Source: an uncultured Prevotellaceae bacterium (lineage in GTDB: Bacteria; Bacteroidota; Bacteroidia; Bacteroidales; Bacteroidaceae). Taken from it: DNA of 32,050 nucleotides. The stretch is taken from the NCBI GenBank assembly GCA_947170495.1, contig CAMVUB010000025.1:1-32050 (forward strand), given 5' to 3'. The translations under genes were made by a program, and so were the position numbers. Under the pieces are notes generated by a model, which was not told the origin of the DNA, made no database searches, and saw only the letters and a list, made by a program, of their open reading frames with translations. Each line of letters begins with the position of its first letter. The first letter of the stretch is position 1. Of this stretch, positions 1 to 32,050 are shown in pieces.

Positions 1-2319
1 CTCCTTGGTCTCGGTCATGAACTTGGACACCACCACGGGGAACTCCTTCGAGACCTCCGTGGCCATGTTGAGGAAGCGGTGCAGCTCCTCCTCGTCGTAG
101 CAGACGTTCATGGCAGCGCCAGAGAGGACATAGCTGGGACGCACGAGGACGGGGTAATCCACCTCGGCCACGAACTCCTTGATGTCCTCGAAGGAGGTCA
201 GCGCACGCCATGCAGGCTGGTCGATGCCGAGCTTATCGAGCATAGCGGAGAACTTGTCGCGGTTCTCGGCACGGTCGATATCCACGGGCGAAGTACCCAG
301 CACGGGCACGCCCTGGCGATAGAGCTTCATGGCCAGGTTATTGGGAATCTGACCACCCACGCTAACAATCACGCCACGCGGCTGCTCCAGGTCGAGGACG
401 TCGAGCACGCGCTCCAGGGTCAGCTCGTCGAAGTACAGACGGTCGCACATATCGTAGTCCGTGGAGACCGTCTCGGGGTTGTAGTTGATCATGATGCTCT
501 TGTAGCCCAGCTTGCGCGCCGTGTTGATGGCGTTGACGGAGCACCAGTCGAACTCCACACTGGAACCGATGCGATAAGCACCTGAGCCTAAGACGACTAC
601 GGACTTCTCGTTATTGAAGTAGTTGATGTCGTGAGCAGCCGTATATTTCTCGCCTGCGGGGTTGCCGAAAGCGGGCACGTGGGTGTAGGTGAAGTAGAGG
701 TAATTGGTCAGCTCGGGGTGCTCGCTGGCCACGGTGGGGATGCGCTTCACGCTGGGCAGGATGCCATGCTGCTTGCGATGGCGACGCACCTCCAGGTTCT
801 CCTTCTCCAGGTTGCCGCTCTGGGGCTTGAGCACGAAGCGTGCGATCTGGAAGTCGCTGAAGCCAGCCTGCTTCACTTCCAGCAGGAAGTCATCGGGGAT
901 GGCCTCCAGCTTGTCGTAGCTCTCCAGCTGGTGCTTGAGATCCACGATGCGCTTCATGCGCGAGATGAACCAGGGATCAATCTTCGTGAGCTCCTCGATG
1001 CGCTCCACGGTGTAGCCCTTCTCCAGTGCCTCTGCGATGGCGAAGACACGCAGGTCGGTGGGGTTCTCCAGGGCGTCGTCGAGGTCGTCGAAGCGCACGT
1101 GGTCGTTGCCCACGAAGCCGTGCATCCCCTGCCCTATCATGCGCAGACCCTTCTGCAGCATCTCCTCGAAGCTGCGGCCGATGCTCATGATCTCGCCCAC
1201 GGACTTCATCGAGGAGCCGATCTGGCGGCTGACACCCGTGAACTTGGTGAGGTCCCAGCGAGGAATCTTGCAGATCATGTAGTCGAGCGAGGGAGCCACG
1301 TAAGCCGAGTTCGTGGTACCCATCTCGCCAATCTGGTCGAGCGTGTAGCCCAGCGCAATCTTGGCAGCCACGAAGGCCAAGGGGTAACCCGTAGCCTTGG
1401 AGGCCAGGGCGCTGGAGCGCGACAGGCGAGCGTTGATCTCAATGATGCGGTAGTCGTTGGTGACGGCGTTGAAGGCGAATTGGATGTTGCACTCGCCCAC
1501 GATGCCCAGGTGCTTCACACAGCGGATGGTGATGTCCTGCAGCATCTTCACCTGCTCCTCGGTGAGCGAACAGGTGGGCGCCACCACGATGCTCTCGCCC
1601 GTGTGGATGCCCAGGGGGTCGAAGTTCTCCATCGAGGCCACCGTGAAGCAGCGGTCGTTGGCATCGCGGATGCACTCGAACTCAATCTCCTTCCAGCCCT
1701 TCAGGCTCTCTTCCACAAGGATCTGGGGTGCGAAGGTGAAGGCGCTCTCGGCCAGCTCCACGAACTTCTCCTCGTTGGGGCAGATGCCGCTGCCGAGGCC
1801 GCCAAGGGCGTAGGCCGAACGGATCATGATGGGGAAACCGATCTCGCGGGCTGCCTTGAGGGCGTCGTCCATGTTCTCCACAGCGTGGCTCACAGGCACC
1901 TTCAGATCCACCTCAGCCAGCTTCTTCACGAAGAGGTCGCGGTCCTCGGTGTTCATGATGGCCTCGACACTCGTGCCCAGCACCTCTACGCCGTACTGCT
2001 TCAGCGTGCCGTTAAGGTAGAGCTCTGTGCCGCAGTTCAGTGCCGTCTGACCGCCGAAAGCCAGGAGGATGCCGTCGGGGCGTTCCTTCTTGATGATTTC
2101 CGTGACGAAGTATGGGGTCACCGGCTGGAAATACACCTTGTCAGCGATGCCCTCGGACGTCTGGATGGTAGCGATGTTAGGGTTCACGAGCACGCTGGAG
2201 ATGCCCTCTTCGCGCAGCGCCTTCAACGCCTGCGAGCCAGAGTAGTCAAACTCGCCAGCCTGTCCGATTTTCAAAGCACCGCTGCCCAGCACCAGCACTT
2301 TCTTCATGTTCTTTTTCAT
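1..2319 (-). CDS. carB: Carbamoyl-phosphate synthase large subunit, N-terminal 773 residues (runs off window)
   Basis: Makes carbamoyl phosphate from ammonia, bicarbonate and 2 ATP for pyrimidine and arginine synthesis. The minus-strand frame stays open from 2319 to base 1, so only the first 773 codons are here; the end of the second ATP-grasp half and the allosteric domain lie off the left edge. The N-terminus carries GSGALKIGQAGEFDYSGSQ, the first ATP-grasp half carries RSAYALGGLGSGICPN and INARLSRSSALASKATGYP, and the second half opens with VLGSGAYRIGSSVEFDWC followed by NPETVSTDYD and GGQIPNNLA. These wordings resemble eukaryotic CPS1/CAD more than the E. coli enzyme (from memory). Start 2319 (MKKNMKKVLVLG) is preferred over 2307 because AAGGA lies seven bases upstream. 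It follows the permease gene by 30 bases and may share its promoter. Confidence 0.95.
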   Translation of the reverse strand, partial: MKKNMKKVLVLGSGALKIGQAGEFDYSGSQALKALREEGISSVLVNPNIATIQTSEGIADKVYFQPVTPYFVTEIIKKERPDGILLAFGGQTALNCGTELYLNGTLKQYGVEVLGTSVEAIMNTEDRDLFVKKLAEVDLKVPVSHAVENMDDALKAAREIGFPIMIRSAYALGGLGSGICPNEEKFVELAESAFTFAPQILVEESLKGWKEIEFECIRDANDRCFTVASMENFDPLGIHTGESIVVAPTCSLTEEQVKMLQDITIRCVKHLGIVGECNIQFAFNAVTNDYRIIEINARLSRSSALASKATGYPLAFVAAKIALGYTLDQIGEMGTTNSAYVAPSLDYMICKIPRWDLTKFTGVSRQIGSSMKSVGEIMSIGRSFEEMLQKGLRMIGQGMHGFVGNDHVRFDDLDDALENPTDLRVFAIAEALEKGYTVERIEELTKIDPWFISRMKRIVDLKHQLESYDKLEAIPDDFLLEVKQAGFSDFQIARFVLKPQSGNLEKENLEVRRHRKQHGILPSVKRIPTVASEHPELTNYLYFTYTHVPAFGNPAGEKYTAAHDINYFNNEKSVVVLGSGAYRIGSSVEFDWCSVNAINTARKLGYKSIMINYNPETVSTDYDMCDRLYFDELTLERVLDVLDLEQPRGVIVSVGGQIPNNLAMKLYRQGVPVLGTSPVDIDRAENRDKFSAMLDKLGIDQPAWRALTSFEDIKEFVAEVDYPVLVRPSYVLSGAAMNVCYDEEELHRFLNMATEVSKEFPVVVSKFMTETKE

Positions 2320-2349
2320 AGATCCTTGTATTTTGTGTTAGAGTGTATT

Positions 2350-3123
2350 TTATCGCATCACCTGCCCCAGTCGCCCGAAAGCGTCGAACGCCTGACGGGT
2401 GGAGAGGAACAGCGTGAGAATCAGTGAAAGCATAGAAGCCGTCATCGTGATGATGACAATCATCATCTGGTACTTAACAGCCACGTCGGGAGCCGAGCCG
2501 CCCAGGATCTGGCCTATCATCGTGCCCGGCAGCGCCACGATACCCATCACGGCCATATTCGCTATGCAGGGCGTAAAGCTCTTGATGACCGCCTCGCGCA
2601 TGAACGGCAACCAAGCCTCGAAACGCGTGGCGCCGTTGCCCAATAAATAATAATAGGTAGCGTGCTCGCGCGCGATACCACTATAGAACGTGGACAGCGT
2701 CAGCACGTTCACCCCCAGCATATTCCCCATCAGGATGCCCATGATGGGGATGAAGTAGCGGGCGCCGAAGGGGTTGTCCAGGTGCAGCACGAACAGCAGG
2801 AAGTAGAAGCCAACCGCCGCTGCCGCCACGATGAAGCCCACGAAAGCCGGCACCGCCAGCACGCGCCACTGCAGGCGTGTGCGCTGCCCCAGGGCGTGCG
2901 TGGCTACCATCGCCATGATGACCACCCACAGCGTGTTGAGCCACGGGTTGTCCCATTCAAAGAGATAGCGGAGATAGATGCTGATGAGGAACAGCTGAAG
3001 AATCATGCGACCTGCAGCTACGAGCGTGGCGCGAACGAGACCCGTGCGCAACACCCTCAAGAAAAACAGGGGGATGCAGAGCAGCAGCAGGCCTATGGCC
3101 AAGGACAGAAGATCAATATCCAC
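2350..3123 (-). CDS. fetB: FetB/YbbM-type ABC transporter permease (UPF0014 family)
   Basis: Integral inner-membrane permease of the UPF0014 family, whose E. coli member FetB works with the ATPase FetA in iron export. The 257 residues form several hydrophobic segments (roughly 3-25, 35-55, 60-80, 90-115, 120-145, 190-215, 220-245). Family-like stretches include GRMILQLFLISIYLRYLF, PIMGILMGNMLGVNVL and IVALPGTMIGQILGG near the C-terminus. The likely ATPase partner is not adjacent: it lies 2.5 kb upstream on the same strand (5591-6226), beyond the two agmatine genes. A TACCTTTG promoter box sits 25 bases upstream of the start, so this gene and carB probably form their own transcript. The transported substrate is inferred from the family only. 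Confidence 0.88.
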   Translation of the reverse strand: MDIDLLSLAIGLLLLCIPLFFLRVLRTGLVRATLVAAGRMILQLFLISIYLRYLFEWDNPWLNTLWVVIMAMVATHALGQRTRLQWRVLAVPAFVGFIVAAAAVGFYFLLFVLHLDNPFGARYFIPIMGILMGNMLGVNVLTLSTFYSGIAREHATYYYLLGNGATRFEAWLPFMREAVIKSFTPCIANMAVMGIVALPGTMIGQILGGSAPDVAVKYQMMIVIITMTASMLSLILTLFLSTRQAFDAFGRLGQVMR

Positions 3124-3147
3124 GATACGCTCTTTCTAAAGTCGGCG

Positions 3148-3155
3148 CAAAGGTA
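3148..3155 (-). promoter_or_regulatory. Bacteroidetes -7 promoter box for fetB-carB
   Basis: On the minus strand the bases read TACCTTTG, an exact match to TAnnTTTG, about 25 bases upstream of the permease start. No good TTTG -33 element is visible at the usual 19-21 base spacing. Confidence 0.6.
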
Positions 3156-3236
3156 CGCATTTTTTCGCAAACCTCCATCTTCTTTCCCCGCAAATCCCCC
3201 AACTTTTTTTATTTTTTTCACGAAGGTCAAGATTCA

Positions 3237-4466
3237 TCACGCGAGGACGCCGACGGGGAACTGCATGGTGGAGCAGTGGAGGGAGCCGTGCTGACGGATG
3301 AGGACACGGCAGTCGATGGGGACGATGTCGTACTTGGGGAAGGCCTTCTGGAGCTGGCGGCGGGCGAGGTCGTCGTTCTCAGGCTGGCCGTAGGTGGGCA
3401 TCAGGACAGCGCCGTTGATGATAAGGAAGTTGGCGTAGGTGGCGGGCAGACGATGGCCATCGTCGGGGTCGTAGATGGGGGATGGAAGAGGGAGGGGGAG
3501 TAATTGGAAGGCCCCCTGTGGTCCCCCAGTGGGGGACGGTTGAGGGTTTATGGTTGAGGGTTCTCCAAGTGTGGAGCGTCCCGTTGGGCCGAGCGGAGGG
3601 TTGAGAGACCAAGCCTTCAGCTGTTCTTCCATCGAGTGGAGGGACTCATAGTGTTCGTCGGAGGGGTCGGTGCACTGGACGTAGGCGATGGTGCCGCCGG
3701 GGCAGAAGCGGGCGAGGGTGTCGATGTGGCTGTCGGTGTCGTCGCCGGCAAGGTAGCCGTGGTCGAGCCACAGGACGCGCTCGGCATGGAAATAGCGCAG
3801 CAGACGCTCCTCGATCTGCAAGCGGTTGAGGTCGGGGTTGCGGTTGGGCGAGAGAAGGCAGGCGCTGGTGGTCATGAGGGTGCCGCGGCCGTCGCTCTCG
3901 ATGCTGCCGCCCTCGAAGACGAAGTCCAAATGCGATTCGTAAGTACCGTTGATTTTACAATTGGACGATTTACAATTTGACAATTGACTATTGATTGCAT
4001 TGTCGAGGTCGGAGGGGAATTTGTTGCCCCAGCCGTTGAAGCGGAAATCGAGGAGGCGGGGGCCAGACTCGGTCATGAGGGTGAGGAAGCCGTGGTCACG
4101 GGCCCAGGTGTCGTTGGTGGGGCACTCGAAATAGCGGACATGGGGCAGCAGGCGCGAGGGGATGCGCTCGTGGAAGAGGGCTTTGATGCGATCGGGCTCG
4201 GGGGTGACAATCAGGAGGAGCTCGTTGCGGACGAGGATCTCCAGGGCGATACGGATGAAGCAGTCATCGACCTCGTGCAGGAGGGGTGCCCAGTCGGTGG
4301 CGGCATGGGGCCACGTGAGCTGCACGCCGCTCTGGGGGAACCACTCGGCAGGGAAGAAGGTGGAGCGGATCTCGGTCTGCTCGGGACCAGCGACGGGCTT
4401 GGCCATCTGCAGATGGAGGGTCAGGTCGCTGATGGTGGGGGTGCTGGGGGTGAAGTGGATAGCCAT
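3237..4466 (-). CDS. aguA: Agmatine deiminase (with repeat-derived in-frame insertions)
   Basis: Hydrolyses agmatine to N-carbamoylputrescine and ammonia, the first step of the agmatine route to putrescine; cytosolic, guanidino-modifying superfamily. Visible family features are FFPAEWFPQSGVQLTWPHA near the N-terminus, WARDHGF, FEGGSIESDGRGTLMTT, WLDHGYLAGDDTDSHIDTLA, and the C-terminal HGSLHCSTMQ with the catalytic cysteine (C398 in this numbering). The start is uncertain: 4466 gives an unusual 20-residue lead, and an in-frame ATG at 4406 (MAKPVAG) is also possible. Two low-complexity segments interrupt the fold. One is encoded by about 3504-3612 (LNPPLGPTGRS...PTGGPQGAF); the other by about 3950-3998 (INSQLSNCKSSNCKIN). 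Both are built from repeats found elsewhere in the window. AguB is the next gene upstream. Confidence 0.93.
   Translation of the reverse strand: MAIHFTPSTPTISDLTLHLQMAKPVAGPEQTEIRSTFFPAEWFPQSGVQLTWPHAATDWAPLLHEVDDCFIRIALEILVRNELLLIVTPEPDRIKALFHERIPSRLLPHVRYFECPTNDTWARDHGFLTLMTESGPRLLDFRFNGWGNKFPSDLDNAINSQLSNCKSSNCKINGTYESHLDFVFEGGSIESDGRGTLMTTSACLLSPNRNPDLNRLQIEERLLRYFHAERVLWLDHGYLAGDDTDSHIDTLARFCPGGTIAYVQCTDPSDEHYESLHSMEEQLKAWSLNPPLGPTGRSTLGEPSTINPQPSPTGGPQGAFQLLPLPLPSPIYDPDDGHRLPATYANFLIINGAVLMPTYGQPENDDLARRQLQKAFPKYDIVPIDCRVLIRQHGSLHCSTMQFPVGVLA
3511..3565. repeat. GGCCCCCT palindrome plus four heptads inside aguA
   Basis: GGCCCCCT is followed by a perfect GTCCCCC-AGT-GGGGGAC hairpin (3521-3537). 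Four 7-bp units follow: GGTTGAG, GGTTTAT, GGTTGAG, GGTTCTC (3538-3565). All of it is translated on the minus strand as part of AguA. Confidence 0.8.
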
Positions 4467-4478
4467 GGGAGGGAGGGC

Positions 4479-4524
4479 GGCCCCCTCTAAATCTCCCCGA
4501 GGGGAGACTTGGGGAAGGGGGAAG
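4479..4524. repeat. GGCCCCCT palindromic repeat between aguB and aguA
   Basis: GGCCCCCTCTAA leads into the perfect hairpin TCTCCCC-GA-GGGGAGA (4492-4507), followed by CTTGGGGAAGGGGG. It is a member of the family also seen at 3511, 8353, 24181 and 24425. It lies just upstream of the aguA start. Confidence 0.75.
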
Positions 4525-4534
4525 ATATTAAAGG

Positions 4535-4618
4535 GGTGAGGGTTAAGGGGTGAGGGGTTAGCGTTTAGGGGTTAGCGTTTAGGGGTTAGCGTTTATGGTT
4601 AAGGGTTAAGGTTTAAAG
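4535..4618. repeat. Twelve degenerate 7-bp tandem repeats at the aguB 3' end
   Basis: The stretch divides cleanly into twelve heptads, for example GGTTAGC and GTTTAGG alternating three times, then GTTTATG, GTTAAGG, GTTAAGG and TTTAAAG. The aguB stop codon (4613-4615) lies in the last unit. Together with the palindrome at 4479 it fills the gap between aguB and aguA. Confidence 0.85.
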
Positions 4619-5497
4619 ATCTTTGTCGCGGAAGCGGCAGAGGAGGTCTTGGTAGGCGTCGATGCGGCGGTCGCGGAGGAAGGGCCACCAGCGGCGGACT
4701 TGCTCGGAGCGACGGAGGTCAACATCGACGAGGAGGTTCTCGGGTTCTGTCTGGGAGGCTTCGGCCAGGAGCTCGCCCTGGGGGCCGCAGACGAAGCTGG
4801 AGCCCCAGAACTGGATGCCACGGGTCTGGCCGCTGGGATCGGGCTCATGCCCTACCCTATTCACGGCGACGACGGGGAGGCCGTTGGCGACGGCATGGCC
4901 ACGCTGCACGAGCTGCCAGGCTTGGCGCTGGCGCGCCTGCTCGTCGGGGGTGTCGCTGCTCTCGTAGCCGATGGCGGTGGGATAGATGAGGATGTCGGCA
5001 CCGGCGAGGGCCATCAGGCGGGCTCCCTCGGGGTACCACTGGTCCCAGCATACCTGCACGCCGAGGCGTCCGACGCTGGTCTGGATGGGCTGGAAGCCGA
5101 GGTCGCCGGGGGTGAAATAGAACTTCTCGTAGTAGGCGGGGTCATCGGGGATGTGCATCTTGCGATGGACGCCGGCGATGCTGCCGTCGCGCTCGAAGAC
5201 GACGGCGGTGTTGTGGTAGAGGCCGGGGGCACGGCGCTCGAAGAGGCTGGTGACGAGGACGACGCCATGCTCCTTGGCCAGGGCACCGAAGAAGTGGGTG
5301 CTGGGGCCTGGGATGGGCTCGGCGAGGTCGAAATTGTCAACGGATTCCACCTGGCAGAAGTATGGGGTGTTATGGAGCTCCTGCAGCACGACGAGCTCTG
5401 CGCCACGGGCAGCGACGTCGGCGATGGCGGCGGCGATGCGAGAGCGGTTCTCGTCGATGGAGGGGGTGCAGGGGTGTTGGATGAGGGCGAGGAGCAT
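4613..5497 (-). CDS. aguB: N-carbamoylputrescine amidase (nitrilase superfamily)
   Basis: Hydrolyses N-carbamoylputrescine to putrescine, CO2 and ammonia, completing the agmatine route begun by AguA. The 294-residue protein has the nitrilase triad: E40 in VLQELHNTPYFCQ, K113 in HRKMHIPDDPAYYEKFYF, and C150 in GVQVCWDQWYPEGAR. The length and the IPDDP...EKFYFTPGD stretch fit the N-carbamoylputrescine amidase branch rather than beta-ureidopropionase. It is followed by aguA on the same strand; the roughly 145-base gap holds only repeats, so co-transcription is likely. The upstream gap to the ABC ATPase gene (5498-5590) is also repeat sequence with no recognisable promoter. Confidence 0.95.
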   Translation of the reverse strand: MLLALIQHPCTPSIDENRSRIAAAIADVAARGAELVVLQELHNTPYFCQVESVDNFDLAEPIPGPSTHFFGALAKEHGVVLVTSLFERRAPGLYHNTAVVFERDGSIAGVHRKMHIPDDPAYYEKFYFTPGDLGFQPIQTSVGRLGVQVCWDQWYPEGARLMALAGADILIYPTAIGYESSDTPDEQARQRQAWQLVQRGHAVANGLPVVAVNRVGHEPDPSGQTRGIQFWGSSFVCGPQGELLAEASQTEPENLLVDVDLRRSEQVRRWWPFLRDRRIDAYQDLLCRFRDKDL

Positions 5498-5509
5498 GGA
5501 GGGGGAATG

Positions 5510-5565
5510 GTTTATGGTTGAGGGTTTATGGTTGAGAGGTTAGCGTTTAGGGGTTAGCGTTTAGG
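5510..5565. repeat. Eight degenerate 7-bp tandem repeats upstream of aguB
   Basis: Heptads in register: GTTTATG, GTTGAGG, GTTTATG, GTTGAGA, GGTTAGC, GTTTAGG, GGTTAGC, GTTTAGG. Same family and partly the same order as the array at 4535-4618, at the other end of aguB. Confidence 0.85.
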
Positions 5566-5569
5566 GTTG

Positions 5570-5590
5570 CCTAGGGGAGCCTAGGAGGGC

Positions 5591-5599
<9 letters not shown>
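5570..5599. repeat. Three 10-bp CCTAGGRGRG repeats over the fetA stop
   Basis: Three tandem copies of a decamer (CCTAGGGGAG, CCTAGGAGGG, CCTAGGAGAG). The TAG stop of the ABC ATPase gene (5591-5593) is inside the third copy. Confidence 0.75.
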
Positions 5600-6224
<625 letters not shown>

Positions 6225-6226
<2 letters not shown>

Positions 6227-6340
6227 TGAAAGATTGAAAGATTGAAAGATTGAAAGATTGAAAAAATCTATACGCTGTCGGCCCTGCTAATGACTGTAGC
6301 AACAGAAACTTTCAATGTTTCAATCTTTCAATTTTTCAAT
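6225..6340. repeat. Facing 8-bp repeat arrays between pheS and fetA
   Basis: Five units of ATTGAAAG/A (6225-6264) face four units of the reverse-complement type NTTTCAAT (6309-6340) across a 44-base centre. They could pair as a long AT-rich stem in the pheS-fetA transcript. The fetA start codon is in the left array and the pheS stop (6342) abuts the right one. Confidence 0.85.
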
Positions 6341-6341
6341 T

Positions 6342-7367
6342 TTAGTTAGCAGCGGTGAATTCTTCGAGGAAGCGGACGTCGTTCTCGGAGAAGAGGCGGA
6401 GGTCCTTGACCTGGTACTTCAGGTTGGCGATGCGCTCGATGCCCATACCGAAGGCGTAGCCGGTGTACTGGGTGCTGTCGATGCCATTGGCTTCGAGGAC
6501 AGCGGGGTCCACCATGCCGCAGCCGAGGATCTCGAGCCAGCCGGAACCCTTGCACATGGAGCAGCCCTTGCCGCCGCAGATGGTGCAGCTGACGTCCATC
6601 TCGGCCGAGGGCTCGGTGAAGGGGAAGTAGCTGGGGCGCAGACGGATCTGGGTCTCGGGGCCGAACATCTCCTGAGCGAAGAGGAGGAGCACTTGCTTGA
6701 GGTCCTTGAAGCTGACGTTCTTGTCGATATAGAGGCCTTCCACCTGGTGGAAGAAGCAGTGGGCACGGGCGCTGACGGCCTCGTTGCGATAGACGCGACC
6801 GGGGCAGATGACGCGGATGGGCGGCTGCTGCTTCTCCATCACACGTGCCTGCACGCTGGAGGTGTGGGAACGTAGGATGATGTCGGGGTGCGCCTCCACG
6901 AAGAAGGTGTCCTGCATATCGCGGGCAGGGTGGTCGTCGGCGAAGTTCATGGAGCTATAGACGTGCCAGTCGTCCTCCACCTCGGGACCTTCGGCGAGGG
7001 TGAAGCCCAGGCGCGAGAAGATATCGACGATCTCGTTCTTGACGATGGTCAGGGGATGGCGCGTGCCCAGCGCGATGGGGTAAGCGGTACGCGTGAGGTC
7101 GAGGTCGTCGGCCACCGTCTCCTGAGCGGCGGCAGCGGCCTTGAGCTGGTTGATGCGCTCGGTGGCGTAGTCCTTGAGTTCGTTGATGTGGCGCCCCACC
7201 TCTTTCTTCATGTCGTTGGGGATGGTACGGAACTCATCCATCAGCGCGCTGATTTCACCTTTCTTACTCAAATACTTGATGCGAAGTGCTTCCACCTCCT
7301 CGGGTGTAGCAGCTGAAACCTGCTGCACTTCCTCAAGCATTTGCTTGATCTTTTCGAGCATATTCAT
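6342..7367 (-). CDS. pheS: Phenylalanine-tRNA ligase alpha subunit
   Basis: Catalytic alpha subunit of the PheS2PheT2 synthetase, which charges tRNA-Phe; class II aminoacyl-tRNA synthetase. Residues 1-90 form the N-terminal coiled coil (LEEVQQVSAATPEEVEALR and on). Class II motifs follow: HPARDMQDTFFV, motif 2 RVYRNEAVSARAHCFFHQVEG, and C-terminal motif 3 GMGIERIANLKYQVKDLRLF. A CTICGGKGCSMCKGSGW segment sits in the usual place. The 341-residue length is normal. The start is 7367 or the second ATG at 7361; there is no clear Shine-Dalgarno sequence, as is common in Bacteroidetes. A TATCTTTG box lies about 35 bases upstream. pheT is not in the window. Confidence 0.96.
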   Translation of the reverse strand: MNMLEKIKQMLEEVQQVSAATPEEVEALRIKYLSKKGEISALMDEFRTIPNDMKKEVGRHINELKDYATERINQLKAAAAAQETVADDLDLTRTAYPIALGTRHPLTIVKNEIVDIFSRLGFTLAEGPEVEDDWHVYSSMNFADDHPARDMQDTFFVEAHPDIILRSHTSSVQARVMEKQQPPIRVICPGRVYRNEAVSARAHCFFHQVEGLYIDKNVSFKDLKQVLLLFAQEMFGPETQIRLRPSYFPFTEPSAEMDVSCTICGGKGCSMCKGSGWLEILGCGMVDPAVLEANGIDSTQYTGYAFGMGIERIANLKYQVKDLRLFSENDVRFLEEFTAAN

Positions 7368-7401
7368 AGTCGTAGAATTGATATATCTTTATAAAACGGC
7401 G

Positions 7402-7409
7402 CAAAGATA
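7402..7409 (-). promoter_or_regulatory. -7 promoter box for pheS
   Basis: The minus strand reads TATCTTTG, matching TAnnTTTG, about 35 bases upstream of pheS. The -33 region is poor. It is divergent from, and about 45 bp away from, the box at 7454. Confidence 0.6.
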
Positions 7410-7453
7410 GACATTTATTTGCGAAAAGCGTGCGTGGGTTGAGAAAAATAGTG

Positions 7454-7461
7454 TACTTTTG
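7454..7461 (+). promoter_or_regulatory. -7 promoter box for the DUF4348 lipoprotein gene
   Basis: TACTTTTG matches TAnnTTTG. A TTG at 7459 would open the following reading frame but lies inside this box, so the coding start should be downstream, at GTG 7492. Confidence 0.6.
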
Positions 7462-7491
7462 CGCGATTTTTACCAAAAGGTAGTTTTACAC

Positions 7492-8352
7492 GTGTATTTA
7501 AGAAGGATTCTTCTACTCATCTCCGGGGTACTGCTCATGGCCTGTTCAGGGAACAAGCACGGGCGTTTCATGGACTTCGGCGACGCGGAGGCCGACACGC
7601 TGCAATGCGATACGCTGGAGCAGAATGCCGACACGCTGCTGCTGGACTTGGAAACCATCGACACGCCGCTGCCCGAGACGGTGGACGAGCTCTTCAACGA
7701 CTTCCTTTTCAGTTTCGACCAAAGCAACCGCCTGCAGCGCACGCGCATCCAGTTTCCGCTGCGCGTCATCGATGCCGACGGCAATGTCCACTACCTCCAG
7801 CAGAACGAATGGCAGCACCATTTCCTGCTGCTGCACCAGGACTTCTGCACGGTGCTGTGGAACTCGCGCCGACAGATGGAGCTGGCACAGGACACCAGCG
7901 TGTGTGAGGCGCGCGTGGATCAGATTTATTTGCACAGCCGCCAGATAGAATCCTTCGTGTTCCAGCGCGACAGCATCAACGGGCTGTGGATGCTGACGGA
8001 GCAATGCCAGGTGCCCTTCGAGCACACGGATCTGGCGTCGTTCCTGGACTTCTACCGTGAGTTCGCGACAGATAGCTTGTTCCAGCGCCACCACGTGGCC
8101 GACCCGCTGAGCTATATCACGAGCGACGAAGAGGATTACGAGCGCATCCGTGGGAACATCAATACAGAGCAATGGTTTGAGTTCCAGCCCGATATGCCAA
8201 AGGACGTGCTCGTGCACATCGCCTACGGGCAGACCTACAGCAACCGCCAGCGTATGCTGCTGCAGCTACGGGGCATCAGCGACGGGTTGCAGGCGTTGCT
8301 CGTGTTCCAGCGCGACCGCAACAGCTGGCGGCTGACGGAGCTGGAAAATTAA
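7492..8352 (+). CDS. DUF4348-family lipoprotein
   Basis: Predicted lipoprotein of unknown function. With the GTG start at 7492 the signal peptide is MYLRRILLLISGVLLMAC, with lipobox LMAC, giving 286 residues. AAAGG lies 12 bases upstream, and the longer TTG-started version would overlap the promoter box. After an acidic linker, the domain from about residue 57 (ETVDELFNDFLFSFDQSN) to the C-terminus resembles DUF4348, a Bacteroidales family. No catalytic motif is recognised. Acidic residues after the lipid cysteine are few (CSGNKHGR), so whether it is surface-exposed cannot be judged. murB follows 58 bases downstream on the same strand and may share the transcript. Confidence 0.82.
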   Translation: MYLRRILLLISGVLLMACSGNKHGRFMDFGDAEADTLQCDTLEQNADTLLLDLETIDTPLPETVDELFNDFLFSFDQSNRLQRTRIQFPLRVIDADGNVHYLQQNEWQHHFLLLHQDFCTVLWNSRRQMELAQDTSVCEARVDQIYLHSRQIESFVFQRDSINGLWMLTEQCQVPFEHTDLASFLDFYREFATDSLFQRHHVADPLSYITSDEEDYERIRGNINTEQWFEFQPDMPKDVLVHIAYGQTYSNRQRMLLQLRGISDGLQALLVFQRDRNSWRLTELEN

Positions 8353-8408
8353 GGCCCCCTATAATCCCCCAAGGGGGATGAATGGACAATGGACAATTGA
8401 AAAATTAT
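8353..8408. repeat. GGCCCCCT palindrome and heptads between the DUF4348 gene and murB
   Basis: GGCCCCCTATA precedes the perfect hairpin ATCCCCC-AA-GGGGGAT (8364-8379). After it come 7-bp units ATGGACA, ATGGACA, ATTGAAA, AATTATA. The block fills the gap, so the murB leader is repeat-derived. Confidence 0.75.
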
Positions 8409-8410
8409 AT

Positions 8411-9442
8411 ATGAGTATTAAGGATAACAACTCGCTGAAAGAGCACAACACTTTCGGCATCGCTGCCACAGCAGCCCATTTCGTGGAATACGACAGCGTG
8501 GATGAGCTGCAGCTGTTCATCGGCCGTCGCACGGCGAACGGCGACACCTCTCCCCTCCTCCACATCGGAGGCGGCAGCAACCTGCTGTTTCTGAACGACT
8601 ACAACGGCACGGTGCTGCATTCTGCCCTGAAGGACATCACGGTGACGGCCGACGAAGGGGAATATGTATATGTTCGCGTGAGCGCAGGCATCGCATGGGA
8701 CGAATGGGTGCAATATGCCGTTGACAGCCATTGGCACGGCCTGGAGAACCTGTCCGGCATCCCCGGCGAGGTGGGCGCCTCGGCCGTGCAGAACATCGGG
8801 GCCTACGGTGCCGAGGCCAAGGATTTCATCCTTTTCGTGGACGCTGTGGATCTGGAGACGGGAGCCATCCGCCATTTCACTGTGGAGGAATGCCGCTACG
8901 GCTATCGCGACAGCGTGTTCAAGCAGGAGCTGCGTGGACGCTATGCCATCACCCACGTGCACTTCCGTCTGACGCACGATTTCCGTCCGAACCTCGAATA
9001 TGGCGGCATACGTCGTGCCATCGAGGCCCGTGGCATTGAGGAGGTGAACCTCACGGCAGAGCAGCTGCGAGAGACCATCCTGGAGATACGTCGCGAGAAA
9101 CTGCCCGAGCCTTCTGTCCTGGGCAACGCCGGCAGCTTCTTCAAGAATCCCATCGTAGAACGCGCCGTTTTCGAGCGCCTTCAACAGGCCTACCCCGAGG
9201 CTCCGCACTACGACGTGGACGAGCAGCGCGTGAAGGTTCCTGCGGGCTGGATGATCGAGCAATGCGGTTGGAAAGGCAAGACGCTGGGGCACGCCGGCGT
9301 GTATGAGAAACAGGCTTTGGTGCTTGTCAATACAGGCGGTGCAACAGGTAAAGAAATCAGCGATTTATGCGCGTCCATTCAAGCAGACGTTGAAGCGTGC
9401 TTCGGTATTCTTATTGAGCCCGAAGTGAATTTCATCGGCTAA
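8411..9442 (+). CDS. murB: UDP-N-acetylenolpyruvoylglucosamine reductase
   Basis: FAD- and NADPH-dependent enzyme that reduces UDP-GlcNAc-enolpyruvate to UDP-MurNAc in peptidoglycan synthesis; cytosolic. The start at 8411 (MSIKDNNSLKEHNTFGI) gives 343 residues; an in-frame ATG at 8378 would begin inside repeat DNA and is less likely. The FAD-binding region shows HIGGGSNLLF and ENLSGIPGEVGASAVQNIGAYG. GYRDSVFK follows the family pattern. The catalytic serine is in LGNAGSFFKNP and the catalytic glutamate in the terminal EPEVNFIG. The arrangement is that of type I MurB. Its stop and that of the convergent outer-membrane gene are only 11 bases apart. Confidence 0.96.
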   Translation: MSIKDNNSLKEHNTFGIAATAAHFVEYDSVDELQLFIGRRTANGDTSPLLHIGGGSNLLFLNDYNGTVLHSALKDITVTADEGEYVYVRVSAGIAWDEWVQYAVDSHWHGLENLSGIPGEVGASAVQNIGAYGAEAKDFILFVDAVDLETGAIRHFTVEECRYGYRDSVFKQELRGRYAITHVHFRLTHDFRPNLEYGGIRRAIEARGIEEVNLTAEQLRETILEIRREKLPEPSVLGNAGSFFKNPIVERAVFERLQQAYPEAPHYDVDEQRVKVPAGWMIEQCGWKGKTLGHAGVYEKQALVLVNTGGATGKEISDLCASIQADVEACFGILIEPEVNFIG

Positions 9443-9456
9443 GCGACAGCCGCTTA
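9440..9456. terminator. Possible small bidirectional hairpin between convergent stops
   Basis: TAAGCG-ACAGC-CGCTTA forms a 6-bp stem. Its two ends are the murB stop TAA and the stop of the convergent gene. The stem is short and there is no T tract, so terminator activity is a guess. Confidence 0.3.
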
Positions 9457-10671
9457 CTGCCAATGCTTCAGGAGAAAGCGTGGATGGCAGCGGAAATAAA
9501 CGCCAAAGGAAAAATGATTAACGAATGTCGATGCACGGACCGTGCCATCGGCATTTGTCATTTCACCCTCTATCATCGGGTAGGCATCGACCTTGGCACC
9601 CAGGATGTAGTTCTTGGCGAAGGTGTGGCTCCACTCGGCACCCACGTGGGGCGTGAGGACCTTGTCGAAACGGGCGCCGGGGTGCTTCTGCGACAAGGTG
9701 GAATAGAAGGGGATACCGTAGAGCGATACGAAATCGCGGGCATAGAAAGCCCCAGCGAAGAGGCGGAAGTCACGGGCGAAATCGACGGCCAGCATGCAGG
9801 AGCCCGCAGCGCCCAAGTTGAAGGGCCACATATGTCCGCTCTGCTGCCAGCAGCCCAAGGCGGCCACCTCAGCCGTCAGACGGCGCACGACGCGCGCCCC
9901 CGTGTTCCACTCCACGCCGAAGCCGATGCCTCCGTTCGTGATGGTCTGCACGCCCAGGTCTGTGATGTCCTGCTCCCCTCCGCGATGCTGAATGAGGATG
10001 TCGAGGGGGAGATAAAAGTTTAAAGTTGAGAGTTTAGAGTTTAAAGATACGCGTTGGTGGATGCCGACGGTGAAGGCCTCCTGGTGGGTGTCCTCCTCGA
10101 AGATATAACTCTGCCAATTGACCCACGCATCCAGCTCATAACGGGGCAAGTCCAGCAGCAGCTGGAAGCCCATCTCAGGGTCTTGCGTGAGGTTGATCTC
10201 AGGATTCATCAGCGGCTCCATCACACGGTGGTTCGCGCCACCATAGATGTCGCCCAGCACAAAGGTGAGGCGCTTCAGCTGGGCCTGCGCACGAAAGAAC
10301 GGGAGGACGTGGAAGCCACGCTGGTACTGGTTGCCCTTCCATGTGCCGATGTCGTGATAGACGTAGCAGGGGTATTTGTTCGCGCCGTCGAAGACCAGCG
10401 CGTGGCAACCCGCTTCCAGACGTATGCTGTGCAGCGGCTGCCACACCACCTTGGGCTGCACCCACAGGCCCGGCAGCGTATAGCCCTTGACCTGCTCACC
10501 GTTGAACTCGTTATCCTTGAAGAACGAGATATTGTCCAACGTGAAGAACAGCGACCTCGTGTCTGCCGAATCCAGCCGATGGTCGGAGGCCGCCAGGCGG
10601 TAGGCCAGGTCCTGGGCCTGCGAAGGGAGCCAGGCGGCCATCAAGCACACGATGAGAAGCCACTTATGCAT
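9454..10671 (-). CDS. Exported protein, probable outer-membrane beta-barrel (unknown function)
   Basis: Not matched to a named family. The start at 10671 gives a clean Sec signal peptide, MHKWLLIVCLMAAWLPSQAQ (cleavage probably after AQA or AQ), and 405 residues; an upstream ATG at 10704 would place the start before the promoter box. The mature part alternates polar and aromatic residues (YRGFHVLPFFRAQAQL-like strands, GIGFGVEWNTG, NHFSFGVYF) and ends in an aromatic-rich strand, as in Bacteroidetes outer-membrane barrels. One strand region contains SLNSKLSTLNF, encoded by 7-bp repeats at 10018-10045. It stands alone between convergent murB and divergent nth. Confidence 0.7.
   Translation of the reverse strand: MHKWLLIVCLMAAWLPSQAQDLAYRLAASDHRLDSADTRSLFFTLDNISFFKDNEFNGEQVKGYTLPGLWVQPKVVWQPLHSIRLEAGCHALVFDGANKYPCYVYHDIGTWKGNQYQRGFHVLPFFRAQAQLKRLTFVLGDIYGGANHRVMEPLMNPEINLTQDPEMGFQLLLDLPRYELDAWVNWQSYIFEEDTHQEAFTVGIHQRVSLNSKLSTLNFYLPLDILIQHRGGEQDITDLGVQTITNGGIGFGVEWNTGARVVRRLTAEVAALGCWQQSGHMWPFNLGAAGSCMLAVDFARDFRLFAGAFYARDFVSLYGIPFYSTLSQKHPGARFDKVLTPHVGAEWSHTFAKNYILGAKVDAYPMIEGEMTNADGTVRASTFVNHFSFGVYFRCHPRFLLKHWQ
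10018..10045. repeat. Four 7-bp tandem repeats inside the outer-membrane gene
   Basis: GTTTAAA, GTTGAGA, GTTTAGA, GTTTAAA in register. Translated on the minus strand as part of LNSKLSTLNF. Confidence 0.8.
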
Positions 10672-10693
10672 ATCTGAAAGCGTTTTGACGCGA

Positions 10694-10701
10694 CAAAAGT
10701 A
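10694..10701 (-). promoter_or_regulatory. -7 promoter box for the outer-membrane gene
   Basis: The minus strand reads TACTTTTG, an exact TAnnTTTG match, 22 bases upstream of the start at 10671. Confidence 0.6.
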
Positions 10702-10725
10702 CACAAAAATAACAAAAACCGTTCA

Positions 10726-10760
10726 CTTTCAACCTTAAACTTTCAACTTTAAACGCTAAA
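10726..10760. repeat. Five 7-bp tandem repeats in the nth promoter region
   Basis: CTTTCAA, CCTTAAA, CTTTCAA, CTTTAAA, CGCTAAA in exact register (reverse complement of the GTTTAAAG type). They run up to the -7 box at 10766, so the -33 position falls inside the array. Confidence 0.8.
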
Positions 10761-10765
10761 ATGAG

Positions 10766-10773
10766 TAACTTTG
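10766..10773 (+). promoter_or_regulatory. -7 promoter box for nth
   Basis: TAACTTTG matches TAnnTTTG; TTTC at 10741-10744 lies 21 bases upstream as a weak -33. The box overlaps the first codons of the longest nth frame, which argues for the later start at 10794. Confidence 0.6.
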
Positions 10774-10793
10774 CACGCACTAACAGACATGTG

Positions 10794-11438
10794 ATGACCC
10801 AGAAACAACGTTATGAGGCCGTGATTGCCTATTTCGAGGAGGCGATGCCGGTGGCTGAGACGGAGCTACATTTCGCCAATGACTTCCAGCTGTTGGTGGC
10901 TGTGATGCTGAGTGCCCAGTGCACGGACAAGCGTGTGAACATGGTGACGCCCGCCCTCTTCGAGGACTTCCCCACCCCTGCTGCCATGGCGGCCGCCTGC
11001 GACGAGGAGGTGCTGGCCTACGTGAAGAGTGTCTCCTACCCCAACTCCAAGGCCAAGCACCTCGTGGCCACTGCCCGGCAGCTGGTGGAGCGCTTCGGCG
11101 GCGAGGTGCCAGAGACGTTGGAAGAACTGACATCGTTGCCTGGCGTGGGGCGCAAGACGGCGAACGTGGTGATGAGCGTGGCCTTCGGACAGGCGCGCAT
11201 GGCGGTAGATACCCATGTCTTCCGTGTGAGCCATCGCCTTGGTCTCGTGAGCGACAAGGCCAAGACACCGCTGGCGGTGGAACAGGCGCTGGTGAAGCAC
11301 ATACCTGAGGCCCTCATCCCCAAGGCGCACCACTGGCTCATCCTGCACGGGCGATACGTCTGCAAAGCATTGAAGCCCCTATGCGTGGAGTGTGGGCTTC
11401 ATCACGCGTGTGCGTTGTATAATAAAGTAAAAATGTAA
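10794..11438 (+). CDS. nth: Endonuclease III (DNA glycosylase/AP lyase)
   Basis: Removes oxidised pyrimidines and cleaves the resulting abasic site in base excision repair. The helix-hairpin-helix LPGVGRKTANVV holds the catalytic lysine K121, and D139 lies in AVDTHVFR. The C-terminal iron-sulfur motif is C-x6-C-x2-C-x5-C (CKALKPLCVECGLHHAC). The 214-residue length from ATG 10794 (MTQKQRYEAVIAYF) fits the family. The longer frame from ATG 10761 would begin before a promoter -7 box at 10766-10773, so it is probably not translated. pgk follows with its own promoter. Confidence 0.95.
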   Translation: MTQKQRYEAVIAYFEEAMPVAETELHFANDFQLLVAVMLSAQCTDKRVNMVTPALFEDFPTPAAMAAACDEEVLAYVKSVSYPNSKAKHLVATARQLVERFGGEVPETLEELTSLPGVGRKTANVVMSVAFGQARMAVDTHVFRVSHRLGLVSDKAKTPLAVEQALVKHIPEALIPKAHHWLILHGRYVCKALKPLCVECGLHHACALYNKVKM

Positions 11439-11457
11439 AGTGAAAATGTCTTAATTC

Positions 11458-11489
11458 CTTGCACGCCTCAATGGAAAAGCGTACTTTTG
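11458..11489 (+). promoter_or_regulatory. Promoter of pgk
   Basis: CTTG (11458-11461) is followed 20 bases later by TACTTTTG (11482-11489), close to the TTTG/TAnnTTTG pattern. This leaves an AT-rich 5' leader of about 65 bases before ATG 11561. Confidence 0.7.
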
Positions 11490-11560
11490 CACACGCAAAC
11501 AGCACGTATCATATCAATAACTCATCAAATCATAAAATCTTTAAACCCTACAATTACATT

Positions 11561-12829
11561 ATGACCATTAACGACTACAAATTCGCTGGCAAGAAGGCCA
11601 TCGTACGTGTTGACTTCAATGTGCCCCTCGACGGCAATGGTAACATCACCGACGACACCCGCATCCGCGGTGCCCTGCCCACGCTGAAGAAGATCCTCGG
11701 CGACGGCGGTGCCCTCATCATCATGTCCCACATGGGCAAGCCCAAGGGCAAGGTGAACCCCAAGCTCTCCCTGCAACAGATCGTGCCCGCTGTGAGCAAG
11801 GCCCTCGGCGTGGAGGTGAAGTTCGCCCCCGACTGCGCTAAGGCTGCTGACCAGGCTGCTGCCCTGAAGGCTGGCGAGGTGCTGCTGCTGGAGAACCTCC
11901 GCTTCTACCCCGAGGAGGAAGGCAAGCCCGTGGGCATCGACAAGGAAGACCCCGCTTACGACGAGGCTAAGAAGGCTATGAAGGCCAGCCAGAAGGAGTT
12001 CGCCAAGACACTGGCCAGCTACGCTGACTGCTATGTCATGGACGCCTTCGGCACAGCCCACCGTCGCCACGCCAGCACCGCTGTCATCGCTGACTACTTC
12101 GATGCCGACAACAAGATGCTCGGCCTCCTCATGGAGAAGGAAGTGACTGCCGTTGACAACGTGCTCAGCAACATCAAGCGCCCCTTCGTGGCTATCATGG
12201 GCGGCTCCAAGGTGAGCACCAAGATCGGCATCATCGAAAACCTGCTGGGCAAGGTCGATAAGCTTATCCTCTGCGGCGGCATGACCTACACCTTCATGAA
12301 GGCTCACGGCGGCGAGATCGGTAACTCCATCGTGGAGCTCGACAAGCTGGATGTGGCCCTCAACATCGAGGAGATGGCCAAGAAGAATGGCGTGGAGCTC
12401 GTGCTGGCCGAGGACAGCGTGGCCTGCACAGGTTACGACTTCGGCACCTTCAGCGTGAAGCCCGGTGCTCAGATCAAGACTTTCCCCTCCAACGCTATCG
12501 AAGATGGTTGGGACGGCCTCGACGTAGGTCCCAAGAGCCAGGCTAAGTTCGCCAAGGCTATCGAGGGTGCTAAGACCATCCTCTGGAACGGTCCTGCAGG
12601 TTGCTTCGAGTGCGACGAGTTCACCGCTGGCAGCCGTGCCATCGGCGACGCTGTGGCTAAGGCAACAGCCGAGGGTGCTTTCTCCCTCATCGGTGGTGGC
12701 GACAGCATCGCTTGCGTACACAAGTTCGGCCTTGAGGACAAGGTCAGCTACATCTCCACGGGTGGTGGCGCCCTCCTCGAAGCTATCGAGGGCAAGGTGC
12801 TCCCCGGCGTAGCTGCTATCAAGGGCTAA
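11561..12829 (+). CDS. pgk: Phosphoglycerate kinase
   Basis: Interconverts 1,3-bisphosphoglycerate + ADP and 3-phosphoglycerate + ATP in glycolysis; cytosolic. The start at 11561 ([22 protein letters not shown]) gives 422 residues, the usual length; the frame is open upstream but that part contains the promoter. Substrate-binding landmarks are [15 protein letters not shown], and [12 protein letters not shown] around residue 165. The nucleotide domain has [10 protein letters not shown], the [10 protein letters not shown] loop, GGGDSIACV and the C-terminal [14 protein letters not shown]. Codon use is strongly biased to a few C-ending codons, as expected of a highly expressed gene. The stop overlaps the next start by one base (TAATG). 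Confidence 0.97.
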
Positions 12830-13824
12830 TGATCCCCCACAACCATTTTTCAGCAATGCATAGTGCAAAGTGCCTCGTGCACTTTGCGCTATGCTTGTTT
12901 TTCCTTGCTGCCTGCAACGGCAATTCCACGCTCTCAAACGAAGAACAGGCACAGCGCGATTCTGCGGCCTTACACGTGGCGCTGATGCCCGTGCACGACT
13001 GCTTCCCGGCCTTCTACGCCCAGCGCATGGGCATCTATGATCGCCTCGGCCTCGACCTGCGCGTCCTGACTTTGCAGGCGCAGCTCGACACCGACACGGC
13101 TCTCATGCGCGGACGTGCCGAACTCATCTACAGCGACCTGGCACGCGCCATTTTCATGCAGCAGGACACCACACCGCTGCGCGCCGTGGCCGCCACAGAG
13201 GGTGAACTGCAGCTCATCACGGCCCGTCGTGGTCGTGTGCGACAGCTCAACCAACTGAAAGAGCGCATGGTGGCCGTCGCCCGCCACAGCATCACAGACT
13301 ACTGGAGCGACCGCCTCACAGACTCGGCCCGTCTGGCGCGCGCTGACATCTTCCGTCCGCAGATCAACAATGTGCGCATTCGCACGGATATGCTCTGCAA
13401 CGGCACCATGGACGCGGCCTTCCTGCCGGCACCATATGCGCAGGAAGCGCTCCTGCGAGGCAACAAAAGCAACTTCACGACCAACTCCTTGCAGCCACGT
13501 CTAACAGCTTTCGTGGCCTCCGAGGCTGCCACCACCGACAGCACGCGCGTGCGTCAGATGCAGCTGTTCTTCCAAGGTTATAACGAGGCCGTCGCCGCCC
13601 TCAACAATGGTGGCGAGCGCGACACGCTGGTGGCCATGTACAAGCAACTGTTCCTGACGCCTGACAGCCTGATAGATTCCCTGTTGCAAGCCACGCCACG
13701 CTACGCACCCGTCACGACACCACAGCGCAGTGACGCTGACGCAGCCCTGCGATGGCTGCAGTCACGCGGCAAGGTTCGTCAGGGCTACAGCCCCGACCAT
13801 TTAATTTTTCCGATGAAGTTTTAG
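12829..13824 (+). CDS. Substrate-binding lipoprotein, NMT1/SsuA-like
   Basis: Probable lipid-anchored periplasmic binding protein of the NMT1/THI5/SsuA type. From about residue 48 it reads LHVALMPVHDCFPAFYAQRMGIYDRLGLDL, the usual first strand and helix of these receptors. Further on, LIYSDLARAIF, TARRGRVRQLNQLKERMVAV and MDAAFLPAPYAQEALL fit the two-lobed fold. The start is either ATG 12829 (overlapping the pgk stop) or ATG 12856. The second gives a neat lipoprotein signal, MHSAKCLVHFALCLFFLAAC. The DNA encoding this signal is a long hairpin (12858-12894). No permease or ATPase partner is nearby, so the ligand is unknown. The 3' end overlaps the convergent PLD gene by four bases. Confidence 0.75.
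   Translation: MIPHNHFSAMHSAKCLVHFALCLFFLAACNGNSTLSNEEQAQRDSAALHVALMPVHDCFPAFYAQRMGIYDRLGLDLRVLTLQAQLDTDTALMRGRAELIYSDLARAIFMQQDTTPLRAVAATEGELQLITARRGRVRQLNQLKERMVAVARHSITDYWSDRLTDSARLARADIFRPQINNVRIRTDMLCNGTMDAAFLPAPYAQEALLRGNKSNFTTNSLQPRLTAFVASEAATTDSTRVRQMQLFFQGYNEAVAALNNGGERDTLVAMYKQLFLTPDSLIDSLLQATPRYAPVTTPQRSDADAALRWLQSRGKVRQGYSPDHLIFPMKF
12858..12894. repeat. 16-bp inverted repeat over the signal-peptide codons
   Basis: GCATAGTGCAAAGTGC and GCACTTTGCGCTATGC are reverse complements with one mismatch, separated by five bases. The hairpin covers the alternative start at 12856 and the hydrophobic core of the signal peptide. Confidence 0.8.
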
Positions 13825-15146
13825 AAGAACCTGCGGAAGAGCGCGAAGAAATGCCCCGTCAGGCGATGTCCGAAATTAAACTGCCGACGATAGTCCTCGG
13901 CACGGAACAGCGTGCAATGCTGTTTGTCCAGCTCGAAGATGCGCTGTAACTCTGCCGTCGTCTCGCGGTCGAGGATGAAGCTGTTCACCTCGTAGTCGCA
14001 CAGGAAGCTGCGCCCGTCCATATTCGTGCTGCCCACGGTGCAGAAGCGCCCGTCAACCATCATCACCTTGGAATGATGGAAGCCCGTCTGGTTGTAATAG
14101 ACCTCAGCGCCACGCTTTGCCAGCTTCTTCATCTCGAAGGCTACGACATCAGGGGTGATGGGCACATCGCTCTTGGCCGATACCATAATCTCCAGTCGCA
14201 CACCTCGCTTCAGCGCACGCTTCAGGGCACGGCGCACCGACTTGACATTCGTGGGATAAGGGTTGACAATCTGTATGCATTCCTTGGCGGCATCTATCGC
14301 TGCAACATAGGCCTTGCGCATGTTCTTGGGCGTGTAGCGTGGCCTGCGATCTACCACACCAATCACCTTGTGACCGGCTGTCGTGGATGTGTCGGCAAGC
14401 AGCTGGAAGTCCTCACGCGAGCGCGCCAGCGAGACGATGCCCGCCGTCACCTCACTCGTGGGTGCCGGCATCGCGAGATAGCGCTCATCGAGCAGCACCT
14501 CACCCGTCTGCTGCCACCACATACGGGCGAAGATACGCTCGTACTGTGCCACCACATCGCCCGTCAGCTCCATGTGCATATCACGCCACTCGCCGTATTC
14601 GGGGCGGCCGTTGATGTAGTAGTCCGCCACATTCATGCCACCCGCATAGCACACGGCGCCGTCGATGACCACGATCTTGCGGTGGTCACGCTGGAAGGCG
14701 TGGTTGATCCAGGGGAACTTGATCGGGTCGAACTCCTCAATCTGTATGCCCATCGCGCGTATGGCACGCAGGTGCTTGTTCTTCAGTGGCGAGTCATTGC
14801 TGCTGTTGCCGAAGCTGTCGAACATAGCGCGCACCTCAACGCCCTCCTTCACCTTCTCGCCCAGAAGGTCGAAGAGCACATTACCGATGCTGTCGTTGCG
14901 GAAATTGAAATATTCCAGATGCACATAGTGCTTCGCCTGACGGATGGCCGAGAACATCGCCTCGAACTTGTCGCGGCCCGTGTGTAGGAGCACCACGCTG
15001 TTGTTGCCAGTAAACTCCACACCCAGCTGTTCCTCCAGTGCCTGACGCAGGACGACGTCCGAAGGCTGTTCCTCGGCCCGCATAAACAGCGGCATAAGGA
15101 ACAGGGAAAGGATGAAAAAGAACGGACGCATGGTTTGTGTAGTCAC
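13821..15146 (-). CDS. Phospholipase D-family protein, probable cardiolipin synthase
   Basis: Two HKD motifs define a PLD-superfamily phosphatidyltransferase, most likely a cardiolipin synthase that condenses two phosphatidylglycerols. The first is HRKIVVIDGAVCYAGGMN (H155, K157, D162); the second is HHSKVMMVDGRFCTVGSTN in the C-terminal third. The 441-residue length fits the cls group. Where many cardiolipin synthases have two membrane helices, this one starts with a single Sec-type segment (RPFFFILSLFLMPLFMRAEE), suggesting an exported or N-terminally anchored enzyme. It is the last gene of the kdsA-kdsD unit, 15 bases after kdsD. Another PLD activity cannot be excluded. Confidence 0.85.
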   Translation of the reverse strand: MTTQTMRPFFFILSLFLMPLFMRAEEQPSDVVLRQALEEQLGVEFTGNNSVVLLHTGRDKFEAMFSAIRQAKHYVHLEYFNFRNDSIGNVLFDLLGEKVKEGVEVRAMFDSFGNSSNDSPLKNKHLRAIRAMGIQIEEFDPIKFPWINHAFQRDHRKIVVIDGAVCYAGGMNVADYYINGRPEYGEWRDMHMELTGDVVAQYERIFARMWWQQTGEVLLDERYLAMPAPTSEVTAGIVSLARSREDFQLLADTSTTAGHKVIGVVDRRPRYTPKNMRKAYVAAIDAAKECIQIVNPYPTNVKSVRRALKRALKRGVRLEIMVSAKSDVPITPDVVAFEMKKLAKRGAEVYYNQTGFHHSKVMMVDGRFCTVGSTNMDGRSFLCDYEVNSFILDRETTAELQRIFELDKQHCTLFRAEDYRRQFNFGHRLTGHFFALFRRFF

Positions 15147-15161
15147 TCCTCTGAAAGACTG

Positions 15162-16109
15162 TTAAATCATACAACTGAACGAATCCACAATGCCCAGCAG
15201 ATGACGCTGCTGGTCGGTGACGAGCACGGCATGGATCTTATTATCTTGCATGACTCTTTGTATCTCACTGATTTTCATGGTCTCAGGCACACACTTGGGC
15301 GTTGGCGTCATCACCTCGCCCACGGAGACATTGAAGAAGTCCTGCTTCAGGCGCTCCATCGCACGACGCACGTCGCCGTCGGTGATGATACCCACGACCT
15401 TGTCGCTCTCGACAGCCACCACCATTCCCAGTCGCGAACGGCTGACCTCGATGACCGCCTCGCTGAGGGGCATCGTTGTAGCCACGATGGGCAGGTCCTC
15501 TGTACGCATGACATCGTGAGCGGTCGTCAGCAGCCGTCGGCCCAGCGAGCCACCCGGGTGGAACTGCGCATAGTCGTTGGCCTTGAAATGGCGACCCTCC
15601 ATCAGCGCCACCGCCAGGGCATCGCCCAGCGCCAGCTGCGCTGTCGTGCTACTCGTGGGCGCCAGGTTCAGCGGGCAGGCCTCATGAGCGACATGCAATA
15701 AAATATGGATATCCACATTACGCGCCAGCAGCGACTCCGCATTACCCGAGATGCCAATGATGGGCACATGGCGCTCCTTCAGCGAAGGGATAATGCGCAG
15801 CAGTTCGTCCGTGATGCCGCTGTTGCTCAGTGCCACCACGACATCGCCCTCGGCAACCATGCCTAAATCGCCGTGGAAGGCATCCAGCGGGTTCAGGTAG
15901 AACGACGGTGTGCCCGTGCTGGCCAGCGTGGCTGCAATCTTAGCGCCGACGTGTCCGCTCTTGCCGACACCCGTGACAACCACCTTCCCCGTGCAATGAA
16001 GCATCAGCTCCACGGCATGGTCGAAAGCCTCATCCAACTGTGGAATCGTCTGCAGAATGGCTTCAGCCTCATCACGCAGGCATTGGGTAGCTATATCTCT
16101 TATTTGCAT
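15162..16109 (-). CDS. kdsD: Arabinose-5-phosphate isomerase (KpsF/GutQ family)
   Basis: Converts ribulose 5-phosphate to arabinose 5-phosphate, the first committed step toward KDO for lipid A core. Residues 1-190 form a SIS sugar-isomerase domain with VVVTGVGKSGHVGAKIAATL, TPSFYLNPLDAFHGDLGM and ALSNSGITDELL. Two CBS domains follow (about 205-315), including GMVVAVESDKVVGIITDGDVRR. The length of 315 is typical. The start codon lies inside the kdsA coding sequence (10-base overlap), so translation is likely coupled. AraA5P made here is the substrate of KdsA, the preceding gene. The capsule-type paralogue kpsF is an alternative name. Confidence 0.94.
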   Translation of the reverse strand: MQIRDIATQCLRDEAEAILQTIPQLDEAFDHAVELMLHCTGKVVVTGVGKSGHVGAKIAATLASTGTPSFYLNPLDAFHGDLGMVAEGDVVVALSNSGITDELLRIIPSLKERHVPIIGISGNAESLLARNVDIHILLHVAHEACPLNLAPTSSTTAQLALGDALAVALMEGRHFKANDYAQFHPGGSLGRRLLTTAHDVMRTEDLPIVATTMPLSEAVIEVSRSRLGMVVAVESDKVVGIITDGDVRRAMERLKQDFFNVSVGEVMTPTPKCVPETMKISEIQRVMQDNKIHAVLVTDQQRHLLGIVDSFSCMI

Positions 16110-16855
16110 AGGTTCTTTATCACTTCCTCCAAATCTTTAAGGGCTAACATGTTAGGCCCGTCGCTCAGAGCGTGGTCGGGATTGGGATGTGTCTCGAAGA
16201 AGTAGCCCGTGGCACCGAAGGCCTTGGCTGCCATCGCCATCGCCGGCACAAATTCACGGTTGCCACCGGTCTTGCCACCCGCAGCCCCTGGACGCTGAAC
16301 GCTGTGGGTGCAATCCATGATGACACGCGGTGTCCACTTCAGCATATCAGGAATATTGCGGAAATCCACCACGAGGTTGTTGTAGCCAAACGAGTTGCCT
16401 CGTTCCGTGAGCCACACCTCCGTGGCACCACCCTCGCGCGCCTTCTCCACGGGGTACTGCATATCTACACCCGAGAGGAACTGCGCCTTCTTGATGTTCA
16501 CCACCTTCCCCGTCTTTGCGGCAGCCACCAGCAGATCCGTCTGGCGGCACAGGAAAGCAGGAATCTGCAAGACATCGACCACCTCAGCAGCCGCAGCCGC
16601 CTGATAAGACTCGTGGATATCTGTCAGCAGGCGCAGGCCATGCTTCGCCTTCACGTCGGCCAGCATCTGCAGGCCACGCTCAAGACCGGGGCCTCGGAAG
16701 GATGAGAGACTCGTGCGGTTCGCCTTGTCGAAGGAGGCCTTGAAGAACAGCTCCAGGTCGTACTTCTGCTGCAGGCGCACCAGCTCCTCAGCCACCACAT
16801 CGAGCACCTCAGCACTCTCGATGACACAAGGTCCGGCTATGAATATTGGTTTCAT
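16100..16855 (-). CDS. kdsA: 3-deoxy-8-phosphooctulonate (KDO-8-P) synthase
   Basis: Condenses arabinose 5-phosphate with phosphoenolpyruvate to KDO-8-phosphate for LPS core. The start at 16855 (MKPIFIAGPCVIESAEV) gives 251 residues; in-frame ATGs at 16864 and 16876 are alternatives. Family landmarks: FKASFDKANRTSLSSFRGPG, LLTDIHES, VDVLQIPAFLCRQTDLL, KKAQFLSGVDM, TERGNSFGYNNLVVDFR and DCTHSVQRPG. It ends with FETHPNPDHALSDGPN. The asparagine in KANR and the CTHSVQ site fit KDO-8-P synthase rather than DAHP synthase. It is first in an operon with kdsD and the PLD gene, driven by the promoter at 16874-16905. Confidence 0.96.
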   Translation of the reverse strand: MKPIFIAGPCVIESAEVLDVVAEELVRLQQKYDLELFFKASFDKANRTSLSSFRGPGLERGLQMLADVKAKHGLRLLTDIHESYQAAAAAEVVDVLQIPAFLCRQTDLLVAAAKTGKVVNIKKAQFLSGVDMQYPVEKAREGGATEVWLTERGNSFGYNNLVVDFRNIPDMLKWTPRVIMDCTHSVQRPGAAGGKTGGNREFVPAMAMAAKAFGATGYFFETHPNPDHALSDGPNMLALKDLEEVIKNLCK

Positions 16856-16873
16856 AATCTTCATTTTCGACTG

Positions 16874-16905
16874 CAAAATTATAGGATTTTACGCGCTTAA
16901 ACAAG
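16874..16905 (-). promoter_or_regulatory. Promoter of the kdsA operon
   Basis: On the minus strand CTTG (16902-16905) is followed after 20 bases by TAATTTTG (16874-16881), close to TTTG/TAnnTTTG. Confidence 0.65.
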
Positions 16906-16955
16906 TTTTCACGTAAAAAAGCAACTTTTATACCTACTATTTGGATAAAAAGCAG

Positions 16956-16963
16956 TACTTTTG
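16956..16963 (+). promoter_or_regulatory. -7 promoter box for the MaoC-dapA unit
   Basis: TACTTTTG, an exact TAnnTTTG match, 47 bases upstream of ATG 17011. No good -33 element at the right distance. Confidence 0.6.
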
Positions 16964-17010
16964 CAGCGAATTTATGAAATGTCTATCGACATTTAAACAC
17001 TAAACAAAAT

Positions 17011-17481
17011 ATGTCCCCCGTTATCATCAACTGCTACGAGGACTTTGAAGCCCTCCTCGGTAAAGAAATAGGCACCAGCGACTACATCCAGGTCGATCAG
17101 GACCGCATCAACCTCTTCGCCGATGCCACCCTCGACCACCAGTGGATCCACGTCGATGAAGAGCGCTGCAAGACTGAGAGCCCCTTCCACCAGACCATCG
17201 TCCACGGCTACCTCACACTCTCACTCCTCCCCTATCTCTGGGGACAGATCATACAGGTCAACAACCTGGAGCGCCTCGTCAACTACGGCATGGACAAGAT
17301 GAAGTTCGGCCAGCCCGTACTCTCCGGGCAGAGCGTCCGCATGTCCACCAGCATGGAGTCACTCGCCAACCTGCGTGGCGCCATTCGCATGAGCATCCGC
17401 TTCACCATCGACATCAAAGAAACCGGCAAGACAGCCCTCGAAGGCGTCGCCACCTTCATCTACTTCTTTAAGAAAAACTAA
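17011..17481 (+). CDS. MaoC-type hot-dog enoyl-CoA hydratase
   Basis: Small (156 residues) single hot-dog-fold protein of the MaoC/(R)-specific enoyl-CoA hydratase family. The hydratase motif is seen around residues 37-66: FADATLDHQWIHVDEERCK followed by ESPFHQTIVHGYLTLSLLP, with the usual catalytic Asp and His (D42/H43 region). The C-terminal half (FGQPVLSGQSVRMSTSMES...ATFIYFFKKN) fits the paired strands of the fold. The natural substrate is not evident. dapA starts ten bases downstream, so the two are co-transcribed, though no shared pathway is obvious. Confidence 0.88.
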   Translation: MSPVIINCYEDFEALLGKEIGTSDYIQVDQDRINLFADATLDHQWIHVDEERCKTESPFHQTIVHGYLTLSLLPYLWGQIIQVNNLERLVNYGMDKMKFGQPVLSGQSVRMSTSMESLANLRGAIRMSIRFTIDIKETGKTALEGVATFIYFFKKN

Positions 17482-17491
17482 ATCACCCCGC

Positions 17492-18385
17492 ATGGCACAA
17501 AATAAATTCCGCGGCCTGGGCATCGCCCTCATCACTCCCTTCAAAGCCGATGGCAGCATCGACGAAGAAGCCCTCATCCGTTTGGTGGAATTCCAGATCA
17601 AAGGCGGCGCCGACTTCCTCTGCATCATGGGCACCACCGCCGAGACACCCTGTCTCACCCCCGACGAGAAGCGCTGGCTGCGCGAGACCCTCGTCCAGCG
17701 CGTAGCAGGCCGCGTGCCCCTGCTCATGGGCTGCGGCGGCAACAACACAGCCGCCGTCGTGCGCGAGCTGCAAGAAACCGACTGGACCGGCATCGACGGC
17801 GTTCTCAGCGTATGCCCCATGTACAACAAGCCCTCCCAGGAAGGCCTCTACCAGCATTTCCGCGCTATCGCCGAGGCCAGCCCCGTACCCGTCGTATTAT
17901 ATAATGTTCCCGGGCGCACGGGCGTGAACATGACCGCCGAGACCACCCTACGCCTGGCACGCGACTTTGAGAACATCGTCGCCATCAAGGAAGCCAGCGG
18001 CAATATCACCCAGATGGACGACATCATCAAGAACAAGCCCCAGGGCTTCGATGTCATCTCCGGCGACGACGGCATCACCTTCCCCCTCATCACCCTCGGC
18101 GCCGTAGGCGTCATCAGCGTCATTGGCAACGCCCTGCCGCGCGAGTTCTCACGCATGGTTCGCCTCGCCCTCAACGGCGACTACGCCTCAGCCCTCACCA
18201 TCCACCACAAGTTCACCGAGCTCTTCAAGCTCCTCTTCGTCGATGGCAACCCCGCAGGCGTCAAGGCCATGCTCCACGCCATGGGCATGATCGAGAACCA
18301 GCTCCGCCTCCCCCTCGTCCCCACCCGCCTCACCACCATGGAGCAGATCTCCTCCATCCTCCGCGAGCTCAACATCAAATACTAA
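17492..18385 (+). CDS. dapA: 4-hydroxy-tetrahydrodipicolinate synthase
   Basis: Condenses pyruvate with aspartate semialdehyde in lysine and diaminopimelate synthesis. It is a 297-residue TIM barrel of the DapA/NanA family. The Schiff-base lysine is K166 (IVAIKEASGN). Catalytic-site residues are T48/T49 in MGTTAETPCL (the E. coli form is GTTGES) and Y137 in LYNVPGRTGVNM. GDDGITFPLITLGAVGVISV follows as expected. An N-acetylneuraminate lyase is less likely given the PGRTG motif. The dipeptidase gene begins 16 bases downstream, so both may serve peptidoglycan metabolism. Confidence 0.95.
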   Translation: MAQNKFRGLGIALITPFKADGSIDEEALIRLVEFQIKGGADFLCIMGTTAETPCLTPDEKRWLRETLVQRVAGRVPLLMGCGGNNTAAVVRELQETDWTGIDGVLSVCPMYNKPSQEGLYQHFRAIAEASPVPVVLYNVPGRTGVNMTAETTLRLARDFENIVAIKEASGNITQMDDIIKNKPQGFDVISGDDGITFPLITLGAVGVISVIGNALPREFSRMVRLALNGDYASALTIHHKFTELFKLLFVDGNPAGVKAMLHAMGMIENQLRLPLVPTRLTTMEQISSILRELNIKY

Positions 18386-18401
18386 TCCCCAATAACAGAC
18401 T

Positions 18402-19223
18402 ATGGACACAAGTAAGTTCTTTACTTCAAGGAAGTTTTACGGTATCGTGTTGGGTATCGTATGCATCGCGGCGTTCTTCTGGGCTTTCCGCGATGGGTTC
18501 AGTGGTAGCAGCGAGGCGGAGGCTGAGAGTGCTGTCGTGGCACCGGAGGCTGACGCGAGTGATTTCGTGACGCTGACGGACGTGGTGCCTGACGTCATCC
18601 TGGAGATCCGCTACTACGGCACGTATAACTTCGTGGGCGACCGCATCGACGGCTACGAGGCGCCGACGGCCCTGCTGACACACGCGGCTGCGGACAGCCT
18701 GCTGGCCGTGAGCAACGAGGTGAAGGCGCTGGGTTATCGCCTGAAGATCTACGACGCCTACCGCCCGCAATGCGGTGTGGATCACTTCGTACGCTGGGCC
18801 GCTGACGTCCCTGACACACGCATGAAGGCATACTTTTACCCGGACTTGGACAAGAGCGTGCTCTTCGACCAGAAGTATATCATGGCAAAGAGCGGCCACA
18901 CACGCGGCAGCACAGTAGATCTGACGCTCTTCGACATGGCCACGGAGAAAGAGCTTGACATGGGCGGCACCTTCGACTGGTTCGGCCCCGAGAGCCATCC
19001 TGACTTCTGCGGCAATCCTGAGACGATGGAATACACGGGCGACAACAGCAAGTCACCGGCAGGTCGGAGCATCACGCCGGAGCAGTTCCACAACCGCATG
19101 ATCCTGCGCCAGGCAATGTTGAACCACGGCTTCAAGGCCCTCGAATCGGAATGGTGGCACTTCACGCTTCGCGAAGAGCCGTACCCCGACACATACTTCA
19201 CGTTCCCAGTGAAGCAACTGTAG
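18402..19223 (+). CDS. VanX/DdpX-like D-alanyl-D-alanine dipeptidase (peptidase M15)
   Basis: Predicted zinc D,D-dipeptidase of the M15D family. Residues 12-28 (FYGIVLGIVCIAAFFWA) are a membrane anchor or uncleaved signal, so the enzyme probably works outside the cytoplasm. The zinc site is SGHTRGSTVD (H166, D173) with the catalytic pair E250 and H253 in ESEWWHF. R121 in YDAYRPQ matches the VanX substrate arginine. This fits turnover of peptidoglycan D-Ala-D-Ala; nothing in the context points to vancomycin resistance, since no vanH, vanA or sensor genes are present. It is third in the MaoC-dapA unit. Confidence 0.9.
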   Translation: MDTSKFFTSRKFYGIVLGIVCIAAFFWAFRDGFSGSSEAEAESAVVAPEADASDFVTLTDVVPDVILEIRYYGTYNFVGDRIDGYEAPTALLTHAAADSLLAVSNEVKALGYRLKIYDAYRPQCGVDHFVRWAADVPDTRMKAYFYPDLDKSVLFDQKYIMAKSGHTRGSTVDLTLFDMATEKELDMGGTFDWFGPESHPDFCGNPETMEYTGDNSKSPAGRSITPEQFHNRMILRQAMLNHGFKALESEWWHFTLREEPYPDTYFTFPVKQL

Positions 19224-19230
19224 TATTTTC

Positions 19231-19286
19231 GGTTAACGGTTAATGGTTAGCGGTTAACGGTTTTCGGTTAACGGTTAGCGGTTAAT
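19231..19286. repeat. Eight GGTTAAC-type 7-bp tandem repeats
   Basis: GGTTAAC, GGTTAAT, GGTTAGC, GGTTAAC, GGTTTTC, GGTTAAC, GGTTAGC, GGTTAAT in perfect register. It lies between the convergent dipeptidase gene and the 57-residue gene and supplies the last two codons and stop of the latter. Confidence 0.9.
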
Positions 19287-19448
19287 GGCACGGAGGTCAA
19301 GTGTTCCTCCGTGCCATTCTACGAATGGCTCCTCGCCCTGCAGGTGGTGGAAGTCGAGGAAGCGTCCTTCGTCATCGAAGCGCACGACGACCATCTCATG
19401 TGCGGAGCTGTCGGGAAGAATAAGACGATGGTAAGCAATGGAGGTCAT
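19275..19448 (-). CDS. 57-residue protein downstream of the DUF4296 gene
   Basis: A short gene on the minus strand reading MTSIAYHRLILPDSSAHEM and ending EEPFVEWHGGTLDLRAINR. Its ATG overlaps the stop of the DUF4296 gene as ATGA (19445-19448), a classic coupled-translation arrangement. The body is acidic and strand-rich (VVVRFDDEGRFLDFHHL). From memory, Bacteroidales operons of this type often carry a small protein ending in an EW..GT motif after the DUF4296 gene, but no function is known to me. The terminal Asn-Arg and stop are encoded by the heptad array, and the GGT region by a 13-bp inverted repeat. Confidence 0.72.
   Translation of the reverse strand: MTSIAYHRLILPDSSAHEMVVVRFDDEGRFLDFHHLQGEEPFVEWHGGTLDLRAINR
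19284..19318. terminator. 13-bp perfect inverted repeat between convergent operons
   Basis: AATGGCACGGAGG and CCTCCGTGCCATT are exact complements across nine bases. It lies 60 bases after the dipeptidase stop and over the last codons of the 57-residue gene, where a bidirectional terminator would be expected. There is no T tract on either side. Confidence 0.55.
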
Positions 19449-20518
19449 TGGCTGCGGCGCTGCTTTTGCTGTTTCTTACGACGGCGCACAGGTTGGTAGG
19501 GTTTCTCCTTAACGACATTGATCTTCTGCTCCACGTCCTGTTGCTCGCGGAACTCCAGCGGCGAGCGACGGTGTTGCGTGGAATCGGTGAGGGCGCCAAT
19601 GACGCGGCCCTGGGGTGCTGCGACACTGTCGGCAGCGGTGCTATCTAAGGCAAGGGTGTCCACGGGGTTCAGCTTGTCGCGCCACACCTGGGTCTTATGG
19701 AAACGGATAAGGGAGAGGCGGTTGATGACGTAGGTGACGCTGCGCTGCGGGTCGCGCTCGATGGGCATATAGAAATGTCCGGCTACGCTTTTCGCCACCC
19801 ACCCCTCGCTGTTGTTGATACGTAGCTCGTTGTTGGAGCGCGAGGTGCACTGCAGCGTGGTGGCACGCACGGAGTCGTTGGTATAGGTGACGACGAGGCT
19901 GATGTAGAGCGAGGAGATGAGGTCGCGCGAGAACACCTGCGGCGAGAAGCTGAAGAGGACATCATCGCCGGCGAGCCATGTGCTGTCGCAGGCTACGAGC
20001 CACGACTGCAGGTGCTCGCTGCCGTGGTTGTGAACGGCAATGACCTGGCGTCCAACCCACACGTTGGCCGTATCTCCCTCGGCGGTGTAGCGACCGTAGA
20101 GGTCGGCTTCGTCGGTGACGGCTCCCAGTGCCTCGGCATCACGCTCCATGCGTTCTGCGATGTTCTTGTAGATGCGGTCGAGGCGGTCCAGGTCGCTGCA
20201 ATAGAATACCATCGAGCTGTCGAACTCGGCACGCGTGATATGGTGCTTGCGGAAGACGGCTTCCTCCATCTCATAACGGCGCTCATCCAGCGAGCGTCCC
20301 TCCTCGTAGGGCAGGTTATCTGCGATGCTCTGCGCCACGTGGTAGTCATAGAGCACTCGCTCCATCTTACTCTCCGAGATAACGCCGCCAGGAATGCTGG
20401 GCTTACAGGAAGAGAAAAAAATTGAAAAATTGAAAAATTGAAAGATTGAAAGGAGGAGTACAAGGCGGGAGGCCACCTTGTGCAAGCCACGTTTCCCAAA
20501 GGATGAAATATTTTTCAA
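19445..20518 (-). CDS. DUF4296 lipoprotein
   Basis: Bacteroidetes lipoprotein of unknown function found with lspA. The DUF4296 part is about residues 42-130: CKPSIPGGVISESKMERVLYDYHVAQSIA, then FRKHHITRAEFDSSMVFYCSD. The lipobox is FSSC. The C-terminus is basic and low-complexity (PVRRRKKQQKQRRSQ). There is no ATG in a plausible position. The longest frame starts at TTG 20518, four bases after the lspA stop, and a GTG at 20476 is the alternative and gives a tidier signal peptide. The signal core SIFQFFNFSIFF is encoded entirely by 8-bp repeats (20421-20452). The gene overlaps the following small gene by four bases. Confidence 0.8.
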   Translation of the reverse strand: MKNISSFGKRGLHKVASRLVLLLSIFQFFNFSIFFSSCKPSIPGGVISESKMERVLYDYHVAQSIADNLPYEEGRSLDERRYEMEEAVFRKHHITRAEFDSSMVFYCSDLDRLDRIYKNIAERMERDAEALGAVTDEADLYGRYTAEGDTANVWVGRQVIAVHNHGSEHLQSWLVACDSTWLAGDDVLFSFSPQVFSRDLISSLYISLVVTYTNDSVRATTLQCTSRSNNELRINNSEGWVAKSVAGHFYMPIERDPQRSVTYVINRLSLIRFHKTQVWRDKLNPVDTLALDSTAADSVAAPQGRVIGALTDSTQHRRSPLEFREQQDVEQKINVVKEKPYQPVRRRKKQQKQRRSQ

Positions 20519-20543
20519 TTTTTCAATCTTTCAATTTTTCAAT
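20421..20543. repeat. Facing 8-bp repeat arrays at the lspA/DUF4296 junction
   Basis: Four ATTGAAAA/G units (20421-20452) face four complementary TTTTCAAT/CTTTCAAT units (20512-20543) across 59 bases. Same layout as at 6225-6340. The right array encodes the LspA tail and its stop and holds the TTG start; the left array encodes the DUF4296 signal peptide. Confidence 0.88.
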
Positions 20544-21188
20544 CTCTTCCCCCTTCTTCGCTCCCAGCTCTGTCGAGAGGGTGTCGCGATAGAACAGGAG
20601 GAGGGCAATGACGCCACAGGAGATGCAGGCGTCGGCGACGTTGAAGATGTAGGAGAAGAAGAGGTAGTGCTGACCGCCGATGAAGGGCATCCATGCGGGC
20701 CAGTCCCACTCGAAGAGGGGAAACGAGAACATATCCACGACGCGGCCGTAGAACCACGTGCTGTAGCCCGTGCCGAAGGGCACGAACTGCGCCACCTGCG
20801 GCCATGCGGGGTCGTTGAAGATGAGGCCGTAGAAGAGGCAGTCGATGATGTTGCCTGCCGCGCCGGTCATGATGAAGGCCATGCAGATGAGGTAGCCCCA
20901 CCCTACTCCCTTGCGTATGAGTCGCATGATGTAGTAGGCGAGGAAGAGCGTGGCCAGGATGCGGAAGCCCGTGAGGAAGAGTTTGTCGAAGAACTCCATG
21001 CCAAAGGCCATGCCGTTGTTCTCGATGAAGGTGATGTAGAACCAGTCGGTGATGCGGCGGCTCTCATGCAGCGCCATGTGCGTCTTCACCCATATCTTCA
21101 CGGCCTGGTCGATGGCCATGAAACCCAAGAAGATGGCAGCCACCGCGGCGGCCTGCCATCGTTTTACGTGTGATGTCAACGTTGTCAA
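20523..21188 (-). CDS. lspA: Lipoprotein signal peptidase (signal peptidase II)
   Basis: Aspartic peptidase of the inner membrane that cleaves prolipoprotein signal peptides after lipidation. Four membrane helices are visible (about 13-30, 71-91, 97-118, 178-202). The catalytic dyad is D116 in AAGNIIDCLFYG and D186 in IFNVADACIS, and NNGMAFG (58-64) matches the conserved region. At 221 residues it is longer than the E. coli enzyme because of an extended periplasmic loop (about 124-176), as I recall for Bacteroidetes. The C-terminus EIEKLKD and its stop come from an 8-bp repeat array. It follows dksA by 13 bases; the next gene encodes a lipoprotein. Confidence 0.95.
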   Translation of the reverse strand: MTTLTSHVKRWQAAAVAAIFLGFMAIDQAVKIWVKTHMALHESRRITDWFYITFIENNGMAFGMEFFDKLFLTGFRILATLFLAYYIMRLIRKGVGWGYLICMAFIMTGAAGNIIDCLFYGLIFNDPAWPQVAQFVPFGTGYSTWFYGRVVDMFSFPLFEWDWPAWMPFIGGQHYLFFSYIFNVADACISCGVIALLLFYRDTLSTELGAKKGEEIEKLKD

Positions 21189-21201
21189 GTCCTGGTGTTG
21201 A

Positions 21202-21588
21202 TCAGTGGGGGCGTTTCTTGTCGTTCTTCACCTCGATGCTGAGCGTGGCATGGGGCACGGCACGCAGGCGCTCCTTGGGGATAAGCTTGCCCGTCTCGCG
21301 GCAGATGCCGTAGGTTTTGTTGTCGATGCGCACGAGTGCTGCCTTCAGTCCCTGGATGAATTTCTGCTGTCTCAAGGCCATGGCCATGAGCTGTTCCTTG
21401 GTCTGTGTCTCGCTGCCCTCCTCCAGTGCGTGGTAGGTGGGCGCAGTGTCGTCAGCCTCGTTGCTGTCGCGGTTCATGATGCGGTCCATGGTTTTCTCAT
21501 AGTCGCTTTGTGCCACAGCCAGTTTCTCGTTGATCAGGACGCGGAACTCCTCGAGTTCTTCGTCGGTGTAGCGTGTTTTTTCAGCCAT
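21202..21588 (-). CDS. DksA/TraR-family protein lacking the four-cysteine zinc finger
   Basis: Probable RNA-polymerase-associated regulator related to DksA. The 128-residue protein has an N-terminal helical hairpin (RYTDEELEEFRVLINEKLAVAQSDYEKTM in part), acidic DSNEADDTAPTY between the helices, and the C-terminal block ALVRIDNKTYGICRETGKLIPKERLRAVPHAT. The latter aligns with the DksA zinc-finger region, but only one cysteine (YGIC) remains, so zinc is probably not bound. The ERLRAVPHAT stretch is as in the family. It sits between ileS and lspA, a gene order familiar from Bacteroidales. It is co-transcribed with ileS (41-base gap). Confidence 0.88.
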   Translation of the reverse strand: MAEKTRYTDEELEEFRVLINEKLAVAQSDYEKTMDRIMNRDSNEADDTAPTYHALEEGSETQTKEQLMAMALRQQKFIQGLKAALVRIDNKTYGICRETGKLIPKERLRAVPHATLSIEVKNDKKRPH

Positions 21589-21629
21589 CGTAGTGCTATG
21601 TTGTCGTTATGATTAGTTTTCCTATAAGA

Positions 21630-24600
21630 TTAGATTTTCTCGATACGTGCTTTGAGCTGGAAGTCCTCGAAGTCGAGCACAGCGGCGTCGGCGACAGTGT
21701 CGGCGAGCGTGATGCCGTCGGCCAGCACCTGTGCGGTGATGTAGCTGCCGAAAGCCTCCACGGCGCGGTCTGTCTGCGCGTTGTGTTCGAGGGTGATGTG
21801 TATGCGGTCGGTGATTTCGAAGCCGCTTTCCTTGCGCAGGTTCTGTATGCGCTTGATAATCTCGCGGGCTATGCCTTCGTTGCGCAGCTCGTCGGTGACG
21901 GTAATGTCGAGGGCCACGGTGAGTACGCCGTCGTTGGCTACGGTCCATCCGGGGATGTCCTCGCTGAAGATTTCCACGTCCTCGAGCTCCACGGTGATGG
22001 CGTCGCCGGTGGGCAGTGTCAGCGGCAGCTGTCCTGTCTCGAGCACAGCAATCTGTTCCTGCGTGAGGGCTGTGACGGCGGCGTTGACATCCTTCATCAG
22101 CTTGCCGAACTTCTTACCCATCGTGCGGAAGTTGCACTTCACCTTCTTCGTCAGCAGCCCGGCGCCCTCCACGAACTCGAGCTCCTTGACGTTGACCTCG
22201 TCGAGGATGAGCTGCTTCACGGCTTCGATGCGCTGCTGCAGCTCGCGGTCGATGGCGGGAATGGCGATGCGTGCCAGGGGCTGGCGCACGATAATCTGCT
22301 CCTTCTTGCGCAGCGAGAGCACCATGGAGGTGATTTCCTGTGCCAGTGCCATGCGCGACTCCTGTTCCTTGTCGATGAGGGCATCATCGGCCACGGGGAA
22401 GGTGGCGAGGTGAACGCTATTGGTTGAGGGTTGAGGGTTGAGGGTTGAGGGTCCATGTAAATCCCTGTAGAGCTGGTCGGCATAGAAGGGCGCGATGGGG
22501 GCCATCAGGCGGCTGACGGTCTCCAGACAGGTGTAGAGTGTCTGGTAGGCGCTGAGCTTGTCGATGCTCATCTCGCCGCCCCAGAAACGCTTGCGGGAGA
22601 GGCGCACGAACCAGTTGGAGACGTTGTCGATGACGAATGCCTGGATGAGGCGTCCGGCGCGCGTGGGCTCGTAGGCCTCGTAGCTCTGCTCCACCTCGCG
22701 GATGAGGGTGTTCAGCGACGAGAGAATCCAGCGGTCCATTTCCGAGCGCTGGCTCATGGGAACTTCGGGCTCCTCGAAGTGCCAGCCGTCCACGTTGGCA
22801 TACATCGCCAGGAAGCTGTACGTCTGATAGAGCTTGCCGAAGAAGGAGCGGGAGACCTCTTGAACTCCTGCTTCATCGTATTTGAGGTTATCCCATGGCT
22901 GTGAGTTGGTTATCATATACCAGCGCACAGCATCGGAACCGAATTTCTCGATGTTGTCGAAGGGGTTGATGGCGTTGCCGAGGCGCTTGGACATCTTCAG
23001 TCCGTTCTTGTCCAGCACGAGGCCGTTGCTGATGACAGCCTTGTAGGCGACGCTGTCGAAGACCATCGTGGCGATGGCGTGGAGCGTGAAGAACCATCCG
23101 CGCGTCTGATCCACGCCCTCGGCGATGAAGTCGGCGGGATAAACGACGCGCTTGTCCAGCGCCTCCTTGTTCTCGAAGGGATAGTGAATCTGTGCGTAAG
23201 GCATGGCGCCGCTGTCGAACCACACGTCGATGAGGTCCAGCTCGCGCTGCAGCGGCTGGCCGCTCTCACCCACGAGAATGATGTTGTCCACGTAGGGGCG
23301 GTGCAGGTCAATGCGGTCGTAGTTCTCCTGCGACATATCGCCAGGCACGAAGCCCTTGTCCTTGAGCGGGTTCGAGGCCATCACGCCCGCGCGCACGCTC
23401 TTCTCTATCTCGTTGTAGAGTTCCTCGATGCTGCCGATGCAGATCTCCTCGCGCGTCTCGCGGTTGCGCCAGATGGGCAGCGGAGTGCCCCAGTAGCGGC
23501 TGCGGCTGAGGTTCCAGTCGTTGAGGTTCTCCAGCCATTTGCCGAAGCGCCCGGAGCCCGTGGATTCAGGCTTCCACAGGATGCTCTTGTTGAGCTCCAT
23601 CATGCGCTCCTTGGCGGCTGTCGAGCGGATGAACCAGCTGTCGAGCGGGTAGTAGAGCACGGGTTTGTCGGTGCGCCAGCAGTGGGGGTAGTTGTGCACG
23701 TGCTTCTCGATCTTGAAGGCCGTGCCCTCCTGCTTCATCTCCATGCAGAGGACGATGTTCAGGTCCTCGGTCTTGGCCAGCGCCTTCTCGTCGAGACCGG
23801 CATACTGCGGATCGTAGGCGTTCTTGACGAAGTCGCCGGCGTGGTGCCAGTAGCTGTCGTTGACGCAGCTCTCGACGAAGGCCTCGTCCATGTCGGCTTT
23901 CACGAAGTACTTACCCGTGAAGTCCACCATGGGGCGCGTGTCGCCGGCTTTGTCGATGACGAACAGCGAGGGGATGCCGGCATCCTTGGCCACCTTGGCA
24001 TCGTCGGCACCGAACGTGGGCGCGATGTGCACGATGCCCGTACCATCCTCCGTGGTCACGTAGTCGCCGGGGATGACGCGGAAGGCCTCGGCGCTCTTGT
24101 CCACGGCCTTGCCGCCCTCCAGCGCACAGGGCTTCACCCAGGGGAAGAGCTGCTCGTAGTGGAGGCCCACAAGGGTAGCCCCTTCCCAACCTTCCCCAAG
24201 GGGCAGGTGTTCTTCGTCCTCTGGGAAATAAGCATTCTTGCGTGATTCTGCCACAATATAGATGGCTTCTTCTTTGCTATAGGGGTTCTGTCCCTTGACA
24301 GCGACATATTTGATTTTCGGGCCTACGCACAAAGCGGTATTCGAAGGCAGTGTCCAAGGCGTGGTCGTCCAGGCTAAAATATAAACCGGCAATCCCATCT
24401 CGAACACCTTCACAAGGCTCTCAGGGAAGCCCTCCCCCTTGGGGGAGCCGGAGGGGGCCATTACACGGAACTGCGCCGTGACGGTCGTGTCCTTCACGTC
24501 GCGGTAGCAGCCGGGCTGATTCAACTCGTGGCTGGAGAGGCCTGTGCCGGCGGCGGGGCTGTAGGGCTGGATGGTGTAGCCCTTGTAGAGCAGTCCCTTC

Positions 24601-25109
24601 TCATAGAGCTGCTTCAGGAGCCACCACAGCGACTCGATATACTTGTTGTCGTAGGTGATGTACGGATGTTCCATATCGACCCAGTAGCCCATGCGGCGGC
24701 TGAGGTCCTCCCATTCGCTGGTGAACATCATCACGTTCTCGCGGCACTTGCGGTTGTAGTCGTCGATGGAGATGGTCTTGCCGATGTCCTCCTTCGTGAT
24801 GCCGAGTTCCTTCTCCACGCCCAGCTCCACGGGCAGTCCGTGGGTGTCCCACCCCGCCTTGCGGTGGACCTGGAAGCCCTTCATGGTCTTGAAGCGGCAG
24901 AAGGTGTCCTTGATGGAGCGCGCCAGCACATGGTGGATGCCGGGGTGTCCGTTGGCCGAGGGAGGGCCCTCGAAGAAGACGAACGAGGGGCAGCCCTCGC
25001 GCTCGTCGATGCTGCGGTGGAACAGGTCCTCGCGGTCCCACTGTTTCAATATCTCATGGTTCACCTCCGTGAGGTTGAACTTCGAATATTCAGGGAATTT
25101 CTTACTCAT
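21630..25109 (-). CDS. ileS: Isoleucine-tRNA ligase (with repeat-derived in-frame insertions)
   Basis: Charges tRNA-Ile; class I synthetase. The start at 25109 (MSKKFPEYSKFNLTEVNHEI) gives 1159 residues; a longer frame to 25202 would include the promoter. The HIGH-equivalent site is SANGHPGIHH (51-60), KMSKR is at 705-709, and the editing/CP1 region spans roughly 190-420. GWDTHGLPVE and the overall length resemble the eukaryote-like type 2 IleRS (often mupirocin-insensitive; inference). Three segments look inserted: HLPLGEGWEGATL (about 24181-24210), SGSPKGEGFPES (about 24417-24462), and PSTLNPQPSTN (22419-22455). Each is encoded by a repeat found elsewhere in the window. Confidence 0.96.
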   Translation of the reverse strand: MSKKFPEYSKFNLTEVNHEILKQWDREDLFHRSIDEREGCPSFVFFEGPPSANGHPGIHHVLARSIKDTFCRFKTMKGFQVHRKAGWDTHGLPVELGVEKELGITKEDIGKTISIDDYNRKCRENVMMFTSEWEDLSRRMGYWVDMEHPYITYDNKYIESLWWLLKQLYEKGLLYKGYTIQPYSPAAGTGLSSHELNQPGCYRDVKDTTVTAQFRVMAPSGSPKGEGFPESLVKVFEMGLPVYILAWTTTPWTLPSNTALCVGPKIKYVAVKGQNPYSKEEAIYIVAESRKNAYFPEDEEHLPLGEGWEGATLVGLHYEQLFPWVKPCALEGGKAVDKSAEAFRVIPGDYVTTEDGTGIVHIAPTFGADDAKVAKDAGIPSLFVIDKAGDTRPMVDFTGKYFVKADMDEAFVESCVNDSYWHHAGDFVKNAYDPQYAGLDEKALAKTEDLNIVLCMEMKQEGTAFKIEKHVHNYPHCWRTDKPVLYYPLDSWFIRSTAAKERMMELNKSILWKPESTGSGRFGKWLENLNDWNLSRSRYWGTPLPIWRNRETREEICIGSIEELYNEIEKSVRAGVMASNPLKDKGFVPGDMSQENYDRIDLHRPYVDNIILVGESGQPLQRELDLIDVWFDSGAMPYAQIHYPFENKEALDKRVVYPADFIAEGVDQTRGWFFTLHAIATMVFDSVAYKAVISNGLVLDKNGLKMSKRLGNAINPFDNIEKFGSDAVRWYMITNSQPWDNLKYDEAGVQEVSRSFFGKLYQTYSFLAMYANVDGWHFEEPEVPMSQRSEMDRWILSSLNTLIREVEQSYEAYEPTRAGRLIQAFVIDNVSNWFVRLSRKRFWGGEMSIDKLSAYQTLYTCLETVSRLMAPIAPFYADQLYRDLHGPSTLNPQPSTNSVHLATFPVADDALIDKEQESRMALAQEITSMVLSLRKKEQIIVRQPLARIAIPAIDRELQQRIEAVKQLILDEVNVKELEFVEGAGLLTKKVKCNFRTMGKKFGKLMKDVNAAVTALTQEQIAVLETGQLPLTLPTGDAITVELEDVEIFSEDIPGWTVANDGVLTVALDITVTDELRNEGIAREIIKRIQNLRKESGFEITDRIHITLEHNAQTDRAVEAFGSYITAQVLADGITLADTVADAAVLDFEDFQLKARIEKI
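22422..22449. repeat. Four exact GGTTGAG heptads inside ileS
   Basis: Four identical tandem copies of GGTTGAG. Read on the minus strand they give LNPQPST within the ileS product, between catalytic core and C-terminal regions. Confidence 0.88.
24181..24206. repeat. Partial GGCCCCCT-family repeat inside ileS
   Basis: CCTTCCCAACCTTCCCCAAG followed by GGGC; the CTTCCCC-AA-GGGG core resembles the outer part of the palindrome family at 4479-4524 in reverse. It is translated as LPLGEGWEG. Confidence 0.55.
24425..24462. repeat. GGCCCCCT-family palindrome inside ileS
   Basis: Perfect CTCCCCC-TT-GGGGGAG hairpin (24432-24447) followed by CCGGAGGGGGCC. It is translated in frame as GPSGSPKGEG-type sequence in the ileS product. 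Confidence 0.8.
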
Positions 25110-25172
25110 ATCACTTATGCTTCTGTTAACCTTGATTATATGCGTGAATATATGGTCTCTATAAAAACGGCG

Positions 25173-25203
25173 CAAAAATACACAATTCATGCCGAACAGC
25201 AAA
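25173..25203 (-). promoter_or_regulatory. Promoter of the ileS operon
   Basis: On the minus strand TTTG (25200-25203), 19 bases, then TATTTTTG (25173-25180): a full match to the Bacteroidetes TTTG/TAnnTTTG promoter. It leaves a leader of about 55-60 bases before ATG 25109. Confidence 0.85.
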
Positions 25204-25300
25204 ATAATTTATTATTTTTTGTGTGCCCGTGTGACATTTTACGCCCCTCATTTCCATTTTCCACGTTTCATTCCGAGCGCGAGTATCAGTAAACTCAACC

Positions 25301-25337
25301 GCAACATTGAATTCGTCCTGTTGCAACATTGAATTCG
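25301..25337. repeat. 15-bp direct repeat
   Basis: GCAACATTGAATTCG occurs at 25301-25315 and exactly again at 25323-25337, directly before the large palindrome. Confidence 0.85.
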
Positions 25338-25387
25338 CCTTGGTCTTATGCCGTGTTCCACCGGTGGAACTCGGCGTAAGACCAAGG
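25338..25387. repeat. 50-bp near-perfect palindrome
   Basis: Two 25-bp arms with no loop and only two mismatched pairs; the outer part is CCTTGGTCTTA and its complement, the centre GTTCCACC/GGTGGAAC. It could extrude as a cruciform or be a recombination or transposon-end relic. Confidence 0.9.
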
Positions 25388-25397
25388 TCTTCACGCG

Positions 25398-25415
25398 TTT
25401 CTCACTGGTGAGAAA
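25398..25415. repeat. 8-bp hairpin TTTCTCAC/GTGAGAAA
   Basis: Perfect 8-bp arms around TG. The centre CACTGGTG resembles the CACCGGTG centre of the neighbouring 50-bp palindrome. Confidence 0.7.
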
Positions 25416-25521
25416 ACCATTCACACCCTGCTGCGTTGGCGTTTTCACCTTGCTGAATCGCGCTTCGATGCATGGTGCACATGATTCAGCCCATTCACAA
25501 CGCTCATCAAACAGCCAAGCA

Positions 25522-25797
25522 GAAGGGCAGCTCTCGCCGGCTTACGATATGGGATATGCCTATAACCCTCAGGGCGGTTGGACAGCCACGCACCAGATGT
25601 CCATTAATGGGAAGTTCGATGACATCACGCGTCAGGATCTGCTCGCCTTTGCCAGTCAGAACAATATCAAGGAAGCCACATCCATCATCGATGAGATTTG
25701 CGAAGCAGCATCTCATTGGACCAAGTTCGCAGAGGAGTGCGGTGTGCCGCAGGAGATGCAGAACCGCATCGTTCCGAATCTATTGCTTAGCCTGTAG
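25522..25797 (+). pseudogene. hipA: hipA toxin remnant (C-terminal about 90 codons)
   Basis: Only the C-terminal part of a HipA-family serine/threonine kinase toxin remains. LSPAYDMGYAYNPQGGWTATHQ, followed by MSINGK, then DDITRQDLLAFASQNNIKEA and FAEECGVPQEM, matches the familiar HipA end (LSPAYD, HQMSINGK, YA..AGVP). The active-site regions that normally precede LSPAYD, including the catalytic Asp and DFG-like motif, are missing. The frame stays open upstream to 25348, but that sequence is unrelated and partly palindromic. No hipB is present. It probably survives as a non-functional remnant. Family assignment is from remembered motifs. Confidence 0.75.
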
Positions 25798-25871
25798 CCA
25801 CTCTGTGCTTGCGTAACCCTCGTAGGGCTTTCCTCAAAATAAATCTGCTCCCCACAAAAAGACACTAGTAG

Positions 25872-25921
25872 TCCCTCGCCTTACCCTCTATAGTCCCTAC
25901 GCGCAGACACTGTAGAGGGTT
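25872..25921. repeat. 50-bp direct repeat, left copy, flanking the AbiE genes
   Basis: Begins TCCCTCGCCTTACCCTC and ends ACTGTAGAGGGTT; identical over all 50 bases to 27841-27890. Internally ACCCTCTATAGT (25883-25894) pairs with ACTGTAGAGGGT (25909-25920) with one mismatch, across 14 bases. Confidence 0.93.
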
Positions 25922-26063
25922 GTTTATATAGCGGCTCATGCCGTTGTCGTCCATGTCATCCTCTGACGCTGGATCGATGTGGCGCATGCCAATATGATGA
26001 ATCCTGGCTTCATTGCTCTTTACCTTATTATAAATTATTACGCTACCTGTAGGATGGCGGTGA
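25922..26063. other. AT-rich gap between left repeat and abiEii stop
   Basis: About 140 bases with no gene I can support. A minus-strand frame runs through it (ending in the repeat, NPLQCLRVGTIEGKARD) but has no start of its own and no recognised homology. Confidence 0.4.
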
Positions 26064-26867
26064 TCAATCTCGTTTCCCCTCCATCCTGTCAATAAACGTC
26101 TTGTAAACCAATGGATAGGCTTCCACTGGCGAGAATGTAATCTCCGGTCGGAGAAGCATCGTTGTGTCATCCAAGAACTCTGGGTCTTGCATCTTCTCCT
26201 CCATATTGTTCACATACTGCTTGTACGACGGAGCCTTATCTACCACGAACTCCATATACTTCCTGTAGCATTGCATAACCTTCTCCACGTCCACATCCCT
26301 GCGCTGAAGAGCGATGTAGAGGTCAAACAGGTCACGTCCCTTCTTTCGTTGGTACAGCGCACGCAGTTTGGTGCCAAGCAATTCCTCAAAATGGTAGGTT
26401 GTCAGCTCTGCCGTGCCTGTGAACCATGAGTTCTCCATGCTGAAAGGAACTTTCGTCAACCCCAGCACATTGAAATGCTCAAAGCAATTGATCTCTATCT
26501 TCAATCGTATCTGCACCACAGGAGCGATTTCCGATTCCACCCTGAACAGCATCGTGTTGTTGTATCGCTTCTGCTTCGTCACTCTGTCAGGCAGCCAGCT
26601 TAGCACTTCACCCAGTCGATACATGATGGGCTTGATAGGACCCGGATTAATCTGCACCAAGTCAATATCCTCACTATATCGGGGCTGCGGCGACAAGTAA
26701 AGCTTATGTAGCGCCGTACCGCCACGGAACGCCAGTTGCGAAGCAAGGAATTCATCGCTGAAGATGCTTATCAACGCACGGCAGATGATGAGGTCCTGTT
26801 CCACCATATAAGGTTCCGTCCACGGAGCTTTCTCCTTACATTCTTGGATAAGGTATTCTGGTATCAT
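26064..26867 (-). CDS. abiEii: AbiEii-family nucleotidyltransferase toxin
   Basis: Predicted toxin of the AbiE phage-abortive, type IV toxin-antitoxin family (COG2253), a nucleotidyltransferase of the DNA polymerase beta fold. The start at 26867 (MIPEYLIQECKEKAPWTEP) gives 267 residues and overlaps the abiEi stop as ATGA (26864-26867). The active site is visible: FRGGTALHKLYL (motif GGTxLxK, 49-55) and RYSEDIDLV with D67 and D69. Later conserved stretches are ELLGTKLRALYQRKKGRDLFDLY. All key residues look intact, so the protein is probably active. A longer start at 26909 would extend into abiEi and is unnecessary. Confidence 0.9.
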   Translation of the reverse strand: MIPEYLIQECKEKAPWTEPYMVEQDLIICRALISIFSDEFLASQLAFRGGTALHKLYLSPQPRYSEDIDLVQINPGPIKPIMYRLGEVLSWLPDRVTKQKRYNNTMLFRVESEIAPVVQIRLKIEINCFEHFNVLGLTKVPFSMENSWFTGTAELTTYHFEELLGTKLRALYQRKKGRDLFDLYIALQRRDVDVEKVMQCYRKYMEFVVDKAPSYKQYVNNMEEKMQDPEFLDDTTMLLRPEITFSPVEAYPLVYKTFIDRMEGKRD

Positions 26868-27676
26868 ATTTCGTCTGTTTCTATTTCTTGGTTGACAATC
26901 ACCTTCCATCTGCTGTCAATCATCATTCCGTCAGTTTGAGGCTTCGCCTGCTTCAGACGAATCTTTCGGAACACCTTTTCCTGCTTTTGTGCCAGCATCA
27001 GCAGATGGTCTGCCAACTCATGTTCCTCAATCAAATCAAGCAGATGGCCCAGGCGCTGAATCACGGGTGCGTTGAAGAAATCAAGGAGTTCTGCATTGGC
27101 TTTATCGAAGCGCATATTCTCTGCCAGTTCCATCAAAACCTCTGCCACACGGCTAAGTCCGCCCACCTTCTCTTCATTAAGCACTAGGTCAAGCGCAGTC
27201 AGCTCTGGCGACGAAACGTTCATGAACCCCATCTGCGTCTTCACCTGCTTCACGTAGGCCAGCGGGAGCGGATTGCGAAGCGTGAAATCAAGCCTTACAC
27301 CATTCTTGATACTAGAGCGTATAGGCGCACCGTTCACTGTCACCTGAAACACCATAGCGCGCTGATGCCCTGCACCATTCAACGCAGCAGCCGACAGCAG
27401 AGACACGTAATAATCCCTGCCCAGATGCTTCATCAGCCTGTCAATATAGAACGATGGTGGCACCTCACCCCTCAGACGATACTCCGTAGGCACCGTTACA
27501 TAGAAATTCTGCCAAGGGGAAACAATCATCCCCTTCTTAACCAGCCTCGACAAAGCCGTCCTCAGACTTTCCTCAGTTTGCGACAGCCCTTGCGCCAGCA
27601 CATCTTCCTTAGTAAAGATATACTTGCCACGTATCATTTGCTGATCCACCCAATGTTGTAAGCTGTCCGTTTGCAT
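26864..27676 (-). CDS. abiEi: AbiEi-family antitoxin/transcriptional repressor
   Basis: Partner of AbiEii; characterised AbiEi proteins repress the operon and neutralise the toxin. The 270 residues start with a winged-helix region (about 15-60: YIFTKEDVLAQGLSQTEESLRTALSRLVKKGMI) followed by WQNFYVTVPTEYRLRGEVPPSFYIDRLMK and a C-terminal domain with SSPELTALDLVLNEEKVGGL. That combination is typical of AbiEi-like antitoxins. The gene overlaps abiEii by four bases. A full TTTG/TAnnTTTG promoter lies at 27730-27761. A 7-bp inverted repeat overlaps its -7 box, a plausible autoregulatory operator. Confidence 0.86.
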   Translation of the reverse strand: MQTDSLQHWVDQQMIRGKYIFTKEDVLAQGLSQTEESLRTALSRLVKKGMIVSPWQNFYVTVPTEYRLRGEVPPSFYIDRLMKHLGRDYYVSLLSAAALNGAGHQRAMVFQVTVNGAPIRSSIKNGVRLDFTLRNPLPLAYVKQVKTQMGFMNVSSPELTALDLVLNEEKVGGLSRVAEVLMELAENMRFDKANAELLDFFNAPVIQRLGHLLDLIEEHELADHLLMLAQKQEKVFRKIRLKQAKPQTDGMMIDSRWKVIVNQEIETDEI

Positions 27677-27713
27677 GACAATCCGCTGCTAAAAATAAAC
27701 TGTTCCTGTTTAC

Positions 27714-27734
27714 ATTTGCATTTCGGCTGCAAAT
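27714..27734. promoter_or_regulatory. Candidate AbiEi operator
   Basis: ATTTGCA, 7 bases, TGCAAAT: perfect inverted repeat overlapping the abiE -7 box (27730-27737) and start region. A direct repeat CAATTATTTG at 27740 and 27770 lies 30 bp apart just upstream. Binding is inferred from the known autoregulation of AbiE operons. Confidence 0.5.
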
Positions 27735-27761
27735 ATACGCAATTATTTGGCACCAACCAAA
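27730..27761 (-). promoter_or_regulatory. Promoter of the abiE operon
   Basis: Minus strand: TTTG (27758-27761), 20 bases, TATATTTG (27730-27737), a full Bacteroidetes promoter match 54 bases upstream of abiEi. Confidence 0.8.
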
Positions 27762-27840
27762 ATTTTCGTCAATTATTTGCCGTTCCGTCGTTATTTGTCT
27801 TCCCTCATCCCTATTACATCTTCCTTCATCCATCTTCCAC

Positions 27841-27890
27841 TCCCTCGCCTTACCCTCTATAGTCCCTACGCGCAGACACTGTAGAGGGTT
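27841..27890. repeat. 50-bp direct repeat, right copy, flanking the AbiE genes
   Basis: Identical to 25872-25921, offset 1969 bases. Just beyond it CAGGCACTATAGAAGGT (27895-27911) is a degenerate copy of the repeat's right half CAGACACTGTAGAGGGT. Confidence 0.93.
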
Positions 27891-28061
27891 CGTTCAGGCA
27901 CTATAGAAGGTAGCTAGACCTTGTGGCAATCGGTTTATAGTATTAGTGGTTCAGAGGAGTACCCATTTCCTTCTAGAGGTATGTATGAAAGTTCCTGTCC
28001 ATAAATGCAGAAAATCTGAAGTGAGACTACAGATGTTCGTTGAAAATTCCACGAAGAAGTC
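27891..28061. other. Gap between right repeat and the RhuM-family gene
   Basis: About 170 bases; apart from the degenerate half-repeat at 27895-27911 I see no gene, promoter match or clear terminator. Confidence 0.5.
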
Positions 28062-29096
28062 CTATTTTTCCGTCATTTCTCCTTCTTTTTCTTTAGCTGT
28101 CAGTTTCTTCTGCTCACGTTCGAACTGCTCCAAGAAGTGAATCTCAACAGGTGTCAGTTCATTCTTTATACGTTCCTTGAACTTGTCGTACTCAGAATCA
28201 GCTTTCGCTTTAGCCAACTGGGCAGATACCTTTCCAGCATGAGTCAGAATATCTTTGCGGGAGACGCGCAGGAAATCATCCAGGATGGCAATCCAGTCCT
28301 TCATGTACATGGGGCGATGCTCCTCTGCTTGCAGTTCTGCGAAGTCAAGATACAGACTGACGATACGGTTGAGTGTTGTGATTTCTTTTTCAGACAGGTA
28401 GTTCTTTGCAATCTCGGCGTCCGTTTTCCTTGGCATTGCTCCCGTCCATGTGGTAAGTCCCATGAAGTCCTTCTCGGCATTAGCCCGCTCATAGATGATT
28501 TCCGCAGCCGTATGTCCATGCACCGAATAATGCATCTTATTCTGTACTGTTCTGAAGAACTGTTGCGTCATTTCCACGTCGGGGTTATAGTCGATGCTGA
28601 GAGCATAGATTTCCAGCACCTTGCGGTAGAAGACCTTCTCTGAAGAACGGATGTCACGAATACGTGCCAACAGTTCGTCAAAGTAGTTGCCGCCTCCAGC
28701 TCGCTTCAGCAGGTCGTCGTTCAGAGCAAATCCTTTTATGATATAGTCTTTCAGCACGCGTGTTGCCCACATCCTGAACTGAACACCGCGATAAGAATGA
28801 ACACGATACCCCACGCTGATAATCATGTCGAGGTTGTAGAAAGCGATATCTCGTTCTACTTGTCTCTCTCCTTCTTTTTGAACTGTTGCAAAAAACGCAA
28901 CAGTTGACTCCTGCTTCAATTCTCCCTGCTCAAAAGCATTCCTAATGTGCCTTGAGATGGTGGATTTGTTACGTTGAAACAACTCCGCCATCTGGTCCAG
29001 GCTCAGCCACACCGTCTCGCCTTGCAGCCGTACCTCAATGCGTGTCTCACCGTCGGGAGTCTGATACAGTAATATTTGTCCCTTGTTTTCTTCCAT
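28062..29096 (-). CDS. RhuM-family protein
   Basis: Member of the RhuM (Virulence_RhuM) family, named after a Salmonella pathogenicity-island gene; molecular function not established. The 344 residues open with LLYQTPDGETRIEVRLQGETVWL, then a helix-turn-helix-like LSLDQMAELFQRNKSTISRHIRNAF (about 32-56). The family core is RQVERDIAFYNLDMIISVGYRVHSYRG, FRMWATRVLKDYIIKGFALND. The C-terminal half is helical with FMGLTTWTGAMPRKTDAEIAKNYL. The helix-turn-helix suggests DNA binding. It follows the KAP gene by 39 bases without a visible promoter, so the two are likely co-transcribed. RhuM genes are commonly found in islands and among defence or TA genes. Confidence 0.85.
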   Translation of the reverse strand: MEENKGQILLYQTPDGETRIEVRLQGETVWLSLDQMAELFQRNKSTISRHIRNAFEQGELKQESTVAFFATVQKEGERQVERDIAFYNLDMIISVGYRVHSYRGVQFRMWATRVLKDYIIKGFALNDDLLKRAGGGNYFDELLARIRDIRSSEKVFYRKVLEIYALSIDYNPDVEMTQQFFRTVQNKMHYSVHGHTAAEIIYERANAEKDFMGLTTWTGAMPRKTDAEIAKNYLSEKEITTLNRIVSLYLDFAELQAEEHRPMYMKDWIAILDDFLRVSRKDILTHAGKVSAQLAKAKADSEYDKFKERIKNELTPVEIHFLEQFEREQKKLTAKEKEGEMTEK

Positions 29097-29135
29097 ATAT
29101 TTTATAACGTCTTCGATTTCTGTACTAAGTGTTTC

Positions 29136-30545
29136 TTATTGTAGTACCAATCCATATTCCAATTCTATCCTCTTAATCAGATTCTGCAATGGAATTACAC
29201 CTCGATACCAATTGTCGTAGTACCATATTAGAGCCTCGACAAATGTTTTGGAGTCCAGGTGCTTCGTATGGAGAGTACTAGTCTTTTCCTCATTTGAAGT
29301 AAAAATGTGTTCACGCTCCCGCACATTGTCATCAAGAGTATACATGAAAACAAACGATGCAATCGCATAAGTCATTTGTCTCCATTCTGATTTGTTCTCA
29401 TCCAAAACAAGTAACTCCAGAGGAAGGAAATCTTCCAATTCATTAAGCAACTCTTGAGCCGTCAACTGCTCGTTCATAATATTGCTATAGAGCCTGTTAT
29501 TTGCAATTTTCAGATAGCACAACATGAAAAACACATCAGGAACGATGTAGTTGTTCTGACTAAATCCTATCAAAGCTAGGCGGGTATGAGCGAAAATCTT
29601 ATCTGTCGTACGGAGATCTATATTAGACGAAGATATTAATGTGCAGGCTATCCGCTTAAAACGATCTTCATCGGATCTGAATTCGTGATATTGCTTCCTA
29701 TCTTTGTGATTAAAGACATCGCTGAAGTGATAAACATCATAGAGATATTGGCAAAAATCTTCACCTTTAGGTCGTGGCAATGTGTATTCAATGTCTATGA
29801 AACGACGCAAATAGTTGCTTGCATCTATACTTGCACTACCATAATAGCCTTGTATGGCATATTCCAACTGTTTCTTGTTGACTGATAATACAAAAACCAC
29901 GTTGGGAATATCAAACAGGTGTTTTATCCTCTCCAAAACAAGTACGGAAAAACAAGGGCTGCATCTGTCAAGCTCGTCAACAAAGAAGACGACAGGAAAT
30001 TCCTCCGTTGTGTTTTCCGCAATATAACTCTGTAAGGCGCTTCGAAATTCCGCAAATGTGGACTTATGCTTTGAGAATTCCTCTATGTCTTCTTTCAGCA
30101 ACTTTCCAACTTCATCGACACCCACCTCAATAGCATTCGAATCAATTCCCAACTTATTTTTGACGACTGTCTTTATTGCCGATGTCGCAATGCTTGTTAT
30201 AATCCTACCTCCACTTGAAATAATGCCATCCCATTTGCTTGATTGTGGCGACAAGTCTTTCAGTCCTGCTAACAATGCAATCAACGGGTCAGACACATAG
30301 TCGTTCTCCCATGCATTAAAATACAAGGGATGCCCACCTTCATTCTCCATTTTCTGCATAAGCATCTTTATGAAGGTAGTTTTGCCAGTCCCCCATTCGC
30401 CATTAAGTGCAACAACACAACCTGTTGTCGAATACATCCTCAATATAGAAAGGAATGTATTCGCACAAGATTCTCTATTCAATTTGTCGTTCTCAAAAGG
30501 CTTCTCTTTTGGAACTTCTATTTCTGGCAGTCTATTTCTTAACAT
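29136..30545 (-). CDS. KAP-family P-loop NTPase
   Basis: KAP ATPases are STAND-class NTPases often linked to membranes and, in bacteria, to phage defence. The 469-residue protein has Walker A NGEWGTGKTT (48-57), the KAP-type YFNAWENDYVSDP just after it, and Walker B FPVVFFVDELDRCSP (183-197). VFVLSVNKKQLEYAIQGYYG and YLRRFIDIEYTLPRP (sensor-like region) follow. A mildly hydrophobic stretch near 107-128 sits where KAP proteins carry membrane helices, but it is not strongly membrane-like. No effector domain is recognised in the C-terminal 200 residues. Its start lies 19 bases from the last decayed CRISPR repeat, on the same strand as the array and cas7. Confidence 0.85.
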   Translation of the reverse strand: MLRNRLPEIEVPKEKPFENDKLNRESCANTFLSILRMYSTTGCVVALNGEWGTGKTTFIKMLMQKMENEGGHPLYFNAWENDYVSDPLIALLAGLKDLSPQSSKWDGIISSGGRIITSIATSAIKTVVKNKLGIDSNAIEVGVDEVGKLLKEDIEEFSKHKSTFAEFRSALQSYIAENTTEEFPVVFFVDELDRCSPCFSVLVLERIKHLFDIPNVVFVLSVNKKQLEYAIQGYYGSASIDASNYLRRFIDIEYTLPRPKGEDFCQYLYDVYHFSDVFNHKDRKQYHEFRSDEDRFKRIACTLISSSNIDLRTTDKIFAHTRLALIGFSQNNYIVPDVFFMLCYLKIANNRLYSNIMNEQLTAQELLNELEDFLPLELLVLDENKSEWRQMTYAIASFVFMYTLDDNVREREHIFTSNEEKTSTLHTKHLDSKTFVEALIWYYDNWYRGVIPLQNLIKRIELEYGLVLQ

Positions 30546-30563
30546 ATACTATTTTTTAATTTT

Positions 30564-30903
30564 GTCCAAAATCTTCTTTAGTACGATTATGATGCGGCGA
30601 TGTCTTCGCATGCCTTATAGTTCACCTTGTTTCAATTCTTCTTTAGTACGTCGCAGCATGAACTCCTGCGTGGCGTGCTCATTTCAATTCTACATTAGTA
30701 CGATTATTATGTGGCACGGGATCTGTTAGTGTTCCAGCTGTACACATTTCAATTCTATGAAAGTACAATTAATACTCACTGATAAGATGGGCGAGGTACG
30801 GAATACGACATTTCAATTCTACATAAGTACGATTATGATGCGAAAAGACAGCACTCTTCTGCGCCATCTACTTATTTCAATTCTACATAAGTACGATTAC
30901 ATC
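30564..30903 (-). CRISPR. Short, decayed CRISPR array (six repeats, type I-B-like)
   Basis: A repeat of about 30 bp beginning ATTTCAATTC, with GTAC in the middle and GATTATGAT at the end, starts at 30564, 30629, 30681, 30746, 30810 and 30874. Spacers are 34-35 bases, except one interval shortened by about 13 bases because the second repeat lost its right end. Transcribed on the minus strand, the repeat ends ATTGAAAT, the 8-base handle typical of type I-B crRNAs; this is kept in the four repeats nearest cas7, is ATTGAAAC in the next, and lost in the last. Decay increases away from cas7, as expected for the leader-distal end. Confidence 0.88.
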
Positions 30904-30967
30904 ATACAACCCCACCAACTTCTCAGGTAGGTAGAGTTGCATGATGTGTTTAGGGTTTGCTCTGTCA
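30904..30967 (-). promoter_or_regulatory. Possible short CRISPR leader
   Basis: Only 64 bases separate the cas7 stop from the first repeat. No TAnnTTTG box or long AT-rich leader is evident, so the array may be transcribed as an extension of the cas operon. Confidence 0.3.
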
Positions 30968-32023
30968 TCATTGATTCTCATAATTAAAGTCATTCATCAT
31001 TTGAATGAGTTTCTCTTCTGCAGCGTTCAAAGCATCCACACTTTCATTCTCAGTCACAATATAGCTGGCACAAGGAAGAGTGACAAACACATCCGCACCA
31101 GCAGTTTCATCAATAATTGGTTTTGCCGATGGGCGTTCTCCTTCATCTATAAGCTTTGCACGAATGGCACCAGGGATTGTGTTCGCATTGTCACTAATGG
31201 CGACAGCAAGTGTTTCCATCAAGCTGAAAGTACGCGCCTGATTGGATGTAATTCGCCAGTTCAGTAATGCATGGGCCAAAGCGGGGATAATCTCAGCTCT
31301 TCTTTCTTTAGGCATTACAAGGCACTCTCCAAAAACATTTTTACTAACAACCCACCCCTTTCCTTTTAGAGCCTCTATCATCTCTGTTGATATCTCTGGC
31401 TCATGCTGATTTGTTGACACTGAGAATAACCTTCTCAGGTCAATAGCTACGTCACATACGAAAAGGCCTGTTGTACGCGAATTTTCAGGAATCCAAGAAC
31501 GACGAGGTATTGTACGCTCGTTACTTAACAAATAGGCCTCAATCTCTTCCTCCGTCAGAGGTTTGTCACGTCCCTCCATCCTTACAATAATGGGATTATT
31601 GTCTGGTCTGTCACTGCGATCAAAAGTCAGATTCTCTTTACCAACAGAAACTAATAGAGGATGCAAGGGCCTCATTGCTGAAATAGACAATGGGCTGCGG
31701 CGTTTCTTTGTAATACCATCGCCAGCACGCATCCAACCACCAAGCAACTGATCTATATAATTAGGGTCGCATGGTGACCAAGGCTCTTTATTTTCAAGGG
31801 CCTGATTCTTGTTGATGTTGTAGTTGAATGTTACTGGTGCCAACTGTTCACCCAGCGAATCAACCAATGTCTGAAGAATAGAGCGCTTAACTTGTTGACC
31901 ACTTGAATAGGCAACAGTCTTTCCATTGAACAGAGGGTCTCTATAAGTCTTTTGACCATCCTCTACACAGAACACCGTGTGCTCAGCATGCTTAAGAACA
32001 CGTAAATAAATGTATGGTTCCAT
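30968..32023 (-). CDS. cas7: Cas7-family CRISPR effector protein (type I-B, DevR/Cst2-like)
   Basis: Probable backbone subunit of a type I Cascade complex, which coats the crRNA. The 351 residues begin with a RAMP-like first strand (YIYLRVLKHAEHTVFCVEDG) followed by the hallmark AYSSGQQVKRSIL (38-50). Later segments SISAMRPLHPLLVS and RTTGLFVCDVAIDLRRLFSV, and the C-terminal FSLMETLAVAISDN, fit Bacteroidales type I-B Cas7 as I remember it. The subtype rests on that memory and on the ATTGAAAT repeat handle. It is transcribed toward the CRISPR array, 64 bases away. cas5, cas6, cas8, cas3 and cas1-2 are not seen and, if present, lie to the right of the window. Confidence 0.78.
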   Translation of the reverse strand: MEPYIYLRVLKHAEHTVFCVEDGQKTYRDPLFNGKTVAYSSGQQVKRSILQTLVDSLGEQLAPVTFNYNINKNQALENKEPWSPCDPNYIDQLLGGWMRAGDGITKKRRSPLSISAMRPLHPLLVSVGKENLTFDRSDRPDNNPIIVRMEGRDKPLTEEEIEAYLLSNERTIPRRSWIPENSRTTGLFVCDVAIDLRRLFSVSTNQHEPEISTEMIEALKGKGWVVSKNVFGECLVMPKERRAEIIPALAHALLNWRITSNQARTFSLMETLAVAISDNANTIPGAIRAKLIDEGERPSAKPIIDETAGADVFVTLPCASYIVTENESVDALNAAEEKLIQMMNDFNYENQ

Positions 32024-32050
32024 ATCGTAATAAGTTTTATGTTTTAACTA

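Follow-up and report, generated by a model that had tools for sequence, protein, structure and literature searches.

A 50-bp direct repeat around an abiE toxin-antitoxin pair in an uncultured Prevotellaceae bacterium: probable duplication of part of a dispersed palindromic element

Introduction

How small toxin-antitoxin and defence modules move between genomes without a transposase is a question raised by a contig of an uncultured Prevotellaceae bacterium, in which an abiE gene pair is bracketed by two identical 50-bp sequences. Do these repeats belong to the cassette, as a signal by which it is gained and lost, or to the site in which it came to lie? The answer matters to annotators, since direct repeats that flank a defence gene may mark where it landed rather than form an attachment site. 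Should target duplications bracket abiE pairs above the rate of their neighbourhood, their route would moreover be readable from genomes and testable in culturable Bacteroidales. The stretch of DNA analysed here (32,050 nucleotides; henceforth the window) is an entire contig of an assembly of 84 contigs that is 79% complete.

The AbiE cassette and its flanking repeat

The 50-bp sequence at positions 25872-25921 of the plus strand (copy 1) recurs exactly at 27841-27890 (copy 2, plus strand), with a start-to-start distance of 1,969 bp and an insert of 1,919 bp separating the copies, and the bases flanking the two copies diverge at once on both sides. Two intact genes, identified from their translations, are encoded on the minus strand of the insert, namely those for the AbiEi antitoxin (26864-27676; 270 aa; PF09407, 9.6e-25; PADLOC AbiEi, 2.6e-92) and the AbiEii nucleotidyltransferase toxin (26064-26909; 281 aa; PF08843, 1.2e-33, residues 45-247; PADLOC AbiEii, 1.3e-116). 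The former lies just upstream of the latter in the same operon, and the frames, both open from start to stop, overlap by 46 bp. The AbiEii frame contains GGT...EDID, which we take to be the catalytic motif. The sequence and the two protein families therefore confirm the exact repeat, its spacing and the intact gene pair that it brackets, as described in the original prediction. The AbiEi start lies 164 bp from copy 2 and the AbiEii end about 145 bp from copy 1. In its two protein families and overlapping frames the pair resembles the AbiE type IV toxin-antitoxin systems; compared with these the proteins show nothing unusual, and the flanking repeat alone is noteworthy.

The cassette has a GC content of 0.48, while that of the leftmost 21.6 kb of the contig is 0.59. 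AbiEii relatives with up to 91% identity are encoded at two loci in a collection of named genomes (L104 and L105), while four relatives were found among viral contigs, the best of which shows 87% identity (L293). Homology to these three carriers at the DNA level covers window positions 26063-27743 (L104), 26066-27780 (L105) and 26066-27737 (L293), stopping near the AbiEii stop codon and in the promoter, and the surroundings differ. Since the homology ends at these points in all three, the movable unit would comprise the two genes and their promoter, which together have the look of a compact unit of lateral transfer. To this extent the analysis supports the part of the original prediction that envisaged a defence cassette being gained and lost as one piece, but the 50-bp repeat is not its signal. 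No match to the window repeat element was found in the 10.8 kb around L104 and L105. At L293 the AbiEii gene adjoins a large ORF and a UmuC-like ORF, the latter named by eye from the start of the ORF. A search of plasmids returned a single match, in Rhizobium, covering 7% of the query.

Each copy of the repeat contains inverted-repeat arms (ACCCTCTATAGT and ACTGTAGAGGGT) that match at 11 of 12 positions, so that the 12-bp inverted repeat noted previously is present but imperfect. As single-stranded DNA the 50-mer folds into a hairpin with a free energy of -7.5 kcal/mol (z -2.54), and three of 200 shuffled sequences fold equally well. A role of the palindrome as the AbiEi operator was considered and rejected, as the homology to close relatives ends before it. 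For AbiE itself the repeats are probably without function.

A dispersed palindromic intergenic element

The 50-bp repeat is not specific to abiE but forms the core of an intergenic element (element A) that is palindromic and modular. The window genome contains six places with at most three mismatches to the 50-mer, including the two in the window (none with a reversed-pattern control), and 15 distinct places that match a degenerate core, some on both strands. Core matches are present in six of the 139 genomes of the genus, the window genome included, and a DNA search of these six listed more diverged copies. The loci examined yielded 73 contexts of element A, some of them representing one place read on both strands. 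Distinct copies number 67, spread over five genomes, and the window genome has 16 of them; the single core match in G030 did not fit the pattern used for this count. An exact 24-base pattern of the element occurs in none of the viral contigs, and an Rfam scan of 25200-31000 returned just two sub-threshold animal microRNA matches, on a palindrome at 25338-25387.

Element A has a sharp start (GACACTASTASTCCCTCGCC) followed by modules of ~22 bp centred on CTATAG, the number of units being variable, and it occurs in mosaics with other intergenic repeats. Inspected by eye, the modules (L103, L229 and L234, among others) carry a small set of four-letter words around CTATAG (CCCT/AGGG, GACA/TGTC, GAGA and TCCC). 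The family is not purely recent, because some copies keep the same flanks across species (L006/L190 and L016/L201).

Short dispersed intergenic palindromes arranged in mosaics are reminiscent of the REP and BIME elements that accompany RAYT (TnpA-REP) genes, of which the Bacteroidetes subclass 2.6 has atypical structures according to passages of PMC6006769. Genes of this kind were reached through the IS200-type transposase family, which was matched in 62 of the 139 genomes. In the A-bearing genomes G000, G082, G095, G109 and G126 the matches are weak only (E 7e-5 to 9e-4) and lie within ORFs of 388-456 aa, which led to the RAYT-like genes; G030 has no match to this family. Of 39 RAYT-like loci, four have a copy of element A no more than 700 bp away, where 0.46 would be expected, and two of these four appear to be orthologous; the remaining 35 have no listed copy within this distance, and the counts rely on lists of A and RAYT-like coordinates that may be incomplete. 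This proximity hints at a REP-like nature. Unlike REP and BIME elements, element A has CTATAG modules of ~22 bp, with units that vary in number behind a 5' end that is fixed. No foot of the GT[AG]G type was noticed beside the hairpin when its alignment was inspected by eye.

The presence of abiE is not tied to element A. Single copies of the repeat lie at many sites that have no abiE, and the repeat is thus not the signal of the cassette, while close abiE homologues are encoded in genomes in which the core scan found no repeat. Both observations are of the kind that the original prediction named as refuting it. AbiEii matches are present in 25 of the 139 genomes, the closest being those of G029 (82%), G007 (81%) and G041 (77%), all without a core match; G095 combines a distant AbiEii (55%) with copies of element A.

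An exact 50-bp repeat within 32 kb is far above the chance expectation before family membership is allowed for. Because the repeat belongs to a dispersed family, however, its chance occurrence has to be judged within that family. Among within-genome pairs of distinct A copies, eight of 515 are identical across the 50-mer; in the window genome the figure is one of 120, that one being the window pair. Element A is common in intergenic DNA, and two copies could have landed independently on either side of a pre-existing abiE operon. From 16 copies collected in 2.33 Mb, simple arithmetic gives ~0.1 same-direction pairs expected within 2 kb and ~0.002 identical pairs as close as that in the window if copies land independently and evenly, and such a double landing would also have to leave each copy truncated where its partner is complete, making this explanation very unlikely.

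Two complementary halves of one element

Copy 1 alone adjoins the 5' end that is conserved in element A (GACACTAGTAG; 25861-25871, plus strand), and copy 2 alone adjoins the 3' tail of the element (CGTTCAGGCACTATAGAAGGTA; 27891-27912, plus strand). The GACACTA motif at the 5' end is found, with at most one mismatch, in 65 of the 67 distinct copies (those of the window included), and copy 2, from which most of the 5' end is absent, is one of the two exceptions. Outside the window the 5' end is kept in 64 of 65 distinct copies, and the exception, in G095, directly follows another A-like unit. When aligned to a model of element A derived from 66 reads of copies other than these two, with a few palindromic copies read on both strands, copy 1 matched model positions 1-63 (70.9 bits) and copy 2 positions 7-82 (70.6 bits). 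Rejoining the left of copy 1 with the right of copy 2 gave a match to positions 1-82 with 80.3 bits, whereas the opposite join matched positions 8-63 with 60.6 bits. The uninterrupted element of the relative G082, which is itself among the sequences used to build the model, likewise spans positions 1-82 (83.9 bits). As the two copies are truncated in a complementary fashion, one element appears to have been split, with 50 bp doubled.

On the basis of these features and of the comparisons described below, we lean with moderate confidence towards the insertion of the abiEi-abiEii cassette into a resident A element behind hipA, accompanied by a long target duplication of 50 bp. The cassette, with its own promoter, would have entered the element that follows hipA, and 50 bp of this element would have been duplicated so that one copy lies at each end of the insert, possibly in a single event without a dedicated recombinase. 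RecA-type recombination between the copies could subsequently delete the cassette, removing 1,969 bp and restoring one normal element. The 50-bp repeats look like a landing scar and not a dedicated mobility signal. The earlier suggestion that the cassette inserted beside a dispersed intergenic repeat is supported and can be made more precise, in that the complementary halves place the cassette apparently inside one copy, which it splits. Between window positions 27839-27907 and the G082 element the identity is 92.8%. The 3' tail of copy 2 shows no more than moderate likeness to that of G082, which counts against target duplication.

A contig misjoined through the 50-bp repeat would give a similar arrangement, and the fragmented assembly, in which 84 contigs represent a genome that is 79% complete, and the location of some A copies close to the ends of contigs (G000:C13 and G082:C45, for instance) lend this some plausibility. 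However, the outer bases differ immediately, the halves are complementary and reads of more than 50 bases should resolve a repeat of this length, and an assembly artefact is considered improbable.

Comparison with related genomes

The closest view of the site without abiE is provided by G082, within a comparison set containing one genome per species. Positions 25526-25920 of the window match L092 3221-3616 of this genome with 98.5% identity over 396 bp, through the end of hipA and into element A. The last ~90 codons of hipA remain in the window as a remnant (25526-25797, plus strand), while at the matching place G082 encodes an intact hipA (HipA_C, 2.5e-50) with an upstream HTH gene. At this left-matching site G082 has one uninterrupted A element with a normal tail and no abiE. 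The right neighbour of the element is a WYL gene in G082 versus RhuM in the window, and the empty site is therefore one-sided: the single-copy site proposed as a check in the original prediction is matched in its left flank, but the right flank differs. No two-sided empty site was found in the comparison, where G082 shares the left flank only, and this counts against target duplication. A sharp mosaic junction is visible further left, where window positions 24900-25531 match G095 (93%) and positions 25526-25920 match G082 (98.5%).

The WYL gene recurs in the window genome itself, on contig C36, as a 94% match located just beyond another A element. Because WYL, hipA and abiE are joined to element A in different combinations (hipA-A-WYL in G082 versus hipA-A-abiE on C25 and A-WYL on C36 in the window genome), a serious alternative to insertion with target duplication is that two A copies recombined. 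Here, an abiE segment or circle with its own A core would have recombined with the element behind hipA, modules being shuffled at A. The identity of some within-genome pairs over the 50 bp, with many others differing at few positions, is in keeping with such exchange.

A second dispersed intergenic element, B, also bears on this question. Its 3' part lies just inside copy 1 (25926-26035, plus strand), and all or part of it is also present in G000:C3 (89%), G000:C4 (92%), G082:C28 (95%) and G126:C29 (93%). The 5' part lies just inside copy 2 (27798-27838, plus strand); in G126:C29 the 5' stretch (85%) precedes the 3' stretch with no abiE between, and positions 27805-27838 are 91% identical to a sequence in G126:C50. 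The order in the window, 3' part of B, abiE, 5' part of B, is thus a circular permutation of the element. The permuted B suggests that the incoming DNA derived from a B-bearing locus of the same genome group, perhaps as a circle, and a circle would also fit recombination at A. The donor A core would, however, need to be without most of its 5' end and be placed inside B, and the sole such copy among the 65 others is preceded by an A-like unit rather than B. Recombination at A would further leave unexplained the unrelated repeats that bracket abiE elsewhere, and we regard it as rather unlikely. A third dispersed element, C, lies to the right of the A tail (27916-27947, plus strand) and is identical over 32/32 positions in G126:C50, its first part also occurring beside the A element of G000:C36.

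Direct repeats flanking abiE loci in the Bacteroidales

Repeats around abiE are not confined to the window. The sequence of up to 600 bp before AbiEi was aligned with the 600 bp after AbiEii in 83 of 111 loci, those in which the two genes are neighbours on a single strand with 300 bp or more of sequence to either side, and direct repeats were found in 14 of these. Once the window and its duplicate locus L022 are set aside, 12 of 81 other Bacteroidales abiE loci carry a flanking repeat, ranging from 26 to 218 bp with 78-100% identity, the sequences being unrelated and locus-specific. Direct repeats occurred in 0/357 random spans in the same loci, in 1/246 mismatched flanks (the single hit pairing L124 with L125, loci with common flanks) and in 3/108 other gene pairs, with Fisher p values of 8e-10, 3e-7 and, for the gene pairs, the strictest control, 0.005, respectively. 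The loci are not all independent, as 40 pairs have a common upstream flank and L033 and L047 represent one place. The alignment replaced an earlier test for exact matches of at least 20 bp, which were found in 5/63 loci versus 0/315 random spans. At the sensitivity of the alignment, 69 of the 81 loci have no flanking repeat within 600 bp, and none of the 12 with a repeat belongs to the nine other tested loci of the genus of the window.

The repeats differ in nature between loci. That of L154 (218 bp, identical) contains the 3' end of an OmpA-family gene, that of L141 (38 bp, identical) is the 3' end of a permease-like gene and that of L132 (69 bp, 97%) is the 3' end of a DegT-type aminotransferase gene, present in three copies, the last two of which are separated by a further ORF. 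In all three the neighbouring gene whose 3' end is duplicated remains whole on one side. Imperfect repeats flank abiE at L138, L149 and L159, while those of L134 and L163 resemble repeated promoters and that of L156 a dispersed repeat. No common insert ends were seen by eye in 13 listed inserts. Positions 4012-6835 of L132 look as if two cassettes had entered one aminotransferase gene end successively. Near the abiE locus of L142 (7541-10048), two other gene pairs lie between direct repeats of ~70 bp with 97% identity.

Repeats at both ends of the insert, which at L132 and L141 are gene 3' ends, as with integrases, may alternatively represent the attachment sites of an excisable cassette dedicated to mobility. 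Around abiE, a profile scan of the six larger window proteins to the right of ileS detected no integrase or transposase family, the repeat varies by locus and that of the window occurs at many abiE-free sites, all of which make attachment sites highly improbable.

A parallel to insertion with a long target duplication is found in restriction-modification genes, for which passages of PMC1643837, PMC3031569 and PMC3874152 cite a description of such insertion by Nobusato et al. 2000 (Gene 259:99), the direct repeat being of the order of 100 bp in the passage of PMC3874152. As in these descriptions, a small unit of the toxin-antidote type lies in the window between long direct repeats of the target sequence; the repeats directly bracket the unit (50 bp, exact), and across the abiE loci they vary by site (12/81). 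The window is unlike the restriction-modification cases in its AbiE cargo and in its target, a palindromic repeat, and while the original cases were reportedly defined by comparing two related genomes, the window can be compared on one side only. By analogy, it is probably a new example of long target duplication with an AbiE cargo; no report of abiE with a long target duplication was found among the titles and abstract openings surveyed.

A broader proposal can be made tentatively, namely that the minimal abiE operon of the Bacteroidales moves alone and free of a transposase, duplicating tens to hundreds of bases of any target, sometimes a gene 3' end, so that the host gene would survive and the cassette could later be lost cleanly; the window may represent the same process in a palindromic repeat. 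If true, selfish toxin-antitoxin and restriction-modification units would share one integrase-less mobility route.

Accessory genes and other repeats in the window

At 28062-30545, abiE is followed by genes for a RhuM-family protein and a KAP NTPase (PADLOC candidate systems PDC-S05 and PDC-S20), which make the right end of the contig an accessory island of low GC content and defence-like character. Further right is a short CRISPR-like array (30569-30899), partly degenerate, with a repeat of about ATTTCAATTCTACATAAGTACGATTA and a spacing of 64-65, which adjoins a Cas7/Cst2-type gene of type I-B at the contig end (30968-32023). Elsewhere in the window, positions 4495-5582, 6206-6348 and 20396-20568 contain arrays of GGTTAGCGTTTAGGG-like repeats together with inverted arrays of 8-bp units such as GATTGAAA.
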